Part shown: positions 1 through 50,602 of the stretch, piece after piece
Numbering within the stretch: position 1 is the first letter of the stretch
Layout of the letters: each line of letters starts with the position of its first letter
Source of the DNA: a virus
IMG/VR virus record: IMGVR_UViG_3300021379_000808
Span: 1-50,602 of that record
DNA length: 50,602 nt
Direction: 5' to 3' (one strand)
The notes under the pieces: generated by a model
What the model was told of the DNA's origin: nothing
Database searches by the model: none
Seen by the model: only the letters and a program-made list of their open reading frames with translations
Made by a program: the position numbers and the translations under genes

Positions 1-189
1 AGTGGTTATGTAGTTGCCATCTTGGTCGTAGATGTCACCCGTGTCAGGGTCTAACCAGTTGCCGTTTTGGTATTGCTGGTAGCTAGAAGGGGGCGTCCAC
101 GTAGATTCATCATCATTGCCACCATCGTCGTTACCACCATCATCATTGCCACCATCATCATTGCCACCATCATCATTGCCGCCGTCGTC
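1..189. repeat. Terminal overlap, left copy
   Basis: These 189 bases recur at 50414-50602 in the same orientation and without indels. I count five substitutions, at window positions 88, 121, 142, 145 and 148. The overlap lies inside one minus-strand gene, and joining the ends restores its frame exactly. This is the signature of a circular or circularly permuted genome assembled with a redundant end, not of a T7-style terminal repeat, which is normally intergenic. Confidence 0.9.
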
Positions 190-2565
190 GTTCCCGTCGT
201 CGTTATCGCCCGGAGTATCGTCTGGAGGGGGAATTAGATCGTAATCAGGATCTTGGATTCTAGCCAAAAGCTCCGGCATTGATGTCGCAAGGTTCTGAAG
301 GTTTGCTACCGCCTGAGCTTTCTGCTGTGGCGTCAAGTTTGGATCAGCGTAGATTGCACCGATAGAGGTCATTGTTTGACCCAGAATCATCGTTGCAGAC
401 TGCTGGTCAATGTTTTCTCTCTGGAACTGACGGTCAAGATCAGCCTGTATCGCCGACCATTCTTGCTGGTTTGTTTGTTGCCATTCGCTAAACGCCTGTG
501 CCGAAGCTTGTGCCTCAGCGCTTGCATCGCGGTTGAGTTGTGCCTCAGCCGCCGCAAATGTGTTCTGTATGCTCTGGTATTCAGCCTGTGCATCGCGATC
601 GAGCTGTGCCTGCTCTTCTTGGAATTCTTGCTGTTGCTCAAGAAGGCCTGTCTGCTGATCTCTGTCAGCCTGATTTTCTACAGACTGGAAGTCCTGCTGA
701 TTTTGCTGTAGCTCCAACCTTGAATCAATGTCGTTCTGTTGAATCTGAAGTTGTTGTATACGGTCAAGTTCTGCTTGAGTTCCTTGGAAATTGTTCTGGA
801 TACTTTGTATTTCTAGCTCAGCTTGGATTCTTTGGTCCTGAAGCTCTGCGGCAGACATTCGGTCTAGTGCGGATTCGCTAGATCGGAATTCCTGATCGCT
901 TTCCTGTAGTGAGATGCGAGCATTGATATCATTGTTCTGGATCTCAAGCTGTTGGATTCGATCCAATTCAGCCTGAGTGCCTTGGAAGTTGTTTTGAATT
1001 TCCTGCATCTCTCGATCATTTGAGAGACGCGCATCCTGAAGCTCTGCGGCAGACATTCGGTCTAGCTCTGCCTGTGTTCCACGGAAGCCAAGCTCAGTCT
1101 CTAGAAGGCCGCGTTCTTGATCTCGGTCAAGGGCTCTCTCGCCAGATTGGAAGTCACGATCTGCTTGGTTTTCTCCTGATTGAAATTCTTGTCGCTCTCG
1201 CTCAATCTCAAGACGAGCATCAATATCATTCTGCTGTACCTCAAGCTGTTGCAAACGATCTAGCTGAGACTGCTCTCCAGTAAAGTTATTCTGGATGTCT
1301 TGCATCTCGCGCTCATTTGCAAGGCGAGCTTCTTGAAGCTCACTAGCAGATAAACGATCAAGCGCAGACTCAGAAGACTGGAAGTCACGGTCTGCCTGTC
1401 GCTCAGTTGATTGGAAAGTTTGCTCGTTTTCCTGCAACTCTAATCGAGCATCTATATCGTTTCGCTGAACTTCTAACTGCTGTAAACGGTCTAGTTCTGC
1501 CTGAGTGCCTTGGAAATTATTCTGAATATCTTGAATCTGTAGCTCAGTCTGAATTCTTTGATCTTGTAGTTCTGCGGCAGACATTCGGTCTAACGCGCTT
1601 TCACTAGACCGGAACTCTCGATCAAGAGAAGATTCGCTTGAAGTGAATTCTCTATCAAGCTGTCGTTGGGTTGCATCAAACTCTCTATCGGCCTGTCGCT
1701 CATCGCGATCAAACTGACGCTGTCCGCCTTCAAATTCCTGTGCGTCGTCCTGCAAGAATCTAGATTGTGTGCGATCTGCATCGGCCTGAGTAGCCTGATT
1801 TCGCGAATCAGCATTAAAGCGAGAGGTCTGATTAAACTCGCCTGCGTTAAATAAGCTTGCCTGATTACCGGCATCTGCACCGAATCGGCGAGACTCATTA
1901 AGTGCCTGAGCATCAATTCTGCGATTGTCATTCTGCTGGCCGACATTAAACATATTCGCTTCATTGGTCATCTGGGTATTTGCCAGATTAACCTGATTCT
2001 GCGCCTGCTGATTCTGCGCCGCAGTGTCTGCGAATGTTCTTGCGTCCTGAAGTGCAAACGGAGCCGCCGCGTCAATCAGCGCCGCCTGAGCCGCGCCTGC
2101 CGCCATACTGGAGTTAAGTAGTCCTCGCGATGCCGCTACCTGCAATCCCTGTGCCGCCGCACGGCGCATCAACGGAGAGTTTGATGCCAGTATATTTTCT
2201 AGCTGTTCTTGGGATAGCTCGTTCTGCTGTACTGCGCGGGTTACTGCGTTTGCCTGCTCTATTTCAGCTTGGCTTGCCTCGCCTACCTGAGCCGCGTTAT
2301 AGCCTGTCGATCGGGCTCTTTCGGTTTGCGCTTGAGCAACTGGCGTAGAGCCCGGAGGAGTTGGAGTGCTTGCCTTCAACAACTGCATTGGCTGTTCCAC
2401 TCGCATTGGCTGTTCCACTCGCATTGGCTGTTGTTGGAATTGCATTGGAGCTGGAGCGCCATCACTCATCCCAGAGGCCAATAGACCCTGATTCGGATCG
2501 GGCGCAGGAGGCTGTCTAGGATCGGTAAGCTTCCTTTGCTGTTCCATTTGAAAATTAAGCGCCAT
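1..2565 (-). CDS. 870-residue coiled-coil virion (ejection-type) protein, C-terminus across the contig join
   Basis: ATG at 2565 follows a GGAGAG ribosome-binding site. The frame is open to base 1 and continues for 16 codons from 50413 to a TAA at 50368-50366, giving 870 residues. The first 220 residues are Gln/Ala-rich (two MRVEQP repeats). The middle (roughly 230-700) is long charged alpha-helix built from 11-residue repeats of the type EFxSSExxLDR and from four larger blocks containing SAAELQ and IQNNFQGTQAELDR. Near residue 785 there is a run of GGNDD repeats, acidic and possibly calcium-binding. The C-terminus is Tyr/Asn/Asp-rich. I recognise no enzyme domain. It starts a block with a GNAT protein, two helical proteins and a 2705-residue protein, so an internal virion protein ejected with DNA is the likely role, by context only. 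An elongated fibre is the alternative. Confidence 0.75.
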   Translation of the reverse strand, partial: MALNFQMEQQRKLTDPRQPPAPDPNQGLLASGMSDGAPAPMQFQQQPMRVEQPMRVEQPMQLLKASTPTPPGSTPVAQAQTERARSTGYNAAQVGEASQAEIEQANAVTRAVQQNELSQEQLENILASNSPLMRRAAAQGLQVAASRGLLNSSMAAGAAQAALIDAAAPFALQDARTFADTAAQNQQAQNQVNLANTQMTNEANMFNVGQQNDNRRIDAQALNESRRFGADAGNQASLFNAGEFNQTSRFNADSRNQATQADADRTQSRFLQDDAQEFEGGQRQFDRDERQADREFDATQRQLDREFTSSESSLDREFRSSESALDRMSAAELQDQRIQTELQIQDIQNNFQGTQAELDRLQQLEVQRNDIDARLELQENEQTFQSTERQADRDFQSSESALDRLSASELQEARLANEREMQDIQNNFTGEQSQLDRLQQLEVQQNDIDARLEIERERQEFQSGENQADRDFQSGERALDRDQERGLLETELGFRGTQAELDRMSAAELQDARLSNDREMQEIQNNFQGTQAELDRIQQLEIQNNDINARISLQESDQEFRSSESALDRMSAAELQDQRIQAELEIQSIQNNFQGTQAELDRIQQLQIQQNDIDSRLELQQNQQDFQSVENQADRDQQTGLLEQQQEFQEEQAQLDRDAQAEYQSIQNTFAAAEAQLNRDASAEAQASAQAFSEWQQTNQQEWSAIQADLDRQFQRENIDQQSATMILGQTMTSIGAIYADPNLTPQQKAQAVANLQNLATSMPELLARIQDPDYDLIPPPDDTPGDNDDGNDDGGNDDGGNDDGGNDDGGNDDGGNDDESTWTPPSSYQQYQNGNWLDPDTGDIYDQDGNYITT
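112..205 (-). repeat. GGNDD-encoding tandem repeat
   Basis: The minus strand encodes five GGNDD units preceded by GNDDG. The 15-base units differ at third positions (AATGATGAT or AACGACGAT), so the peptide is conserved more than the DNA. Such acidic Asn-Asp-Gly runs often bind calcium. The array lies in the terminal overlap, where the two contig ends carry different synonymous versions. Confidence 0.8.
840..1600 (-). repeat. Internal block repeats of the coiled-coil gene
   Basis: The block containing gcggcagacattcggtcta recurs near 849, 1047 and 1575, with a diverged copy near 1344. Start-to-start distances are about 198, 297 and 231 bases, all multiples of three. Each block encodes an ALDRMSAAELQ segment followed by IQNNFQGTQAELDR and QQNDIDARLE segments. 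Units of about 66-99 residues have been duplicated and partly deleted, as in fibrous or ejection proteins. Confidence 0.7.
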
Positions 2566-2613
2566 AGTTCTCTCCGTTAAACCAGCTCATAGATGGCAAA
2601 AAGCGTTAGGTAT

Positions 2614-2636
2614 AAAAAAAGCGCCACTAGGGCGCT
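2614..2636 (-). terminator. Rho-independent terminator before the 870-residue gene
   Basis: On the minus strand AGCGCC and GGCGCT form a 6-bp stem with loop CTAGT, followed by a T-run. It lies in the 92-base gap between the oxygenase gene (ends 2658) and the 870-residue coiled-coil gene (starts 2565). It would separate the tail/oxygenase transcript from the ejection-protein genes unless transcription is antiterminated. Confidence 0.75.
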
Positions 2637-2657
2637 CTCTTGAAATGTGTTCATTGG

Positions 2658-3236
2658 TTAAAATTCGACCCATCCAGTCATAATATATTTGGTGTTGCTC
2701 AAGGGCGGATTGCCTCTGTGCGTATGCGTAAAGCCTGCCGGCCAAAGTAGAATATCTCCAGCCTTTGGCTTAAACCTTTTCCCGTAGTACAAGAACTCTG
2801 TCTCTCCGCCTTCCTCGACATCGTTTAGATAAAGAATGTAAGTCAGCACCCTATTCGATGACTGCCGATTCATATTCTCTGTATGCCAAATGTGGTAGCC
2901 CTCAGTGGGCTCCGTCTTCTGGACCTTGTGGTGCCAGATGTGGTGCTTGTCGAAGTCGTGGAGTATCTGCCACTTGCCCGAATATTCAGAGTAAACCTCA
3001 CCCCAAAACACTTGGTTGAAATCAGCAACAATCTCCAGACCTTCTGCCTCTGTCTCCTTGAATGGGTAGTAGGCTACATCGTCTTTGTTTAGCTTGTATC
3101 CTTCTCCGTTGGCCTGTCTGTCTATGACGTTACCAACAGAGTTGGCTTTATCGAACTGCTCAATGACCTTTTTGCAGTAGTCATCAGAGAAGGCAGACTC
3201 TTTGTGTAAAATAAAATCAGGGGCTTGAATTTTCAA
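2658..3236 (-). CDS. 2OG-Fe(II) oxygenase (prolyl-4-hydroxylase-like)
   Basis: 192 residues, the size of a single double-stranded beta-helix oxygenase domain. The iron site is visible as HTE (His118, Glu120) and a distal His in THTHRG (His171 or 173). Lys183 (NTKY) is placed to bind 2-oxoglutarate. The flanking GDILLWPAGFTH and VLTYILYLND segments fit the phage P4H-like family. These enzymes hydroxylate protein or nucleic-acid substrates using O2 and 2-oxoglutarate; the substrate cannot be read from sequence. The start overlaps the tail-chaperone-like gene by 20 bases, so it is translated with the tail genes. A terminator follows at 2636-2614. Tail or adhesin modification is an inference from position. 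Confidence 0.85.
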   Translation of the reverse strand: MKIQAPDFILHKESAFSDDYCKKVIEQFDKANSVGNVIDRQANGEGYKLNKDDVAYYPFKETEAEGLEIVADFNQVFWGEVYSEYSGKWQILHDFDKHHIWHHKVQKTEPTEGYHIWHTENMNRQSSNRVLTYILYLNDVEEGGETEFLYYGKRFKPKAGDILLWPAGFTHTHRGNPPLSNTKYIMTGWVEF

Positions 3237-3537
3237 TACGGGACTCCAATGATTCCGGTAAGGTATCAGGGAAGTCTACAGTGCTTGGCCAGTCTCTTAA
3301 AGCCTGTCTGTACTCTAATAAAATAGCGTGATTCGGGTAGTCTGGGAGCTTAGCAAACTCGTCTGTTTTGAACAGCTCTTCGTCTCTCCAAGCCCTTGCC
3401 TCAGCCTGAGAGATAGGTAGAAGGACAAATTCGTAGTAATCGAAATTTTCTTCTACAAAATCTGCACTGGCAATAATTGTATTAACAACATCGCCGTCAG
3501 CGTTTTTGATATTCCAATATCCTTTTTGCTGAATCAT
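3217..3537 (-). CDS. Tail assembly chaperone-like protein
   Basis: 106 residues. The C-terminal half has the pattern RAWRDEELFKTD, then YRQALRDWPS and FPDTLPE, which is the conserved signature of phage tail-fibre or tail assembly chaperone proteins encoded next to fibre genes. The N-terminal half (GYWNIKNADGDVVN) resembles the short beta lead-in of the same family. It lies four bases after the adhesin gene and overlaps the oxygenase gene. A role in folding or assembling the fibre or adhesin is inferred from family and position. No transmembrane or signal segment is visible. Confidence 0.6.
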   Translation of the reverse strand: MIQQKGYWNIKNADGDVVNTIIASADFVEENFDYYEFVLLPISQAEARAWRDEELFKTDEFAKLPDYPNHAILLEYRQALRDWPSTVDFPDTLPESLESRIENSSP

Positions 3538-3541
3538 TTAA

Positions 3542-4609
3542 TTAGCCCTCGTACACGATTAAAACAGCACCGCCACCACCAGCGCCTGATGTATGCCCGT
3601 TGTTATACGATGTTACACCGCCGCCGCCACCGCCGAGACCACCATCGCCGCCAGAATTTGTGTTTGATGCTGTACCGCCGCCTCCTCCGGCAAAGGCTCC
3701 ACCACCGCCGCCAGCATTGCCTGAGCCTCCGCCAGCTCCGATAGTACCGCTTCCGCCAATTTTGTTAGCGCCTCCGCCAGCATCACCTGAATCGCCTAAA
3801 AGGGCCGTATGGTGGCTGTCTCGCTGGCTATTATTGTTGTAAGTGATGTTGGTGTTTACATACATACGCGAATGGGTAATACCGGGCGCGTTAGAGACAG
3901 TGTTTAAGTTGGAGTTGGTAGAGCTAACGCCTATAGAAAGAACGCCGCCTCCCGATGTCGTTGCGGTATTAGAGCTGTTGGCGCTAACGTTTTTTGATTT
4001 TCCTCCGATTCCAGCGCCTCCTGTGGACGCTCCCGCATTGCTATTGCACGTCGCATTGCCGCCCTGTGCGCCGATTCTGAAAAGACCAACAGCACCACCT
4101 CCTGCCGCCGCGCCTCTACTTCCACTAACATTGCGGGTTGCCGTGCCTCCGGCCCCACCTGAAAAGTTGCCATCGCCCCCAGTTGCGCCGCCGCCACTAC
4201 CGCCATTACCGACTGCTGTTGCGCCGCCAGCAGATCCATTGCCGCCACCGCCGCCATTTGCGAGCAGAGAGACACTTAAATTATTTGAGTTGACCGTTGT
4301 GGTTCCGCCAGAGCCCCCGCTTGCTACTCCTGTAGCAGACGCGCCGCCAGCGCCGACAACTACTATGATCTGGTCGCTTGTTGTAACGTCAAGAGTCTTG
4401 ACCGTACAGCCACCAGCGCCACCACCTCCAGCGGCCATAACATAAGGGGAGGCGGTATCAGCCGCCGCGCCGCCACCACCTCCTCCGCCAATACAATAAA
4501 TCTTTACTGTGCCGTCTTTTGGGAAATAGTAAGTTCCAGAAGTTGTAATAGAGTATGCAGGGACCGAGCTGGAACCGCCGCCACCAAAAAATCCTGATAA
4601 TGAGCTCAT
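3542..4609 (-). CDS. Glycine-rich tail adhesin
   Basis: 355 residues, dominated by glycine runs (GGGGGGG, AGGGGAGG, GGGGGNG) interrupted by short Asn/Ser/Thr segments. A small beta-rich N-terminal part (AYSITTSGTYYFPKDGTVKIYCIGG) and a closing AGGGGAVLIVYEG frame the glycine region. The pattern resembles polyglycine-II adhesins such as T-even gp38, where variable loops between Gly helices touch the receptor. The start overlaps the fibre stop (TAATG), so it is translationally coupled to the fibre gene. Binding host surface receptors at the fibre tip is the likely role. The long Pro-rich readings on the plus strand here are shadows of the glycine codons. Confidence 0.7.
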   Translation of the reverse strand: MSSLSGFFGGGGSSSVPAYSITTSGTYYFPKDGTVKIYCIGGGGGGGAAADTASPYVMAAGGGGAGGCTVKTLDVTTSDQIIVVVGAGGASATGVASGGSGGTTTVNSNNLSVSLLANGGGGGNGSAGGATAVGNGGSGGGATGGDGNFSGGAGGTATRNVSGSRGAAAGGGAVGLFRIGAQGGNATCNSNAGASTGGAGIGGKSKNVSANSSNTATTSGGGVLSIGVSSTNSNLNTVSNAPGITHSRMYVNTNITYNNNSQRDSHHTALLGDSGDAGGGANKIGGSGTIGAGGGSGNAGGGGGAFAGGGGGTASNTNSGGDGGLGGGGGGVTSYNNGHTSGAGGGGAVLIVYEG

Positions 4610-7600
4610 TAAATGATCCTCCAGCCCTGAGTTGCGTTGCCTGAGTAAACAAACTCAAGGCCTATATACGCTTTGTCGATTGTCATATTCTCTGCCAATC
4701 CCATAATGTTCTGTGAGTTTCTGCCGACAGTCGTGTCGGTGAAGTTGCCCACGCTAATGTAAACCCTGTCACCCGCAGTAGGTGAAGCGGGTAGTGTAAT
4801 AGTTCTTCCCGAAGCTGTAACCGTACAGAACTCACCATCAGCAAGGGTTTTGTTCGTTGCTGTAGTTGTGGTTGTTGAGACAAGCCTGCTTGCGGTTGTT
4901 GCGCTCGTGGCGCTTGTAGCAGTTGCCGCATTCCCAGTGATGCTAATGTTTGTAGGAATTCTAGCTGTTGCAAAAGTGCCGGAAGTGATCTTGCTTGCCG
5001 CTAGGTTTGCGACCCTAGCCGCCGCTAACGTCCCTGATGTGATGTTAGAGGCGTTTGTTGTGTCTGTTGTTGCAGACGCCGCTTGGTTTGTAATGGTCCC
5101 AGCAGTTGTCGCACTTGTAGCGCTATCGACAGACACTCCGCTCTGATTGTTTAACCAACCAACAAAGCCTGTGTTGGTCATTGCTCTTAGAAAGTTATCA
5201 GAGGTTCCGTCGTCATTTCGGAAAATAATTCGGGCAGTTGTCGCAGGAGTACTTTGATCCGGATAGGTAGAGCGAACCAGCCTGCAAAAAATATCAGCCG
5301 CTGAATTTCGCGCAACAATCGTAGAGGCGGTATCTGAGGAGGAAGAATTAAGACCATCGAGAAGATCGGCGTCTAACCCCGAGCCGGAGCCGTCGTTACC
5401 TGAGTGCCAGATTGTTGATGCGGCAGAAGCGGCGCAATCGGTAAGATCTAGTGCCGCGCCTCGGTTAGTGCCCCCGCTCTCAAAGAAGCGCACACTGTTT
5501 GTCTGTAAGTCAAACGTAAGGTCTCCGCTGAGGTTTGTAGTTGGAGGTGCAGTAAGACGAATCTCTCCTCCCTCTCCCCCGCTTACAGACGTGCCACCAA
5601 TGGTTGCTATACCATCTATACTTGTCGAGCCTGTGATATTGATTCCGCCACTAGACTCCTGAATACGAACATCATTGTCTTCGGCAGTTGAGTTCTTGAA
5701 GTCAATGTAAGCACCAGCACCCGAGCGAGTAAGCTCAATCGCACCATCTGCTGAAAGCTGAACCTGATTGCTACCAGAGTTCATTGTCACTGCGCCAGCA
5801 GTGGTTAGTGTTCCGGGAAGACTTGACGCTCCATTGCTGTCGTTGATCGTTGCTGTCTTCCGGCCAGCCCAACCACTTGCCCAGTTATCTGGCGAGGAAA
5901 CAATCTCTATGCCATTTTCTGCGTTAAGATAAACCTTCTCGCCAGTCTGGCCTGTTGCTTGGCCACTAGAATCGCCGCCGTTAAGAACGAGCTGTGTACC
6001 GTTGTTCGTTCTTACTTCTGCCGTAGTAACAAGAGGAGCTGAGTAGGCGCCCGTTGTAGTGTAAGTGCCAGTACCTGATCCCTTGTTAAGCAGGTTTGCA
6101 AACGAGTGGCCGTGGCTATCGTTGGTAACAGAAATCGAATTGTAAGTTCCGCTTACATCCCCGCCAAACGTGGTGGATGTTGTAAGTGATCCCGTGATCG
6201 CACCGTAGCGACCGTCAAGGTTTACAACAACCGTTCCGCCATCGACCTGATTCAAGGTCAAGTTGCCGCTGTTTATGTCAAAAGCGACAGTTGTGATCTT
6301 GTCGTTATAGGCTGTGTTCCAGTTGCCTACTGCGGTATCAGTGATTGTATTGACGCCCATAAGAATGGTGTTGCCATTAGCGTCAAGCTGACCACCAAGC
6401 TGAGGCGTGGTGTCGCTTACTACTTCAGTGATTCCGGCAGATGATCCATCAATCGTAAAGTTGTTGCCCGTTCGGGTGACTGCAATCCCGCCACTACCAG
6501 AGAAGTCAATTGTCTCCCCAGCAGAAATGTTCTCCGCCGTACCTGCGCTTGCCGAGACGTTAAAGTTCGTGGTGTTAGTGTCGGTAGAGTTAATTGTTAC
6601 TGTGTTACCCGAGTTTGTTACCGATGCACCCCCTGAGCCCACAAAGGTAACAGTTTCGTTTTTGCCAATAGCCTCTGTACTGCTTCCGCCGTTTAATTGC
6701 CAGCCCTGATAGTTATCAAAGACAGTGCTGTTAAATGCGTTAGAGCCCAACGTCTTCTTCTCAACAAGACCTGCCGCCGTAATCATTAAAACAGGGTCTG
6801 TTGTTGAGGTTGTCGTGCCGATGTTAGTAAAGTTTACCGAAGCGTTTGTTGCGGTAAGTGCGCCAACCGATATGGCGTTAGTGGTTGTATTGCCGTTATT
6901 CGTTACTTCATCGAGAGTAAGCAGGTTTGGAGGAACATAAGCAGAATCCCAAGAGGTTCCGTTATAAACCTTCATAGTCCCGTTGTTAGTGTCGAAGTAA
7001 AGGGCTCCCGTTAGAAGGGCATTGCCGTCATTGTCTAATGCAGGATCAGATGCCTTTGGCCCAAGGTAACGATCATCGAATGAATCGTATGCCGCAACAG
7101 CGTTTGTCTCTGCCGTTTGTGCGGCGTTGGCACTGCTAAGAGCCTCACTTGCCTTTGTTGTAGCAATGCCGGCCTGAGTTGTAGCAATGCCTGCCTGAGT
7201 GGTTGCTGTGCCCGCATCTGTAGATGCTGAGTTTTCCGAGGCCAGCGCATTACTTGCTGATGTTGCCGCCTCGTTTGCTTTTGTGGTGGCCGTTCCTGCT
7301 GATGAAGACGCATTGTTAGCAGAGCTAAGGGCATTAGCCTCTGATGTCTGAGCGGCAAGCTTTGCCGCCTCTGCGTCGTCTGCGTGTCCCTCTGCAATCA
7401 CGACCTGAGAGGTCATAGCCGTCTCAACCCAGTTCTTGGTTGTCGCGTGATCTGCGTTGACTGGGGTGCCTACAGGTACTGCGGCAGAGAATCCCTGCTC
7501 TCCCACCTTTGGCGTTGGAAGCCTATCAAAGCCTGATACCGTATTATCGTAACGGTCATTAACGTCAGCCGATCGAGCGAGATCTCCAGAGCCAAGCGGA

Positions 7601-7629
7601 GTTAGATCGGGTACATATTGGTTTGTCAT
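4609..7629 (-). CDS. Tail fibre protein
   Basis: 1006 residues. The N-terminus (about 1-75, with DHATTKNWVETA) looks like a virion-attachment segment. Residues about 80-170 are an Ala/Ser/Thr-rich helical coiled coil with repeated ATTQAG units. There follow ALYFDTNNGTMKVYNGTSW, a common fibre module, and a long Thr/Ser/Gly beta-repeat region. Repeats such as ITSGTLAAARV and ITSGTFATARI occur near residues 880-910. The C-terminus ends in a compact beta domain (GDRVYISVGNFTD to GWRII). These are standard features of trimeric fibres. It overlaps the upstream gene by four bases and the adhesin start by one, forming a host-recognition cassette. Confidence 0.8.
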   Translation of the reverse strand: MTNQYVPDLTPLGSGDLARSADVNDRYDNTVSGFDRLPTPKVGEQGFSAAVPVGTPVNADHATTKNWVETAMTSQVVIAEGHADDAEAAKLAAQTSEANALSSANNASSSAGTATTKANEAATSASNALASENSASTDAGTATTQAGIATTQAGIATTKASEALSSANAAQTAETNAVAAYDSFDDRYLGPKASDPALDNDGNALLTGALYFDTNNGTMKVYNGTSWDSAYVPPNLLTLDEVTNNGNTTTNAISVGALTATNASVNFTNIGTTTSTTDPVLMITAAGLVEKKTLGSNAFNSTVFDNYQGWQLNGGSSTEAIGKNETVTFVGSGGASVTNSGNTVTINSTDTNTTNFNVSASAGTAENISAGETIDFSGSGGIAVTRTGNNFTIDGSSAGITEVVSDTTPQLGGQLDANGNTILMGVNTITDTAVGNWNTAYNDKITTVAFDINSGNLTLNQVDGGTVVVNLDGRYGAITGSLTTSTTFGGDVSGTYNSISVTNDSHGHSFANLLNKGSGTGTYTTTGAYSAPLVTTAEVRTNNGTQLVLNGGDSSGQATGQTGEKVYLNAENGIEIVSSPDNWASGWAGRKTATINDSNGASSLPGTLTTAGAVTMNSGSNQVQLSADGAIELTRSGAGAYIDFKNSTAEDNDVRIQESSGGINITGSTSIDGIATIGGTSVSGGEGGEIRLTAPPTTNLSGDLTFDLQTNSVRFFESGGTNRGAALDLTDCAASAASTIWHSGNDGSGSGLDADLLDGLNSSSSDTASTIVARNSAADIFCRLVRSTYPDQSTPATTARIIFRNDDGTSDNFLRAMTNTGFVGWLNNQSGVSVDSATSATTAGTITNQAASATTDTTNASNITSGTLAAARVANLAASKITSGTFATARIPTNISITGNAATATSATSATTASRLVSTTTTTATNKTLADGEFCTVTASGRTITLPASPTAGDRVYISVGNFTDTTVGRNSQNIMGLAENMTIDKAYIGLEFVYSGNATQGWRII

Positions 7630-9110
7630 CTAGCGAGTCTCCTTGGAGAAAAATGCACCGTAACGCCATATAGCGTGTGAACAGAGTCTGTGGCGGACGT
7701 TGAACTCATAAGAATTGCAAGGTTCTTACCTACTAAACTCAAGCGGACCCTAGCGTCGTGGTGATACACAGAGTCCCAGTAAAACTGATCCCATACCGCG
7801 AAATCCCATAGCGCACCATTAGTCTGCCCTAGAGAGCCTGTGGAGCCTCTAGAGTAAAGACCTTTGCCGTAGTCGGTGGTGCCGCTTACCGCCAGATTCG
7901 TTGAGTCCCCGTCTACCGACAGGTCTGGCTGTATCATGCGGAATCGCTTGTATTGCGATGGAGATCCGTGATGGTGAAAGCTAGTTACAAGGTAGGCGTA
8001 AATTTCCTGCCCAGCAAAGTTTGTGCCCACCTCTAGCTGGTAGACATTGCCATCATCAGATCCAAAAAAAGATACAGGGGCGTTGTTCGGGAATAGCCCT
8101 TCACAAGCGCACTCAACAGAGTGCTCGTAGGCCACTCGCATAGCGCCAATCAGTTCGGTGCCTGCAAAGGTAAAGTACAGCCCCTGACGGCCATTATACA
8201 GTCGATATTGACTAGACGCACGACTAATTACTGCCAAAGACCCCAGCGGGAAGTTGCTCATATACGAGGCAATCTTCTGGCTCAAAAGGGCATACGAAAA
8301 ATTACCGTATGCTTGAGTCGCAGTCAGGCTCATTACACCTTGCTGATCGAGGCCGATAATCTGGCCGCCAATATTCGCCATTGTCTTTGGATAGGGACCG
8401 ATCTCTGTCATCGTGTCCAATCGGAAGTTGGCGCTGGTGTCCCCTGAGAGGAGCTGTGTCTTGTTCTCAGAGCCGACAATCAAAGCACTGGGCGCCGCCA
8501 TAAGGTCGGTAATTGTGTCCCCTACGGCAACCTCAAAGGCGTTTTGAACGGGGTCATATCCCGATGGATTCCCCGGCTCACTTGCTACCAGACTAGACTC
8601 TACGCCCAGAAATAGCTGGGTTCGATATCCGGCAACGCACGAAGGGTCATCAGTGCCTACGCCGGTCGTTATCTGGGTAAGCGTAGTCCCATCAAAACGC
8701 ACTGCCTTATCAACCCCATTAACGATATACATCTCTTCCTGAGCGTCTTGCCCAAAGAAGTTGTAGTTGACGGCCCGGTAGTTTCCTCCAACTGACCACG
8801 TAAAGGTGTTATCAACCTCTGACCAGCCGGAGGTGGTGGCCTTGTATAGTCTAGCGGCGGAACCATCCTCGCGAATTGCGTAAAGCTCGTTCTTGTAAAC
8901 GTGTACAAGAAGGACAGAGCCCGTACCGGGTACTGACTGAGAAGCAGTAGCCTGCCCATCATATAAATCATAACCGTAAATCCGACGATAACCGCCACCA
9001 ATAAGGCACTCGTAATTAGTAGCATCAAGGACTTCACCCGGCTGAGTAGCAAGCGGTGGAGCTTCAATGTTCCATCCTCCAATTAACGGGAAGTAGCTTG
9101 GTGTAATCAT
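7626..9110 (-). CDS. Tail hub / DNA-stabilisation-like virion protein
   Basis: 494 residues, beta-rich, no signal peptide or membrane segment. The N-terminus (SYFPLIGGWNIEAPPLATQPGEVLDATNY) is typical of proteins that plug the short tail in podoviruses, similar in size to P22 gp10 (about 470 residues). Repeated short beta segments with GxxY and DGTTL patterns suggest a propeller-like fold. It overlaps the adaptor gene on one side and the fibre on the other by four bases each. Function is assigned from position between adaptor and fibre, and from size. The exact family is not certain. Confidence 0.5.
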   Translation of the reverse strand: MITPSYFPLIGGWNIEAPPLATQPGEVLDATNYECLIGGGYRRIYGYDLYDGQATASQSVPGTGSVLLVHVYKNELYAIREDGSAARLYKATTSGWSEVDNTFTWSVGGNYRAVNYNFFGQDAQEEMYIVNGVDKAVRFDGTTLTQITTGVGTDDPSCVAGYRTQLFLGVESSLVASEPGNPSGYDPVQNAFEVAVGDTITDLMAAPSALIVGSENKTQLLSGDTSANFRLDTMTEIGPYPKTMANIGGQIIGLDQQGVMSLTATQAYGNFSYALLSQKIASYMSNFPLGSLAVISRASSQYRLYNGRQGLYFTFAGTELIGAMRVAYEHSVECACEGLFPNNAPVSFFGSDDGNVYQLEVGTNFAGQEIYAYLVTSFHHHGSPSQYKRFRMIQPDLSVDGDSTNLAVSGTTDYGKGLYSRGSTGSLGQTNGALWDFAVWDQFYWDSVYHHDARVRLSLVGKNLAILMSSTSATDSVHTLYGVTVHFSPRRLAR

Positions 9111-9730
9111 ACAAGGCAGTCCGGCGCTTCAATCTTGGGTAGCTGATCTCGCTCCAAAGCGGCAAGCATCATCTCGTAGTTAATCAACGCCTTCTTCTCT
9201 AGCTCTAGAGCATCATCAAACAAGGCATAATCACGCAGGGCTGAGTAAACGATCAGCATATGGTATTGATCGGGCATTCCCGGTGCGTCGAAGTTTTCAA
9301 TCATCGAGACCGGAACGCTGTAATACTCGTAAGTAACCGTCTTGTTAGAATCCGGCTTAGCATTAAACGCAAGCTGACCGTCTGGCCTGATTGCCCAAGC
9401 TGTTGGCTCCCCGGCTTCAACTGTACGGTAGGCATTAGCAAACTCGTCATAAGTCAGCTTCTGCAAAAAATGTTCACCTAATGACACTCGCTCAATATCC
9501 TCCACGGTAGAAGGAAGCGAAACTAAATAGGTGTTTGCGGTGAGCGTGGAGGAGCCAGTAGCCCACATCCACGCCCAGTCTTTCCGCATAGACTGGATCT
9601 TTAACCAGCCGTCGTTAGTCCAATCCACAATACGCCGCATATCGCCAGTCTGTCCGACTGTTGATGACGGGCCGGTATCTGCAATACCTGTTTCTCTGAC
9701 AAGACGCTGACAAAGCTCCAAAAAAGTCAT
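9107..9730 (-). CDS. Head-tail adaptor (tail accessory) protein
   Basis: 207 residues, soluble, mixed helix and strand. The start (MTFLELCQRLVRETGI) and the segment RIVDWTNDGWLKIQSMRKDWAWMW match the pattern of phage adaptor proteins that dock below the portal (P22 gp4 or tubular-protein-A-like). The C-terminal helix LRDYALFDDALELEKKALINYEMML also fits. It follows capsid and a small protein and overlaps the hub gene by four bases, as expected for a connector cluster. I infer assembly of the neck after DNA packaging. Confidence 0.55.
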   Translation of the reverse strand: MTFLELCQRLVRETGIADTGPSSTVGQTGDMRRIVDWTNDGWLKIQSMRKDWAWMWATGSSTLTANTYLVSLPSTVEDIERVSLGEHFLQKLTYDEFANAYRTVEAGEPTAWAIRPDGQLAFNAKPDSNKTVTYEYYSVPVSMIENFDAPGMPDQYHMLIVYSALRDYALFDDALELEKKALINYEMMLAALERDQLPKIEAPDCLV

Positions 9731-9732
9731 AG

Positions 9733-10131
9733 TTATTTCTCAATTCTGAATGGGTATGTTGGAACTATTCGCGAGCTTCCATCTTGATTCATAATGACTT
9801 GCTTCGCGTTAGTAAGAACTTCTACAACCGGCGGAGGAACGGGTACAGGCTCACCCCTTCGGATGTAATAGCTTTTCCCATTAACACCAACAAAAACAGG
9901 GGCTTGATCCTTTTCGTCTTGATCTATGACGACAGTTATCCAGTCCTTCTTACGGCCCGGGTCTTCTTCCTTTTTTACTTTCTGATTTGATGGTGGCTCA
10001 ATTTCAACAGCGGCTTTAATACGGGTCCGCAAAGTTTCTGCGCTGGGGTTGCCTTTGATGACAATTCCCAATATGCGAGCCTGTTCTTTGAGCTGATCTA
10101 ACGATAGGTTGTAAAGGTTTACTTCTGACAT
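9733..10131 (-). CDS. Small head-associated protein with HeH/LEM-like N-terminus
   Basis: 132 residues. Residues about 5-40 (LYNLSLDQLKEQARILGI to LRTRIKAA) look like a short helix-extended-helix DNA-binding module. A charged linker (KVKKEEDPGRKK) and a beta-rich C-terminal part (VFVGVNGKSYYIRRGEPVPVP) follow. AGGAGACTTTTATG gives a good ribosome-binding site for the ATG at 10131. It lies between the capsid terminator and the adaptor gene. Similar small proteins follow N4-gp56-type capsid genes in other phages, but their job is not established to my knowledge. Confidence 0.6.
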   Translation of the reverse strand: MSEVNLYNLSLDQLKEQARILGIVIKGNPSAETLRTRIKAAVEIEPPSNQKVKKEEDPGRKKDWITVVIDQDEKDQAPVFVGVNGKSYYIRRGEPVPVPPPVVEVLTNAKQVIMNQDGSSRIVPTYPFRIEK

Positions 10132-10163
10132 AAAAGTCTCCTGCGGCCATTAGGCGGCATAGT

Positions 10164-10190
10164 TTAAAAATAAGGGGGCCGAAGCCCCCT
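10164..10190 (-). terminator. UUCG-loop terminator after the capsid gene
   Basis: The minus strand reads AGGGGGC TTCG GCCCCCT followed by TATTTTT: a 7-bp GC stem closed by a UUCG tetraloop, with a T-rich tail. It lies 15 bases after the capsid stop. A partial terminator here would lower expression of tail genes relative to capsid, a common arrangement. Confidence 0.8.
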
Positions 10191-10204
10191 TTGTTTGGTT
10201 TTGC

Positions 10205-11206
10205 TTAGACTTCCTTAGCGGCTACTTCTAAGCGGCACATCCAAGCTTGGTTAGCGATGAATGACTTGTGGTAAGTCTTCCAGCCAACAATGCCTTTCTG
10301 GCCCAGAGGATCAGACTTGTCTACCTGACCGGGGTTGATGATGGTGGGTGAAATAGCTTCCGCACCCTTCAGAGCAACGTGGCCATAAGCGTCTTTGCCG
10401 ACGTAAACGACTGGGTATACATCAGCGTTAGTGCCAGATGTAGAAACAACGCCGTTTGTTGAGGCCGTACCGCCAGCGTCTTCGATAGAAGAAAGAACAG
10501 GAGTGAGGATGTAGCGTACATCTTCAACCTTGCCGATCTCATAAGGAAGAGCCTTCATTGATCCGTACTTTTCAGTAGGAACAAATCCAGTCAAGTCGCG
10601 GATGTCTGATTCCAAGTCAGTGTGTGCAAACGCAATGAACGCCGCGTCAACAGCTTCAGTGCCGTACTTGACAGAAGACGACAGCATAGAAGTTACCTTC
10701 TTAGCGCGTTGTGCCTTGAGCTGACGAGTAACAGCTCGCTGACGAGCAAGCGTAATTACGTTATCAACGTCAGTACGAGCAGTGTCGGTAGACTCCGCAT
10801 AGAACACGTTAGTGCCGCCTTGGAGAACACCCCACATCAAAGTCTCGATGGTTTCTGCGGCTTGCTCACCACACATCATCGCTGAATCCTTGAGTACAGG
10901 ATCTTCGGCCAAGTCATGAACAACGTCAGTGATTTCAACGATATCACCATACTGGCTCAGAGTGACTGTTACGTCTTCGTAGTTCATCTGAGTTGCAGTT
11001 GGCGTGGCGCCTTCTGTCAGTGGAGTTGTTGCTACCGCGAAAGGAATAGGTCGTCGGAACTTAACAACCTGCGCCTTGTTCTTGGGCATTGGCTTTGTCA
11101 TACCAAACTTTGAAAGACAAAGGATGGGCTCTGCGTGAGCGAGCATTTCTTTTGCCGCATACGCTTGGGTCCGCTGTGAAACGGAGGTATAAGTTGTCGT
11201 TGCCAT
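10205..11206 (-). CDS. Major capsid protein, N4-gp56 family
   Basis: 333 residues. The N-terminal arm (YTSVSQRTQAYAAKEMLAHAEP), the segment TPLTEGATP followed by VTLSQYGDIVEITDVVHD, and GEQAAETIETLMWGVL are hallmarks of N4-gp56-type HK97-fold capsid proteins. No prohead protease is seen beside it, and the N-terminus is short, so maturation probably relies on the separate scaffold rather than cleavage. AGGAGACTTTTACAATG gives a strong ribosome-binding site. A GC-rich terminator follows the gene, consistent with very high expression. Confidence 0.85.
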   Translation of the reverse strand: MATTTYTSVSQRTQAYAAKEMLAHAEPILCLSKFGMTKPMPKNKAQVVKFRRPIPFAVATTPLTEGATPTATQMNYEDVTVTLSQYGDIVEITDVVHDLAEDPVLKDSAMMCGEQAAETIETLMWGVLQGGTNVFYAESTDTARTDVDNVITLARQRAVTRQLKAQRAKKVTSMLSSSVKYGTEAVDAAFIAFAHTDLESDIRDLTGFVPTEKYGSMKALPYEIGKVEDVRYILTPVLSSIEDAGGTASTNGVVSTSGTNADVYPVVYVGKDAYGHVALKGAEAISPTIINPGQVDKSDPLGQKGIVGWKTYHKSFIANQAWMCRLEVAAKEV

Positions 11207-11355
11207 TGTAAAAGTCTCCTATTGAGTGTCTGATTGGCAAATTAAGGTATCAATCGACCGATCACCTACCCGATGAGGAAACCGTCGCTAGTGCGGCTTT
11301 CGCGGCGTTGCTAGGTAACGTCATTGTTTGGGTGTTAGTCATAAACTCAGACCCC
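11207..11355. other. 149-base leader of the capsid gene
   Basis: No convincing open frame is visible between scaffold and capsid. The minus strand ends in the strong AGGAGACTTT ribosome-binding site of the capsid gene. Elsewhere in the late operon most genes overlap or nearly touch, so this leader is unusual and may carry an internal promoter or RNA structure, but I see no clear -10/-35 pair or stable hairpin. Confidence 0.4.
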
Positions 11356-12219
11356 CTACTTAGAGGCGAAGAAATCAAATGCGGCTTCGAAGTCATCTTC
11401 TGGCGGCATATTAGATCGTGACCTTCCTCCTCTTTGAGGAACGGTCTGAGCTTGTCGAAGTTGCTTCTCTCGTCGCGACTTCAATTCGTTAGATGCCTGT
11501 TGACCGGGCATCAAATCATTTTTGTAGGTCCGTAGCAGATAGGCCGCATCCCCAGCCTGCTGGCTAGTCATCATGCTCCTAATGTTTTCTGGCTGATATT
11601 GGACCCACGATTTAAAGCTTTCAGATTGCGCTATCTCGCGGTAATCTGGATGCTCCATCTCTAAAATCCTGAACTGATCCTGCACATAGCTTTCTTGCGC
11701 TTGAGCTTGTATGGGCTGAAGTTCACGCCTAATGCTTTCGATTTCAGCCTGATGCCGAGCTTGTAGCTGGGAAAATTGAGACTGAACACCTTGAGCGATG
11801 TCGGGGTAATCTTCTTGTAGCGCCTTCCACTCAGATGGCGTCATGCTATCTGTGCCGGATCTTTCTACTTGTTTTTTAAGTTTCTGAATCTCTTGTTCGT
11901 ATTCAGATACTTTCCTCTGATAGGCGTTTTGCCTGCCTAGATCAGAGTTGTACTTGTGTTGCCAGAGCTGAGCTTGATTCTCTGCCTCCCGCAACCTCTC
12001 TTCCAAAGAAAACTCGGGTTGAGGATCTTCCTCTACTTGTCCTTCCTCTACTTGCCCTTCGTCTTCTTCTTCTTCTTGCCCTTCCCGTAACTGTACATCT
12101 TCCTCTACCTCCTCGGTTTCAGATTCAAATTCAAGTTCTGGTTGGTTTTCTGCGGCTTTACCTTCCGCAAGTTCATCGAATGCGTCCTCGAAGGACTGCT
12201 CTTCAGTTTCATTGGTCAT
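11356..12219 (-). CDS. Capsid scaffolding protein
   Basis: 287 residues, strongly acidic in the first 100 (EEVEEDV, EEEEDEGQVEEG), then coiled coil (LEERLREAENQAQLWQHKY; VSEYEQEIQKLKKQVE), Gln-rich helix, and a basic patch (LKSRREKQLRQ, RGGRSRSN) before an acidic end. An acidic head with coiled-coil dimerisation and a basic C-terminal region is the usual design of podovirus scaffold proteins such as P22 gp8 (about 300 residues). Position between portal and capsid supports this. It should be absent from mature virions. Confidence 0.8.
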   Translation of the reverse strand: MTNETEEQSFEDAFDELAEGKAAENQPELEFESETEEVEEDVQLREGQEEEEDEGQVEEGQVEEDPQPEFSLEERLREAENQAQLWQHKYNSDLGRQNAYQRKVSEYEQEIQKLKKQVERSGTDSMTPSEWKALQEDYPDIAQGVQSQFSQLQARHQAEIESIRRELQPIQAQAQESYVQDQFRILEMEHPDYREIAQSESFKSWVQYQPENIRSMMTSQQAGDAAYLLRTYKNDLMPGQQASNELKSRREKQLRQAQTVPQRGGRSRSNMPPEDDFEAAFDFFASK

Positions 12220-12245
12220 GCCATACTCCAGCGGCCCAAAGGCGG

Positions 12246-12425
12246 CTATTGGTCAGTGTTGTCTTCAAGAAGCGCGAGCGCCTCCAGCCTTTCCAGAATG
12301 ACTAACGCTCCGCGCTGTCTCTCCGAATCTCTGTCAGCAATAAGCATCTGAACTGCATCCTGACGCTCTTGCTCAACAAACTTGAGCACCGACTTCCAAG
12401 TCAGTGAGTTAATGTCTATCGCCAT
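12246..12425 (-). CDS. 59-residue protein between portal and scaffold
   Basis: ATG at 12425 overlaps the portal stop (TAATG), and the frame ends in TAG at 12248-12246. The peptide begins MAIDINSLTWKSVLKFVEQ and is predicted to be almost entirely helical, with an acidic end (LLEDNTDQ). No known domain. Tight coupling to the portal gene and conserved-looking codon use argue that it is expressed. A small head-assembly or portal accessory role is inferred from position only. Confidence 0.6.
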   Translation of the reverse strand: MAIDINSLTWKSVLKFVEQERQDAVQMLIADRDSERQRGALVILERLEALALLEDNTDQ

Positions 12426-14620
12426 TAGTAGCTATCAAACCCCTTCTCTAGGTTCTGCGCCCTAAGCTGTGCTGTGGTCAGCTTGATGTTCGTGTCAGCG
12501 GCGGCTTTATCCCGGTTCGTGCGATTCTTCTCAGAGTCAATTGCCATACGCGCCTGTAGCTGTCGCTCAGTCATTTCCGCCTTGGCCGCAATCTCAGCAA
12601 CCTTAATGCGCTCTTCCTGAGCCATTTCAGCCTGCTTCATCTGCTGATCCATCTGAATTTCCATCTCTTTGAGCTGGAACTGGTTGGCTTTAATCTGGGC
12701 GTCTACCTGCAACTTTTGTTGCTCAAGCTGGAACTCCGCTTGCTTCATTTGCATTTCAAACTGCGCGGCCTCCATCTCTGGGTTAGGAGCCTCAGCCATT
12801 GCCATCTCTTGCTCTTCCATCTCGGTTATTTCCGACTGCGGCTTAGTGATAAGCTCGTATGGAACCTCAAGCGACTTGGCAATCTCTTGATCCAACCCTG
12901 CCCAGTCTCGACGCTTAAACAGCTCTGGGTTTTGAGCGGAGATATTTGCGTAGATCATTAAGTTTTCTTGTTGCTTCTCACGCACTAACAGCGCCGAAGA
13001 TCCACGGGCCTCGATAGAGAAATCGCCTTTGATCGCAGGGTTTTCGCTGAACTGCATATTCCAGTCATAAAAGCGGCTAATCAGAGGGCGCGTTACATCG
13101 TCGTCCCAGTTTTTAACGGCCTTACGCAGGACAATGTTTGAGCTATTCATTAGCATCGCCATACCCGACGATGTTTTTGTGACGTGCGGCGCCATCTCAC
13201 CCTGAGCAATCAGAGGCAAGTTAGTCTCTTCATCAGCAAGCTGTCGCGCCATTGAAAAAATATTCGCAAGGTCAACCTGATGACTTGGCGTTGAGAAAGA
13301 AGCAAACGCCTCGCCTACCGATCGCGTCTTATCGCGCAGATACCAAACCTTTTTAGGCGTCATCTCCCAGCTACCGTCAGCCGGAGAGAGAAGCTCTTTG
13401 TTGACAACAAGCTGATCTGCAACCGCAAGACCCGCGTTGTCCATCATCATTCGCCAAGAGGCGTTAATAACTCGCTGTGGGTTCCGCATGAGATAGGGAA
13501 CGCCAAAACCAAAAATCGAGGACTCGTCTTTTTCCCAGTTAAAGACAGCAAAGGGACGGTCATTAGTCTCCATTGGGTTGACGGCGACCTTGATAACTTT
13601 CTCACCGGAAAAGAAAACAACCGCATCTACCTCATCATCCAACTCATCAACGTCGGTCTCATCTATTCCGCCCTCTTGCATATAGAGTGCGTCGATAAGC
13701 TCCGATTTTGAAATCGGTCCGTGATACTCCCAGATCTCGTACTTATTGCCCTCACCTACAGTGTTAATCCCCGTGATGTTGCGGATGTCGTCAATAAAGT
13801 CTTTCGCAATATGCGTGGACTTAGCAGAGCCCTTTACTAACTCCCTCACCTGACTAACCAAAACGCCGGGCAACTTCGCCATTTCGCGAAGCTGTTTCTT
13901 TGACATTCGGCGGCGCTCGAAAACAAACTCCGCCTCGTCGATTACGCGAGCAGACATATCCGGGAAAAAGTCCCAAGGGTCAATACGCTCTACTGTAGGC
14001 TCTAACGCCTCAACTACCTGAAGCATACTCATACCGTCAGGCATAATGTCCCAGCGCTTCTTGGTTCTCCCAATAATGATCGGACCCTTGATAACAGATG
14101 TGCCTAGCTGGCAGGCGTCGTGGATAACATCACGGGCCTTAATCTGGTATCGAGATTCGATAAGCTGGTCGTCAATCTCTTCCTGCATTAGCTCGGCAGA
14201 CTTTTTGGCAAGAGCCACCTGCTCACGCGCATACACCGCAGGATCATCTGGGCTTTGAGGGTTTCTTTCCGCTAATGCGTCAAGCTCAGGAACGGGTGTT
14301 GGCTGGATTGCAAAGTTGCGATCATCCGTTGGAAAAAGCATATCTTGAAGACGCGCTTCTGCCGCATTTGTCTTATTTCGCGTAATGTTGACAAAAACCT
14401 CTGAGCCTTTAGCTCTAGCCAGTCGTGAGGCCTCGTCAGCAGAGTATTCCCCGTGATACTGGCGGAGATCTTCTAGCCAGCGTTGCTCAATCTGGCTTCG
14501 CTTTGCCACCTGCTCGTGGCACAGCTTGCTTAGGCGAGATGCAAAAACGTGAAGGCGCTCCGCAATTTCTAGCTCAAGCTCTTCTGGTGTTTCCGCTTTG
14601 TAGCCCATATCGTCTTGCAT
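12425..14620 (-). CDS. Portal protein (P22-like, large)
   Basis: 731 residues, close to P22 portal (725). An N-terminal helical region (HVFASRLSKLCHEQVAKRSQIEQRWLEDLRQYHGEY) is followed by RNKTNAAEARLQDMLFP, a typical entry to the portal wing. DACQLGTSVIKGPIIIGR and RIDPWDFFPDMSA are conserved-type portal motifs. The last 170 residues are a long Gln/Met/Glu-rich helix (QFEMQMKQAEFQLEQQKLQ), matching the barrel extension of P22-type portals. It forms the dodecameric DNA entry ring. The ATG at 14620 follows AAAGGGAAG. Placed directly after TerL. Confidence 0.85.
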   Translation of the reverse strand: MQDDMGYKAETPEELELEIAERLHVFASRLSKLCHEQVAKRSQIEQRWLEDLRQYHGEYSADEASRLARAKGSEVFVNITRNKTNAAEARLQDMLFPTDDRNFAIQPTPVPELDALAERNPQSPDDPAVYAREQVALAKKSAELMQEEIDDQLIESRYQIKARDVIHDACQLGTSVIKGPIIIGRTKKRWDIMPDGMSMLQVVEALEPTVERIDPWDFFPDMSARVIDEAEFVFERRRMSKKQLREMAKLPGVLVSQVRELVKGSAKSTHIAKDFIDDIRNITGINTVGEGNKYEIWEYHGPISKSELIDALYMQEGGIDETDVDELDDEVDAVVFFSGEKVIKVAVNPMETNDRPFAVFNWEKDESSIFGFGVPYLMRNPQRVINASWRMMMDNAGLAVADQLVVNKELLSPADGSWEMTPKKVWYLRDKTRSVGEAFASFSTPSHQVDLANIFSMARQLADEETNLPLIAQGEMAPHVTKTSSGMAMLMNSSNIVLRKAVKNWDDDVTRPLISRFYDWNMQFSENPAIKGDFSIEARGSSALLVREKQQENLMIYANISAQNPELFKRRDWAGLDQEIAKSLEVPYELITKPQSEITEMEEQEMAMAEAPNPEMEAAQFEMQMKQAEFQLEQQKLQVDAQIKANQFQLKEMEIQMDQQMKQAEMAQEERIKVAEIAAKAEMTERQLQARMAIDSEKNRTNRDKAAADTNIKLTTAQLRAQNLEKGFDSY

Positions 14621-14631
14621 ATGACTTCCCT

Positions 14632-16152
14632 TTAGTAACCAGCCACCTTGTCAACAATTGACAATGATGTCGGCATATCAAACTCATCTTTGATTAGTGG
14701 CTCAGCAAACGTAAGTGCCAACGCATCGGCGCAATCCGTAGATCGCATCCCACGCTTCTTAATATCGTCCTTACTTTCTAGCTTTCGTCTTTGGTTCGAG
14801 TCGTACTTGTACTGCGGTGCGACAAGATCCGTATGTAGGTCGTCCCGGTCTGGGATCATTACTGGCATATCACCGTCTAGCCAGTCTCTGAGCTCCCACC
14901 ACATCTCGGCTCGACGATTGACAAACTTCTTTGGGTCAAGAGCCGCGCTCCCGAAGTTGATTCCAACAACCACATTCCCGTGGCCAAGTTCTTCGAGGCG
15001 GTCAACAACGCCAGCACCCAGACCACCAACGTCAATGGCAACCTGATCCGGTTGCTCGTCTTTGATGATGCTGTGGACAATGCCAGCGACTTCCATAGTT
15101 GACAGTTTTTCGTAGACCTCTAGGTCATACACTGCCCGGCCTTTGCGGCGAACTATTGCTGTCCTATCGTCACCAAATCTTGCGGGGTCCACACCAATAA
15201 TTAGTGGGCCTATCGCTAATACCTTGCCCCTTCTAGCCTGCATTACTAGCTCAGGCCTAATCAGGCTATGACCGCCAGAGACTTGGAACGCCTCTTGAGC
15301 CGTCATTGGGTACTCTTGCCTAAATGCCACAAGCCCGTCAGTGCCATCGGCAGAAAGCTCTGCAATCTTTGCTCTGCGAAACGCCAACTGCTCATCGTCA
15401 AGGCTATAAAGCTCTACTAACTTCTCCTCTTCAGGAGTACGCTTCAGCCCAAGACCAAACTTCCGATACTCTTCCTGCCAGTACCAAGGCACGAATATCG
15501 CTTGGAAGCCACCTTCCCCCGCCTCAGCCTTCAGCCATTGCTGGTAAAAATAATTACCAATTCCGTTAGCAGTGGACTCCAGAATGATCTCTGTGTCCTC
15601 TTCATCGGGCACAGCCTGCAAAATGCCTTTTGCGTGTTCTGCCGCATTAGGCCAGTAGGCAACTTCAGATCCGTGAAAATACTGGATCGTTGATCCTCGC
15701 CCTACCGACTTGTTTCCCGCCGTCCCTACTTTGTAGCCAGAGTCCAGCTCATCAAAGGCCAGCTCTTTTGCGTTAGATGCGCCAGTAGAAGGCTTTACAA
15801 ACAGAGGCGCTTCTTTGTGGTAGCGCTCCACCATCTCAAAGAGCGATGATGTTGAGTCAGCCTCGTGCGTTAAAATAAACGCCCTGACGCCAACTCTATG
15901 CGTTACCTTCCAGTAGTACCGAGCCTCTGTGTAGGTCGATACACCTTGCTGTCTGCCTTTAAGGACAATCGCCCTTACCCTTCCGGTTTTTTCTTTCTGT
16001 TCCTGTATACAGGCGTGTATATACTTTTGCGCCTTGTTCATCTCAAACGTCTTTACCTCACCAGACTTAGATCTGATGTAAAGACAGTTTCTAGCGTAAA
16101 AGTCGAAGTCTTCCTTTAACCGCAGTCGGGTTATTTCAAGCTCTTTAGCCAT
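14632..16152 (-). CDS. terL: Terminase large subunit
   Basis: 506 residues. Walker A-type loop GRQQGVST (about 66-73), Walker B with catalytic Glu in TEIILESTANG, and an RNase-H-like nuclease with acidic residues in IIGVDPARFGDD, VAIDVGGLGAG and RSTDCADALAL. This is the two-domain ATPase/nuclease motor that cuts concatemers and pumps DNA through the portal. It overlaps the small subunit by 22 bases. No cos-like site is visible nearby, and the circular assembly suggests headful packaging, by inference. Confidence 0.93.
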   Translation of the reverse strand: MAKELEITRLRLKEDFDFYARNCLYIRSKSGEVKTFEMNKAQKYIHACIQEQKEKTGRVRAIVLKGRQQGVSTYTEARYYWKVTHRVGVRAFILTHEADSTSSLFEMVERYHKEAPLFVKPSTGASNAKELAFDELDSGYKVGTAGNKSVGRGSTIQYFHGSEVAYWPNAAEHAKGILQAVPDEEDTEIILESTANGIGNYFYQQWLKAEAGEGGFQAIFVPWYWQEEYRKFGLGLKRTPEEEKLVELYSLDDEQLAFRRAKIAELSADGTDGLVAFRQEYPMTAQEAFQVSGGHSLIRPELVMQARRGKVLAIGPLIIGVDPARFGDDRTAIVRRKGRAVYDLEVYEKLSTMEVAGIVHSIIKDEQPDQVAIDVGGLGAGVVDRLEELGHGNVVVGINFGSAALDPKKFVNRRAEMWWELRDWLDGDMPVMIPDRDDLHTDLVAPQYKYDSNQRRKLESKDDIKKRGMRSTDCADALALTFAEPLIKDEFDMPTSLSIVDKVAGY

Positions 16153-16415
16153 TCTTCGTGCGACAATTCCGTAACTGCCGCCTTGACTTCGGTAGTAGAG
16201 AGACGGGAATGAATATAGGGCGCGGCGGCTTTAGCGGCCTCAATCCTGTCTTTCTTCTCTTCGTTTGGGTTTTGATAAATAGACGCTAAATACTCAAGAG
16301 GCGAAAGCTTACCGTCAGCGGTAACCTTCGCAATCTGCGATGCAGACGCCTTGTTAGAACTACCCTTCGGGCGTCCACGCCTTTTTGGTGGTACGTTCTT
16401 TTTTTCTTCAGTCAT
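16131..16415 (-). CDS. terS: Terminase small subunit
   Basis: 94 residues. The basic N-terminus (PPKRRGRPKGSSNKA) is followed by LSPLEYLASIYQNP and RIEAAKAAAPYIHSRL, the pattern of small terminase-type proteins of marine and enteric podoviruses. It recognises the packaging site and recruits TerL. The TerL start is nested in its 3' end. Any pac site would be expected in or near this gene; none can be identified by eye. Confidence 0.75.
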   Translation of the reverse strand: MTEEKKNVPPKRRGRPKGSSNKASASQIAKVTADGKLSPLEYLASIYQNPNEEKKDRIEAAKAAAPYIHSRLSTTEVKAAVTELSHEEWLKSLK

Positions 16416-17623
16416 CAGAATAGTTTTAGCTGGTTATCCAGAACGAGGTCTGTCTTCCTGCTGATCCTTTCAATATCGTCTGGTAGCGCTTCTGTGTTAG
16501 TAATGATCGCCTCAAGCATCTGCTTAACCTGAACATCGTCATAGTTAGACAGCTTGCCGACTAGCGACTTAACCGCAGTAAGCTCCGACTTGGTTGCAAT
16601 AGCTGATAAGTCCGGCGGAGGGATTCTCGTAATCTCATCGCGAACCTCAATGATCGAATCAGTAATTGACTCAATCTCTGTCTGTAACGTCTCAACCTGC
16701 GCTCTGATTGACGCAATATCCTGCGTATTGTCCGGTATAGACAGACCGGCAATCCTATCTAGTATCTCTGAGCTCTCAGGAGCCCGTGAGGCGCCGATAG
16801 CCTCCAATATGGGGTCTAGGTCTATGCTTGGTATATCGTCTCTCTGAGCGCCATTTACGGCGTTGTAGAGATTGTCGAGTTTGTTGCTCAATGCGCGTAT
16901 GGCGTCTGAGTAATCCTTCTGCTTGATCGCCTTCTTGAGATGTCGTGGCGCCGCATCCCAAATAGTCGATGGAGCAGGGAACGCAGGTATCGAAGCCTGC
17001 ACAGTGCGCTTGATGTCCTTCTCCGACAATGATCCGGCAATATCTGCCGCAACGCGACCATCATCACCAAACGTAAATCGACCGGCAACTTCATCCGCAA
17101 TTTCTGTGGAGTCTACGTCTACAGTCCCAATCTCAGCCGCCGTGGCCGAAGCAATGCCCGCCGTTGTCATCGAAGGCTCTGCAAACTGAGTAGCAACCGC
17201 CGCCGCTAACTGGTTGTAATCAATGGTGACGTTACTCTTAATGCCAAGGGCAGATACCGTCGCAGGGTATACCGGCGATCCATCCGTAAAGAAATACGGC
17301 GTAGCGTAATCATCTGAATACAAGATCCCCGTTACCGCAACAATGCGAGGGTCGTATATCAGCTTCCAGTTGTTAATTAAAAAGTAAGTGTCGCCAGTCT
17401 GACCCCCGGGAATCGGATCAAGGCCAGTAAATCGCATTGCAAAGTAATAACGCTCGTTATCACCTCGCTCAACCCACCTAACCCAAGCCGAGTAAACGTC
17501 ATCGCGTATGTCTAACTGTGTGACACCATCGTTGACGTGTATCTCTCTGGTTGCGCCGTTGAAGTTGACCTTTTCATCGGCCAGCCATTCTTCACCGTGG
17601 CTGACCCAGAGAGACAGCGCCAT
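16415..17623 (-). CDS. Virion-associated protein with C-terminal coiled coil
   Basis: 402 residues. The first 150 are beta-rich (ALSLWVSHGEEWLADEKVNFNGATREIHV; DVYSAWVRWVERGDNERYYFAMRF). Residues about 185-400 are helical with coiled-coil segments (VETLQTEIESITDSIIEVRDEI, DDIERISRKTDLVLDNQLKLF). I do not recognise the family. It starts immediately after the stop of the preceding 672-residue protein and one base overlaps TerS. Beta head plus coiled coil suggests an oligomeric appendage or adaptor. No signal peptide. Confidence 0.6.
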   Translation of the reverse strand: MALSLWVSHGEEWLADEKVNFNGATREIHVNDGVTQLDIRDDVYSAWVRWVERGDNERYYFAMRFTGLDPIPGGQTGDTYFLINNWKLIYDPRIVAVTGILYSDDYATPYFFTDGSPVYPATVSALGIKSNVTIDYNQLAAAVATQFAEPSMTTAGIASATAAEIGTVDVDSTEIADEVAGRFTFGDDGRVAADIAGSLSEKDIKRTVQASIPAFPAPSTIWDAAPRHLKKAIKQKDYSDAIRALSNKLDNLYNAVNGAQRDDIPSIDLDPILEAIGASRAPESSEILDRIAGLSIPDNTQDIASIRAQVETLQTEIESITDSIIEVRDEITRIPPPDLSAIATKSELTAVKSLVGKLSNYDDVQVKQMLEAIITNTEALPDDIERISRKTDLVLDNQLKLF

Positions 17624-19642
17624 TTACTGGACAATCTCTTTCCAGCCCACATTTATCATAAGCTTCACGTCGCTCGTAAATGCTGTGCGGGTCTTGGCAA
17701 AAAAGCTCCAAACAACGCGAGATCCACGGAAGCCCTTTAGCGTTGCTGTGCCTGTAAATGCGCCAAACGCACTGGAATCAACAGCAGTGGCAAGGTCAAT
17801 GCTCCCATCTGGGTTTAATCCGGTGTAAAGCTCCGCCGTCGTTGTGCTTGTTGGCTTGATGTAATACGTGCCGTTGTAACTAGCGTTAGTAGAACCAAAG
17901 ATTTCCACCTTGCCAGCGTATGCACTTGTGTTAAACGGGAACGTAACAGACTGTGGTTCGCGCAGGTTAAGCAAGCCTGATACCGTAATTTCCGCTGTTG
18001 CCGCCGCTGTAATTCCGGTGATTGTGTTTTCTTTTGTGCCGCCATCGTCAGAGAAGTTCTTAACAGCACCGGCTTGGAAGTTGTTATAAGTGTCAGTTAG
18101 CTCAGCGCTGTATTTGCCCTTAAACATATCCTGAAGTACGACCTTGCCCGACTCGTAGCTAGTTCCAGCCGTTGACACTTCAAGCGTCGTTGTAGGAATC
18201 AGCGAAAAGTCGTGCCCCGAATGAACGCTATTAATTTCTGCTTTAAGGTCAATGATTGCATCGGGATAGCCCGATACATTGTCAAACGCATAGGCCGAAA
18301 TACTTGTAGGCGTATAAAGCGTATGGTTTACATCGCCGTTGGGTAGAAGCTCTTCTGGGCTTAGGCTGAATAGGTATTGCCAGTCATCGCTAATGTTTGC
18401 CGTAATAGTTTCGTGAGCGCTGGCGTATGTTGCTGGCTGACCAAATGTTCGAAGGTCAATGTTATTTTCAGTCCAGACAGAAGCCGACCACGTTTCTAAG
18501 AACAGCGTAGAGTTAGTTGCCGCAGTAGACTTGACTGACCAACAAACACTTAACGATGCCGTCTGGCTCATAGCGTATTGATAGTTGTTGCCGTGATAGT
18601 ACGAATGGCAGACAACGCGCTGACCATCTACATAAGTACCAAAGCGCAATCGACCTGATCCGTGCCACTGAATATCAATCCACCAGATGTTAGAGTTTTC
18701 TAAATCAATGACCGCCTGACTGTCGCCTGTACCGTCTAGCTTGTCACCGTTCCAGTCGGAGCGAGGAATCTTGAGATCCTTCACGGGTGCCTCTGGAATG
18801 CTAGAGCGGATTACCACGCTAAAGCCGGTGTCATCTGTAGCGTCTACGCCACCAGTGCCTACTTGAAAGAAAAAGCCGTTGTTGGCGTCAAACATACCCC
18901 ACCTTCTAGTAGAGCCTGTAGCCGCCGGACTGTTAAGGCGACAAGTTGCCGCATACAAGTGCGAGCTTCCTGCAACGTAGTGGTGATACGTGTTTGTTGC
19001 GTTGGACGCAAAGCCATCTGCCGCAACAAACTCAGAATCAAGATGGTTAATACCAATTGAAACAGATTTTCGGGTGTCGCTATAGGTAACGTATCCGCCT
19101 GACAACTGACTTGCCGAAAAGTTATTTGTTAGCACGTTTTCTTGACTAAATACATACTGGCCCAAAGGTGTAGCGCCAGACGTTCGCAACTTGCCCCACG
19201 CATCCAGCTGAGGTAGGCCTTCAGCAAACCGCACGTTAGCTGAGCCGGTAATGTCTACATCCATACCGTACTCAGGGTTGTCATAACCCATAATGTTGTT
19301 TGCGGTGATATAAACGTCGTAAGCATCAACAACAGCACCAGCAACTGTTGTTCCGTCTGGATCAATGATGTCCTGACCAGCAATGGGAACTACTTCGTCG
19401 TACTTGTCCTGCTTTGAGTAATGAACACTCAAGTGCCCAGTTACGCCATCGCCTTGAACGCCGTGAACGTGGACCATCATTGTAGGGCCGCCGTTACCGC
19501 TAATGGTGTACATTTTGCCTATCTTCCAGTTTGCAGAACCATATCCGCCTGAAAACTGCACCTCGGCAGTATGCACCATATGTATTCGGTCGCCGGTGGC
19601 CCGAGGTGGAACCTGCGTAAACCGCTTATCGTTTGCCGCCAT
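17624..19642 (-). CDS. Large beta-rich appendage protein (lectin-like)
   Basis: 672 residues, few helices and many aromatic/Gly-rich beta segments. The region around residues 270-350 (VKDLKIPRSDWNGDKLDG, NIWWIDIQWHGSGRLRFGTYVDGQRV) is a module seen in structural proteins of marine phages and looks like a jelly-roll or lectin domain. The C-terminal part contains beta repeats (ITGITAAATAEITVSG). It lies in a four-gene run of appendage-like proteins upstream of terminase. Receptor or glycan binding is plausible but unproven. Confidence 0.55.
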   Translation of the reverse strand: MAANDKRFTQVPPRATGDRIHMVHTAEVQFSGGYGSANWKIGKMYTISGNGGPTMMVHVHGVQGDGVTGHLSVHYSKQDKYDEVVPIAGQDIIDPDGTTVAGAVVDAYDVYITANNIMGYDNPEYGMDVDITGSANVRFAEGLPQLDAWGKLRTSGATPLGQYVFSQENVLTNNFSASQLSGGYVTYSDTRKSVSIGINHLDSEFVAADGFASNATNTYHHYVAGSSHLYAATCRLNSPAATGSTRRWGMFDANNGFFFQVGTGGVDATDDTGFSVVIRSSIPEAPVKDLKIPRSDWNGDKLDGTGDSQAVIDLENSNIWWIDIQWHGSGRLRFGTYVDGQRVVCHSYYHGNNYQYAMSQTASLSVCWSVKSTAATNSTLFLETWSASVWTENNIDLRTFGQPATYASAHETITANISDDWQYLFSLSPEELLPNGDVNHTLYTPTSISAYAFDNVSGYPDAIIDLKAEINSVHSGHDFSLIPTTTLEVSTAGTSYESGKVVLQDMFKGKYSAELTDTYNNFQAGAVKNFSDDGGTKENTITGITAAATAEITVSGLLNLREPQSVTFPFNTSAYAGKVEIFGSTNASYNGTYYIKPTSTTTAELYTGLNPDGSIDLATAVDSSAFGAFTGTATLKGFRGSRVVWSFFAKTRTAFTSDVKLMINVGWKEIVQ

Positions 19643-19661
19643 ATTAAATAGCCCTTAGTTT

Positions 19662-21137
19662 TTAGGGGGTGTAAGCGCGATCTTGCTCAGCCGTCAGCGT
19701 CACGACGTTAGACTTACTGCGCTCAATCTGACCTGTTGCAACCACAGGCTTCGCTACGCCCTTGTTACCCGCAACGACCGTAATGCCTATCTGACCAGTA
19801 GCCGCAGACGTGTCCGTTCTGCCGCCCTGAGAGTTGTTGTCGTAATCAACATTGAACGAAAGACTGGCCGCATTAATAGTCCCAGCAATGTCTGCCGGTG
19901 TTGATGCGTTGTCATCAAGAATAATAGCTGTTGACGTACCGTAGTCATCACCACCTGTAATTGAGTCGGTAATGTAGCAAACAAAGTAGCCAGCGCCTCC
20001 TGATTGCAAGAAGCTGTTGAAGTTGAGCGTCAAAGTAGCCGCGAAGTCGTAAGCTCTTGGCGTACCGCCCTCATCGGTAAACTCAACTCGGTTTACGTCA
20101 GCCGCCGCAAGGTTTGTAATAAATACGCTGTCAGAGCAAACCAAGGTGTCACCAACAAAGCGCATTAGTGAGTCGGCAGTCTGGCCCGTTACTGTTCCCT
20201 GCGAGTTAGTAGCCGCAGAGTTGATGTCGCTGTTTTGGCGAAGCAAATACTGTACCTTGGTGTAAATCTGCTCAAGCGTCTTACCGTCGCCATCTACAAT
20301 GATTCGGAAATCAAAATCGTCTGTTGGCGAGTTGATATCAATCGCTTGGGAAACGGTGTAGTAGCTAACGTCAATGTTTGCATAGGTAGCCGCTTCTGAT
20401 CCCGTGATCTCCGCGTCTGTGTTCGCAATCTTTAGGTCGTCTGCGTTTGAAAGCAGGACGTTGACCGTAAAGGCTCCCGTACCAGTCTGACCAGTATCCG
20501 CAAGAACCGAATCACTGTATAGCTTTCCCGGCTCTCGACAAAACGCTTTGAAGAATGTCTGATTGTTAAACGTGGTTGTATTTGCATCAACAGTTGCGTC
20601 ACCAAAAACCTGAACCGCTTGGTTAGCTTCGTCTTGATATACAAAATTGACTTGGCCGCCATCAGCATCAACCGTCTGATAGTAAAGCTGAGCTCCTGCG
20701 CTTACCTCGCCCAGTGACACGATACCTACATATCGACGAGCCAGATCGCCTGTTGAGCTGGTGCCAGCAACATCTGGCGTTCCGCCTGCCTGATATTCGT
20801 TAAAGCCGCCGTCTCTTAGCGCGTTACGGGTGGCATCGTTGGCCGGACCCCAATCACTGTAACGCGAACCGTCAAAACCGAATTCGAACTGTCCCGACTT
20901 TGCGTCAATCGCATACATCGGGAAAGGGAACTGGTTGTACGTTGATGTCTCCCAAAGCTTAATAAACTTTGAGTAAAGCGCCTGTAGCGTGACGCCCTCT
21001 TTGAGCGACGTAAGCGACCCAAAAACATCTAGCTCAAATGTGCGAGCAGTTGTGTCAATCCAGATGTTTCCATCAACGCCAAGATTGCCTGCCGATGAGC
21101 TGACAACTAAATCGTCACCATCAATAATTTTTGCCAT
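19662..21137 (-). CDS. Beta-rich virion structural protein
   Basis: 491 residues, high Asp/Asn/Thr/Gly and almost no Lys-rich helix. It starts DGDDLVVSSSAGNLGVDGNIWIDTTARTF and contains LWETSTYNQFPFPMYAIDAKSGQFEFGFDG near residue 65. A repeated ITV/VVATGQIERSKS motif precedes the C-terminus, which ends RAYTP, similar to the RNYVP ending of the next protein. This shared ending may be an attachment motif. No enzyme motif seen. Assigned as structural because of composition and neighbours. Confidence 0.5.
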   Translation of the reverse strand: MAKIIDGDDLVVSSSAGNLGVDGNIWIDTTARTFELDVFGSLTSLKEGVTLQALYSKFIKLWETSTYNQFPFPMYAIDAKSGQFEFGFDGSRYSDWGPANDATRNALRDGGFNEYQAGGTPDVAGTSSTGDLARRYVGIVSLGEVSAGAQLYYQTVDADGGQVNFVYQDEANQAVQVFGDATVDANTTTFNNQTFFKAFCREPGKLYSDSVLADTGQTGTGAFTVNVLLSNADDLKIANTDAEITGSEAATYANIDVSYYTVSQAIDINSPTDDFDFRIIVDGDGKTLEQIYTKVQYLLRQNSDINSAATNSQGTVTGQTADSLMRFVGDTLVCSDSVFITNLAAADVNRVEFTDEGGTPRAYDFAATLTLNFNSFLQSGGAGYFVCYITDSITGGDDYGTSTAIILDDNASTPADIAGTINAASLSFNVDYDNNSQGGRTDTSAATGQIGITVVAGNKGVAKPVVATGQIERSKSNVVTLTAEQDRAYTP

Positions 21138-21150
21138 TTCCTATTCCCCT

Positions 21151-22692
21151 TTAAGGCACGTAATTGCGGTCAACAGACTGAGATACCTGAATGGAACCTC
21201 CGTCTGGACCTAACTCAAAATTGTTTACATAAAACGGAACATAACCTTCCGCATATACCGCTATGTCAACAAACGTCCCAGCACTAAATGTGTAGCTGTA
21301 AGTTGTTGATGTTCCTGCAATATCTTGATCGTCTTGCAGTTTCGTTGTGGTTCCTGCGGACTTGATAACAATATCTGAGCCGGCAATCACGTTAGAGATC
21401 GTAAGAGTCTTCTGGCCGACAGTAAGGTTTACCGTTGCGCCAGCAGTCCTATAACTAAGCGCTGAGTCGGCAGTGATGTTTACCGTCCCAGATCCAATAT
21501 TGACAAAAAGAGCTTCGTTGCCCGTAGAGCCGTTAGAAGCCGCATAGCCTGTAAACGTCAGTCCATCAAGGGTGTGCGATGTGCCGCCCGTAATCTCCAG
21601 ACCGTGACCTGTACCAGAGCTAATAAACTGCGTGTTCGATAGCGACGTTACGGAGCTACCTGCGTTTAGGGCTGTTGCCGCTGTGCTGTTGCTAAATATG
21701 CAACCCATCATTGTGGCGCCACCTAGCGTCACCTGATTGCATCGAGCAAACGTCGTGTCGTCGATCGTGCTATTCGATTGAAATATGAACGTATCCATAT
21801 CCCGAAACGCGCAGGAATCAAAATTGATATCTGCGTTATCGACCGCCTCAAAATAGCCTCGGCTTACAGTGCCCAGCGCATTGATTGATATGCCGGTCCA
21901 GTCCACGCGACTCGCGGCATTCTGAACCTCAACGCCGTTAAACGTACTCCCGACATAATCCGTTGCCGCTACGAAGCAAGCCTTGTTGCTGTCTCTGAAG
22001 TCAATGCTGTTCCCGCCGGTAGATCCAAGCTGTAACAAGCCCTGAAACGTATAGACGCCGTTACCAAAGCGTAACAGGCCCCACTGTCGGGTTGTGTCAT
22101 TGTCAAAGGTCGCCGCTCCCGAGAAAGTCGAGTAGCCGTTAGCCAGATCGCCATCAGTAATAATTAAAGACCGACCGTGGCGTATCGCATCCAGCTTAAA
22201 TGGCTGACCCTTTTGCGGGCCTGATGCGGGTACGTTCCACATACAGCCAAATATTGCTGTGGAGCTGTGCGAGCCCGTGCTAGGCGTTACCGTTGGATCA
22301 ATTGGGTAGCACTTCCAGCCGCCGACCTGATACGTGTCATTCCCGTCTACATACCAGCGAGACTTGGTGTTTGAGTTGTTGCCGATGATTAACTGAATGC
22401 CACCATTGGCTTTTGAGTCAATAGCCTGCGCTACATCGGCCTTGGTCCAGATAAACACCGCATCACCCGATGCAACAGTCGTAGCGCCGTTGTCGTAAAA
22501 TATTCCCCGCGTTGAGCTAGAGAACGGGTTTCGTGACGCGCAACTCGTGCCTTCGATAAAATCATCCGTATCAACCTCTGTCAGCGCGTTCTGACCACCA
22601 CCGCCATCAGAGATAAGAGAAAAGTTGTTCGTGTTGCCAGTGTTCTGGTCGATAATCGACGTTAGGTCTGTGGTGTAGCTCGGAGCCGCCAT
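21151..22692 (-). CDS. Beta-helix appendage protein
   Basis: 513 residues. From about residue 215 to 420 short beta-strand repeats occur (IDFRDSNKACFVAATDYVGS; NTQFISSGTGHGLEITGGTSHTLDGLTFTG), typical of right-handed parallel beta-helix folds found in tailspikes and pectate-lyase-like proteins. The C-terminal domain is beta-sandwich-like and ends SVDRNYVP. I see no clear catalytic acidic pair, so binding or hydrolysis of surface polysaccharide cannot be separated. It is first of the four appendage genes in transcription order. Confidence 0.55.
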   Translation of the reverse strand: MAAPSYTTDLTSIIDQNTGNTNNFSLISDGGGGQNALTEVDTDDFIEGTSCASRNPFSSSTRGIFYDNGATTVASGDAVFIWTKADVAQAIDSKANGGIQLIIGNNSNTKSRWYVDGNDTYQVGGWKCYPIDPTVTPSTGSHSSTAIFGCMWNVPASGPQKGQPFKLDAIRHGRSLIITDGDLANGYSTFSGAATFDNDTTRQWGLLRFGNGVYTFQGLLQLGSTGGNSIDFRDSNKACFVAATDYVGSTFNGVEVQNAASRVDWTGISINALGTVSRGYFEAVDNADINFDSCAFRDMDTFIFQSNSTIDDTTFARCNQVTLGGATMMGCIFSNSTAATALNAGSSVTSLSNTQFISSGTGHGLEITGGTSHTLDGLTFTGYAASNGSTGNEALFVNIGSGTVNITADSALSYRTAGATVNLTVGQKTLTISNVIAGSDIVIKSAGTTTKLQDDQDIAGTSTTYSYTFSAGTFVDIAVYAEGYVPFYVNNFELGPDGGSIQVSQSVDRNYVP

Positions 22693-22695
22693 AGC

Positions 22696-22971
22696 TTACT
22701 TGGACAGGTAGACCGAAAGTATTGAGAGCCCTGCGGCAAACAGAGTCCAAATAGCTCGCTCTGCTAAGCGCAACGTGTGCGAGTTCTCAGATGACTTATG
22801 CCTATGTGTATCCATCTCCGATTCGTAAGTGTCTAACCTAAACTCAAAGCGATCCATACGCTTGTTTGCGGCAATCTGACGCTCTTCAACACGAGCCAGC
22901 GCTTCTAATGTTTTTGCTAGTGAATCCAGTTTGTTTTCAATCCTGCCTAGCCGCGTATCGTAATCGCTCAC
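22696..22971 (-). CDS. Coiled-coil protein with C-terminal membrane anchor
   Basis: 91 residues. Residues 4-65 are coiled coil (RLGRIENKLDSLAKTLEALARVEERQ), followed by one transmembrane segment (AIWTLFAAGLSILSVYL, about 73-89). The design resembles XhlA/haemolysin-like lysis accessory proteins of phages. It lies two genes after the holin candidate. A role at the inner membrane during lysis is inferred; it could instead be a virion membrane contact. Confidence 0.55.
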   Translation of the reverse strand: MSDYDTRLGRIENKLDSLAKTLEALARVEERQIAANKRMDRFEFRLDTYESEMDTHRHKSSENSHTLRLAERAIWTLFAAGLSILSVYLSK

Positions 22972-22980
22972 ATCTACCCC

Positions 22981-23394
22981 TTAGAACGGTCTGTAATCGC
23001 GCTGAAGAAGACCGGGGCCGCTTGTGTCGATTGTCCTGCCGTTCGCGTTATACGGAATCTGGCGGCTCATCATTGGGCGACCCTGCCCGAAATCAGCCGA
23101 AGCCTGCGGCATAATCTGAGCCGGGGGCATCTGCTGTACCAGCCCAACCGGGGAGCCTAACGGCTGAGTAGGGGCCGCCGCACCGGCAACGCCACCCTGA
23201 CTCACGGGAGCTTGACTCATTGCCTTGGCTGGTGGAGGTGTGGGCTTTTTAGGTTGCGGACGCATAACCGTCTTTGATGGAGCCATAGCGCCCTGCATAG
23301 GCTTGTATTCCGGCTTTGCCATCGACTGCTGGTTTTGGGATCTGAACGTAGTCTGTGGCGACTGCGGCATTCCCATTCTTGACTCATTGGCCAT
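22981..23394 (-). CDS. Pro/Gln/Met-rich protein of unknown function
   Basis: 137 residues from the ATG at 23394, which overlaps the holin-type gene by 11 bases; a longer frame to 23463 exists but would overlap more and has a basic/Trp-rich lead unlike the rest. The protein is low complexity (PQPKKPTPPPAKAMSQAP, QQMPPAQIMPQAS) and ends GPGLLQRDYRPF. No known domain and probably disordered. It lies inside the lysis cluster. Function unknown. Confidence 0.55.
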   Translation of the reverse strand: MANESRMGMPQSPQTTFRSQNQQSMAKPEYKPMQGAMAPSKTVMRPQPKKPTPPPAKAMSQAPVSQGGVAGAAAPTQPLGSPVGLVQQMPPAQIMPQASADFGQGRPMMSRQIPYNANGRTIDTSGPGLLQRDYRPF

Positions 23395-23842
23395 TAGCTT
23401 GGTTCCTATTCCCAAAGCGGTCCAAAGCCACGCCCACAATCTTGTCCATATGTGGAGCGGCAAAGTAAAACGAGAGGATCAGCATTACTGCGCCAGTCAT
23501 CCCATTAGCGTGTTGTGTCGTGAGCTCAGAAGCCTTGTTGAGTTGGTCCTGCATTGGACCCTCAGCAAAGACTGCAATCGTTAGCGCAAGCCACGAAAAA
23601 ATGTACTGGAGCAACCACACCGTAGTGATTGATACGGCAATCAATCGACGTGCTAGGTGTTGCCCGGATGTAGCCTCAAGCCATTGCACCAGCAGTGCCC
23701 TAGCCTCAGCCCTGTCCTGAGATGCCGCCTGAGCCTTTTCCTCGTCGGTATAGACCAGCGCATCAAGCCCCTTGGTAACGCCGTCTACAGCGCTCTCAAG
23801 AGCCTTGTCAGTCCCGAATATTCTCGATAGTAGATTAGCCAT
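23384..23842 (-). CDS. Holin candidate (3TM family type)
   Basis: 152 residues. The N-terminal half is soluble and acidic/Ala-rich (DEEKAQAASQDRAEARALLVQWLEA). Hydrophobic segments follow at about 68-92 (LIAVSITTVWLLQYIFSWLALTIAVF) and 113-130 (GAVMLILSFYFAAPHMDKI). Soluble head, two closely spaced helices plus a third, and a polar tail match the phage 3TM-holin type. It is close to the endolysin gene, which supports a membrane-pore role. A second, shorter holin candidate lies at 25817-26014. Confidence 0.65.
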   Translation of the reverse strand: MANLLSRIFGTDKALESAVDGVTKGLDALVYTDEEKAQAASQDRAEARALLVQWLEATSGQHLARRLIAVSITTVWLLQYIFSWLALTIAVFAEGPMQDQLNKASELTTQHANGMTGAVMLILSFYFAAPHMDKIVGVALDRFGNRNQANGQ

Positions 23843-24056
23843 TATCCTCAGCCCATTCTTTCAGGCAGTTGCTCTCATCGTGCTCGACCATTGGGAACAG
23901 CGTTGAGCAAACCGCACAAGACAGAATGTGGATCTTGCCTGTGTCGTCAGCCTTCCAGTTGAACAGGCCGCTATTGCAGGAGGCGCATATCACCTGACTT
24001 ACTGGCAGATTCGGCGGATCTTCCTTGCCACCCTCAATTACTCTGAGATCGCCCAC
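23835..24056 (-). CDS. Small zinc-ribbon protein
   Basis: 73 residues with two CxxC knuckles (CASC at about 24-27 and CAVC at about 47-50) separated by 19 residues (SGLFNWKADDTG), which forms a treble-clef or zinc-ribbon fold. The end is acidic (EHDESNCLKEWAEDNG). It overlaps the metallophosphoesterase gene by 23 bases and the holin-type gene by 8. It could bind nucleic acid or protein; I cannot assign a pathway. Confidence 0.6.
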   Translation of the reverse strand: MGDLRVIEGGKEDPPNLPVSQVICASCNSGLFNWKADDTGKIHILSCAVCSTLFPMVEHDESNCLKEWAEDNG

Positions 24057-25230
24057 TACGCGCTCTCCGAATATCGCACCTGTAGCGCTCTACCTCACCG
24101 TACTCTTTAGACTGCACAATGCAGTACATATCACGACCCGATCGGTAGCCCGAATTGTGGTGCCACGCATCCTTAGCCGCCATAGTGCGGAATGATTCCT
24201 GAACGCACCCCCTCAGCTCCTGCCGAGTTGTATGATGGATATGACCTGTATACCAGTATCTATGCTCAGACTCTGCCCACAGTTTAGGCTCATCCGTAGC
24301 CATCAGCTCTGACAACGCGCTGGTCCGAACCGTATCGCCGTGCGTTGTGCCAATCAGCACCTTGCCGTGCGTTATGTAATTGAATTTGTTGACCGTTGAG
24401 TGGATCAGCACTCTTGGCTCCTTGTGGAAGTACGCCGCAAGGAATGCCGACAGCATCACGCTCGAATGATCGTCGTGGTTGCCAATGCAGTTGATAACCT
24501 CGACCGTTGGGTGCTTTGACAGCGCCATCGAGATCAGATCGACCATCAGCATACAACCGGCTTGCAATACCCGATGCCACCTCGAATCAACGTCAAGCTT
24601 TGCCCCTGATCGCGTTGTGCGTTCGGAGCTGTTATCAGCGTGAAAGAAGTCGCCCAGATTGACGATCAATGCTCGGTCTGTTTTGGGCGCCACATCAACC
24701 AATCGAGACGTAGCGTTAATGAGGTCTTCCCGGGCTATGTCTACGTCAAAGTTTTCGCCTGCTTCCTCAGCGTGGGCATAGCATCCAATATGCGGATCAC
24801 CCATCACGTAACAGGCCATCAGATCCTCGCTGTCGGATACCGGAGCCTTGCGTGGCTTATAGACCCCTTTGAAGTCTTCCATCGCATCAACGATGGCCTC
24901 GTGGATTCCGGTAAGCTTGTCCTCTTCGGACTGCTGAGTCTTGACCCATTGGACCTTGACTGAGCCGTCGTCCGCATAGAGCGTTGACGTGCCCTTGACT
25001 GCAAAGCCCTCTGCAACCTGATGCACCATATCGCTCTCAGGTGCGACACCCTGCAATGCCGCTCGCTTCTTGAGCTTTGCCAGCCTACGCTTGACGCCCC
25101 TATCGTTAGCGCCGATAAGGCGTATTGCCTGATCTACATTCCCGTCTGTTTCTGCAAGCGCATCTAACAGCTCATGCTCTGCGACAGTCTCTGCAAACGG
25201 CTCAAGATAGCTAAGTCGATGTCCAGCCAT
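24034..25230 (-). CDS. Metallophosphoesterase with N-terminal HTH-like region
   Basis: 398 residues. Residues about 15-60 look like a small helical HTH (ELLDALAETDGNVDQAIRLIGANDRGVKRRL). The catalytic part has the five calcineurin-like motifs: GDPHIG (Asp145, His147), LGDFFHADN, GNHDDHS, THGD and GHIHH. These coordinate two metals and cleave phosphodiester or phosphomonoester bonds. The substrate is unknown; DNA or nucleotides are suggested by the HTH. It starts within the endolysin 3' end, so it is coexpressed late. Comparable proteins occur in marine podoviruses. Confidence 0.75.
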   Translation of the reverse strand: MAGHRLSYLEPFAETVAEHELLDALAETDGNVDQAIRLIGANDRGVKRRLAKLKKRAALQGVAPESDMVHQVAEGFAVKGTSTLYADDGSVKVQWVKTQQSEEDKLTGIHEAIVDAMEDFKGVYKPRKAPVSDSEDLMACYVMGDPHIGCYAHAEEAGENFDVDIAREDLINATSRLVDVAPKTDRALIVNLGDFFHADNSSERTTRSGAKLDVDSRWHRVLQAGCMLMVDLISMALSKHPTVEVINCIGNHDDHSSVMLSAFLAAYFHKEPRVLIHSTVNKFNYITHGKVLIGTTHGDTVRTSALSELMATDEPKLWAESEHRYWYTGHIHHTTRQELRGCVQESFRTMAAKDAWHHNSGYRSGRDMYCIVQSKEYGEVERYRCDIRRARSGRSQSN

Positions 25231-25633
25231 AAGCTATTCGCCTCGCTACATCCCGGGCTCTAGCAGGTGTCTGCTCAGCCCATCTCGAATCGAGAGCTTC
25301 TGCGTGAACTCTCCCCCAGTCCTCAGCCTTGATGGCGTTAATCATCCGCTCAAAGCCAAGTACACCGTCGTAGCCCATCTGATAGGCCATTTCGATGATT
25401 GCCTCGCGTCTGGGTTGATCCAGATCCCTGAACCAATCCAGCTCCTCGAAGCGTCTTGTTAGTTGTTCTGTGTAGTCGATCAGTAGCGCCTCGGCGATGT
25501 GCTCCGGCACACCGTATCCGCCCCGCTCAATCATTGTCCCGTAGCCGATTGTCAGCTTGCCCTGACTGCATTGGTAAGCGTACCGCCTGAAGCCCTCAAA
25601 TCGCTTTAGACGGTCGATAAGACCCTGAGACAT
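25211..25633 (-). CDS. Endolysin, GH24 lysozyme
   Basis: 140 residues from the ATG at 25633 (MSQGLIDRLKRFEG). The catalytic Glu lies in RFEGFRRYAYQ (Glu13), followed by GKLTIGYGT, which holds the active-site Thr of the T4-lysozyme family. The C-terminal helices (REAIIEMAYQMGYDGVLGFERMINAIK; RARDVARRIAYGW) complete the fold. It cleaves peptidoglycan glycan strands. There is no signal peptide or SAR helix, so a holin is needed. A longer frame to 25786 lacks family similarity and is rejected as start. Confidence 0.85.
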   Translation of the reverse strand: MSQGLIDRLKRFEGFRRYAYQCSQGKLTIGYGTMIERGGYGVPEHIAEALLIDYTEQLTRRFEELDWFRDLDQPRREAIIEMAYQMGYDGVLGFERMINAIKAEDWGRVHAEALDSRWAEQTPARARDVARRIAYGWTST

Positions 25634-25646
25634 AGGGATGGACCCG

Positions 25647-25817
25647 CTAGTCGTCCTTTCGCTTACGGGCTGTTTTAGAGGCCTTATCGAATGCCTCATC
25701 CGTTGGAGCACCCTTAGAGCCCGGCTTACGCATCCGCTCCTTTGACCCTGCCGCGATACGCTTTCGCTTTGCGTGGATGTTGGCATACAGCCCCGGTCTT
25801 TCCAGTAGCCCGGGCAT
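25647..25817 (-). CDS. 56-residue basic phage protein
   Basis: ATG at 25817 overlaps the upstream stop (TAATG). The peptide is basic and Gly/Lys-rich: it starts MPGLLERPGLYANIHAKRKR and contains RMRKPGSKGAPT, a pattern I recognise as common to a small uncharacterised phage family placed next to lysis genes. No membrane segment. Function unknown; nucleic-acid or packaging association is possible given charge. Confidence 0.6.
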   Translation of the reverse strand: MPGLLERPGLYANIHAKRKRIAAGSKERMRKPGSKGAPTDEAFDKASKTARKRKDD

Positions 25818-26014
25818 TACTTTTCGCTTACCGGCTGAGTGGTCATGAATCGCAGTACCACAATGCCTGATGCAATCGCGCAACCGATGAAGGCCTGCAC
25901 TGCCGGGTTAGCCGGGATAAAGCCCACGAAGCCCTGAAGCACTGACAGCACCGCAATCGCTACGCCGTACTGAACCGTCCGAGATTTTAGTGCCTGTTTA
26001 ACTGTCATCACCAT
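25817..26014 (-). CDS. Small two-helix membrane protein, holin candidate
   Basis: 65 residues. Two hydrophobic segments (VQYGVAIAVLSVLQGFVGFI, then VQAFIGCAIASGIVVLRFM) are linked by a short turn (PANPA), with a positively charged N-terminus (VKQALKSR) and polar tail. Size and topology fit class II holins. It lies two genes before the GH24 endolysin. Starts at M1 (26014) or M3 are both possible, which could provide a dual-start lysis timer. The alternative holin is the 152-residue protein at 23384-23842. Confidence 0.6.
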   Translation of the reverse strand: MVMTVKQALKSRTVQYGVAIAVLSVLQGFVGFIPANPAVQAFIGCAIASGIVVLRFMTTQPVSEK

Positions 26015-26295
26015 TTCACCTTATGAGACCAATACCGAGCGCTCAGCTTGCTAGGGTTAGAGTCCTGAGCATTGTGCCGGGCGTAGTAGCTTTTCCGACG
26101 CGCCTTATCCTTGGCCGTCTTTGGATTCTTGCCAGCGCCTTTGACCCCCTGTTGCCCAAAACGGATCGTCTTGACCTGATCGCCTTCCTTCGCGACCACG
26201 ACGTGTGACTTGGTTGGGTGATTGGGTGTGCGCTTTGGCTTGTTAACGCCAGACACGCCTGCGCGCTCAAGCAGACCTTTGATGTCTCTTGCCAT
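26008..26295 (-). CDS. First late gene: 95-residue basic protein
   Basis: ATG at 26295 (MARDIKGLLERAGVSGVNKP) lies only 12 bases after a terminator T-tract, with GCGGAA as a weak ribosome-binding site. The protein is very basic (KPKRTPNHPTK, KNPKTAKDKARRKSYYARHN) with a central beta part. Similar small basic proteins are frequent in phages, but I know no function. Position at the head of the late operon and charge suggest DNA binding, by inference. Confidence 0.6.
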   Translation of the reverse strand: MARDIKGLLERAGVSGVNKPKRTPNHPTKSHVVVAKEGDQVKTIRFGQQGVKGAGKNPKTAKDKARRKSYYARHNAQDSNPSKLSARYWSHKVKW

Positions 26296-26306
26296 TTCCG
26301 CAACCC

Positions 26307-26331
26307 AAAAAAAAGCCCCGACTCGCGGGGC
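26307..26331 (-). terminator. Terminator upstream of the late operon (tR'-like)
   Basis: The minus strand reads GCCCCG, loop CGAGT, CGGGGC, then eight T. It ends 12 bases before the first late start codon. A strong intrinsic terminator in front of an operon makes sense only if transcription is antiterminated, as by lambda-type Q; a Q-like gene lies at 30616-31008. Any minus-strand leader from the TTGACA at 26406-26401 would end here. Confidence 0.85.
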
Positions 26332-26400
26332 AAACAAACTAAGAGGAGTGTTTCAAAAAAACCTGACGGGACGCTGGACGCAATTACCGCCAGACCCGAT

Positions 26401-26417
26401 TGTCAACCTTTTAGGTT
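26401..26417 (-). promoter_or_regulatory. Candidate late promoter -35 and overlapping palindrome
   Basis: The minus strand has a perfect TTGACA at 26406-26401. It overlaps AACCTTTTAGGTT (26405-26417), an inverted repeat with 5-base arms. No good -10 follows at 16-18 bases (best candidates ATTGCG or TTGCGT), so activation by a phage factor would be needed. The distance to the terminator at 26331 would give a leader of about 40-60 bases. Confidence 0.35.
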
Positions 26418-26443
26418 CTGGAATCAACCGATTTAAGACCCAC

Positions 26444-26455
26444 ATAAATATTTAT
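26444..26455. promoter_or_regulatory. AT-rich perfect palindrome
   Basis: ATAAATATTTAT is a perfect 12-bp palindrome between the two divergent promoter-like sites. It may be an operator or a bending/melting site. No protein can be assigned. Confidence 0.35.
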
Positions 26456-26466
26456 TTCTGAAGTGC

Positions 26467-26495
26467 TTGACACAGTAGCGCTACTCGATTACGGT
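26467..26495 (+). promoter_or_regulatory. Early plus-strand promoter with palindromic operator
   Basis: TTGACA (26467-26472) and TACGGT (26490-26495) are 17 bases apart. The spacer contains the perfect palindrome AGTAGCGCTACT (26474-26485), an ideal place for a repressor dimer to block RNA polymerase. It would drive the accessory operon that begins with the type III hammerhead. The -10 is weak, so the exact start is uncertain. Confidence 0.55.
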
Positions 26496-26504
26496 TACAC
26501 CTAT

Positions 26505-26519
26505 CAACCAATTTGGTTG
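26505..26519. promoter_or_regulatory. CAACCAA/TTGGTTG inverted repeat
   Basis: Two perfect 7-base arms, CAACCAA and TTGGTTG, flank a single T just past the expected transcription start. It could be a second operator or the first hairpin of the leader RNA. Half-sites of related form (GGTTGT/ACAACC) occur at 34927-34959. Confidence 0.4.
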
Positions 26520-26653
26520 GCTGGCTACGAGGAGCCCAGACCCAAACCCTGCGGGAGACAACCCACCAAACCGGCGACCACTGAGTCAACCAGTGAGAGA
26601 CGACACCAAACGAGCACGATGAGCACCACCACCGGAGACGGCGTGGGAACATA
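26520..26653 (+). other. Untranslated leader of the accessory operon
   Basis: No supported gene lies between the promoter and the first ribozyme. An 11-codon frame at 26619-26654 (starting MSTTTGDG) lacks a good ribosome-binding site. A short hairpin CACTG/CAGTG occurs near 26578-26594. The whole control region from 26338 to 26725 therefore holds promoters, palindromes and RNA structure but no confirmed protein. Confidence 0.5.
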
Positions 26654-26705
26654 GCGTCAACACCTAATGCGAGGTGTTCTGATGATGGCCAGCAGGCCGA
26701 AACGC
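26654..26705 (+). ncRNA. Hammerhead self-cleaving ribozyme, type III
   Basis: In order: stem III 5' strand GCGU (26654-26657); cleavage nucleotide C17 (26658, triplet GUC); stem I AACACCU/AGGUGUU (26659-26665 with 26672-26678, 7 bp, loop AAUGCG); core CUGAUGA (26679-26685); an extra U (26686); stem II GGCC/GGCC (26687-26690 with 26695-26698, loop AGCA); core GAAA (26699-26702), whose last A starts stem III 3' strand ACGC (26702-26705). All core bases of the hammerhead consensus are present and every stem is perfectly paired. Opening through stem III makes it type III. Predicted cut is between 26658 and 26659, leaving a 5'-OH RNA 67 bases before the first start codon. The U after CUGAUGA is non-consensus. 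Confidence 0.85.
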
Positions 26706-26725
26706 AAAACAACGGAGTGTTACCA

Positions 26726-26911
26726 ATGCAGACCTTTGTATGCAAGGGTCGAGCGGGTAAGTGGTCCTACGGTTACCTTGCCGAGCCCGGCAAGCGAAAC
26801 GTGTGGGTGTACACCAACGGTGAGGTCACATACCGACCGCTTGGTGGAAACAACTTGATGGCCGCTTCAAGCGAAGCCACCACGTTGCACCGCAACTCGC
26901 TCGAGTCCTGA
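26726..26911 (+). CDS. 61-residue protein, first gene after the type III ribozyme
   Basis: ATG at 26726 follows GGAGTGTT at 26713-26720. The protein is small, basic/aromatic and beta-rich (MQTFVCKGRAGKWSYGYL; NVWVYTNGEVTYRPLGG) with a Ser/Thr-rich tail. No known family. It may be an early host-takeover or anti-defence protein, considering that it shares its operon with ArdC. An upstream TTG at 26717 would overlap the ribosome-binding site and is rejected. Confidence 0.7.
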   Translation: MQTFVCKGRAGKWSYGYLAEPGKRNVWVYTNGEVTYRPLGGNNLMAASSEATTLHRNSLES

Positions 26912-26920
26912 ATTAGATTC

Positions 26921-26955
26921 GGAGTCTGACCCACTTGGCAACAGAACGGGTCTCC
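26921..26955 (+). ncRNA. Structured leader between the two ribozymes
   Basis: GGAG (26921-26924) pairs with CUCC (26952-26955) and ACCC (26929-26932) with GGGU (26948-26951), leaving a UCUG bulge and a 15-base loop. CUGA, GAAC and GUC occur in the order of a type I hammerhead, but CUGAnGA and GAAA are not intact, so it is not called a ribozyme. It may be a decayed copy or another structured element. Confidence 0.4.
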
Positions 26956-26982
26956 CCTTTTAAAACAACTGGAGTGTTCAAT

Positions 26983-27429
26983 ATGACTACAAAAACATTG
27001 AAGCAAATCAACGCAGAACTCGCAGAGACCTCAGCCCAGCTCGAAGCTTTGGCGGATGTCCTGAGAGAAGCTAAGCAACACGTAGCTGACAAGACCCGGG
27101 AGGTCAGAGAGCTGGAGCGTTCAAGAACCGAGACGGCAGAGCGTGAACGGCGCAACTGGGTGAATCGCAACCGCTCGAAGGCCAAGCGATTAGCGGCCAA
27201 GTACGGTATCGAGATCGAGGACGAGTCGATCAGAGACTACGATGGATATGACCTGCGCCACTGGGTAGGTCAGCCAGACTGGCTTGAAGGTGACGACCCG
27301 CTCACAGATGGTCACTTCAGTCACTGCTGGAGCGACACTGTTTGGCTTGTCGAGTTTTACGCCAAGCATCACCCATCTCACCCAGATCACGAGAACCGTG
27401 AGCACAGGGTTCATAGCCCTCACTGCTAA
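26983..27429 (+). CDS. 148-residue coiled-coil protein
   Basis: ATG at 26983 follows GGAGTGTT. Residues about 4-60 are coiled coil (LKQINAELAETSAQLEALADVLREAK), then a basic helix (RRNWVNRNRSKAKRLAAKYG). The C-terminal half is Asp/Trp/His-rich (YDGYDLRHWVGQPDWLEGDD; HCWSDTVWLVEFYAKHHPSHPDHEN) and may bind metal. No known family. Its stop codon is one base before the type I hammerhead, so cleavage would trim its mRNA 3' end. Anti-defence or host-takeover function is inferred from context only. Confidence 0.7.
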   Translation: MTTKTLKQINAELAETSAQLEALADVLREAKQHVADKTREVRELERSRTETAERERRNWVNRNRSKAKRLAAKYGIEIEDESIRDYDGYDLRHWVGQPDWLEGDDPLTDGHFSHCWSDTVWLVEFYAKHHPSHPDHENREHRVHSPHC

Positions 27430-27430
27430 A

Positions 27431-27485
27431 CCCGTCTGACGATGGCTGGAGGGATACCAGCCGAAACGCCTCCGGGCGTCACGGG
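27431..27485 (+). ncRNA. Hammerhead self-cleaving ribozyme, type I
   Basis: In order: stem I 5' strand CCCGU (27431-27435); core CUGACGA (27436-27442); extra U (27443); stem II GGCUGG/CCAGCC (27444-27449 with 27457-27462, 7-base loop); core GAAA (27463-27466), its last A opening stem III ACGCC/GGCGU (27466-27470 with 27475-27479, loop UCCG); C17 (27480, triplet GUC); stem I 3' strand ACGGG (27481-27485). All three stems are perfect and the conserved core is complete apart from the extra U shared with the first ribozyme. Opening through stem I makes it type I. Predicted cut is between 27480 and 27481, separating the coiled-coil gene from ardC and leaving a 42-base ardC leader. Confidence 0.88.
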
Positions 27486-27522
27486 AATCCACCCGACAAC
27501 ATACAAAAATTTGGAGTGTTTT

Positions 27523-28383
27523 ATGACTAAGAAAAAAGTTGATGCCTATCAGGTAATCACGGACAAAGTAATCGCGATGCTAGAGACTCACGGGTCAGGC
27601 TGGACTAAGCCTTGGTCTGACAGCCTCGCAGGATCGCCTGTAAGCCTTTCCACCGGCAACCCCTATCGAGGTATCAACCGACTGCTACTCGGCCTTGAGG
27701 GACGTTCTGATGCGCGCTGGGGCACATACAAGGCTTGGTCAGAGAAGGGCGGTCAGGTTCGTAAGGGCGAGAAGGGTACTGCGGTTATCTTCTTTAAGCC
27801 CTTAGAGATTCGAGGTGATGACGGTGAGGTCGAGAAGAAGATCCCCTTTGCCCGTATATACAATGTATTCAATGCCGAGCAAGTTGACGGTATCGAATTG
27901 ATCCAACCTGAAGAGCTGACCCCCATAGAGTTAGATCAGCGTTGCGAGGATTTCATTGCCGAGACTGCCGCGCAAATCCGATTTGGTGGTGACTCTGCGT
28001 TCTACTCCCCGGTTGTCGATTACATCGGTATGCCGAGACCAGAGGCCTTTGAGTCTACTGCCGGTTACTACGGCGTCCTACTGCACGAGCTCACTCACTG
28101 GACTGGTCACTCTACCCGGTGCGACCGCAAGATCCTCAATAGCTTTGGTAACGAGGACTATGCGTTCGAGGAGCTGGTTGCCGAGCTAGGCGCCACCTTC
28201 CTTTGTGCCGATTTAGGTATCGAAATAGAGCCCCGCGAGGATCATGCACAGTATATCGCAAGCTGGCTCAAAGCGCTACGAAACGACAAGAAATTGATCG
28301 TTAAAGCGGCCAAGCAAGCCCAGCTCGCAAGCGAGTTCTTGCACGGCCTCCAAACAGAAAATCAACTAGCAGAGGCCGCATAA
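27523..28383 (+). CDS. ardC: ArdC-like antirestriction protein
   Basis: 286 residues, close to ArdC of plasmids (about 300). The N-terminal domain (about 3-115) has the ArdC pattern: YQVITDKVIAMLETHGSGWTKPW, NPYRGINRLLL, WGTYKAWSEKGGQVRKGEKG, and binds single-stranded DNA in known members. The C-terminal domain is a zincin-like metallopeptidase with HELTHWTGH (His188, Glu189, His192) and a downstream EELVAELGA. Such proteins protect incoming DNA from restriction. ATG at 27523 follows GGAGTGTT. The ribozyme cut lies 42 bases upstream and a hairpin encloses the stop codon. Confidence 0.88.
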   Translation: MTKKKVDAYQVITDKVIAMLETHGSGWTKPWSDSLAGSPVSLSTGNPYRGINRLLLGLEGRSDARWGTYKAWSEKGGQVRKGEKGTAVIFFKPLEIRGDDGEVEKKIPFARIYNVFNAEQVDGIELIQPEELTPIELDQRCEDFIAETAAQIRFGGDSAFYSPVVDYIGMPRPEAFESTAGYYGVLLHELTHWTGHSTRCDRKILNSFGNEDYAFEELVAELGATFLCADLGIEIEPREDHAQYIASWLKALRNDKKLIVKAAKQAQLASEFLHGLQTENQLAEAA

Positions 28384-28389
28384 GCGGCC
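28374..28389 (+). ncRNA. Hairpin around the ardC stop codon
   Basis: GGCCGCATAAGCGGCC is a perfect inverted repeat with 6-base arms and the ochre codon in the loop. The identical 16 bases occur at 28703-28718 around the next stop codon. No T-run follows, so it is not a terminator. mRNA stabilisation, processing or control of translational coupling are possible. Confidence 0.6.
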
Positions 28390-28403
28390 CGAGGGACAAG
28401 TAT

Positions 28404-28712
28404 ATGCAACCAATGCAAAAAGAAATCGTTAAAAAAATCGAAGCCTATGAAGGTATGGACCCAGCTAACGTGAGCGTAGCTGACCTGATCGCATACCAAC
28501 TGAGACTTACAACCTTGGTAAGTCGATACAATGCCAAAAACCCAGAACTCCGCCCAGTCCGAATTATGTTCTGCGGTAGTGGCGGCTTGATTGTTCATCT
28601 CGAATACCAGTACCTGAAGGTCTCACTGGAGCGGGTCAATGGGCGCCTCGACTGGCCCGATTCGCGTGATGTTTTGCAGGATTGGTACAACGACTACGAA
28701 CTGGCCGCATAA
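28404..28712 (+). CDS. 102-residue protein of unknown function
   Basis: ATG at 28404 after GAGGGA. The N-terminal half is helical (MQKEIVKKIEAYEGMDPANVSVADLIAYQLRL) and the C-terminal half is beta-rich (VRIMFCGSGGLIVHLEYQYL) with a Trp/Asp-rich end. No known family. It ends in the same Ala-Ala-stop hairpin as ardC. Location directly after ardC suggests an anti-defence or DNA-transfer accessory, by inference. Confidence 0.65.
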   Translation: MQPMQKEIVKKIEAYEGMDPANVSVADLIAYQLRLTTLVSRYNAKNPELRPVRIMFCGSGGLIVHLEYQYLKVSLERVNGRLDWPDSRDVLQDWYNDYELAA

Positions 28713-28718
28713 GCGGCC
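28703..28718 (+). ncRNA. Second hairpin around a stop codon
   Basis: Identical 16 bases to 28374-28389 (GGCCGCATAAGCGGCC), again centred on TAA. It is followed by TTTAACTGAGGAGAG, the ribosome-binding region of the next gene. Confidence 0.6.
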
Positions 28719-28737
28719 TTTAACTGAGGAGAGAAAA

Positions 28738-29268
28738 ATGTCTAAGATCATCTACAAAGAAATCCAAGTCCACTGGTGTATGGCTCGTTGCTGGGTTGTG
28801 CGAGGAGTGCCATTTGAGGGTATGCACCAAGTACTCGATACCCTGCCAACTCAAAGTCTAGCCATAGACATCGCAAAGCTTCACGCCTTTGGATCTGACC
28901 AGCTACCCCGCAAGGCATTGCAGGTCAGGGTTTTTAAGAAAAGTCACGGGCTCAAACAAATCATATCGCCCCCTGAAGATCTAAGCGAAAAAGTAAGCTC
29001 GCATGAGGAGCTTGTAATGCGCCTAGCGCGAGAATACTGCGAGCGCAGATCTTTCCCTTTCGACATACCGAGCGTTGGCACAACTATCGGAGCGATGGAG
29101 TTGGAGAAGCCGGTGAGTTGGTGGGGATCTGCTCACGATGTCTACGAGTGGGCTCTCCGCCTGCGCGACGAGATCATCGAGATCCGCAACTATATGGCCA
29201 GTCAAGGGCGCGGCCTTCACGACGAGCCTGTCGATAGACAGACAGACTATGTGGGGGGTGCGTTATGA
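28738..29268 (+). CDS. 176-residue protein of unknown function
   Basis: ATG at 28738 follows GAGGAGAG. Mixed composition: the N-terminal beta segment (IIYKEIQVHWCMARCWVVRGVPF), a central helical part, and a helical C-terminal region (AHDVYEWALRLRDEIIEIRNYMA). No domain recognised. The stop overlaps the next start (ATGA). It begins a run of nine tightly overlapped small genes (28738-30642). Confidence 0.6.
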   Translation: MSKIIYKEIQVHWCMARCWVVRGVPFEGMHQVLDTLPTQSLAIDIAKLHAFGSDQLPRKALQVRVFKKSHGLKQIISPPEDLSEKVSSHEELVMRLAREYCERRSFPFDIPSVGTTIGAMELEKPVSWWGSAHDVYEWALRLRDEIIEIRNYMASQGRGLHDEPVDRQTDYVGGAL

Positions 29269-29390
29269 GCTACCTATGGTTCGGTCTGTCTCTAACCATT
29301 CTTCTCACCGTGGGGTCAGTATTACTGGCCCTTTTGCTTGCAGAAGAGCGTTACATCGTACACCTAATGTATGGAAGGAAAAGAAAATGA
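29265..29390 (+). CDS. 41-residue single-pass membrane peptide
   Basis: ATG at 29265 overlaps the previous stop (ATGA). One transmembrane segment (LWFGLSLTILLTVGSVLLALLLA) is followed by a basic tail (RYIVHLMYGRKRK), predicting N-out/C-in. Possible roles include superinfection exclusion or membrane-targeted host control; nothing specific can be seen. Confidence 0.55.
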   Translation: MSYLWFGLSLTILLTVGSVLLALLLAEERYIVHLMYGRKRK

Positions 29391-29635
29391 ATAAAGTCGG
29401 ATATCTTCGTACTAACAAAGCCCCCATCTGGGGGCGCATATGCCGCAGTGCATACCACAACTGCCCCGATGAAGATTGGGGTGAGGTCATCGTTGCCGCG
29501 ATGAACCGGGGGATACTAGACCCCGAAGCTGTCTACTGGTGCGACATCGTTGAGTTCAATGAGGCCGCATCAGAGTACCCGGGGACAGTGAGCGAGTTTC
29601 TTGACTCACTGCCTGCTCCGGGGCGGCTGTCATGA
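29387..29635 (+). CDS. 82-residue protein of unknown function
   Basis: ATG at 29387 after GGAAGGAAAAG, overlapping the previous stop. The sequence is Trp/Cys-containing and acidic (RICRSAYHNCPDEDWGEVIVAAMNRG; AVYWCDIVEFNEAASEYPG). No known family. Overlaps the next gene by four bases (ATGA). Confidence 0.55.
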   Translation: MNKVGYLRTNKAPIWGRICRSAYHNCPDEDWGEVIVAAMNRGILDPEAVYWCDIVEFNEAASEYPGTVSEFLDSLPAPGRLS

Positions 29636-29802
29636 CCATCTCAGCCAAGGAGCGCATCGAGACACTCCTGCGAGGGGGCTACCGTCCAGACGAAGTGGCC
29701 TCAATCATCGAGGTAGAGCGAGAGCAATGGAAGCTCAACGAGTTCGATATCGAGGATATGCAGGAGATGGTTAAGCGCATCAAGGAGAAGTTAGACCTAT
29801 GA
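29632..29802 (+). CDS. 56-residue helical acidic protein
   Basis: ATG at 29632 overlaps the previous stop. Helical throughout (ISAKERIETLLRGGYRPDEVASIIEV; MQEMVKRIKEKLDL) with a possible short HTH in RGGYRPDEVASIIEVEREQW. It could be a small regulator. Overlaps the next start (ATGA). Confidence 0.5.
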   Translation: MTISAKERIETLLRGGYRPDEVASIIEVEREQWKLNEFDIEDMQEMVKRIKEKLDL

Positions 29803-29876
29803 GCTTTTATCAGCTAGCAAAAGCCATCCTTTGGGTGGCTCTCATCATAACCGCCTATTCGTTAGTGGAGGGATAA
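29799..29876 (+). CDS. 25-residue membrane peptide
   Basis: ATG at 29799 overlaps the previous stop (ATGA). Nearly all of it is one hydrophobic helix (QLAKAILWVALIITAYSLV). Coupled position within the operon favours real translation. Second single-pass peptide in this operon. Confidence 0.45.
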   Translation: MSFYQLAKAILWVALIITAYSLVEG

Positions 29877-29877
29877 A

Positions 29878-30039
29878 ATGGACGCAATCGTTTACCTAGT
29901 GCTTTACCGGGGGCAGGGCTCCGGCGATACCTACAAGCACTGCTGTTATAACTGGAGTGAAGCAGAGGAGACTTTGCAGGAGCTCCAGCAGTCAGAACCA
30001 GATCGCGAGTGGTACATCTGCGAAAAGGATGTCTCGTGA
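29878..30039 (+). CDS. 53-residue acidic protein
   Basis: ATG at 29878 after GGAGGG. Starts MDAIVYLVLYRGQGSGD and contains WSEAEETLQELQQSEPDREWY, a short beta strand then helix. No known family. Overlaps the next gene (GTGA). Confidence 0.5.
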   Translation: MDAIVYLVLYRGQGSGDTYKHCCYNWSEAEETLQELQQSEPDREWYICEKDVS

Positions 30040-30215
30040 AACTGTCACCAAGCCAAGTCAAAGAGGCATCCGAACTAGAGTCCAAGGGCGTACAGCTCTG
30101 GGCTCTGGCTCAGATGTTCAGCGTTCACTACGACACGATGCGGAGATACCTTCGCAACTACCGAACTTATGGGGATTCAATGTTCACCCCGTACCCAAAA
30201 GAAATCGAGGAGTAA
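30036..30215 (+). CDS. 59-residue HTH protein
   Basis: GTG at 30036 overlaps the previous stop (GTGA). The sequence VKEASELESKGVQLWALAQMF followed by VHYDTMRRYLRNYR is a resolvase/MerR-size helix-turn-helix similar to transposase-type or Hin-like DNA-binding modules. No other domain. Likely a small transcription regulator or DNA-binding cofactor of the operon. Confidence 0.6.
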   Translation: MKLSPSQVKEASELESKGVQLWALAQMFSVHYDTMRRYLRNYRTYGDSMFTPYPKEIEE

Positions 30216-30218
30216 GTC

Positions 30219-30377
30219 ATGCAATCAGTTCAACAACTGCTTAACCGAATGGAAGCGGAGATGGCCGCACTAGATCTTGAGTATCAAGTTTACAAAGCGT
30301 CTTGCGCTTTTCACGAGGAGCCTATGGGATACATTGAGTGGAAGGCCGCAAAGTCAAAGGAGGAGGCCGATGAGTAA
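30219..30377 (+). CDS. 52-residue helical protein
   Basis: ATG at 30219 after GAGGAGTAAG. Helical and acidic (QQLLNRMEAEMAALDLEYQVYK; YIEWKAAKSKEEADE). Its 3' end overlaps the zinc-finger gene by eight bases. No known family. Confidence 0.5.
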   Translation: MQSVQQLLNRMEAEMAALDLEYQVYKASCAFHEEPMGYIEWKAAKSKEEADE

Positions 30378-30642
30378 GTCAGAAGCCGCGAGAGCCTTGG
30401 CCGGTATGAGAAAGGTCCGAGAGCTTCACTGCATTGGTTGCGGGGAATCTTTCCACGCCGTCGATACCCGGGCGAAGTATTGCTCGAATCGTTGCCGCCA
30501 GAAGATGAAATACCAGCGTAAAGTTGCCGAGTATTTTGACAAGGAGTGCGCCGTTTGCGAGACCGTTATGTTCCTCAACGATAAGCGAGTGAAGTATTGC
30601 TCGCCTCGATGCCGCTCAATAGCCGCTGTCCTTCGGAAGTGA
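30370..30642 (+). CDS. Tandem zinc-knuckle protein
   Basis: 90 residues from ATG 30370 after AGGAGG. Two near-identical Cys4 units occur: Cys21/24/38/42 and Cys60/63/77/81, each with the form CxxC-x13-CxxxC and the string KYCSxRCR. Basic between the units (QKMKYQRK). This is an internally duplicated treble-clef/HNH-like zinc finger without catalytic His, so nucleic-acid binding is likely. It is the last gene of the accessory operon and its 3' end overlaps the opposite-strand Q-like gene by 27 bases. Confidence 0.7.
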   Translation: MSKSEAARALAGMRKVRELHCIGCGESFHAVDTRAKYCSNRCRQKMKYQRKVAEYFDKECAVCETVMFLNDKRVKYCSPRCRSIAAVLRK

Positions 30643-31008
30643 ATCAAACTCCTTCCTAAATGCCTCAATCGCCATATCCCTCGCCCTGCGGGGGATTTTT
30701 TTTGCCCTGTCGATATAGATAAGCCTCAGCGTTTTCCTTAATGCCGGATGCAGTTTGTTGACGGCGGTTCCGGTCATCTCAACAACCATATCGCGCTCAG
30801 TCATTACCCCGGTGCTTCGATAGCCGGACTGATAATCTTTGAATGTTGGTGATACCGAAGGGTAGTCTAGCTGGCTGACCTCTCCCCTCTCAGCGTCCCC
30901 CCAGTCTTTAAGCAAAGTCATTGCCGCATATTTTGGCATCATCGGTAACATACTCATGAATTGCTCTGAGCAATCGGATATTCCGGACGTTCTCAACGTA
31001 GCGTTCAT
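30616..31008 (-). CDS. Q-like antitermination protein candidate
   Basis: 130 residues from ATG 31008, which has a strong GGAGGTAGAAG ribosome-binding site; a start at 30957 (MSMLPMMPKY) would give 113 residues and less overlap. The C-terminal part (LHPALRKTLRLIYIDRAKKIPRRARDMAIEAFRKEF) resembles the sigma-4-like segment of lambdoid Q-type antiterminators. Position as the last gene after a NinG-like gene matches lambda (ninG, ninH, Q). It would let RNA polymerase read through the terminator at 26331-26307 and switch on late genes. Family similarity is weak, so context carries the call. Confidence 0.45.
   Translation of the reverse strand: MNATLRTSGISDCSEQFMSMLPMMPKYAAMTLLKDWGDAERGEVSQLDYPSVSPTFKDYQSGYRSTGVMTERDMVVEMTGTAVNKLHPALRKTLRLIYIDRAKKIPRRARDMAIEAFRKEFDSLPKDSGY
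30677..30703 (+). terminator. Terminator of the accessory operon, inside the Q-like gene
   Basis: The plus strand reads TCCCTCGC, loop CCT, GCGGGGGA, then eight T. The stem is 8 bp with one G-U pair. It lies 35 bases past the last plus-strand gene and antisense to the 3' part of the Q-like gene, so it stops accessory-operon transcripts from running into the replication operon. Confidence 0.85.
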
Positions 31009-31129
31009 CTTCTACCTCCAGATTCTGAAGCTCGAATGCAACTGCCGCGATTGCTTTCTCGATCGTGTCTGCTCTCGCATAGCGAGGAGCGGACGCCCCC
31101 TGATCTATCTCTTCTGCCTCACAGTTCAC
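30908..31129 (-). CDS. 73-residue acidic helical protein
   Basis: GTG at 31129 overlaps the NinG-like stop (GTGA). Helical (TIEKAIAAVAFELQNLEVEDERYVENVRNIRLLRAIHEYV). Its 3' part overlaps the Q-like gene by 101 bases if the upstream Q start is used, and by 50 if the internal start is used. No known family. Could be a NinH-type small protein by position only. Confidence 0.5.
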   Translation of the reverse strand: MNCEAEEIDQGASAPRYARADTIEKAIAAVAFELQNLEVEDERYVENVRNIRLLRAIHEYVTDDAKICGNDFA

Positions 31130-31548
31130 CCAAACCAGTCCTCGAACTCTATTCGACCAGTGCCCCCTGCTTCCCGGTATTGACGCATCAAGTCGTATTC
31201 ATCGCGATAATGCTTTGCGATATCCCCCTTGCCTTTTGTGGCCCTTACCATTTTGCCCCAACCGATATCATTTACAAGCTCTAAAACTCGCTCTCGTTCC
31301 CACTCGGTCCAGATCTTCTCAAGCCTAGCTAGACCGCCCTCCCTGAAGTGACAGCCAGTGCATAGCGCCTCAGCATTCAGTCCGCAGAACCTAACGCCCC
31401 ACTTGCCGCGAGTGTGTCCGTGAGAACACTCAAGGCCTCTCGCCTTCTCGGGATACTTGGTGCCGCACCGTTCGCAAGTCCAGTCCGCTCGCTCTCTCAC
31501 GCATAGACTGAATGCAATGTCTGCTGGTGTTCGTTTTATTCCCCCCAT
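31126..31548 (-). CDS. NinG/Rap-like recombination nuclease
   Basis: 140 residues, ATG at 31548 after CGGAGA. Zinc-binding Cys/His are arranged as WTCERCG (Cys25, Cys28), LECSHGHTRG and ALCTGCHFREGG (Cys63, Cys66, His67), with VRFCGLNAEAL between. The pattern fits lambda NinG (Rap), a Holliday-junction-processing protein with an HNH-like core. The C-terminal half is helical and basic. It lies downstream of NinB-like and PD-(D/E)XK genes, as in the lambda nin region. A generic HNH endonuclease is the alternative. Confidence 0.65.
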   Translation of the reverse strand: MGGIKRTPADIAFSLCVRERADWTCERCGTKYPEKARGLECSHGHTRGKWGVRFCGLNAEALCTGCHFREGGLARLEKIWTEWERERVLELVNDIGWGKMVRATKGKGDIAKHYRDEYDLMRQYREAGGTGRIEFEDWFG

Positions 31549-31964
31549 AAAATCTCCGTAAATTGCTCGTTTGGTATGAACAGGTGTGGCTTGATGTCAT
31601 TGGGATCATTGCGATCCTTCCTGCCTGTACGCCAGACCTCCCCGGTAGCTTTAGATAAATCAACCCAGCCAGTACGGTCTGTCCACTGGCAAACAAACAG
31701 CGCTTCCGTACAGAATATCTCTGCCGCCTTGCGTAGCTTGATGACCTTCTCGTTTGGGATCATCACGCTTTGGTATTGCCCGATAGGATTTGTCCTGACC
31801 TTGCACTCGATGAAATACTCAACCACGTTGTCCCGGTTGACCAGCGCGTAATCAGCCCGAGAATTTTCCTTAAACTCTAGCGGCCTGTACCGCCATTGCG
31901 CGGCGAGCAAGCCGAGCAACTGCAAGTTCTTTTTGTCATCCTCCTCAGTGTTGTACCTAATCAT
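31536..31964 (-). CDS. PD-(D/E)XK nuclease-like protein
   Basis: 142 residues from ATG 31964, overlapping the previous gene by 8 bases. The catalytic signature is visible as RADYALV (Asp38) then VVEYFIECKVR (Glu53, Lys55), i.e. D-x14-ExK in a beta hairpin. The following QYQSVMIPNEKVIKLRKAA helix fits a restriction-like fold. Such proteins in phage replication operons are junction resolvases or host-DNA nucleases. No HNH or RuvC motif. Substrate unknown. Confidence 0.6.
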   Translation of the reverse strand: MIRYNTEEDDKKNLQLLGLLAAQWRYRPLEFKENSRADYALVNRDNVVEYFIECKVRTNPIGQYQSVMIPNEKVIKLRKAAEIFCTEALFVCQWTDRTGWVDLSKATGEVWRTGRKDRNDPNDIKPHLFIPNEQFTEILWGE

Positions 31965-32376
31965 GCTTGACCGGCCAAGCTGGGAGTGACAGCCCCTTGT
32001 TGCCGAAAGCTCTGCACAAAGTGTCATAGGTCTTTGCGTAGTCCGAGGTGCTTTGATCGGTCGTGGATTCCTTCTGAGTCAGCGCAATCTGAACCGGGCG
32101 CCAGACCTCGTTCTTCACTGAGTCCCGAGTCCAGTCGCACTCAAAGCTCCCGCCCTTGAATATCGTGGATCGAATCTCCCTTGTGATACCTGCCTCATTG
32201 AAAAACTCTGCCGTGTTCCGACACCAGACCTCCAGCGCCGCTTGTTGCCGACTCGTCCGCTGTTTTCCGTTCTTCACGTCAACTGATATGCACGGCATAC
32301 TTTCCAGCTTGTTCAGCAAATTGTTCTTTAGGTTTTCAACCTGATCCTTCCTTTGGATAATGTAAAACTCACTCAT
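31957..32376 (-). CDS. NinB-like recombination protein candidate
   Basis: 139 residues from ATG 32376 (MSEFYIIQRKDQ), which overlaps the helicase stop (ATGA). A central KNGKQRTSRQQAALEVWCRNTAEFF helix and the C-terminal STTDQSTSDYAKTYDTLCRAFGNKGLSLPAWP follow the general layout of lambda NinB (Orf), a 146-residue mediator that loads recombinases on SSB-coated DNA. Similarity by eye is modest. Position beside NinG- and nuclease-like genes supports a recombination role. Confidence 0.4.
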   Translation of the reverse strand: MSEFYIIQRKDQVENLKNNLLNKLESMPCISVDVKNGKQRTSRQQAALEVWCRNTAEFFNEAGITREIRSTIFKGGSFECDWTRDSVKNEVWRPVQIALTQKESTTDQSTSDYAKTYDTLCRAFGNKGLSLPAWPVKHD

Positions 32377-33308
32377 ACTCTGTCTCCGTCGAACATAACC
32401 GGGCTCATTTTTCTTAGTTTTGTGGAGCAAAAGCCCCTGCACTTTGTATGTTGCCAGAGACCCACTGAGCCCTCGTACTTGTGGTATCTCTGCTTTGCTA
32501 CCTTGACGACAAGATCCGCCTTGTCATCGTCGTAGTCATCTACCTTCATTCCCAGCTCGATAAGCGCTCGCTTTGCAGATTTACGCTTGTCGTGCCAGAC
32601 AATCACAATACTTGCCGCGATGTTTGCTAAATGACTTGACCCGATGAAGTCGTATTTACCGGGGATCTTATGCTCGCCTGCTTCGCCGTGCGGCTTGCGG
32701 ACGTGGTGGACGAGGATCACACAGATCTTGAACTTCTTAGCCACCGCCGCGAGCGTCTGCGCGAAGTCGCGCTCCCGCTCAAGATCATCGCAAACGCCCA
32801 TCATCATCAGAGCATCAAGCACAACCAACTTACAGCCTTTGTACTTAGCAAACGCAATCGTCATTTGGATTGCCTCATCCGGCTTGATGGCATCAACCCG
32901 GTCGTAGATGTGAAGCTTGCCCTCAGCCCAATCAGCAAAGCGCCTCACCCAATCCATCGCAGGCTCACCGCACGTTGCCGCGATCTCTGCATACTGCTCG
33001 ATCACGTCCTCAGCCAACAGCTCTAAGCTGGCTACGCCAACCTTGTAGCCCTGCCGCAAGGCTGACAATCCGATTTGCGTGGTGATGGTGGATTTGAAGT
33101 GCCCGCTATATCCGCCCATCAAAACCATCTCTCCCGGCCTGAAAGCAAACAATCCATCTAGCTTTGACCAAGGTGCGTTGATGCCTTCGTGTTTAGCGTT
33201 ACGTCTCTCCTCCACCCGCTGAACCAGATCACGAGAGCTGAGCATATCGCCCACCTCGATCTCTGCGAGCTCCTCATTGACGTTGATGTCCCTGAAATCG
33301 ACATTCAT
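32373..33308 (-). CDS. DnaB-like replicative helicase (RecA fold)
   Basis: 311 residues, only the ATPase domain of a DnaB helicase with a short N-terminal extension. Walker A is GGYSGHFKST (65-74), in which the usual Gly before Lys is Phe. Walker B is CKLVVLDAL near residue 150, and VILVHHVRKP near 190 holds the conserved His. KQRYHKYEG resembles the arginine-finger/C-terminal region. It unwinds the replication fork with the CHC2 protein and the O-like initiator encoded upstream. ATG at 33308 overlaps the initiator stop (ATGA). Confidence 0.75.
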   Translation of the reverse strand: MNVDFRDINVNEELAEIEVGDMLSSRDLVQRVEERRNAKHEGINAPWSKLDGLFAFRPGEMVLMGGYSGHFKSTITTQIGLSALRQGYKVGVASLELLAEDVIEQYAEIAATCGEPAMDWVRRFADWAEGKLHIYDRVDAIKPDEAIQMTIAFAKYKGCKLVVLDALMMMGVCDDLERERDFAQTLAAVAKKFKICVILVHHVRKPHGEAGEHKIPGKYDFIGSSHLANIAASIVIVWHDKRKSAKRALIELGMKVDDYDDDKADLVVKVAKQRYHKYEGSVGLWQHTKCRGFCSTKLRKMSPVMFDGDRV

Positions 33309-33919
33309 AGATACTCCTCATTAGTGTTTTTCTTATCAGGCAATCGAGCCCAGTTACCGCGAATGCAATTCATGAAAGCTTGATCCCAGTTTGCGTAAGT
33401 CTTTCCGTTGGCTGTTGCATAGCCCACGAAAAACTCTAGGTGCTCATCGAGTCGATCAAAGCCCTTCGATCCTGCCCACTTTCTGACGTTATCCGAAACA
33501 CAAAACGCCTTCGGCAACGTGGTTTTCTTTGTCGCCTTATGGTTCTTTCTAGGTTCTTCTAGGTTAGTGTCCCAATTTTGGTACTGGTCAGGTACCAATT
33601 TTGGTACTGGTGTGGTCCCAGATTTGGTACTGGTCCCAGATTTGGTACTGGTCCCAATTTTGGTACTGGTTTTAAGAGCGTACTGATTGCCCCCGCCTTG
33701 ACTCCTTTCAACCTCAATTAAGCCTTGCTCTTCCAGCCTACCGACACAACGCATAACTGTTTTCCGATCCATACCTGTAGTCTTGGATAGGTAACTAACG
33801 CTTGGGTAGCAACGGCCAGTCTCTCCGTTATGGCAATCAGCTAGACAAAGCAGTAGTAGTTTTTCAGGAGCTGACGAAACCTGAGCCTCCCAAGCCCACG
33901 AAGTAGCGCTGAAGCTCAT
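33305..33919 (-). CDS. Replication initiator (lambda O-like) with embedded origin
   Basis: 204 residues. The N-terminal half is a winged HTH (APEKLLLLCLADCHN, CYPSVSYLSKTTGMDRKTVMRCVGRLEEQGLIEVER). The middle contains TSTKSG repeats and then a frame-shifted reading of the same DNA repeat (PVPKLVP, DQYQNWD). The C-terminal part (WAGSKGFDRLDEHLEFFVGYATANGKTYANWDQAFMNCIRGNW) is typical of initiators that recruit helicase. As in lambda O, the DNA-binding iterons are inside the gene. ATG at 33919 overlaps the CHC2-gene stop. Confidence 0.75.
   Translation of the reverse strand: MSFSATSWAWEAQVSSAPEKLLLLCLADCHNGETGRCYPSVSYLSKTTGMDRKTVMRCVGRLEEQGLIEVERSQGGGNQYALKTSTKIGTSTKSGTSTKSGTTPVPKLVPDQYQNWDTNLEEPRKNHKATKKTTLPKAFCVSDNVRKWAGSKGFDRLDEHLEFFVGYATANGKTYANWDQAFMNCIRGNWARLPDKKNTNEEYL
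33577..33670. repeat. Iterons, probable replication origin
   Basis: TTTGGTACTGGT occurs five times in the same orientation, at 33577, 33600, 33623, 33641 and 33659, spaced 23, 23, 18 and 18 bases. GGTACCAATT at 33591 is a partial inverted copy. Read in the coding direction, three copies give TSTK, one gives PVPK and one QYQN: three different frames. Conservation that ignores reading frame shows the DNA itself is selected, as expected for initiator-binding iterons. Confidence 0.8.
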
Positions 33920-34293
33920 GCTGTAGCCCCCTTACGTCTGGCGACTGCGATCACTGCCTGCTTGTAACGATTGATGTCTTGCCGATTGATCCGTTCGCCC
34001 CTACGCATCATCGACTTACCGATTTCGATAACGTAGTCGTCAACCGTAGGTTCTTTAGATCTTATTGGTGCCTCGCCGTTACCGACTGCCGCAAAGGTCA
34101 ATCCCATTGCGCTGATAACTGACTCTTGATTACACCCGCTCATGCAGTGATAAAGAATTTTTCCGTTGTCAGTGTGCGTGACATACAGCGACGGATTTCT
34201 ATCGGGATGCGCCGGACAACACGCGCTCCACTTATTTTGCCCTCGCTTCTTTACCTTGCTGAGTCGGGACAAAAACGCATGAATGTCTGCCAT
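33916..34293 (-). CDS. CHC2 zinc-finger primase fragment
   Basis: 125 residues. CCPAHPDRNPSLYV (Cys26, His29) and YHCMSGC (Cys50, Cys54) form the zinc-binding motif that DnaG-type primases use to read DNA. There is no TOPRIM domain (no Glu/DxD) after it; the C-terminal half is a helical basic region (MMRRGERINRQDINRYKQAVIAVARRKG). It may supply template recognition while host DnaG or another protein makes primers. It is the first gene of the replication operon, with AAGAGGA as ribosome-binding site. Confidence 0.75.
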   Translation of the reverse strand: MADIHAFLSRLSKVKKRGQNKWSACCPAHPDRNPSLYVTHTDNGKILYHCMSGCNQESVISAMGLTFAAVGNGEAPIRSKEPTVDDYVIEIGKSMMRRGERINRQDINRYKQAVIAVARRKGATA

Positions 34294-34320
34294 TTTTCAT
34301 CCTCTTAGTTTTTAAAGTTC

Positions 34321-34389
34321 ATCCAGCAAGGGTCGAGACTAATCCATAATGGATATCATAATCAACAACAATTCGAAATTTTCTTGGAT
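34321..34389. promoter_or_regulatory. Cluster of ATCCA/TGGAT half-sites
   Basis: ATCCA at 34321, the inverted repeat ATCCATAATGGAT at 34342-34354, and TGGAT at 34385-34389 lie between the divergent replication operon (starts 34293) and the XRE regulator (starts 34445). Repeated half-sites in this gap are expected for a repressor operator region. No clear -10/-35 pairs can be fixed for either direction. Confidence 0.45.
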
Positions 34390-34444
34390 GGACAATCAAC
34401 TAACCAAAATATAGAATGAGCCGCAGTTCAAACTTGAATTAGAA

Positions 34445-34780
34445 ATGAGAACAATAAAGCAGATACGCAGGGACAACTTAGAATACCTCGTGAGAACTCG
34501 CTACAACGCCGTACCAAACCGATTGGCTAAGGCTTGTGGGGTTCATCAGATCCAGATATCCCGGATACTAGCTGAGGGCGAAAGCCGCAGAGACTTAGGC
34601 GACAAGCTGGCTAGGACTATTGAAGCGGGAGCTGGGCTAGAAAACGGGTGGCTGGATCAAGAACACGCCGCCGCAGAGCAGATCATCTCTAAAATATCCA
34701 GCCTAAGTGCAGAGCAGAAAGAAGCTATTGAAAGCTTAGTCGATCAACTGCTCGCAACGGCAAACCAATCTACAGATTAA
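34445..34780 (+). CDS. XRE-family regulator (repressor or Cro-like)
   Basis: 111 residues. A lambda-repressor-type HTH spans about residues 22-62 (AVPNRLAKACGVHQIQISRILAEG, then DLGDKLARTIEAGAGLENGWLD). The C-terminal 40 residues are helical (EQIISKISSLSAEQKEAIESLVDQLLATA) and suit dimerisation. There is no LexA/S24 peptidase domain, so RecA-driven self-cleavage is not expected. It is located between the two divergent operons next to repeated half-sites, as for a lysogeny-control protein. Repressor versus Cro cannot be decided from sequence. Confidence 0.7.
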   Translation: MRTIKQIRRDNLEYLVRTRYNAVPNRLAKACGVHQIQISRILAEGESRRDLGDKLARTIEAGAGLENGWLDQEHAAAEQIISKISSLSAEQKEAIESLVDQLLATANQSTD

Positions 34781-34900
34781 AGACAGTATCACGTCCCTGT
34801 CCCCTGCATTTAGCTCGCATATCTTTATAAACAGTGGTAACTCATTGTTTTCGAATGTAAGCGCTTCCAAAGCGGAGCCCTTCAAGTAATGCGAAAGCAT
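34736..34900 (-). CDS. Possible 54-residue antisense ORF
   Basis: A minus-strand frame starts with ATG at 34900 (MLSHYLKGSALEALTF) and ends at 34736, overlapping the regulator 3' end by 45 bases. Its end (ICELNAGDRDVILSLICRLV) looks like the helical dimerisation tail of short XRE-type proteins. There is no convincing ribosome-binding site and it is Cys-rich. It may be a remnant or a chance frame. Confidence 0.25.
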   Translation of the reverse strand: MLSHYLKGSALEALTFENNELPLFIKICELNAGDRDVILSLICRLVCRCEQLID

Positions 34901-34926
34901 ATATCCAACCCAGATAAATAATAAAC

Positions 34927-34973
34927 ACAACCCTAATCATCACTAAGGGTTGTACAACCAACCAAAAAAGTGT
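34927..34973 (+). promoter_or_regulatory. Operator-like repeats and promoter of the recombination/integration operon
   Basis: GGTTGTACAACC (34948-34959) is a perfect 12-bp palindrome, and ACAACCCT (34927) is an inverted copy of AGGGTTGT (34946), so three half-sites of GGTTGT type are clustered. TTGTAC (34950) and TACTGT (34973) are 17 bases apart and could be -35 and -10. AGGAGG follows before the ATG at 35023. The stretch 34781-35022 has no supported plus-strand gene. Confidence 0.45.
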
Positions 34974-35022
34974 ACTGTTCTTCTAGCCGCTAAGTTTATC
35001 ACTAAGCCGCTAGGAGGAAAAT

Positions 35023-35304
35023 ATGAACCGCGATAATTACAAAGCCGCGACAACTGTAGACGTAAATCCAAACCAATTTACAACCTTTACCGTATCTCTG
35101 AAGGTGATTGCGCGTTGCTTAGCCGACGTTAGTTACATCATCGGAGGAGAGCCAACCCCTGATGGAGTCGAGAGCTGGCTCACTGGTTACAGTGATGCGG
35201 GTCTTGGCTTCCCTATCGAAAGCAACCCAACACAAGAGTATGAGGCCGGTTATGCCTGCGGCTACGCCGAGGACCAGCACCCGCCCGAGGAGTACGAACT
35301 ATGA
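35023..35304 (+). CDS. 93-residue protein of unknown function
   Basis: ATG at 35023 with strong AGGAGG. Beta segments in the first half (FTTFTVSLKVIARCLADVSYIIG) and a Gly/Tyr-rich end with the repeated form GYACGYAED. Acidic overall. It is first in the recombination operon and overlaps the annealing-protein gene by four bases. No known family. Confidence 0.6.
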   Translation: MNRDNYKAATTVDVNPNQFTTFTVSLKVIARCLADVSYIIGGEPTPDGVESWLTGYSDAGLGFPIESNPTQEYEAGYACGYAEDQHPPEEYEL

Positions 35305-35903
35305 GCAACAAAACCAAAGAGTCTCTAGCCAAGCGAAGCTGGGAAACCCTTTCTGCGTTGAACGTGAATGACTACAAGCAAAAGAAAGGCAACCTTACTT
35401 ATCTGTCTTGGACCTATGCAGTCCAGATGCTGATGGAGCATTACCCCGAATCGACCTTTGAGATATTCGAGCCTGTTAAGTACAGCGATGGATCTGTTGA
35501 GGTGCGCGTTCAGGTGACACTGCGTGAGGGCTCTGAAGAAATAACCAAGCTGATGTGGTTGCCGGTTATGGATAACCGTAACAACGCAATCAAAGAGCCG
35601 GATGCAAGAAAGATATCCGACGCTAAGATGCGCTGTCTCGTTAAGTGCATTGGGCTCTTCGGCCTTGGTCTTTACATCTACGCAAACGAAGACCTTCCTA
35701 TCGGCATTGAGGTAGAGGAAGAGCCAGAGTTGCCGCCAGAGGGCACACTCAAGACGCTAGAAGATAAGGTCATTGCTGGGTCAGGCACTGCCAAAGACGC
35801 CATCGACTACCTACAAAGCAAGTATGCGACAAACGAGGCCATAGCCAAGCGTATGGCGGCGGCTGAGAAGCTCTGCAAGGACAAGCAGGAGAAGGCCGCA
35901 TGA
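35301..35903 (+). CDS. Single-strand annealing protein (DUF1071/Rad52-like)
   Basis: 200 residues. The core TYLSWTYAVQMLMEHYPESTFEI, VRVQVTLREGSEEITKLMWLPVMDNRNNAI and ISDAKMRCLVKCIGLFGLGLYIY match DUF1071-type phage annealing proteins of the Rad52 superfamily. It would anneal resected ends produced by the exonuclease encoded next. The C-terminal 60 residues are helical and charged, likely for contact with SSB. It overlaps its neighbours by four bases on each side. Confidence 0.75.
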   Translation: MSNKTKESLAKRSWETLSALNVNDYKQKKGNLTYLSWTYAVQMLMEHYPESTFEIFEPVKYSDGSVEVRVQVTLREGSEEITKLMWLPVMDNRNNAIKEPDARKISDAKMRCLVKCIGLFGLGLYIYANEDLPIGIEVEEEPELPPEGTLKTLEDKVIAGSGTAKDAIDYLQSKYATNEAIAKRMAAAEKLCKDKQEKAA

Positions 35904-36796
35904 TTACCATCAATCACCAGCAAGGATCTCAGGAGTGGAAGGATTGGCGCAGATCTAAGCTCAGCGCATCCATTGCGCCAGAGATTATGGGCAAGGGTTA
36001 CAAGTCACGTAGCCACGCAATACAAAACTTCGGTAAGGACATTGAGGTTACGCCATTCCTGCAAGAGCTGTTCGATAGGGGTCACAGGGCTGAGGACGCC
36101 GCAAGAACCGTAGCCTGTGAGATTGCTATGGAAGAGCTGTTCCCCGTGGCCGGAGAGATCGAGGACACCGACTTCCCGCAGGAGGCATCGCTTGATTGCA
36201 TCCGCGACCTTAGCGGCAAGCTAACCGCCTCTTTCGATGGCTTGGACTTCGAGCGCAAAATCATCTGGGAACACAAGCTATGGAAGCCAAAGATTCAGGA
36301 GTCCATAGATAAGGGAGAGGTTCCTCTGCAATACCGCATACAGATGGAACAGCAGTTCATGATCTCAGGAGCAGAGCGAGGGTTGTTTATGGCGTCAGAT
36401 CCCGACGTGGATGAGATGTGCTACCACTGGATCGAGCCAGATATGAAGCTCCGCCTTGAGCTACTCGATGCGTGGCAATTGTTCTTGGAAGATCTTGAGT
36501 CCTATCTAGTTGTTGATTGCTCAGAAGATAGCACTTGGCTTGATATGGAGCGCCAGCTCATAACCGCAGAGGAAGAGCTTTCCGCCGCTAAGACCAAGCT
36601 AGATAACATACGCAACGCCGTTACGATGTTCGCCAATGGTCGCCGCGTTATAGGCAAGGACTACAACGTCAGCACTGTAATGAGGGCTGGCAATATCTCA
36701 TACGCCAAGGCGTTCAAAGAACTCAAGATCGACGCTGATCTAGAGCCCTTCCGGGGGAAATCCACAGAAGTTGTTTACATCAAAAGGAATAAATGA
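35900..36796 (+). CDS. YqaJ-type exonuclease (lambda Exo family)
   Basis: 298 residues. QEWKDWRRSKLSAS and GHRAEDAAR (Glu65) are typical of YqaJ/RecE-type nucleases. The catalytic centre is SFDGLDFERKIIWEHKLW (Asp113, Glu124, Lys126), then QYRIQMEQQFMISG, which is a conserved helix. It degrades one strand of double-stranded ends to give substrate for the annealing protein. The C-terminal 80 residues are a helical extension. Coupled to SSB by ATGA-type overlap. Confidence 0.85.
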   Translation: MITINHQQGSQEWKDWRRSKLSASIAPEIMGKGYKSRSHAIQNFGKDIEVTPFLQELFDRGHRAEDAARTVACEIAMEELFPVAGEIEDTDFPQEASLDCIRDLSGKLTASFDGLDFERKIIWEHKLWKPKIQESIDKGEVPLQYRIQMEQQFMISGAERGLFMASDPDVDEMCYHWIEPDMKLRLELLDAWQLFLEDLESYLVVDCSEDSTWLDMERQLITAEEELSAAKTKLDNIRNAVTMFANGRRVIGKDYNVSTVMRAGNISYAKAFKELKIDADLEPFRGKSTEVVYIKRNK

Positions 36797-37197
36797 TGTC
36801 AGTTAATAAAGTAATTTTGGTCGGCAATGTCGGCACAGAACCAGAGGTCAAGACGTTCAGCAACGGAGGCCAAGTAGCCAACGTAAAGCTGGCGACATCC
36901 GAGTCTTGGAAGGATAAGCAAACCGGGGAGCGCAAAGAGTCAACCGAATGGCACAGCCTTGTGTTTAATGGAGGGCTTGTTGGTGTTGTTGATGCTTACG
37001 TGAAGGTGGGCGACAAGCTCTATGTTGAGGGTAGCATTAAGACCCGCAAGTGGCAGGACAGCGAAGGCAACGACCGCTATACCACAGAGGTTAGGGTCCG
37101 CGATATGACAATGCTTGGTAGCAAGCAGTCTGCGCCTGCACCTACACCACAGCCTTCTCAGGCAGAAGATTTGCCAGCAGACGACATCCCGTTTTAA
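36793..37197 (+). CDS. ssb: Single-stranded DNA-binding protein
   Basis: 134 residues. The OB fold is clear (VILVGNVGTEPEVKTFSNGGQVANVKLATSESW; KVGDKLYVEGSIKTRKW), followed by a short Pro/Gln linker and the acidic tip DDIPF, which recruits partner proteins in bacterial SSBs. Short for an SSB (usual about 170) because the linker is reduced. It overlaps the exonuclease gene and completes an SSAP-Exo-SSB recombination set. Confidence 0.93.
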   Translation: MMSVNKVILVGNVGTEPEVKTFSNGGQVANVKLATSESWKDKQTGERKESTEWHSLVFNGGLVGVVDAYVKVGDKLYVEGSIKTRKWQDSEGNDRYTTEVRVRDMTMLGSKQSAPAPTPQPSQAEDLPADDIPF

Positions 37198-37206
37198 GGA
37201 GGCGAT

Positions 37207-37575
37207 GTGGAATACAACAAGACAACACACGAAGAGCGGATGAACATCCTCAACGACTACGCCAAGGGCAAGCCCGTTGAGGACATAGCCAACGATACTG
37301 GCTATGGTGCGCCAACCGTTCGAGCTGTAATGAACCGACTCCTTGAGCTTACTTGGGAGCTTGAAGGCAGGAACGGACAGTGCCCGGGCATTCGAAAGTT
37401 ACGCAAGATGGGTATGTTCGAGGAGATGATCCTTATCGCCAACCGAAAAGAGGATGCGCTCAAAGAGGCCTATGGCCGCAAGCAGGGCGCCTATAGGATT
37501 GTTGGCGAGCCCAAAGAGGAGCTTAACTTTATCCAGCGATTTATTGCTTGGGTTAAGGGGATATTCAATGCCTAA
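37207..37575 (+). CDS. 122-residue HTH-type protein
   Basis: GTG at 37207 six bases after AGGAGG. The N-terminal part (MNILNDYAKGKPVEDIANDTGYGAPTVRAVMNRLL) is a helix-turn-helix. The rest is helical and basic and ends in an amphipathic tail (FIQRFIAWVKGIFNA). Probably a DNA-binding regulator of the operon or a recombination accessory. No specific family recognised. Confidence 0.55.
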   Translation: MEYNKTTHEERMNILNDYAKGKPVEDIANDTGYGAPTVRAVMNRLLELTWELEGRNGQCPGIRKLRKMGMFEEMILIANRKEDALKEAYGRKQGAYRIVGEPKEELNFIQRFIAWVKGIFNA

Positions 37576-37867
37576 AGACAGACTTGAGCTGGCAAGGGAG
37601 GCCCAAAGGCAGGCCAGAAAAAAGGTTCGGTACGAGATAGATCACCCCGTCAATTCGCCCGGTCACTACAAGGTGGCCGGTATTGAGGTGAGGGATATAC
37701 AGCGAGAGCTTTGCTCTAACCTAACTGGCCTTCCCTCTTGCGACTACGGCAATGCAATCAAATACCTTTTACGTGCGTACAGGAAAGGAGACCCGGCCAA
37801 GGATTTGGCTAAGTGCCGTTTCCACATTGAGGCGTTACTACAGGAGATAGACAATCATGATTCATGA
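37568..37867 (+). CDS. DUF3310-like protein
   Basis: 99 residues from ATG 37568, overlapping the previous gene by eight bases. VNSPGHYKVAGIEVRDIQREL and YGNAIKYLLRAYRKGDPAKDLAKCRFHIEALL are the DUF3310 signature, found in many phages and sometimes labelled nucleotide-kinase-like. The activity is not established; roles in nucleotide metabolism or DNA replication have been suggested from context. Confidence 0.75.
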   Translation: MPKDRLELAREAQRQARKKVRYEIDHPVNSPGHYKVAGIEVRDIQRELCSNLTGLPSCDYGNAIKYLLRAYRKGDPAKDLAKCRFHIEALLQEIDNHDS

Positions 37868-38093
37868 GCCCGATCTATGGAGAAAGGCGCCTAACTGGGC
37901 GCGTTACGTTGCACAGAACTCAGACGGTGTGCTGGTTTACTTTGAGAAGAAGCCACACGCACGTCTAGGGGAGGGTATTTGGTATGCGGCTGGCAAGTGT
38001 GAGCCAGTCGCGTTCAAGCGCCCTGACTGGGCAAAGTCTTGCAAAGAACGACCGCTAACGAGGGAGCCGTTCTATGCTGATTCATCTGGATAA
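37857..38093 (+). CDS. 78-residue protein of unknown function
   Basis: ATG at 37857 overlaps the previous gene by 11 bases. Trp/Lys-rich with beta strands (NWARYVAQNSDGVLVYFEKKPHA; GIWYAAGKCEPV). No known family. It ends 20 bases inside the excisionase gene. Coexpressed with integration genes. Confidence 0.5.
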   Translation: MIHEPDLWRKAPNWARYVAQNSDGVLVYFEKKPHARLGEGIWYAAGKCEPVAFKRPDWAKSCKERPLTREPFYADSSG

Positions 38094-38325
38094 ATGGCTT
38101 TATGTAACAGGCACACCTAAGACAACCTTCAGGGGATGGAAGAAGAAGCTCGTTAAAGGACAGCACTATTTCGTTAATGGTCGATCAACTTACGTTGACG
38201 CCAAGGAGATGGACAATTGGCTAAGGGCATCAGGCGCTGGAGAAACAAGTGGCAGTTACGAGCCACAGTTGACGGTAAAGCGCACACCCTCACGCTCGAC
38301 TACCCAGATACTCAAGCTGGTCTGA
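38074..38325 (+). CDS. xis: Excisionase-like protein
   Basis: 83 residues, typical Xis size. LDKWLYVTGTPKTTFRGWKKKLVKGQHYF, then STYVDAKEMDNWLRAS, is a winged-helix/MerR-like layout with the Trp/Lys-rich recognition segment found in excisionases. Its 3' third overlaps the integrase gene by 109 bases, as xis and int overlap in lambda. It would bend DNA at attP/attR and direct excision. No catalytic residues expected. Confidence 0.6.
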   Translation: MLIHLDKWLYVTGTPKTTFRGWKKKLVKGQHYFVNGRSTYVDAKEMDNWLRASGAGETSGSYEPQLTVKRTPSRSTTQILKLV

Positions 38326-39260
38326 GGAAGGCCGTAAAGGCTAGGAAAGTCTGGCTTGCTCAACTCAAGTCTGGCTGTGTCGAGGATGTGCCTCAGTTTG
38401 GTGTGCTTGCTCAAGAGTACCTACGCCAATCTGACCTAAAGCACTCCACGTATCACGTATACCGTAGAGCGTTAAACCAGTTTTGGATGCCGCATCTAGC
38501 TACGGTTGGCGTGGACCGCATTAAGCCGAGTGTGGTCCGCGCCATACTTAAATCCCACGATGTAACCTCAAAGACAAAACGCAATGCGCTCATACCTTTA
38601 CGCAAGGTGTTCGAGCTGGCTATCGAGGAAGACTACATCGACACTAACCCGGTAGATTCTGTGCGGGTTAGGCGCCACCAGAAGCCCCCGGTTATTCGAT
38701 TCACGCCAGAAGAAAAGGCAAAGATACTCAAGCGCCTTGATGGGGACGGCTACCTGTTCTATCTGATTGCCTTCGAGACCGGGATGAGAACCGGGGAGAT
38801 ACTGGGCCTCAAGTGGGAGGACCACACCGGGGACAATATCCATCTATCAAGATCCATTGTGCGCGGCAGGATTGGATCTCTAAAGACTTACAACGCTAGG
38901 TCAGTGTTCGTATCGCCCAAACTGCGGAAGGTGCTTACAAGTCATCCTGATCGCTTCAAGGGAGGGTTTATATTCGTCACTGCTAACGGCGATTATTGCC
39001 GAGACGATGACAGGTTCAGAAGGGCTTGGCACAAGGCATTAAAGGGAGCGCGAATAACCTATCGAAGGCCATACACTTGCAGGCATACTAGAGCATCAGA
39101 GATGCTGATGGCTGGGGTGGAGCCAGCCTTTGCGGCAAGACAGCTAGGCCATTCAATACAGATGTTCTTAACGGTATACGCAGAGTGGATAGATGGCGTT
39201 AAGGATGTACAGCAAAGAGAGATACTTAAAGCCATAGGGGGCAATGATGCGAGTAGTTAG
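38217..39260 (+). CDS. int: Tyrosine-recombinase integrase
   Basis: 347 residues from a TTG at 38217 (MAKGIRRWRNKWQLRATV), chosen because the following beta sheet looks like an arm-binding domain. Core-binding helices span about 58-150. Catalytic residues: Arg191 (GMRTGEIL), Lys223, His290 and Arg292 (CRHTRAS), His312 (LGHS) and Tyr321 (TVYAEW). The tRNA-like attP core lies 245 bases downstream and candidate arm sites flank it. The gene is last but one of the operon. Confidence 0.9.
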   Translation: MAKGIRRWRNKWQLRATVDGKAHTLTLDYPDTQAGLRKAVKARKVWLAQLKSGCVEDVPQFGVLAQEYLRQSDLKHSTYHVYRRALNQFWMPHLATVGVDRIKPSVVRAILKSHDVTSKTKRNALIPLRKVFELAIEEDYIDTNPVDSVRVRRHQKPPVIRFTPEEKAKILKRLDGDGYLFYLIAFETGMRTGEILGLKWEDHTGDNIHLSRSIVRGRIGSLKTYNARSVFVSPKLRKVLTSHPDRFKGGFIFVTANGDYCRDDDRFRRAWHKALKGARITYRRPYTCRHTRASEMLMAGVEPAFAARQLGHSIQMFLTVYAEWIDGVKDVQQREILKAIGGNDASS

Positions 39261-39498
39261 GTTTTGTAGTACGTGCGAGGATTATGAGGAAAGAGAGATA
39301 CCGATTAACTCAGCACAGCTTTACGACTGGATGTCAGGTACGCCGATAGAGATTGCGGCAAAGAATCTGACGCAGGAGGATATGGAGTTCCTTTTGTTCG
39401 ATGAGGGGCCGGGCTGGCACAAGGATTGCGGTGACGGCAACCGAGGTTTCGGCTGGGAAATTGGATCAGAATTGGACCAGAAGGACACAATTCATTGA
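39244..39498 (+). CDS. 84-residue Cys-containing protein
   Basis: ATG at 39244 or 39247, overlapping integrase by 17 bases. Contains CSTCEDYEEREIPINSAQLYDWMSGT and LTQEDMEFLLFDEGPGWHKDCGDG, with Cys pairs that may bind zinc. The motif INSAQLYDW with LTxEDxEFL recurs in small phage proteins of unknown role. Its 3' end carries two of the TTGGAyCAG repeats, so gene and attP overlap. Confidence 0.6.
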   Translation: MMRVVRFCSTCEDYEEREIPINSAQLYDWMSGTPIEIAAKNLTQEDMEFLLFDEGPGWHKDCGDGNRGFGWEIGSELDQKDTIH

Positions 39499-39634
39499 TT
39501 TAAATGGCGCGCCCGGCAGGACTCGAACCTGCGTTCGGGTGCCCTGTAGTGTACTGCAATGCCCGTAGATACTCACTTTCGCTTTCGCTACGGACAAGGC
39601 AACTCATAAGAGTTGGACCAGATTATTGGACCAG
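39461..39634 (+). repeat. Candidate integrase arm-type sites flanking attP
   Basis: TTGGATCAG at 39461 and TTGGACCAG at 39472, 39613 and 39626 are all in the same orientation. They form two pairs, with spacings 11 and 13, on either side of the tRNA-like core. This is the layout of arm-type binding sites of lambda-like integrases. Inverted repeats CAACTC/GAGTTG (39600-39615) and CCGTAG/CTACGG (39563-39593) lie between. Confidence 0.55.
39505..39545 (-). other. attP core: 3' part of a tRNA gene (Arg-type)
   Basis: The minus strand contains a T-arm (GCAGG TTCGAGT CCTGC, 39532-39516), acceptor strand CGGGCGC (39515-39509), discriminator G and CCA (39507-39505). The implied partner GCGCCCG and G73 match gammaproteobacterial tRNA-Arg(CCG). 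No 5' half with GCGCCCG is found upstream, so this is a fragment, as expected for an attP that restores the host tRNA after integration. The upstream limit of identity cannot be set without the host. Confidence 0.75.
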
Positions 39635-42600
39635 TTAGCCAGCGCGGTCCTGCATGAATTCATCGTACCGCTTGTTGAAGCGATCAACGATATCGTCCTT
39701 GCTTTCCCTTAGCGCTTCGAGCTGTTGCTCTCTATCGGCAGGCGTTAGGTCGTCTCGATCCCGTATTCTCATCTCACGCTCGCGGATACGACGCAATCGC
39801 TTATAGACGTTATTGGCTTTTGGATACAGCGTTCGTATTCCATTAAAGCCTTCGTCGCTTGCCTTTCTTGCATTAGAGTCAGGCGCGTCATTGTATTCCT
39901 TGCGAGCGTTGATAATCTCCTGTCGCCTTTCGTAGAAGGTGTCGATGTCTCCGTAGTCGGACTGATCCTTACCAACAAGAACCCGAGCAAACGGCACATT
40001 AGCGATCTCCAACTGCCTGCCAGTAACGGGCCTAAATATAGAGTCGCCTGTACCTGTGGCCGTTCTCAATAAACCGCCGCCTGCGTACTCGATAATCTGC
40101 TGTAGAGTCTCTGGGCTAACGTCTGTAGAAATGCCCATAAGCTCGCCAGATCTGTACTCAGATCCGCCGCCAATAACGTCATTAAGGAACTGAGCCACCT
40201 GAACATAAGGCTCTTTGGTTGAAGGCCAGTACAAGTAAGCATCCGCCTTCTGTGCTCCGCCGGGGAAGTTTTCTGGGTAAATCTTCTCACCGAAGTAGTT
40301 AGTGTTTACTGCAAGCTCAGTGACCGGAAGCACAATGCTTGGGCTTATCGTTAGTGCCGCCTGAGCCGCCGCATTTTCCGCCCTGTGCAGACTGAACGGG
40401 GAGAACGACGTTGTGAAGCTAGACACCAAATCGCCAAGAATATTATCCCTTCTGCGCTGTGATCCTTTGAGCGCACCTTCCACCGAGTCGCCAAGATTCC
40501 AGAAGAAGTTGTAACCGTAGGGCAAGGGTAGCTTGTAGTAATCCCCGCCAGATCCGGGCTTCATAATGATGAGATTTCTTTCTCGTATGCCTGCGGGGAT
40601 CTTGTCCCAGAAAGCTTCGCCATCATCATCCTCACCACCCACTTCTCTCATTAGAGAAGCAAACCCAGCTCCGCCAGCAACAATGCCGCCAGCTATCTTC
40701 TGGGCTAGGTTTAGATTTCTCTGCACCTGAATGTTTCCTTGGCTGTTGACCTGAAGAGGGCTCAGTGTCCGCAAGAACTGAGTGGTTCCCTGAACTGCCG
40801 CGTTAAAGAACATATATAGCGAATTAACGAATGTTCCTATCTCGCCCTTGCGGTTAAAGTTCACCGTCATATTCTTGGCTAAGGACGCCGCCTGCTTGCG
40901 AGCAACGCCTGCCTTCCTAGCCTCGATATAGGCCGATAGTCTGACGCCGTTTTCTACTGCGCTGTTGTATTTCTCAACCAGCTCAGCAATCTTAACGCCA
41001 GCCTTCATCAAGTCATTCTTGGTGCCGGGGCCAGCTCTGCCTAGCTTCTTCTCTAGATCTGCGGCAATTGTGTCAACATCTGGAGAGTCAAAGTAACCAG
41101 TCTTTGCGCCGTCGTTAAGAAACTCTTGGTAGTATCGACGATACTCAGTAGCTTCTGGGTCAGAGTCGTCATTAACGGCATCTTGCTTATTGGATGATCT
41201 GATTGCGGCAATAGCCCTTGGCGTACCTGAGACAACTTTACCAGCAATCTGATTACCGTCTAACTTCCCGCCATCCATAGTGGCCTCTGCCATTAGATTC
41301 AGCGCCGCCGCCTGAATATCACGGGCGAAGTTCGTGACCACAAACTGAGGGTTGTATGAGGTATTAACAGATGCCAAGAACCGGGTCATCCCAGCAACAA
41401 CCTTGGTTACTGCGCTCAATCGCTCAGGACCAACATTCTGCATTGCATTAAGCAGTCGCTGATCCTTGACCTTGATGTAATGGACAATGCCATCCCGCTT
41501 GACTGCGTAGTATTTGTCTGACCCTGCCATATTGACCGGACCCTCTCTAACACTTCCGTTACGGAACTGCTCCTCAGTGTCCGGGTTTGCGTCAGTAAAG
41601 ACTTCCCACATATCAGGATCTGGGTTGCCCTCAACAAGATTAAGGAAGGTCTGGCCGACCTCGTTCTTCCTGTTGCGGATGGTCTTCTCTGTGAGATCCG
41701 CAATAACCTGAGATGTTGGGCTCTTCGCTTTGGATCTTCGGCCTAGTGCGCGGCGCGACTCTTTGCCTCGTATGTCAAAGCCCCTGCCTGTTCTAATTCT
41801 ATTGCCGTTAGAATCAACCTCGTCGTCAGCGAATCCCCGCAATGGGATGTAGTTTTCATACATACTCTCCCAAGAACTAACCTCCTCATCCGAGGCTAAG
41901 CCGCCAGACTTAATAAGATCTCGCGTAAGCTGAGTCATTGCGTATACTTGATTGGCAAGTTGGTTGTAGTCTGCCAGCTTCCCGGATCTCTGTACGCGCT
42001 GTATAACCTCTGCCGCTTCAGCGTTAGTCATACCTGAGCCACCGTCAGGTAGCTTGTCATTGATTGCCGCAATCTTACGGTTACGCTCTGGTGCGTGACG
42101 AGCCATCAGGTACTCGTCTAGATCGGCAACGCTAATGCCAGTCTTCTCAAGTAGCTCGACAAACGGACGAATCAGACGAACCTCTAGCTGTCGCAAGTCT
42201 TCTTCGGTCTTACCGTAAAAAGCCTCTTCCGCTAGGTAAGCGTCCTCGTCAAAGTCCAGCTTGCGCTCTTGCGTTTCCTCAATGAACTGCTGAGTGCGCT
42301 TGAGGCCGACCATTTTGTCTTGGAAGGTGCGGATGAATTTATCAGCAATAGTCTCTTCAGGCGGTCGCTTAGGGTAGATTCTCGCCGAGTCCCGCTGGAA
42401 CATTGGCAATCCTTCCTCTGTAACCTTCTGCTTAAACTCATCAGAGATAGGTGCGGCCCAGCCACGAATGCCTGCATCCTGCATGAGCTTCATTCTGAGT
42501 TTTTCTTCAGCTTGCTTTCTTGCGACCTCTACACCTTTGTCGGTGTAAATGTCCATAAAATCAATAGCAAGATAGTCGCTATTAGAAGGGAAAGTGACTG

Positions 42601-45600
42601 AGAAAGTGATCCTGTTGTTGTCGGAGTATTGGTCTCTGTATTTAATCTCTGCTTCGCCTGCGACCTTTAAAGCGTTCTCGTAAGCGGCAGTCGCATCAAG
42701 ACCCTGAACATCCACAGGGTAAGGCTTAACGCCGAGAAGCTTTCCTATCGCGCTAACGTGCTTCTTGTCATAAATCTGCTCGTAGAATCGGCCCCAGCGA
42801 TTGTTCAGCTGAGCGGCGCTTGAAATCATCAAGGCATCCTTGCCCTCCTCCACTGCGGTGATAAGCATCCGCTTGAGAGCAAGCTCCGCATAACGATCTT
42901 CAGTAAAGGGTACGTTTGGTGGAGCGCTTTGTGAATTGGCAAGCCTTCTTCTCGCGTCATCACGAGCCTTAGATTTCTTTCTGTTTTCGACCTCTAGACT
43001 TGCAAGTTCCCGCAGAAACCTATCAAGGTCTGGCTCAAGATCAGTAACCTCTTTAATGCTTCCTAGGTACGTTGCCGATGAAGAGTAGCTAATGTCCTTC
43101 CCCTGAAGCTCATCAGCAAAAGCCTGCCTAGCAATGCGTAAAAAATTATTGTAACTAGGAGTTGGATCTAAAATTCCCGGAGCATCCATTCTGCTCACCC
43201 CAAACAGATCCCCAACAAGCTTGGACACATCAGGGCTCAATAGCAATGCTTTTGCATTCTCCGCTACTGTGTCAATTCTCATTTGCGTACTGGCCATATC
43301 CAAGTCGATTTCATTAAGGGCTTTTTCGTCCCTATCAACCCTAGCCTGATCTCTTGGCCCTCCAGCTCTGCGGATATCACTCTGCCAATCAGACTGCATC
43401 TCCTCGATCATGAGGACATTGCCTAGCGCATTACGTCTATCGGTAGCGAGGACATTAAAAAGTGCGTTTTGCCCAAAGTGGCTTGAGTAGTATTGGCCCC
43501 ACTTGTTGTCAATGGTTGTAACAAACTCCCGGTACTGATCCCAATTCTCTTCTTTGACATCACTCAAGTAGTCTAGAAACTGGACATCATCTCCAGTGGC
43601 TACATACCCATACTCGTTAAGGTAGTTTTGAACCTGAACCTTGGCTTCGTCTAGGTCATAAACAATATCAAAATCACCCGTTTCTCCTCTCTCTGGGGTT
43701 ATTTGAATGCGCCAGCCCATATCATCGCTTCCTGAAATTTGGGCGTATCTGATCCCATCAACATCGGTAAGCAGATCAACGGTGGTGTATGGATCTGAGT
43801 TTATGTAGTCCTCTCGCGCAGTAACCCAAGCAACTTCGTCAATTTCGTTTTCAAACTCTGCCGCCAATTCAGGGTAAACTGTTTTTGCTCCAAGCTCCTT
43901 CACAAAAGAATAAACACCAGCCTCAGCGAACGACCCCCTGCTTAGGTATTCTTCTTGGGCTCTCGCGGTCACATCCTCATCGAATACGCCGCTTGATAAA
44001 AAGTCATAAACCTTTTGCTGATTTTCAAAAATAAAGTTGCTAATTACATCGCCAGCTCGACCCGCAAAGTCGCCCTGCTTTATCTCGTACTGGATGTCAT
44101 CCCAGATATACTCGTAGTATTCCTCGCTGTCTTGTATTTCAGGCTCACTGTACTCTAGCCCATCTTCGCTAATCTCAAATCCAGCCTGAGTTGTGGACTC
44201 AACGTCCTCCTCTAACTGTGGCGCCTCATCCCGCAAGAACTCAATCACCTCATCGCGAGTAAAACGACGGCTGGGGTCTTCGGTTAGGAACTGCTCAATC
44301 TCAGTGTACTGAGCCTCATCTTTTTTGATGCCCTTCCCTTTGAGGAAAGAAAAGATCTGGTCTCCACGAACGCTGGCGTCTGGGTTTTTCTTTGAAGGCT
44401 TAAAGATTTTATCGCCTTGGTCAATGATGACCTGCTCAGTGTTGGAGTACAGCTTTAGAGGGGTTTGCTTTGCTCTGGTGCGCTCGCCCATAATAAATGA
44501 TGGACGACCCTCTTGAGCGTTAGTCTGGTTGTTTAAAAAATTGTTCCGAGCTCTTTTTGCTACTAACGAAATATCACTTGCTCGCATACGCGATAGCTTC
44601 AAGAATGTGTTGTTGCGGAACCACTCGCGGATAGCACCAATAGCCTCGCGGGTACGTTGCTGTAACTTCTTAGAACCCTGCTGTCCTGTGTAAGCAAGCA
44701 TCTCGTTCACAAGAACTGCGTTGCGAGTATCTTGGTCTAAGCTGGAACCTTTCATTCCGCTAATATAAGGGCGCACATTAGCCTCAATGCCAAGCTCTCT
44801 AGCCAGCTTATCAAAGCCTTTCTGTCCACCCATTGCGGTCCACATACGATTCAGCGCTTTGTTGACGCCCTGATCTCGGTACATATCCATCACGCCGCCG
44901 TGAGTGCCTTCGTGTAGAAGCGCCTCTTCAACCTGCGATTCAGTCGCGAGCTTACCCTTGACGAGGTATACTGTCCCTCTATGGTAAACCGCGCTAATGT
45001 CCGCTCCATCGGAGCCCTGATCTCTTGCCGCTTGCTGGATTTCTTCCGGAAGCTCCGCAAAAGAAGAGCGCACGTCTACTCGATTACGGGCATCCCCGTC
45101 CTGACCGACGACCCTATCGAGGACAGAATTGAATTGTTCATCGTTGATGACGGGTCTTCGAGTGGCTCCTCTCTGGAATGAAGTGTCTAAACCTCCGTCT
45201 TCCTGAATGCCTCCAATCTCTGCATCACTACCTGTAGCTTGTCTCTCGCCGAAAGCTTCAGCTCCGGTCTGATCTCCAATGGGCGGCTGTAAAGTTGCTC
45301 TTCCTGATCCCTCGTTAAACGATTCAACATCTCGCTCTTCGGATTCGACAAGGCTTGCTTCTTGGGTTGGCTCTCTTTGCGATCCATAGCTGGCATCAAA
45401 AGACTCCTGATAATATTGGTCAACGAATGCTATTTCGTCGTCAGTTAATGGGCCGAACTCATCCTGAAGCTCAATAAGAGTTCGTGATATTTCTTCCTGC
45501 TCAACTTCTAAGCTAGGAATATCCGCTCTGCTATCGCCAACGAATACGCGATCATTAGACTGGATGGCCGTTGTGAAAAGATCCAAGACTTCGTTGGCTG

Positions 45601-47752
45601 TTGGGCGCTCTGGGAAGAAGCCATTTTCCGCAAGCTTCTCTCCCATATCATCAAAGCTCAGGCCATTCCTTCTTACGGGTCTTGCCCGTCCTGAGTAGCC
45701 CCTAAATGATTCTGGGTCTATACCCTGAGTAATCGCCTCGTCAGTTTGTATGCCGCCAAGTCGAGCGATTGCCGTTAGAACGTCAGTGTCTTGTGCGCTA
45801 GTTGATCGTGGGGGCACTTCCTGAGCTTGCTCAATGCGATCCTCAATCTCGATTAAGCGCGACTCCATCTCTGGTGCAGATGCCGCCTCATATGATTCTC
45901 GGAGTCCCTGCGTTGTGTCGCGAATCTCAGGCTCGGGCTGTGCCGCTTGATTAGTTTGGTCAATAAAGTTATTAACCGACTCAGGGTTTGCCTGTCTACG
46001 CTCGCGTCTGAATCCAGCAAGCGCAAAGCGCTCTGTGTTTGGATCTTGGAATACTTCCCAGTTGAACCCCGGCTCCGCCTTCTGACGGCTCTTCATTGCC
46101 GCGTCAGCGCCCTTTCTGGTAGCAAAGCCATCACCCCTAGATCCTTGGTAAATCGTGTCTGGAGCGCCTTCTATGGGCTCCTGATAGATGACGTTATCTT
46201 GGGTTAGAAGTGGGCGACGTTGAGTCCTAACTACTGGACCTTGCTCGACGTATGAGGCATCGAAATTAACGTCTGTGTCTGCGGTTATGACCGGCCCTTC
46301 CAAGGGCTCACTTGGATCTCGAACAGGAGGCTGACGCAAGAACTCCTGAGACATCTCAGTGCCGACAATCGCGTTAGCTCGCTCAATGAGTCTGGCTCGC
46401 AAGCCCTCATCTGCTGTGCCTTGTGCGCGGTCATATATAGCTTGTGCGTTGCGGAGGCGAGTGGCTCGCTCTGGCTGGTTTACCCTATCGGCGAAAAGTA
46501 TCTCTTCTGTTAAGTCAAAGGGTAACTGGGGAACTTCTTGCTGGGGCTGGAAAGGCGCTGGCGTAACAATCGGTTGGAAGGGTGTTGGCTGTAGCGTGTC
46601 CTGATCGAACTGATTAGCAAGCTCCGGTAGCTGTATTGTGGAAGGAGCTGGCTCCTCGATATTCATACGCTCGCGAAGAGCCGAAAGGTCTGTATTAGCA
46701 AAGCCTCCAGATGCGGCAGTCGCGGCATCGAGATTGTCGCCGCCGTTGGCTACTGCATCTGCTCTAGCGGCTTCTGCGTTTTCGCTGGCCTCCTGCATTG
46801 GAGAGGAGAGCCCAGCAACACCACCGCCCAGTATGCCTCCACCAAGCGCGCCAAGACCCGCCGCCTGACCGACGCCCTCAAAAGTTTCCCGCGTTGGGTC
46901 AATAGGCTGTACGGCAATGTTTCCTGCAATCTGACCGCCGCCTTCTTCAAGCGTCTCTTGCAGTGACTCGCTACCGGCGCCCTTCAGAGCGCGAGAGAAA
47001 AATCCATCGCCTTTAACGCCGCCTCTGGCTAGGCTTCTTTCGATAGTGTTCGGCAAAACACCAGCAGTAACGCCAGATATAACTCCAGATATGCTGGCCG
47101 CTTTGCGCGAGGCATCAAGGGCGATCTCATTCTTTGCTTCTTCTCTACCCACTTGGTCTGATAAAGCAATGAAGTCTGCGTTTTGATTCCAGATATCATC
47201 CGGCAATGCCTTGAGGTCGTCGAACACACTCCCGCCAACATCGCCAGCTTGCAGTGCGCCGCCAGTAACCACACCGGCTCCAGCGCCAACTCTTGCAGAT
47301 TTCGTTAGAAGAGATGCCCCCTTCGCAACAGCACCTCCGGGTACTGCCATTGGAGCCTGCTCAAGAACAAAGTTACCAAGTAGATCAAGATCGCTAATAG
47401 TTCCCCAAACAGCCTCGCCTGCCTTTGCAAGCTGACCATCAGCAGAGTCAATGCGAGCTTGAAGATCGGCCTGCTTCTGCAAAAGCTCGTCAGTCTTAAA
47501 TTGCTCGTAAAACTCACGTCCACGCTCCGCTTGGCGAGTGGCCATATTGTCCATATCGCCAGATACAAGACCATACAGACTACCCACAGAACCAAGGAGA
47601 TTGTTTGCGCCTATACCGAATGATGCAAAAATATTGCTTTTAAAGGGCTCGGGCTCAGGCTGAGCTTCAAATTCGTCAAAGAACCCGCCATAAGGGCTGT
47701 TGCTAGATGGTCCGTCGAACTCATCAAAAAAACCGCCGTACTTGGCCATCAA
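39635..47752 (-). CDS. 2705-residue polyvalent virion protein
   Basis: 8.1 kb. Starts with two GGFFDEF repeats, then Gly/Ala hydrophobic helices (about 130-320; VSGVITSGVTAGV-like stretches) that could insert into membrane. A zincin motif LLHEGTHGG lies at about 944-952. Regions near 535-560 (GDGFATRKGADAAMKSRQKA), 1090-1190 (KGIKKDEAQYTEIEQFL) and 1440-1700 (LMIEEMQSDW; EGKDALMISSAAQ) fit large polyvalent-protein domains of phages. The part from about 2110 on (SVNTSYNPQFVVTNFARDIQAA; NRKGEIGTFVNSLYMFF; YKLPLPYGYNFFWN) resembles the LPD38 module. Such proteins are carried in the virion and enter the cell with DNA. Ends at attP. Confidence 0.75.
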   Translation of the reverse strand: MMAKYGGFFDEFDGPSSNSPYGGFFDEFEAQPEPEPFKSNIFASFGIGANNLLGSVGSLYGLVSGDMDNMATRQAERGREFYEQFKTDELLQKQADLQARIDSADGQLAKAGEAVWGTISDLDLLGNFVLEQAPMAVPGGAVAKGASLLTKSARVGAGAGVVTGGALQAGDVGGSVFDDLKALPDDIWNQNADFIALSDQVGREEAKNEIALDASRKAASISGVISGVTAGVLPNTIERSLARGGVKGDGFFSRALKGAGSESLQETLEEGGGQIAGNIAVQPIDPTRETFEGVGQAAGLGALGGGILGGGVAGLSSPMQEASENAEAARADAVANGGDNLDAATAASGGFANTDLSALRERMNIEEPAPSTIQLPELANQFDQDTLQPTPFQPIVTPAPFQPQQEVPQLPFDLTEEILFADRVNQPERATRLRNAQAIYDRAQGTADEGLRARLIERANAIVGTEMSQEFLRQPPVRDPSEPLEGPVITADTDVNFDASYVEQGPVVRTQRRPLLTQDNVIYQEPIEGAPDTIYQGSRGDGFATRKGADAAMKSRQKAEPGFNWEVFQDPNTERFALAGFRRERRQANPESVNNFIDQTNQAAQPEPEIRDTTQGLRESYEAASAPEMESRLIEIEDRIEQAQEVPPRSTSAQDTDVLTAIARLGGIQTDEAITQGIDPESFRGYSGRARPVRRNGLSFDDMGEKLAENGFFPERPTANEVLDLFTTAIQSNDRVFVGDSRADIPSLEVEQEEISRTLIELQDEFGPLTDDEIAFVDQYYQESFDASYGSQREPTQEASLVESEERDVESFNEGSGRATLQPPIGDQTGAEAFGERQATGSDAEIGGIQEDGGLDTSFQRGATRRPVINDEQFNSVLDRVVGQDGDARNRVDVRSSFAELPEEIQQAARDQGSDGADISAVYHRGTVYLVKGKLATESQVEEALLHEGTHGGVMDMYRDQGVNKALNRMWTAMGGQKGFDKLARELGIEANVRPYISGMKGSSLDQDTRNAVLVNEMLAYTGQQGSKKLQQRTREAIGAIREWFRNNTFLKLSRMRASDISLVAKRARNNFLNNQTNAQEGRPSFIMGERTRAKQTPLKLYSNTEQVIIDQGDKIFKPSKKNPDASVRGDQIFSFLKGKGIKKDEAQYTEIEQFLTEDPSRRFTRDEVIEFLRDEAPQLEEDVESTTQAGFEISEDGLEYSEPEIQDSEEYYEYIWDDIQYEIKQGDFAGRAGDVISNFIFENQQKVYDFLSSGVFDEDVTARAQEEYLSRGSFAEAGVYSFVKELGAKTVYPELAAEFENEIDEVAWVTAREDYINSDPYTTVDLLTDVDGIRYAQISGSDDMGWRIQITPERGETGDFDIVYDLDEAKVQVQNYLNEYGYVATGDDVQFLDYLSDVKEENWDQYREFVTTIDNKWGQYYSSHFGQNALFNVLATDRRNALGNVLMIEEMQSDWQSDIRRAGGPRDQARVDRDEKALNEIDLDMASTQMRIDTVAENAKALLLSPDVSKLVGDLFGVSRMDAPGILDPTPSYNNFLRIARQAFADELQGKDISYSSSATYLGSIKEVTDLEPDLDRFLRELASLEVENRKKSKARDDARRRLANSQSAPPNVPFTEDRYAELALKRMLITAVEEGKDALMISSAAQLNNRWGRFYEQIYDKKHVSAIGKLLGVKPYPVDVQGLDATAAYENALKVAGEAEIKYRDQYSDNNRITFSVTFPSNSDYLAIDFMDIYTDKGVEVARKQAEEKLRMKLMQDAGIRGWAAPISDEFKQKVTEEGLPMFQRDSARIYPKRPPEETIADKFIRTFQDKMVGLKRTQQFIEETQERKLDFDEDAYLAEEAFYGKTEEDLRQLEVRLIRPFVELLEKTGISVADLDEYLMARHAPERNRKIAAINDKLPDGGSGMTNAEAAEVIQRVQRSGKLADYNQLANQVYAMTQLTRDLIKSGGLASDEEVSSWESMYENYIPLRGFADDEVDSNGNRIRTGRGFDIRGKESRRALGRRSKAKSPTSQVIADLTEKTIRNRKNEVGQTFLNLVEGNPDPDMWEVFTDANPDTEEQFRNGSVREGPVNMAGSDKYYAVKRDGIVHYIKVKDQRLLNAMQNVGPERLSAVTKVVAGMTRFLASVNTSYNPQFVVTNFARDIQAAALNLMAEATMDGGKLDGNQIAGKVVSGTPRAIAAIRSSNKQDAVNDDSDPEATEYRRYYQEFLNDGAKTGYFDSPDVDTIAADLEKKLGRAGPGTKNDLMKAGVKIAELVEKYNSAVENGVRLSAYIEARKAGVARKQAASLAKNMTVNFNRKGEIGTFVNSLYMFFNAAVQGTTQFLRTLSPLQVNSQGNIQVQRNLNLAQKIAGGIVAGGAGFASLMREVGGEDDDGEAFWDKIPAGIRERNLIIMKPGSGGDYYKLPLPYGYNFFWNLGDSVEGALKGSQRRRDNILGDLVSSFTTSFSPFSLHRAENAAAQAALTISPSIVLPVTELAVNTNYFGEKIYPENFPGGAQKADAYLYWPSTKEPYVQVAQFLNDVIGGGSEYRSGELMGISTDVSPETLQQIIEYAGGGLLRTATGTGDSIFRPVTGRQLEIANVPFARVLVGKDQSDYGDIDTFYERRQEIINARKEYNDAPDSNARKASDEGFNGIRTLYPKANNVYKRLRRIREREMRIRDRDDLTPADREQQLEALRESKDDIVDRFNKRYDEFMQDRAG

Positions 47753-48429
47753 TTGCCCCCTAATGCATTTTCCCTATACCAATCTGGATACATAGCCTTA
47801 AACTTTTCTACTTGAGCAGGAGGGAACTTGTTGAGCTTGATCCGCTCCCATATATTGGCGGGTGACGAGCTATCAACCTCAAGCGATGTCATCACTTGGC
47901 CTGTCAGGGCATCAAGCCGAGCAAAGTCGTTGGAAAACATAGGATCATCTCTCGATGCCGCTTGACTGATAAGGCTTCGGTTAAGCTCGGTATAAGCTTT
48001 GAGCAAGTTATTGACTCTATTGTCACTAACGTCAATTGAGCCCTTGCTTTTAAGCTCGCCCCCCTCAAGAACATAAACGTTGCCGTTAGCGTCCACCTGC
48101 ATACCTGAGAGTCGCGCATCGCGAGCCAATTCCGCTTGGTCAGACTGAAATTCCTGAGAAGAAGCTCTTTCGCTAGTCTGAAACCCTTGGCGAGCCTCTC
48201 TTTCTGAAGTTTGGAAAGCACGATTTTCTTGAGCAAGGTCTCGTTGAAATTGCTGATTTACCTGTCTGTCCGCAACAGCATCAGCTCTAGAGCGCGCATA
48301 CTCCTTATCGCGAATAGCTTGCAGGCGAGCCTCTCGCTTCTCTTCGATGGCCTCGCTGAATAGCGTTTGCCCGTATTGAGTAATGCCCTTCCCAAGCCCT
48401 CCAAGGGCGCCTAGCAATCCCAAGCTCAT
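47749..48429 (-). CDS. 226-residue helical virion protein with hendecad repeats
   Basis: ATG at 48429 overlaps the previous stop. After a Gly-rich start (MSLGLLGALGGLGKGITQYG) comes a charged helix containing 11-residue repeats (AFQTSEREARQ, GFQTSERASSQ, EFQSDQAELAR). The same repeat form occurs in the 870-residue protein. The C-terminal half is globular (LGQVMTSLEVDSSSPANIWERIKLNK-like). It overlaps the 2705-residue gene by four bases. Internal virion/ejection protein by context. Confidence 0.6.
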   Translation of the reverse strand: MSLGLLGALGGLGKGITQYGQTLFSEAIEEKREARLQAIRDKEYARSRADAVADRQVNQQFQRDLAQENRAFQTSEREARQGFQTSERASSQEFQSDQAELARDARLSGMQVDANGNVYVLEGGELKSKGSIDVSDNRVNNLLKAYTELNRSLISQAASRDDPMFSNDFARLDALTGQVMTSLEVDSSSPANIWERIKLNKFPPAQVEKFKAMYPDWYRENALGGN

Positions 48430-48989
48430 GCCATCACCTCGCCTTCTTCCATCTCTTCATCTTCATCAGGAACGCTATCTAACTGAGTATCGAAGTCATC
48501 TGGAAGCTGTTCAGAAACCATATCTACTTCGTTGTCATCGACCTGACCCATAGCGGCGGCAAGCTCGGTAGGATCTATGCCGTTGTCTTCTGCATAGATA
48601 AGGACCATCTCTTGCATTGCCTTTGATGCGGTCGGGCCATCGACCTGCATACCTGTTGCTTCAGCAACAGTCAGGATTTCGCCGAGAGTCATAATCCCAA
48701 GGACGGAAAGGTTTTCCTCGCGAATCTCCCCGCCTGTCTCTGTGTCAGCAGACTGAGCAAGCTTGTAGGCCAACATAGCAATCATCTGGGGAACTGCGGT
48801 AGGTGTACCGTCGAAAGTCTTGGCGATCTGGGTAGCCATATCGTCCTCGTAAAGGCGTTTGCCTACGAACTCGATGGCTTTTGTGAGAGCCTCGTCGCCT
48901 AAACCTTCCGGGTCGCTTGATGCCTTCATTGTCGCCTCTGGCGACATTTCCTTTTCTTCTGAGCCTGCTTGCTCAATTAGTCCTTTCAT
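48426..48989 (-). CDS. 187-residue acidic helical protein
   Basis: ATG at 48989 after GGAGATAGGAA. Acidic throughout (Met/Glu/Asp-rich C-terminus ending DEDEEMEEGEVMA) with helices such as AMQEMVLIYAEDNGIDPTELAAAMG. No known domain. Lies between two ejection-type genes. Possibly a chaperone or scaffold for the large internal proteins, inferred from charge and position. Confidence 0.55.
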   Translation of the reverse strand: MKGLIEQAGSEEKEMSPEATMKASSDPEGLGDEALTKAIEFVGKRLYEDDMATQIAKTFDGTPTAVPQMIAMLAYKLAQSADTETGGEIREENLSVLGIMTLGEILTVAEATGMQVDGPTASKAMQEMVLIYAEDNGIDPTELAAAMGQVDDNEVDMVSEQLPDDFDTQLDSVPDEDEEMEEGEVMA

Positions 48990-48999
48990 TTCCTATCTC

Positions 49000-49929
49000 C
49001 TAGCCCAATACGCCTTGCGCTCTGCGGCCAAAGTTTGGCATTCCTGAATTAGGTCCACTCACTGGCTGGGTAGACTCTGAGCCCATAACCTCATATCGCC
49101 GCGATTCCGGATTCCAACGAACCTGCGGAATATAAGACCCAATGTTGAGCCCGTATCGCTCCAGCTCCTCATCGCGAAGCTGTTGCTCTCTTCGGTACAT
49201 ATCCTCCTGAGCGCGACCCTGAGCATACCCAGAAAGCATTTGTCCTCCGGTCATAATTGCCGCCGCGCCGCCAGTTGAGTTCCAGAAGCCTCCAGCCGCT
49301 GGAGCACTAGCGCCTGCGCCACTTAGCAAACCTTGACTTGCAAGTGTTTGGGATGCCCCAGCACCAGCCCCCGCTCCTGCCGCAAGACTACCGCCGCCTG
49401 CGTTAGCGCCCGCAGAGCCAGCAAGTTGTGACGATTGAGTAACAGCAGACGACTGTGCCGCCCCCGTTGTCTGCCCAAGTGCGTTGGTTCCGAGACTGGA
49501 CTGACCGCCAACGGTGCTAAATCCACCCCCTGCGGCAGTCGCCGCATTTGCCGCATTTGCCGCCGCAACAGCACCTTGCCCCGCACCGTATGCGCCAGTG
49601 ATACCGCCTGAACGGATTGACCCTGCCGCCGCAAAGTTACCACCTGCCGCCGCTGACGCCGCACCAGTAACGCCAGCCCACGCGCCTTTAACGCCAGCAA
49701 CAGCACCTTTAAACGCCCCGCTGAGAGACCCCATAAAGCCCGTTCCGGCGGAGGCACCTCCCATAGCCCCCATAAGCGCCGCACCTCCAAAGTAAACAAG
49801 TGCCGCAGTAGCAACGACCTTTAAGATCTTGCTTTTCTTAATCGCCTTCCAAGCCTTAGAGACGCCTTTCTTAATGCCCTTGACTACCTTCTTGATGCCT
49901 CGGGTAACCTTCTTAACAACCTTGCTCAT
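49000..49929 (-). CDS. Gly/Ala-rich internal virion protein
   Basis: 309 residues from ATG 49929, which overlaps the GNAT stop (ATGA) and follows GAGGGG. A very basic N-terminus (SKVVKKVTRGIKKVVKGIKKG) precedes a long Gly/Ala/Ser region with membrane-compatible stretches (VATAALVYFGGAALMGAMGGA). The C-terminal quarter is charged (RAQEDMYRREQQLRDEELERYG). Basic plus amphipathic Gly/Ala segments are typical of podovirus ejection proteins that contact DNA and membrane. Function by context. Confidence 0.6.
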   Translation of the reverse strand: MSKVVKKVTRGIKKVVKGIKKGVSKAWKAIKKSKILKVVATAALVYFGGAALMGAMGGASAGTGFMGSLSGAFKGAVAGVKGAWAGVTGAASAAAGGNFAAAGSIRSGGITGAYGAGQGAVAAANAANAATAAGGGFSTVGGQSSLGTNALGQTTGAAQSSAVTQSSQLAGSAGANAGGGSLAAGAGAGAGASQTLASQGLLSGAGASAPAAGGFWNSTGGAAAIMTGGQMLSGYAQGRAQEDMYRREQQLRDEELERYGLNIGSYIPQVRWNPESRRYEVMGSESTQPVSGPNSGMPNFGRRAQGVLG

Positions 49930-50366
49930 TGCATTCCCCTCACATAGGAACAATTCATACTTAGACGCGAAAAGCCTATGCGCCCCAAAAAATTAATAAG
50001 ACGAGGATCGGCGTTTGGCTCAAGCTCCATTACAGCCACCTTGATGACTGGCCTAGACTTAATCCATCTACCAAGCTCACGAAGTAGTTTGATGCCCTCA
50101 CCCGGCACCCTTGTGTAGTACAACATAACCGAACACTGCTGGCGCTCATACCAAAACGATCTTTCACTCATAGCGCCAACTGCGGCAACCACCTTACCGT
50201 CTATCTCAGACACCCAGACAAAGTGCTGATTGCTAGATACCGCCTCCTTGATCGTATCCTTAATCGAGTCAGGATCAACGCGAACGGGAAGCGGATCTAT
50301 CGACACAGACTCAACCGCTATATCAGCGATTGCCGCTATATCAGAAAGAGTTGCTGGCCTAATCAT
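49926..50366 (-). CDS. GNAT-fold protein
   Basis: 146 residues. IRPATLSDIAAIADIAVES opens the fold; HFVWVSEIDGKVVAAVGAM is the central hairpin, and EGIKLLRELGRWIKSRPVIKVAVMELEPNADPRLINFLGRIGFSRL covers the rest of an N-acetyltransferase fold. The acetyl-CoA loop (usually Q/RxxGxG/A) is poorly kept, so it may be non-catalytic, like GNAT-like internal virion proteins of T7-type phages. ATG at 50366 overlaps the stop of the 870-residue protein (TAATG). Confidence 0.65.
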   Translation of the reverse strand: MIRPATLSDIAAIADIAVESVSIDPLPVRVDPDSIKDTIKEAVSSNQHFVWVSEIDGKVVAAVGAMSERSFWYERQQCSVMLYYTRVPGEGIKLLRELGRWIKSRPVIKVAVMELEPNADPRLINFLGRIGFSRLSMNCSYVRGMQ

Positions 50367-50602
50367 TAGGGAATTTGATCCTCACCTCTGTCATTTTGAT
50401 CGCCAACAGGGATAGTGGTTATGTAGTTGCCATCTTGGTCGTAGATGTCACCCGTGTCAGGGTCTAACCAGTTGCCGTTTTGGTATTGCTGGTAGCTAGA
50501 GGGGGGCGTCCACGTAGATTCATCATCATTGCCGCCATCGTCGTTACCACCATCGTCGTTACCACCATCATCATTGCCACCATCATCATTGCCGCCGTCG
50601 TC
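50366..50602 (-). CDS. C-terminal end of the 870-residue coiled-coil protein
   Basis: In-frame continuation of the gene that begins at 2565. Reading minus from 50602 gives the GGNDD repeats, the STWTPPSSYQQYQNGNW segment and the terminal IPVGDQNDRGEDQIP, then TAA at 50368-50366. Bases 50602-50414 duplicate positions 189-1, so only 50413-50366 (16 codons with stop) is unique here. Confidence 0.85.
   Translation of the reverse strand, partial: DDGGNDDGGNDDGGNDDGGNDDGGNDDESTWTPPSSYQQYQNGNWLDPDTGDIYDQDGNYITTIPVGDQNDRGEDQIP
50414..50602. repeat. Terminal overlap, right copy
   Basis: Copy of 1-189 with five substitutions (at 50501, 50534, 50555, 50558 and 50561), all silent in the protein. See the left copy. 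The differences mean that reads from at least two sequence variants contributed to the ends. Confidence 0.9.

Follow-up and report, generated by a model that had tools for sequence, protein, structure and literature searches.

A plus-strand operon in a virus genome is probably punctuated by two hammerhead ribozymes, HH-A and HH-B, whose predicted cuts would free separate mRNAs, with the ribozymes acting as formers of mRNA 3' ends. The operon was found in IMG/VR record IMGVR_UViG_3300021379_000808, of which positions 1 to 50,602 were analysed (the window, 50,602 nt). We propose more tentatively that phage self-cleaving ribozymes might in general be interchangeable 3'-end formers, such that the upstream mRNA would be hairpin-ended whatever the topology, with an extra hairpin only on those ribozymes that end a coding message and have none of their own. 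Clustered phage hammerheads around genes, and the idea that they split cistrons, have been known since 2011, whereas the hairpin rule at type III ribozymes is new in this analysis.

The operon and its two hammerhead motifs

As read from the sequence, a -35-like hexamer, TTGACA (26467-26472), stands just 5' of a palindrome, AGTAGCGCTACT (26474-26485), and together (26467..26485) they are the probable regulated early promoter of the plus-strand operon. A consensus promoter scan found no full sigma-70 match at 26467..26485, and the element was kept in L001, the closest relative of the window. Comparison with L001 and folding delimited a 5' leader of about 150-170 nt (26486..26653), which is almost identical in L001 though the adjoining block shows 86% identity; an exact search with part of this leader matched L001's contig only. 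As a structured RNA the leader was rejected, since its fold was no better than shuffles (z 0.03), and no hairpin within it abuts the 5' edge of HH-A.

HH-A, a type III hammerhead (26654..26705), is followed by a gene for a 61-aa protein without family match (26726..26911), in place of which L001 has an unrelated 72-aa gene. After the middle leader (26912..26982) come a 148-aa protein gene without Pfam or PHROG match (26983..27429), the type I hammerhead HH-B (27431..27485) and ardC (27523..28383). Both hammerheads were identified by a stem-checking descriptor and a covariance model. The 61-, 148- and 286-aa reading frames agree with the first-pass annotation, and domain search showed the third to be the anti-restriction protein ArdC, with an ArdcN domain and a zincin-like metallopeptidase domain (MPTase-PolyVal) carrying HExxH, here HELTH. 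The label "antirestriction operon" was not supported, because ardC alone is recognisable and L001 has wholly different genes between the two ribozymes. The same annotation had set these wide leaders against a genome of otherwise overlapping genes; the wide gaps are real (71 and 93 nt), but the next gaps measure 20 and 25 nt and mostly 4-nt overlaps appear only thereafter.

The middle leader had been described as holding a stem-loop. Its GACCC...GGGTC stem-loop is weak, with a stability equal to that of shuffles (z 0.04 and -0.06), and neither Rfam nor folding revealed a ribozyme or stable fold there; in L001, the leader at this position holds a strong hairpin. The identical hairpins reported further downstream were borne out as exact copies of GGCCGCATAAGCGGCC on two stop codons (GGCCGC-AUAA-GCGGCC; z about -3), one at the ardC 3' end (28374..28389) and one at the end of the next gene, of 102 aa (28404..28712; hairpin 28703..28718). 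L001 lacks the 102-aa gene and keeps a single copy, so the hairpins appear to mark gain or loss of this gene. Stop-codon hairpins recurred at ardC 3' ends (15/62 vs 17/376). No plus-strand terminator-like site, that is, a GC-rich hairpin followed by a T run, was found at 28374-28389 or 28703-28718.

Hammerheads had been claimed for two of the three leaders, and indeed both HH-A and HH-B have the core CUGANGA ... GAAA ... UH with three stems. HH-A reads GCGUC^AACACCU-AAUGCG-AGGUGUU-CUGAUGA-U-GGCC-AGCA-GGCC-GAAACGC, with the predicted cut between 26658 and 26659. An extra U (26686) separates A9 from stem II, stem III has 4 bp only, and a possible contact of loop I UGC with loop II GCA is a 3-bp match read by eye. 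The L001 homologue has no extra U and a 6-bp stem III; judged by its 4-bp stem III and inserted U, HH-A is the weaker of the two.

HH-B reads CCCGU-CUGACGA-U-GGCUGG-AGGGAUA-CCAGCC-GAA-ACGCC-UCCG-GGCGU-C^ACGGG, with the predicted cut between 27480 and 27481. It starts 1 nt past the stop of the 148-aa frame, ahead of the ribosome-binding site of ardC, and ardC begins 37 nt past its end. Like HH-A it carries an extra U after A9 (27443), an insertion shared by 66 of 115 distinct phage motifs; known hammerhead alignments have at most 1 or 2 nt inserted between A9 and stem II (PMC10085705). Loop II of HH-B (GGAU, 27452-27455) could form a pseudoknot (27452..27490) with AUCC (27487-27490) on the 3' side of stem I. 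This tertiary contact is supported by covariation across relatives, in which at least 4 Watson-Crick pairs were possible in 49/95 distinct loop/tail combinations (shuffled mean 11.7, maximum 24 in 1000 shuffles), a pairing that the hammerhead search pattern does not demand.

HH-A and HH-B were the only matches to the descriptor in the window, both on the plus strand, and 200 Markov-simulated windows gave 1 match. Scored against a covariance model built from 63 phage type I hammerheads, none of them from the window or L001, HH-B gave E=2.8e-21 and the HH-A core E=2e-5. The covariation score of these 63 sequences was 0.514 compared with 0.134 for shuffled ones and was reached by 0/500 shuffles; stems I and III are about 99% paired in the set, partly by construction. 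HH-B fits this covarying type I model. For HH-A the covariation support is weaker, since L001 has its one close homologue and distant homologues are few. Rfam reported no ribozyme in the window at gathering or relaxed thresholds, but a canonical relative, too, falls short with its type I model, at 23 bits where 34 are required. Weak Rfam matches to CRISPR-DR6 and rydB in the window were taken as chance.

Placement of hammerheads in related phages

The 148-aa protein has 7 viral relatives with 45-55% identity, and in 8/8 phages, window included, a hammerhead of type I, II or III lies directly 3' of its gene. Beside ardC, hammerheads adjoin the gene on the coding strand in 20/87 loci, and 3 more loci have one of type II; all three topologies are represented, in about a quarter of the 87 loci, with none on the opposite strand and none in simulated sequence. 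A similar architecture upstream of ardC, which the first-pass annotation had suggested looking for in relatives, was found in seven of them (L016, L155, L172, L174, L177, L192 and L193), in which a type I hammerhead precedes ardC by 70-98 nt.

In phages, hammerheads follow a stop codon at a median of 0 nt and precede the next Shine-Dalgarno or start codon by a median of 29 nt; those of type I begin a median of 0 nt and are cut a median of 50 nt past the stop. The locus is one of a broad set in which this position persists across relatives as sequence and topology vary, a pattern that suggests selection acting on the cut itself. The proposal that ribozyme cutting separates the cistrons thus gained support from the stop-to-start placement and its constancy, but it is not a new idea (Perreault et al. 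2011, PMC3088659).

Among 11 ArdC regions of annotated phages, only that of MW202801 has a hammerhead, a type II one behind ardC's downstream neighbour. In Flavonifractor phage Castelnaud, the similarity runs antisense to an annotated gene. Relatives chosen by their AAA gene, a weak control, yielded no hammerhead match to the descriptor over 103 kb and, L001 excepted, no ArdC. In mixed clusters type III comes first in 9/11 cases (P about 0.02); HH-A and HH-B as enclosers of a block, type III first and type I last, were only weakly supported by this count. In L063, a pistol ribozyme precedes the hammerhead array.

Hairpins at type III ribozymes and mRNA 3' ends

Types I and II hold a hairpin inside the ribozyme, as stem III, and a hairpin-ended upstream product is automatic for them, so the rule is tested by type III only. 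An extra hairpin abuts the 5' edge of gene-following type III ribozymes in 22/28 cases (6/28 lack it), compared with 1/19 for type III ribozymes in gene-free leaders (P=6e-7, or P=2e-4 when counted by hand-made ribozyme families), at loci that were partly selected by ribozyme patterns and many of which are related. The control values were 2/31 for type I with a comparable gap and 35/400 for ordinary gene ends. The hairpins before type III abut the ribozyme, which is no terminator layout. As a folding aid such a hairpin was unsupported, leader-only type III ribozymes being mostly without it. After cutting, the upstream mRNA would almost always be hairpin-ended, because of stem III in types I and II or the added hairpin in type III. 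The operon in the window agrees with this rule, with type III in the leader and type I after a gene. These results suggested that phages have ribozyme-made, hairpin-protected mRNA 3' ends.

From bacterial mRNA decay in general, a hairpin would be expected to protect these particular ends. We infer that HH-A and HH-B would self-cleave during transcription. The HH-A cut would free about 155 nt of non-coding leader and leave a two-cistron mRNA with a 5'-OH, starting at the stem I hairpin; the HH-B cut would make this mRNA end in the stem III hairpin, with a terminal 2',3'-cyclic phosphate, and would give ardC a short 5'-OH leader of its own that includes a separate Shine-Dalgarno. The coding units could then decay independently, each on its own schedule. 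The purpose of the ribozymes would be to make 3' ends without transcription termination: the upstream message would be cut outside the terminating ribosome, and its end hairpin, whether stem III (types I and II) or the added 5'-edge hairpin (gene-following type III), would slow 3' exonucleases. Gene ends without a ribozyme, such as that of ardC, may often use a stop-codon hairpin.

The asymmetric hairpin rule tells which side of the cut matters. If it holds, phages make mRNA 3' ends without a terminator or host endonuclease, and the 3'-end reading, if true, would answer what hammerheads do in phages, a role called an open question (PMC6155905, PMC10085705).

Other readings and known systems

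Ribozyme leaders might instead be mainly gene-shuffling boundaries, short homologous DNA for swapping accessory genes, with cutting neutral or tolerated. We consider this unlikely. In its favour, L001 matches the window as far as 26721 and resumes at 27429, everything between HH-A and HH-B being unrelated; among 45 pairs of leaders whose ribozyme DNA is similar, 24 share neither neighbouring gene; and the 102-aa gene between the hairpin repeats varies in presence. Shared DNA leaves the topology change at a fixed position, the pseudoknot covariation and the hairpins at gene-following type III only unexplained, and shuffling may be a consequence that coexists with 3'-end formation.

A second reading, improbable to a similar degree, is that the 5'-OH end, to which types II and III add a stem I hairpin, shields downstream mRNAs like that of ardC from 5'-dependent decay and sets their level. 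Every topology keeps a constant distance of about 20-37 nt from ribozyme end to start codon, mixed clusters tend to open with type III (9/11, P about 0.02), and HH-A is predicted to leave a 5' hairpin. However, type I, the majority, leaves an unstructured 5' leader, and the hairpin rule acts on the other side of the cut.

It is very unlikely that the ribozymes free an 822-nt RNA (26659-27480) for ligation into a circular or spliced product as in viroid-like RNAs. RtcB-type ligases accept 5'-OH and 2',3'-cyclic phosphate ends, which the predicted cuts would supply, but 26 records with hammerheads, many of which are fragments, gave no RtcB or RNA_ligase match, and Perreault et al. sought circular and spliced products and found none (PMC3088659). 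With retrozymes and viroid-like circular RNAs the window has the hammerhead motif in common; its two ribozymes, however, belong to different topologies and have two genes between them, not a dimeric repeat, and no ligase was found in the 26 related records. Just as doubtful is a regulated switch or counter-defence device, with signal-responsive cleavage or transcripts hidden from a sensing defence. The inserted U common in phage hammerheads might slow cleavage, and ardC is a counter-defence gene; yet the loops are short without a candidate ligand domain, and what lies downstream of phage hammerheads mostly encodes small proteins unrelated to one another, with one weak defence-family match and no defence-gene enrichment. 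Chance resemblance, the least credible reading, could appeal to the loose pattern CTGANGA...GAAA, expected about 3 times per window, but is opposed by the full descriptor, the model E-values, the covariation and the conserved placement, and is already refuted for HH-B, with fewer homologues behind HH-A.

Among known systems, the clustered prophage and phage hammerheads of Perreault et al. 2011 flank individual phage genes or small gene blocks, an anti-restriction gene among them, from one strand and led to the same message-splitting proposal (PMC3088659). With two hammerheads in 0.8 kb around two genes, the window belongs with these clusters. Their triple array around ardA in A. tumefaciens cuts in vitro and in E. 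coli, while 4/18 consensus-conforming hammerheads assayed showed no activity (PMC3088659). The window differs from that array in having ardC, type III plus type I and the extra U after A9; relative to the clusters, our comparison adds the hairpin rule and shows that topologies are swapped while positions stay fixed. The HHphage of haloviruses HF1/HF2 likewise precedes an early phage gene by a few nt, and a transcript 5' end mapped there falls at the cut site (PMC3088659), but it belongs to an archaeal virus and has a different core insertion, near C3. Prokaryotic hammerheads also flank small non-conserved ORFs, an association through which new ribozyme classes were found (PMC6155905, PMC10085705), and the small unknown ORFs between ribozymes, ribozymes near ribozymes and the phage link are shared with the window. 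The strongest association there is with Mu-like phage genes (PMC10085705), whereas the recurrent neighbours here are ardC and the 148-aa gene.

Two hammerheads in the ardC operon

The 50.6-kb virus record contains a portal/head-tail match, and its structural genes lie mostly on the minus strand, with a plus-strand operon beginning at about 26.5 kb. This operon encodes a 61-aa protein (26726-26911, +), a 148-aa protein (26983-27429, +) and ArdC (27523-28383, +), whose identity, already proposed in the first-pass annotation, was supported by matches to the ArdcN and MPTase-PolyVal domains. That annotation had also placed hammerheads in two of the leaders, and a descriptor requiring the hammerhead core and three stems recovered both on the plus strand: HH-A, a type III motif at 26654-26705, and HH-B, a type I motif at 27431-27485 just before ardC. 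The same descriptor gave one match in 200 simulated windows, and the loose core pattern alone was uninformative (6 seen, 3.2 expected).

An Rfam search of the window listed neither motif. Rfam cut-offs likewise miss the hammerheads of related loci, none of those submitted exceeding them, so annotation pipelines will miss such U-variant hammerheads; a canonical hammerhead scores 23 bits. The variant U lies between A9 and stem II in both window motifs and in 66 of 115 distinct phage motifs sampled, and published alignments tolerate one or two additional nucleotides after A9 (PMC10085705). Most sampled phage type I hammerheads (L022-L119 and other pattern-search loci) carry one additional U at this place, and the same pattern was seen in bacterial contigs (L106-L119), including Paenibacillus, Cohnella and Oscillibacter valericigenes, which are probably prophages.

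A type I pattern search of viral contigs returned 84 stretches, many with two to six same-strand hammerheads. Stems of the aligned examples are preserved through compensatory changes, a pairing partly demanded by the descriptor. As an independent test, we examined whether loop II can form a pseudoknot with the sequence 3' of stem I, an interaction not demanded by the search. Of 95 distinct loop/tail pairs, 49 had four or more Watson-Crick pairs, whereas 1000 shuffles averaged 11.7 such cases and never exceeded 24. HH-B has this pseudoknot (GGAU/AUCC) and scored E=2.8e-21 against a covariance model whose training set excluded the window and its closest relative, L001. The identity of HH-A is less secure: its single close homologue, in L001, has a longer stem III and lacks the inserted U, and no more than the HH-A core is recognized by the type I model.

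In another phage contig, a pistol ribozyme (L063:799-874, Rfam 62 bits) precedes an array of about seven hammerheads (L063:1464 onward; G015:C1:1464-5651), placing two ribozyme classes within one operon.

Ribozyme sites beside ardC and the 148-aa gene

The ArdC of L001 is 96% identical to that of the window, and both hammerhead leaders are nearly unaltered there, while both enclosed genes are unrelated. In a first scan, 20 of 87 ardC-bearing viral loci had a hammerhead on the ardC strand; opposite-strand hammerheads in these loci and matches in simulated sequence were both zero. A further control, relatives chosen by an AAA gene, was a small set. Three further loci carry type II ribozymes immediately 3' of ardC. 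The architecture which the first-pass annotation suggested looking for in relatives was indeed present, with a type I ribozyme 70-98 nt upstream of ardC in several loci, as in the window. After removal of near-duplicates by hand, 13 of 24 such hammerheads lay within 100 nt of ardC. ArdC was the commonest recognizable family 3' of the sampled phage hammerheads, a sample that includes loci retrieved via ardC itself; among pattern-derived loci it was downstream in few (L023, L085, L220 and a fragment in L118), and most downstream proteins were of unknown function. In the deposited complete genome of Podoviridae sp. ctQWt234 (MW202801.1; L372), an unannotated type II hammerhead at 2530-2585 lies directly 3' of the gene following ardC.

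Seven relatives of the 148-aa protein were retrieved independently of ribozymes. In every one, as in the window, a hammerhead lies immediately 3' of the gene. It is type I in L363 and the window, type II in L360-L362, and type III in L359, L364 and L365, showing that the site is preserved while the ribozyme is swapped.

Hairpins at upstream gene ends

Type I ribozymes start at a median of 0 nt past the upstream stop codon, and the median distance from stop to predicted cut is 50 nt for type I, 26 nt for type II and 30 nt for type III. The ribozyme-to-start-codon distance is about 20-37 nt in all three types, with start codons assigned by simple rules. In type III, about 24 nt separate the stop from the ribozyme, a gap usually occupied by a GC-rich hairpin abutting the ribozyme: 18 of 27 such gaps contain a perfect stem of 5 bp or more, versus 2 of 31 comparable type I gaps and, among ordinary gene ends, 35 of 400. 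To separate a role in ribozyme folding from one in the upstream message, type III ribozymes lying after a gene were compared with those lacking an upstream gene end. The hairpin was present in 22 of 28 and 1 of 19, respectively (P=6e-7 by locus, P=2e-4 by hand-made ribozyme families), so it goes with the upstream gene. HH-A was counted among the 19, since the short ORF that stops at its edge overlaps a promoter-like site. The loci used throughout are mutually related and partly pattern-selected, and some counts were de-duplicated by hand. Since the 5' product of types I and II has stem III at its end, the upstream message is predicted to be hairpin-ended in nearly all cases.

Identical hairpins had also been reported at two gene ends of the operon, and these proved to be exact GGCCGCATAAGCGGCC copies, each enclosing a stop codon. 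They lie on either side of a 102-aa gene; L001 has a single copy and lacks this gene, consistent with the gene having been gained or lost between these repeats. Stop-codon hairpins of at least 5 bp and varied sequence are over-represented at ardC 3' ends (15/62, versus 17/376 other stops). The stop codon lies in the loop in L121, L128-L130, L138, L141, L148-L150, L157, L158, L187, L191 and L197. The stem-loop proposed for the middle leader, between the 61-aa and 148-aa genes, did not hold up, being no more stable than shuffles.

Proposed self-cleavage at gene boundaries

The observed sequences, their placement and the hairpin rule are best read as self-cleavage at gene boundaries with hairpin-protected upstream 3' ends. 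The early transcript would cleave itself co-transcriptionally, so that a hairpin would protect the 3' end of the upstream message and the downstream message would start with a short 5'-OH leader of its own; cistron levels may thereby become unequal. In the window, cutting at both sites would free about 155 nt of leader RNA and release the next two cistrons together as an 822-nt mRNA, and the ardC mRNA would have the stop-codon hairpin at the end of its coding region.

Two main rivals were considered. The conserved leaders could be recombination boundaries, and 24 of 45 leader pairs with similar ribozymes have unrelated neighbours on both sides, so that, as judged by sequence comparison, shuffling along ribozyme leaders certainly occurs; such shuffling can coexist with self-cleavage. 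Alternatively, the benefit could lie at the 5' end of the downstream message.

The window operon belongs to the gene-flanking phage hammerhead clusters described by Perreault et al. 2011 in prophages, who tested three, showed cutting of an array around ardA in E. coli and proposed gene-length mRNAs (PMC3088659). A 2017 review by De la Pena (PMC6155905) and a 2023 paper (PMC10085705) restated the association and called its reason unknown. Neither topology exchange at a fixed site beside ardC or the 148-aa gene nor the hairpin rule was found in the literature searched, which was partially covered, and no priority is claimed.

Upstream of HH-A, TTGACA followed by the palindrome AGTAGCGCTACT (26467-26485) looks like a regulated early promoter; it is kept in L001, and the bases immediately 3' diverge. 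A leader of about 145 nt (26510-26653) is almost identical in L001, with conservation above the neighbouring block and no stable fold predicted, and is possibly a small RNA freed by HH-A. On the minus strand, a terminator-like hairpin with eight T (26331-26315) lies directly upstream of the minus-strand genes, and the late region encodes a 398-aa protein with a calcineurin-like phosphoesterase domain (24034-25230). A 2705-aa protein (39635-47752, minus strand) matches the virion RNA polymerase family PHROG 2206 in its N-terminal part (E=5e-17) and large function-unknown proteins in its C-terminal part.

Follow-up and report, generated by a model that had tools for sequence, protein, structure and literature searches.

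Prophages are known to carry tandem hammerhead ribozymes placed around small genes and anti-restriction genes; the original study demonstrated that these cleave in vitro as well as in E. coli (Perreault et al., 2011, PMC3088659), and the arrangement has since been restated in review. In Agrobacterium tumefaciens a triple hammerhead array surrounds ardA, and pseudoknots between stems I and II are known to be needed for speed (PMC3088659). The role of hammerheads in phages has been described as an open question (PMC6155905). Here we analyzed a stretch of 50,602 nt, hereafter the window, which is a whole IMG/VR record of an uncultured phage of probably marine origin. A first-pass annotation had placed a consensus type III hammerhead at the head of an accessory operon. 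We found that the element at 26654-26705 is a real hammerhead that is neither quite canonical nor alone. The assignment to a leader is upheld, but a second hammerhead 0.8 kb downstream had been overlooked, and its presence shifts the likely meaning from removal of a leader to cutting of the operon block by block.

Anatomy of two hammerheads in one accessory operon

The features of the region are as follows.

26467 to 26472, plus strand: TTGACA, a possible -35 element of the rightward accessory operon, proposed from the sequence only and kept in loci L128 and L083
26530 to 26653, plus strand: 5′ leader, almost unchanged in the closest relative, G001, by direct comparison
26654 to 26705, plus strand: type III hammerhead ribozyme with an extra U (26686) after A9 and a predicted cut at 26658/26659 (sequence, relatives, descriptor and covariance model)
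26668 to 26670, plus strand: loop I UGC, with GCA of loop II (26692-26694) as its predicted partner (loop-complementarity test)
26726 to 26911, plus strand: ORF1, 61 aa, no family, the first gene between the ribozymes
26983 to 27429, plus strand: ORF2, 148 aa, without an assigned function; other hammerhead contigs hold weak relatives at about 29% identity
27431 to 27485, plus strand: type I hammerhead ribozyme with an extra U (27443) after A9 and a predicted cut at 27480/27481 (descriptor and covariance model R1)
27452 to 27455, plus strand: loop II GGAU, predicted to form a pseudoknot with AUCC at 27487-27490 of the 3′ tail (loop II-tail complementarity)
27482 to 27495, plus strand: CGGG-AAUCCA-CCCG, a hairpin predicted to open the ArdC message once it is released and to compete with stem I (terminal-hairpin permutation test)
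27523 to 28383, plus strand: ArdC-like anti-restriction protein with ArdcN and MPTase-PolyVal domains (Pfam, ribosome-binding motif)

The type III element reads GCGU-C-AACACCU-AAUGCG-AGGUGUU-CUGAUGA-U-GGCC-AGCA-GGCC-GAA-ACGC, and on re-reading the sequence we found its reported box coordinates to be correct. Stem III is formed by GCGU (26654-26657) and ACGC (26702-26705; 4 bp), with C17 at 26658 right after its first strand, stem I by AACACCU (26659-26665) and AGGUGUU (26672-26678; 7 bp), and stem II by GGCC (26687-26690) and GGCC (26695-26698; 4 bp), with the core boxes CUGAUGA at 26679-26685 and GAA at 26699-26701. The order of the boxes and the GUC site predict cleavage between 26658 and 26659. 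This position, the type III class and the location in a leader, all proposed in the first-pass annotation, are supported by the anatomy, the relatives and the model search. In describing a consensus form whose stems are all perfect, that annotation was right about the boxes and the GUC site but missed U26686, which lies unpaired between A9 and stem II. Moreover, stem III has only 4 bp, and nearest-neighbour energies place the minimum free energy of the 52-mer in a rival hairpin (CGUCA:UGAUG, -19.2) that is 2.2 kcal/mol better than the hammerhead (-17.0). In the type III elements of relatives the minimum free energy structure is the hammerhead, and the rival hairpin is absent.

The second element, CCCGU-CUGACGA-U-GGCUGG-AGGGAUA-CCAGCC-GAA-ACGCC-UCCG-GGCGU-C-ACGGG, is of type I and sits in the gap that separates the ORF2 stop codon (27427-27429) from the ArdC start codon (27523); its stems are of 5/6/5 bp, and those of the type III element are of 7/4/4 bp. 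Both elements contain the C3U4G5A6N7G8A9 box and G12A13A14, an A15.1-U16.1 pair with an H at position 17 (GUC), and three helices in the correct order. Stem II starts directly after A9 in neither of them, as an extra U intervenes at 26686 and 27443; a direct start is a usual but not a defining feature of hammerheads. Tertiary contacts between stems I and II are common in hammerheads, and they are predicted in both elements (UGC:GCA and GGAU:AUCC), with an excess over shuffles across each set of elements. In the type III set, loop I-loop II complementarity was 2.42 pairs versus 1.84 in shuffled loops, with 1 of 500 shuffles as high, and in the type I set loop II-tail pairing was 3.45 versus 2.45, a value that none of 500 shuffles reached. 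The type III contact UGC:GCA of the window is replaced by UCU:AGA in L088.

The arrangement of short boxes could in principle have arisen by chance, and no Rfam hammerhead is reported for either element even at an E-value of 10. Against this stand the rarity of such elements in random sequence, their conservation in relatives and matches to independent models. A descriptor scan that demands the core boxes and three stems gave two matches in the window, with scores of 38 and 43, both at gene boundaries, while a score of at least 38 occurred once in 12 Mb of dinucleotide-matched random sequence searched on both strands. Covariance models trained on other phages and excluding the window family recovered the type I element at an E-value of 9.6e-18 (R1) and the type III element at 1.1e-9 (R2). 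Stem pairs covary in both the type I and the type III alignments; this weighs less than the model matches, since the members of the alignments were picked by a descriptor that demands stems. We therefore regard a chance origin as extremely improbable.

Around the ribozymes, the search for a consensus sigma-70 promoter found none, the TTGACA at 26467 notwithstanding, and the transcription start, and with it the roughly 155 bases of removed leader in the first-pass annotation, is provisional. The palindrome AGTAGCGCTACT (26474-26485) directly follows this hexamer, is kept in L128 and nearly kept in L083, both of which share a half-palindrome with the window, and could possibly be the operator of the rightward operon. 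Within the leader, a short frame, ATGAGCACCACCACCGGAGACGGCGTGGGAACATAG, runs up to the ribozyme. The leaders of two more distant loci (L406 7570-7630 and L088 3870-3800, minus strand) share GCTGTATTGCAGGC...GACCGG...GTGGGAACC or a close form of it, and the window leader repeats part of this motif. At the other end of the block, the longest ArdC frame opens at 27442, within the ribozyme, but the Pfam matches (PF08401, E-value 2.8e-29; PF18818, E-value 5.3e-50) lie wholly downstream of 27523, where an ATG is preceded by GGAGTGTT, the same ribosome-binding motif that precedes ORF1 and ORF2. These signals indicate that the real ArdC start is at 27523. Elsewhere in the window, positions 26006-26250 show conservation at the DNA level of 70-84% in Roseobacter, Puniceispirillum, cyanophages and many viral contigs, the frames within them being without a family, and an uninterrupted frame of 2705 aa spans positions 39635-47752 of the minus strand.

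The extra U after A9 and the reach of Rfam

Searches with the core pattern including the extra U indicated that this form is widespread in phages. Among the matches listed for viral contigs, 114 of 124 proved to be complete hammerheads of type I or III; the corresponding figure for bacterial genomes, in which chance matches are commoner, was 51 of 125. With a pattern neutral to insertions, exactly one extra U was found in 27 of the 32 elements that could be parsed and none in four, and several of the unparsed matches have a bulged purine one base pair later. Among isolated phages, Flavonifractor phage Castelnaud also has an extra-U hammerhead (L379 1214-1282, plus strand), which lies opposite an annotated hypothetical gene that may be a false gene call. 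Two type II-like elements were also observed, one with the extra U (L138 13484-13601, minus strand) and one with A replacing C3 (L140 380-640, minus strand). In a limited selection of the hammerhead literature we found no mention of an extra-U class in phages. The 114/124 and 27/32 counts rule out decay or sequencing error as the general source of the extra U.

Even if the extra U is tolerated in general, the type III element of the window itself could be decaying, made slow or dead by its extra U, its short stem III and the competing hairpin, so that only the type I element would be at work. Consistent with this, the type III element of a relative lacks the extra U and has a stem III of 6 bp, the minimum free energy structure in the window is not the hammerhead, and certain core insertions (A6a, 2a/2b) reduce activity (PMC3088659). 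However, the extra U is common in phage hammerheads that appear intact, and as summarized in a later source, the plus-strand hammerhead of Chrysanthemum chlorotic mottle viroid, CChMVd(+), tolerates an extra A at the same position, between A9 and G10.1, and is active, with trans-cleavage becoming 3-4 fold faster when this A is changed to U (De la Pena and Flores, 2001, via PMC3705267). In addition, the element and its leader are almost unchanged while the flanks differ by 10-20%, and the UGC:GCA loop contact is retained. We consider decay of the type III element unlikely; the extra U is most likely a tolerated and common phage variant.

The check proposed in the first-pass annotation, a search with the Rfam hammerhead models, failed for both elements: RF00008 and RF00163 matched neither at the gathering threshold nor at E-values up to 10. 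This reflects the models rather than an absence of ribozymes, since a canonical type III element in L088 scores 45.7 bits against a threshold of 48.5, and Rfam reports none of the 70 type I matches that model R1 finds in 15 other contigs. In these same contigs Rfam does report two pistol ribozymes and one RAGATH-5 RNA. Rfam screening thus misses a large share of phage hammerheads, and censuses or functional studies that rely on it are incomplete, as the 0/70 figure indicates.

Exchange of the bracketed genes and a model of operon cutting

The closest relative of the window is contig 3300032086_002329 (G001, loci L082/L128), which has both hammerheads at the same places. Its type III core reads CUGAAGA-GGCC, and its type I core, CUGAUGA-GA-GCUGG, has a bulged A in place of the U. 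The genes between the two ribozymes are unrelated in the two phages: homology stops at 26721, 16 nt past the type III element, and restarts at 27429, 2 nt before the type I element. Two further relatives, L083 and L085, match the window on the left as far as 26484 and again from 29265, and have neither ribozymes nor ArdC there. In more distant loci the order is leader, type III, ORF, ArdC and type I (L088) or leader, type III, two ORFs, type I, ArdC and type I (L406). Across these layouts, then, the gene content varies but the ribozymes stay where they are. In L406 the type III element (7703-7786) has an expanded stem II region, with about 44 nt between the core boxes, perhaps an inserted domain. 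We found no relatives of ORF2 in isolated phages, and none in viral contigs when searching with the ORF1 protein or the exact ribozyme sequence.

We propose that two cis-acting hammerheads cut the accessory-operon transcript at 26658/26659 and 27480/27481 and so make its gene blocks separate messages, a reading to which we assign a probability of roughly 80% from the sequence evidence. Self-cutting of the early transcript at both sites would set the leader free and leave ORF1-ORF2 on a message of 822 nt and ArdC on another, and each 3′ product would begin with a 5′-OH and a terminal hairpin. Ends of this kind generally stabilize bacterial messages. In the type III product, stem I itself would be the terminal hairpin, with no further help needed, whereas in the type I product the tail CCCG would refold onto ACGGG, which would also separate the cleavage products. 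Each gene block could then act as an independent message with its own stability or translation. Such a model fits the exchange of a block between retained ribozymes.

The refolding proposed for the type I product has counterparts in other type I elements, where, after the cut, the tail is able to form a hairpin with the 3′ strand of stem I (AUGGG...CCCAU, GCGG...CCGC and GUAG-GAAA-CUAC). Among 180 distinct type I elements, the mean free energy of the post-cut terminal hairpin was -4.06, versus -2.65 with permuted tails, and a hairpin of at least 4 bp was present in 66% versus 43%. The outer two pairs, given the inner ones, formed in 47% versus 34% of cases (1 of 1000 permutations). The effect is real but modest, and it overlaps with selection on the loop II contact.

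Alternatively, the released leader could be the main point, as a discrete small RNA, about 155 nt long, with a regulatory role in the host or the phage, and message separation would then be secondary. The leader at 26530-26653 is near-identical in G001, whose flanking coding DNA is only 80-90% identical to that of the window. It shows no significant folding (z = 0.08), however, and on this basis we rejected a structured leader RNA; in isolated phages it has no relative beyond a weak, chance-like match, and the second ribozyme before ardC would be left unexplained. We therefore find this alternative doubtful.

A different possibility is that the elements act mainly as DNA, as short conserved repeats for cassette exchange, and that RNA cutting is a side effect. 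The breaks in homology 16 and 2 nt from the two elements are in keeping with it, as is the recurrence of a small gene family beside a hammerhead in several blocks. Breaks are also commoner at hammerheads than at other intergenic gaps of the same contigs (mean per-site fraction 0.82 versus 0.54), which is support rather than proof, since the contigs were selected by hammerheads and many are related, so that the tests are not independent. Yet the structure, the core and the loop contacts persist although the sequence changes, which homology alone would not require, and the type III and type I elements have little sequence in common. A primarily DNA-level role thus seems improbable to us, and we retain the cutting of the transcript as the preferred reading.

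The recurring family consists of small proteins with the pattern MYYI...EGSxWHIR...GKLVKTG and no assigned function (L128 3272-3487, L247 1063-1275 and L406 8103-8309). In these hammerhead-selected contigs, almost all loci with the family have it close to a hammerhead, either 3-10 nt ahead of the element or 22-35 nt past it, the exception being L137, where the adjoining type I element has an A bulge and was not accepted by the descriptor; the family was absent from the isolated phages and plasmids searched. Hammerheads occur at three of 17 ArdC loci, one of which (L380) was itself obtained via a hammerhead query, and this count rules out an obligate link between ArdC and hammerheads. Hammerheads also come in arrays of five to eleven, each spanning a few kb, in L228 (828-3678, minus strand), throughout L267 and L269, and in L148 (203-3671, plus strand); the L228 array is interleaved with two pistol ribozymes, and an array in L336 with a RAGATH-5 RNA. 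In such arrays nearly every gene seems to be separated by a self-cleaving RNA.

More broadly, and tentatively, at less than even odds for the claim as a whole, phage hammerheads may be the ends of interchangeable cassettes, cutting at the borders to supply a 5′-OH and a hairpin that make inserted genes autonomous. The hairpin would form only after cutting in type I and be stem I itself in types II and III, and the dominant form would be the extra-U one, hidden from Rfam surveys. The close phage pair is a natural experiment in this respect, with the same ribozymes and leader and different genes between them, and it provides a concrete model.

Comparison with described hammerheads

The core of the window elements agrees with the RF00008 and RF00163 families in CUGANGA/GAAA, the A15.1-U16.1 pair, the NUH site and three helices, and differs from them in the extra U between A9 and 10.1 and in the absence of an Rfam match at E-values up to 10. 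One extra nucleotide between A9 and 10.1 is shared with CChMVd(+), but there it is A10 in an element of viroid replication, whereas the window elements have U and lie in a phage leader and an intergenic gap. In the ArdC-bearing phage MW202801, which is among the three ArdC loci with a hammerhead and was obtained via a hammerhead query, a type II hammerhead (RF02276) directly follows a block of ArdC and a small ORF; it differs from our elements in its type II topology and in having been found by Rfam.

The closest parallels are the prophage arrays of Perreault et al. (2011), in which, as here, phage DNA carries hammerheads of more than one type on either side of small genes and an anti-restriction gene. 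The two same-strand hammerheads around ORF1-ORF2 repeat that arrangement, and the proposed role, cutting of a polycistronic message, is the same, with cleavage demonstrated there and predicted here. Tandem phage hammerheads that flank anti-restriction genes are therefore already known (PMC3088659), and the present locus is a variant of them: its anti-restriction gene is ArdC rather than ArdA, both of its elements carry the extra U, the block that they bracket has been exchanged between close relatives, and a hairpin may form at the 5′ end of the message once it has been cut.

Follow-up and report, generated by a model that had tools for sequence, protein, structure and literature searches.

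Hammerhead ribozymes of types I to III occur in clusters in prophages, where, according to the main text of Perreault et al. (2011; PMC3088659), they flank single genes or short blocks of genes and about 40% of them have a pseudoknot that links stems I and II. In an Agrobacterium array of that study, the anti-restriction gene ardA lies directly downstream of a hammerhead; cleavage was shown for three arrays, with comparable arrays cleaving in vitro and one flanking ardA cleaving in E. coli, so that hammerheads flanking prophage genes, including ardA, are already known. The job of prokaryotic hammerheads is regarded as an open question in a review of the field (PMC6155905). The locus described here lies in a window of 50,602 nucleotides of viral DNA, which is the whole stretch that was analysed. 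It resembles those arrays, as presented in the main text of Perreault et al. (2011), in that several same-strand hammerheads flank genes or short blocks (a type III and a type I in the window, six hammerheads in contig L029), and differs from them in that the anti-restriction gene is ardC instead of ardA and that copies with an extra U after A9 are in the majority.

A type I hammerhead immediately upstream of ardC had been proposed in a preliminary description, and this identification stands. The region 27431-27485, preceded by a stop codon plus one nucleotide (UAA-A), reads UAA-A-CCCGU-CUGACGA-U-GGCUGG-AGGGAUA-CCAGCC-GAAA(C)GCC-UCCG-GGCGU-C-ACGGG. All core letters are present (C3 U4 G5 A6 N7 G8 A9, G12 A13 A14, A15.1-U16.1 and C as H17), the stems are perfect, as had been claimed (5, 6 and 5 bp for stems I, II and III), stem I is the open one, and there is a tertiary contact between the stem I region and loop II. 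Similarly, the distances given earlier are correct, since the stop codon ends at 27429 and stem I starts at 27431, and 42 nt lie between the predicted cleavage site 27480/27481 and the ardC ATG at 27523. The downstream gene product is ArdC according to its domains, ArdcN (PF08401, E = 2.3e-29) and a zincin metallopeptidase (PF18818, E = 4.4e-50). U27443, which follows A9, is an inserted nucleotide with no partner in any stem. Comparative sequence evidence confirms 27431-27485 as a real type I hammerhead, for which self-cleavage is predicted, and the element reaches at least to 27490, where the pseudoknot ends, and probably to 27495. Self-cleavage by hammerheads leaves 2',3'-cyclic phosphate and 5'-OH ends.

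Table. Features of the two hammerheads, the genes between them and ardC (window coordinates).
Feature	Position	Strand	Basis or remark
Type III hammerhead, GCGUC^AACACC...	26654..26705	+	Descriptor; extra U after A9 too; predicted cleavage after C26658
Gene cassette between the two ribozymes (ORFs 26726-26911, 26983-27429)	26722..27428	+	Replaced by unrelated genes in L001
Stem I 5' strand, CCCGU	27431..27435	+	1 nt past stop codon ending 27429; covaries in 52 relatives
Catalytic core CUGACGA (C3-A9)	27436..27442	+	Sequence; columns invariant except N7
Extra U between A9 and stem II (position 10)	27443..27443	+	Sequence and 57 relatives
Stem-loop II, GGCUGG-AGGGAUA-CCAGCC	27444..27462	+	Fold, covariation
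Loop II GGAU, pseudoknot 5' half	27452..27455	+	Covariation with 27487-27490
Core GAAA (G12 A13 A14 A15.1)	27463..27466	+	Sequence
Stem-loop III, ACGCC-UCCG-GGCGU	27466..27479	+	Fold, covariation
C17; predicted cleavage 27480/27481	27480..27480	+	Established hammerhead chemistry
Stem I 3' strand ACGGG, 5' end of downstream product	27481..27485	+	Sequence, covariation
Predicted 5'-terminal product hairpin, CGGG-AAUCCA-CCCG, -5.8 kcal/mol	27482..27495	+	Excludes stem I; fold and comparisons
AUCC, pseudoknot 3' half	27487..27490	+	Covariation
ardC Shine-Dalgarno sequence GGAG	27513..27516	+	Sequence
ardC, ArdcN and MPTase-PolyVal anti-restriction protein, 286 aa	27523..28383	+	Domain matches

With a structural descriptor, exactly two hammerheads were detected in the window and none in 100 Markov-shuffled windows, and allowing one core mismatch added none over the whole window; the second match is the type III ribozyme, the other permutation that had been reported upstream. 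Core and topology classes of the two copies are the same as in the Rfam models RF00163 (Hammerhead_1) and RF00008 (Hammerhead_3). Over the local stretch, neither model matched the window copies even when E was allowed to rise to 10; the type I copy does not reach the gathering threshold of RF00163, this model at gathering score reported none of these phage type I copies in 12 tested loci, and at E ≤ 5 it reported nothing in the window or in six ArdC loci. Because Rfam reports no hammerhead in the window, the descriptor was the detector and the comparative evidence carries the weight. A covariance model built from relatives, with the window copy itself among the training sequences, scored the window type I copy at 80.8 bits (E = 6e-22). 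A scan for sigma-70 promoters found none, and the region gave no match to named phages by megablast.

To collect relatives, viral contigs were scanned both via ArdC and by pattern, and bacterial genomes were scanned once (a RecE-based control scan took in only 2 loci); this gave 57 distinct type I copies from the viral scans and 96 in all. They were found in contigs of Oscillospiraceae, Paenibacillus, Cohnella and others, with the best matches in named phages being Faecalibacterium phage FP_Brigit (at 52974-53037) and Salisaeta icosahedral phage 1 (at 10639-10707). A covariance search in related phages had been put forward as a check on the ribozyme, and indeed all three stems, together with a pseudoknot between loop II and the 3' flank (GGAU:AUCC in the window), covary in an alignment of 52 distinct copies. 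Stem I is paired in 100% of the cells, 18 of 21 pairs show two-sided changes, and none of 500 shuffles reached the 197 cells with such changes. The covariation score for stems and pseudoknot was 0.492, compared to 0.142 for shuffles and at most 0.092 for slid controls, where shuffle and permutation tests ignore the kinship of the copies and the slid control corrects for it in part. The pseudoknot by itself scored 0.385 against at most 0.153 in slid registers, and its central pair is AU in 19, UA in 15, CG in 6 and GC in 6 copies. Pseudoknots of such a kind in hammerheads were reported and tested by mutation earlier, according to the main text of PMC3088659; the preliminary description had not noted the one at this locus, nor the product hairpin and the cassette-border position treated below.

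Several contigs hold 2-6 hammerhead copies between successive same-strand genes. In L029, six lie within 3.5 kb and three of them have a mutated U4 (U4C at 860-926, U4C at 1784-1850 and U4A at 2999-3063), which are possibly inactive copies. A RAGATH-5 RNA, a ribozyme class of Rfam, was observed at 4861-4913 of L146 and at 4865-4917 of L157, both of which also hold type I hammerheads; this is the likeness to phage gene clusters associated with RAGATH or twister and hammerhead ribozymes, and none was found in the window.

The sequence shared around the cores of the two window ribozymes had been attributed either to common origin followed by rearrangement or to strong constraint. The letters common to types I and III, CUGANGA-U-GGC...GCC-GAAACGC, are the majority letters in unrelated type I phage hammerheads, and because the same letters dominate there, constraint explains them. 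A common origin by rearrangement is unsupported, the shared letters being consensus letters.

Of the 57 viral-scan copies, which form an unbiased set, 35 carry an inserted U after A9, one a G, one an A and none a C, and 20 have no insertion; the 96-copy count was not used because the search pattern had a fixed U. The extra U is missing from both ribozymes of L001, and in L002 only the type I copy has it. U27443 thus departs from a consensus core without insertion, a rule that is not strict and has known natural exceptions. The plus-strand hammerhead of CChMVd has an unpaired extra A10 between A9 and G10.1, and its replacement by U increased the trans-cleavage rate 3-4 fold, whereas C or G was harmful (PMC3705267). 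Both hammerheads share the unpaired nucleotide after A9; however, the viroid ribozyme acts in a rolling-circle context and has a loop-loop contact, whereas the phage copies have a Watson-Crick pseudoknot and already carry U. The natural base preference in the phage copies (U, no C) matches the CChMVd rate measurement. No mention of the extra U in phage hammerheads was found in the main texts of the literature. Judging from these copies, hammerheads with U after A9 seem to be common in phages and to go unflagged by Rfam, and annotation therefore probably undercounts phage ribozymes.

The 3' flank often repeats the 5' strand of stem I, and with this second copy the 5' end of the downstream product can fold on itself after cleavage. 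In the window, the product hairpin is predicted to be mutually exclusive with stem I; other examples are UACGG-AAUCCA-CCGUA (L027), GCGG-GAGA-CCGC (L030), GCGA-GAGA-UCGC (L156) and GCGGG-AGCCA-CCCGC (FP_Brigit). Of 82 copies, 47 can form a product hairpin of 4 bp or more, compared to a mean of 18.8 and a maximum of 29 for flank shuffles and a maximum of 35 for shuffles within flank classes; the hairpin is absent or weak in 35 copies, hence not universal. Pairing is 79% in one flank class and 75% in the other, and sliding the register left no more than 56% and 40%, respectively; the first 20 nt of the product fold at -4.56 kcal/mol versus -2.27 kcal/mol for shuffles. The difference in loops and registers between the classes argues for selection on the hairpin over target-site duplication. 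The downstream product of the type III ribozyme retains its own stem I hairpin, and therefore both types can yield a 5'-terminal stem-loop. We found no description of a product hairpin of phage hammerheads in the main texts of the literature.

Of 91 copies, 42 have the stop codon of an ORF (40 aa or longer) 0-3 nt before the start of stem I, compared to 1.7% of random positions, and the next ATG with a Shine-Dalgarno sequence usually lies 20-45 nt (about 30 nt) downstream of the ribozyme. Because the stop abuts stem I and the start signals follow closely, the spacer consists entirely of ribozyme and leader. The genes downstream are diverse and mostly of no known function. A specific tie to ardC was rejected, as ArdC accounts for only 2 of 43 diverse downstream genes, though several ArdC loci adjoin a hammerhead, which lies directly upstream of ArdC in the window, L001, L021/L184, L195 and L016 and directly downstream in L002, L015, L236 and L187/L190. 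Translation starting at the AUG inside the core (27442) was also discarded, since it is in frame with the downstream gene and stop-free in only 5 of 31 testable cases. The UGA of the core as stop codon of the upstream ORF occurred in 16 cases without an abutting stop, where about 9 are expected (base rate 19%), and is therefore convincing only for long ORFs (e.g., 228, 204 and 194 aa). In L030, L132, L080 and L008, this UGA (CUGANGA) ends an ORF of 113-228 aa, and the ribozyme core would double as stop codon. Both ardC (28370-28390) and the next ORF, 28404-28712 (28700-28720), terminate in a GGCCGC-AUAA-GCGGCC hairpin whose loop contains the stop codon. A leader/Shine-Dalgarno motif, GGAGTGTT, precedes three successive genes at 26713, 26970 and 27513 and is found again in L001; it lies at the cassette breakpoints or close to them.

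We consider it likely that the pseudoknotted type I hammerhead cuts a rightward polycistronic phage RNA at 27480/27481 and yields separate mRNAs for exchangeable cassettes. The early polycistronic RNA would be split co-transcriptionally just before ardC. The folded ribozyme, with a 2',3'-cyclic phosphate, would form the 3' end of the upstream mRNA (ORF 26983-27429), right behind the stop codon of that ORF, and the ardC mRNA would start with 5'-OH-ACGGGAAUCCACCCG and could refold into the 5'-terminal hairpin. As this hairpin would capture both ribozyme-binding strands, that of stem I and that of the pseudoknot, it would help the product to dissociate, counteract religation and protect the 5' end. 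For the first gene, the upstream type III ribozyme would play the equivalent part, with the product retaining that ribozyme's own stem I hairpin at its 5' end. The outcome would be separately decaying and separately translated mRNAs of exchangeable cassettes whose borders are marked by ribozymes. Cleavage at this site is expected from hammerhead chemistry and, by analogy, from the demonstrated activity of comparable phage arrays. Against it speak the extra U, which deviates from the strict hammerhead consensus, the Rfam models, which leave the window copies unscored, and the pseudoknot-free MFE fold of a longer stretch, which favours structures breaking stem I, so that a fraction of the RNA could misfold. 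In hosts with RNase J, an mRNA with a 5'-OH end may be degraded and not protected, as is known from glmS, which counts against the proposal.

Alternatively, cleavage might be gated, for instance by translation termination at the stop codon next to stem I or by stem I and the product hairpin competing with each other, making ardC expression dependent on the speed of translation or transcription. The stop codon lies within the ribosome footprint of stem I in nearly half of the copies, and adding 14 nt to the leader switches the nested MFE prediction for 33 of 82 copies from stem I to the product hairpin. However, the stop-codon position is equally explained by compact genomes, the MFE ignores the pseudoknot, and the copies show no ligand pocket or conserved aptamer, their loops varying freely. 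We therefore regard such a regulated switch as unlikely.

The window and contig L001 are 86-90% identical over long blocks (about 87%) and both have kept the two ribozymes, but the genes between these are unrelated (window 26722-27428 versus L001 3268-3806). Homology breaks behind the type III ribozyme, at position 26721 of the leader, and before the type I ribozyme, at the stop codon (27429). Homology also breaks at the first base of the ribozyme in the pairs L027/L106 and L046/L055, 3 nt before it in L146/L157 (96% identical) and 26 nt behind it in L006/L008. Over 51 pairs, which were counted in both directions and are related to each other, homology was broken at 30 of 45 ribozyme borders and at 238 of 682 other gene borders (odds ratio 3.7). 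A count against a uniform background (36 breakpoints versus 12.3 expected) was set aside for this stricter gene-border control, both counting some related pairs repeatedly. The excess is suggestive, as the ribozymes may simply occupy variable accessory regions. As judged from these comparisons, such elements lie, in dozens of related phages, at gene borders where neighbouring genes were swapped. Homology ending at hammerheads between related phages was not found described in the main texts of the literature. Upstream of the type III ribozyme, the leader 26541-26660 is 98-100% identical to L001, compared to 77-93% for neighbouring sequence, and would be released by the ribozyme as a separate RNA; the stretch 26503-26658 folds no better than its shuffles.

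The breakpoint excess also speaks for another reading, in which ribozyme and leader are a short unit that is duplicated from one gene border to another and provides recombination homology, with cleavage being incidental. In agreement with this, copies within one genome are 82-98% identical only over ribozyme and leader (L103, L157, L163, L164 and L236), and the core U4 is mutated in some copies. However, the strong covariation and the core conservation in most copies indicate selection on folding and catalysis, and a selfish or hitchhiking motif seems quite improbable.

Excision of the cassette was also considered, as two same-strand hammerheads bracket it and cuts after 26658 and 27480 would free an RNA of 822 nt whose 5'-OH and 2',3'-cyclic phosphate ends, an established and suitable chemistry, could be closed by RtcB or by ribozyme ligation. 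Retrozymes and other circular RNA elements carry tandem ribozymes of like type, whereas those flanking the cassette are of two types and are not repeats. Ligation would be hindered by the product hairpin, many loci show either a single ribozyme or an array at every gene, and circular or spliced products of phage hammerheads were sought by earlier authors and none was found, as stated in the main text of PMC3088659. Circularisation is thus very unlikely. A chance or inert resemblance to a hammerhead, which would fit the silence of Rfam, is next to negligible given no chance matches, heavy covariation and dozens of homologues at gene borders.

Separation of cassette mRNAs by cleavage thus being the favoured reading, a broader proposal is offered only tentatively: phage hammerheads may be insulating joints of swappable cassettes. 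Ribozyme and short leader would form a portable unit that gives homology for recombination, cuts the RNA of the incoming gene free from that of its neighbour and refolds the 3' product into a 5' hairpin, making the cut irreversible and capping the new mRNA. The hairpin prediction can be tested with compensatory mutants. Two phages that are about 87% identical, keep both ribozymes and exchange the genes between them are a natural comparison by which the role of bacterial hammerheads becomes testable. If the proposal is true, any gene dropped between two such joints would become an independent mRNA.
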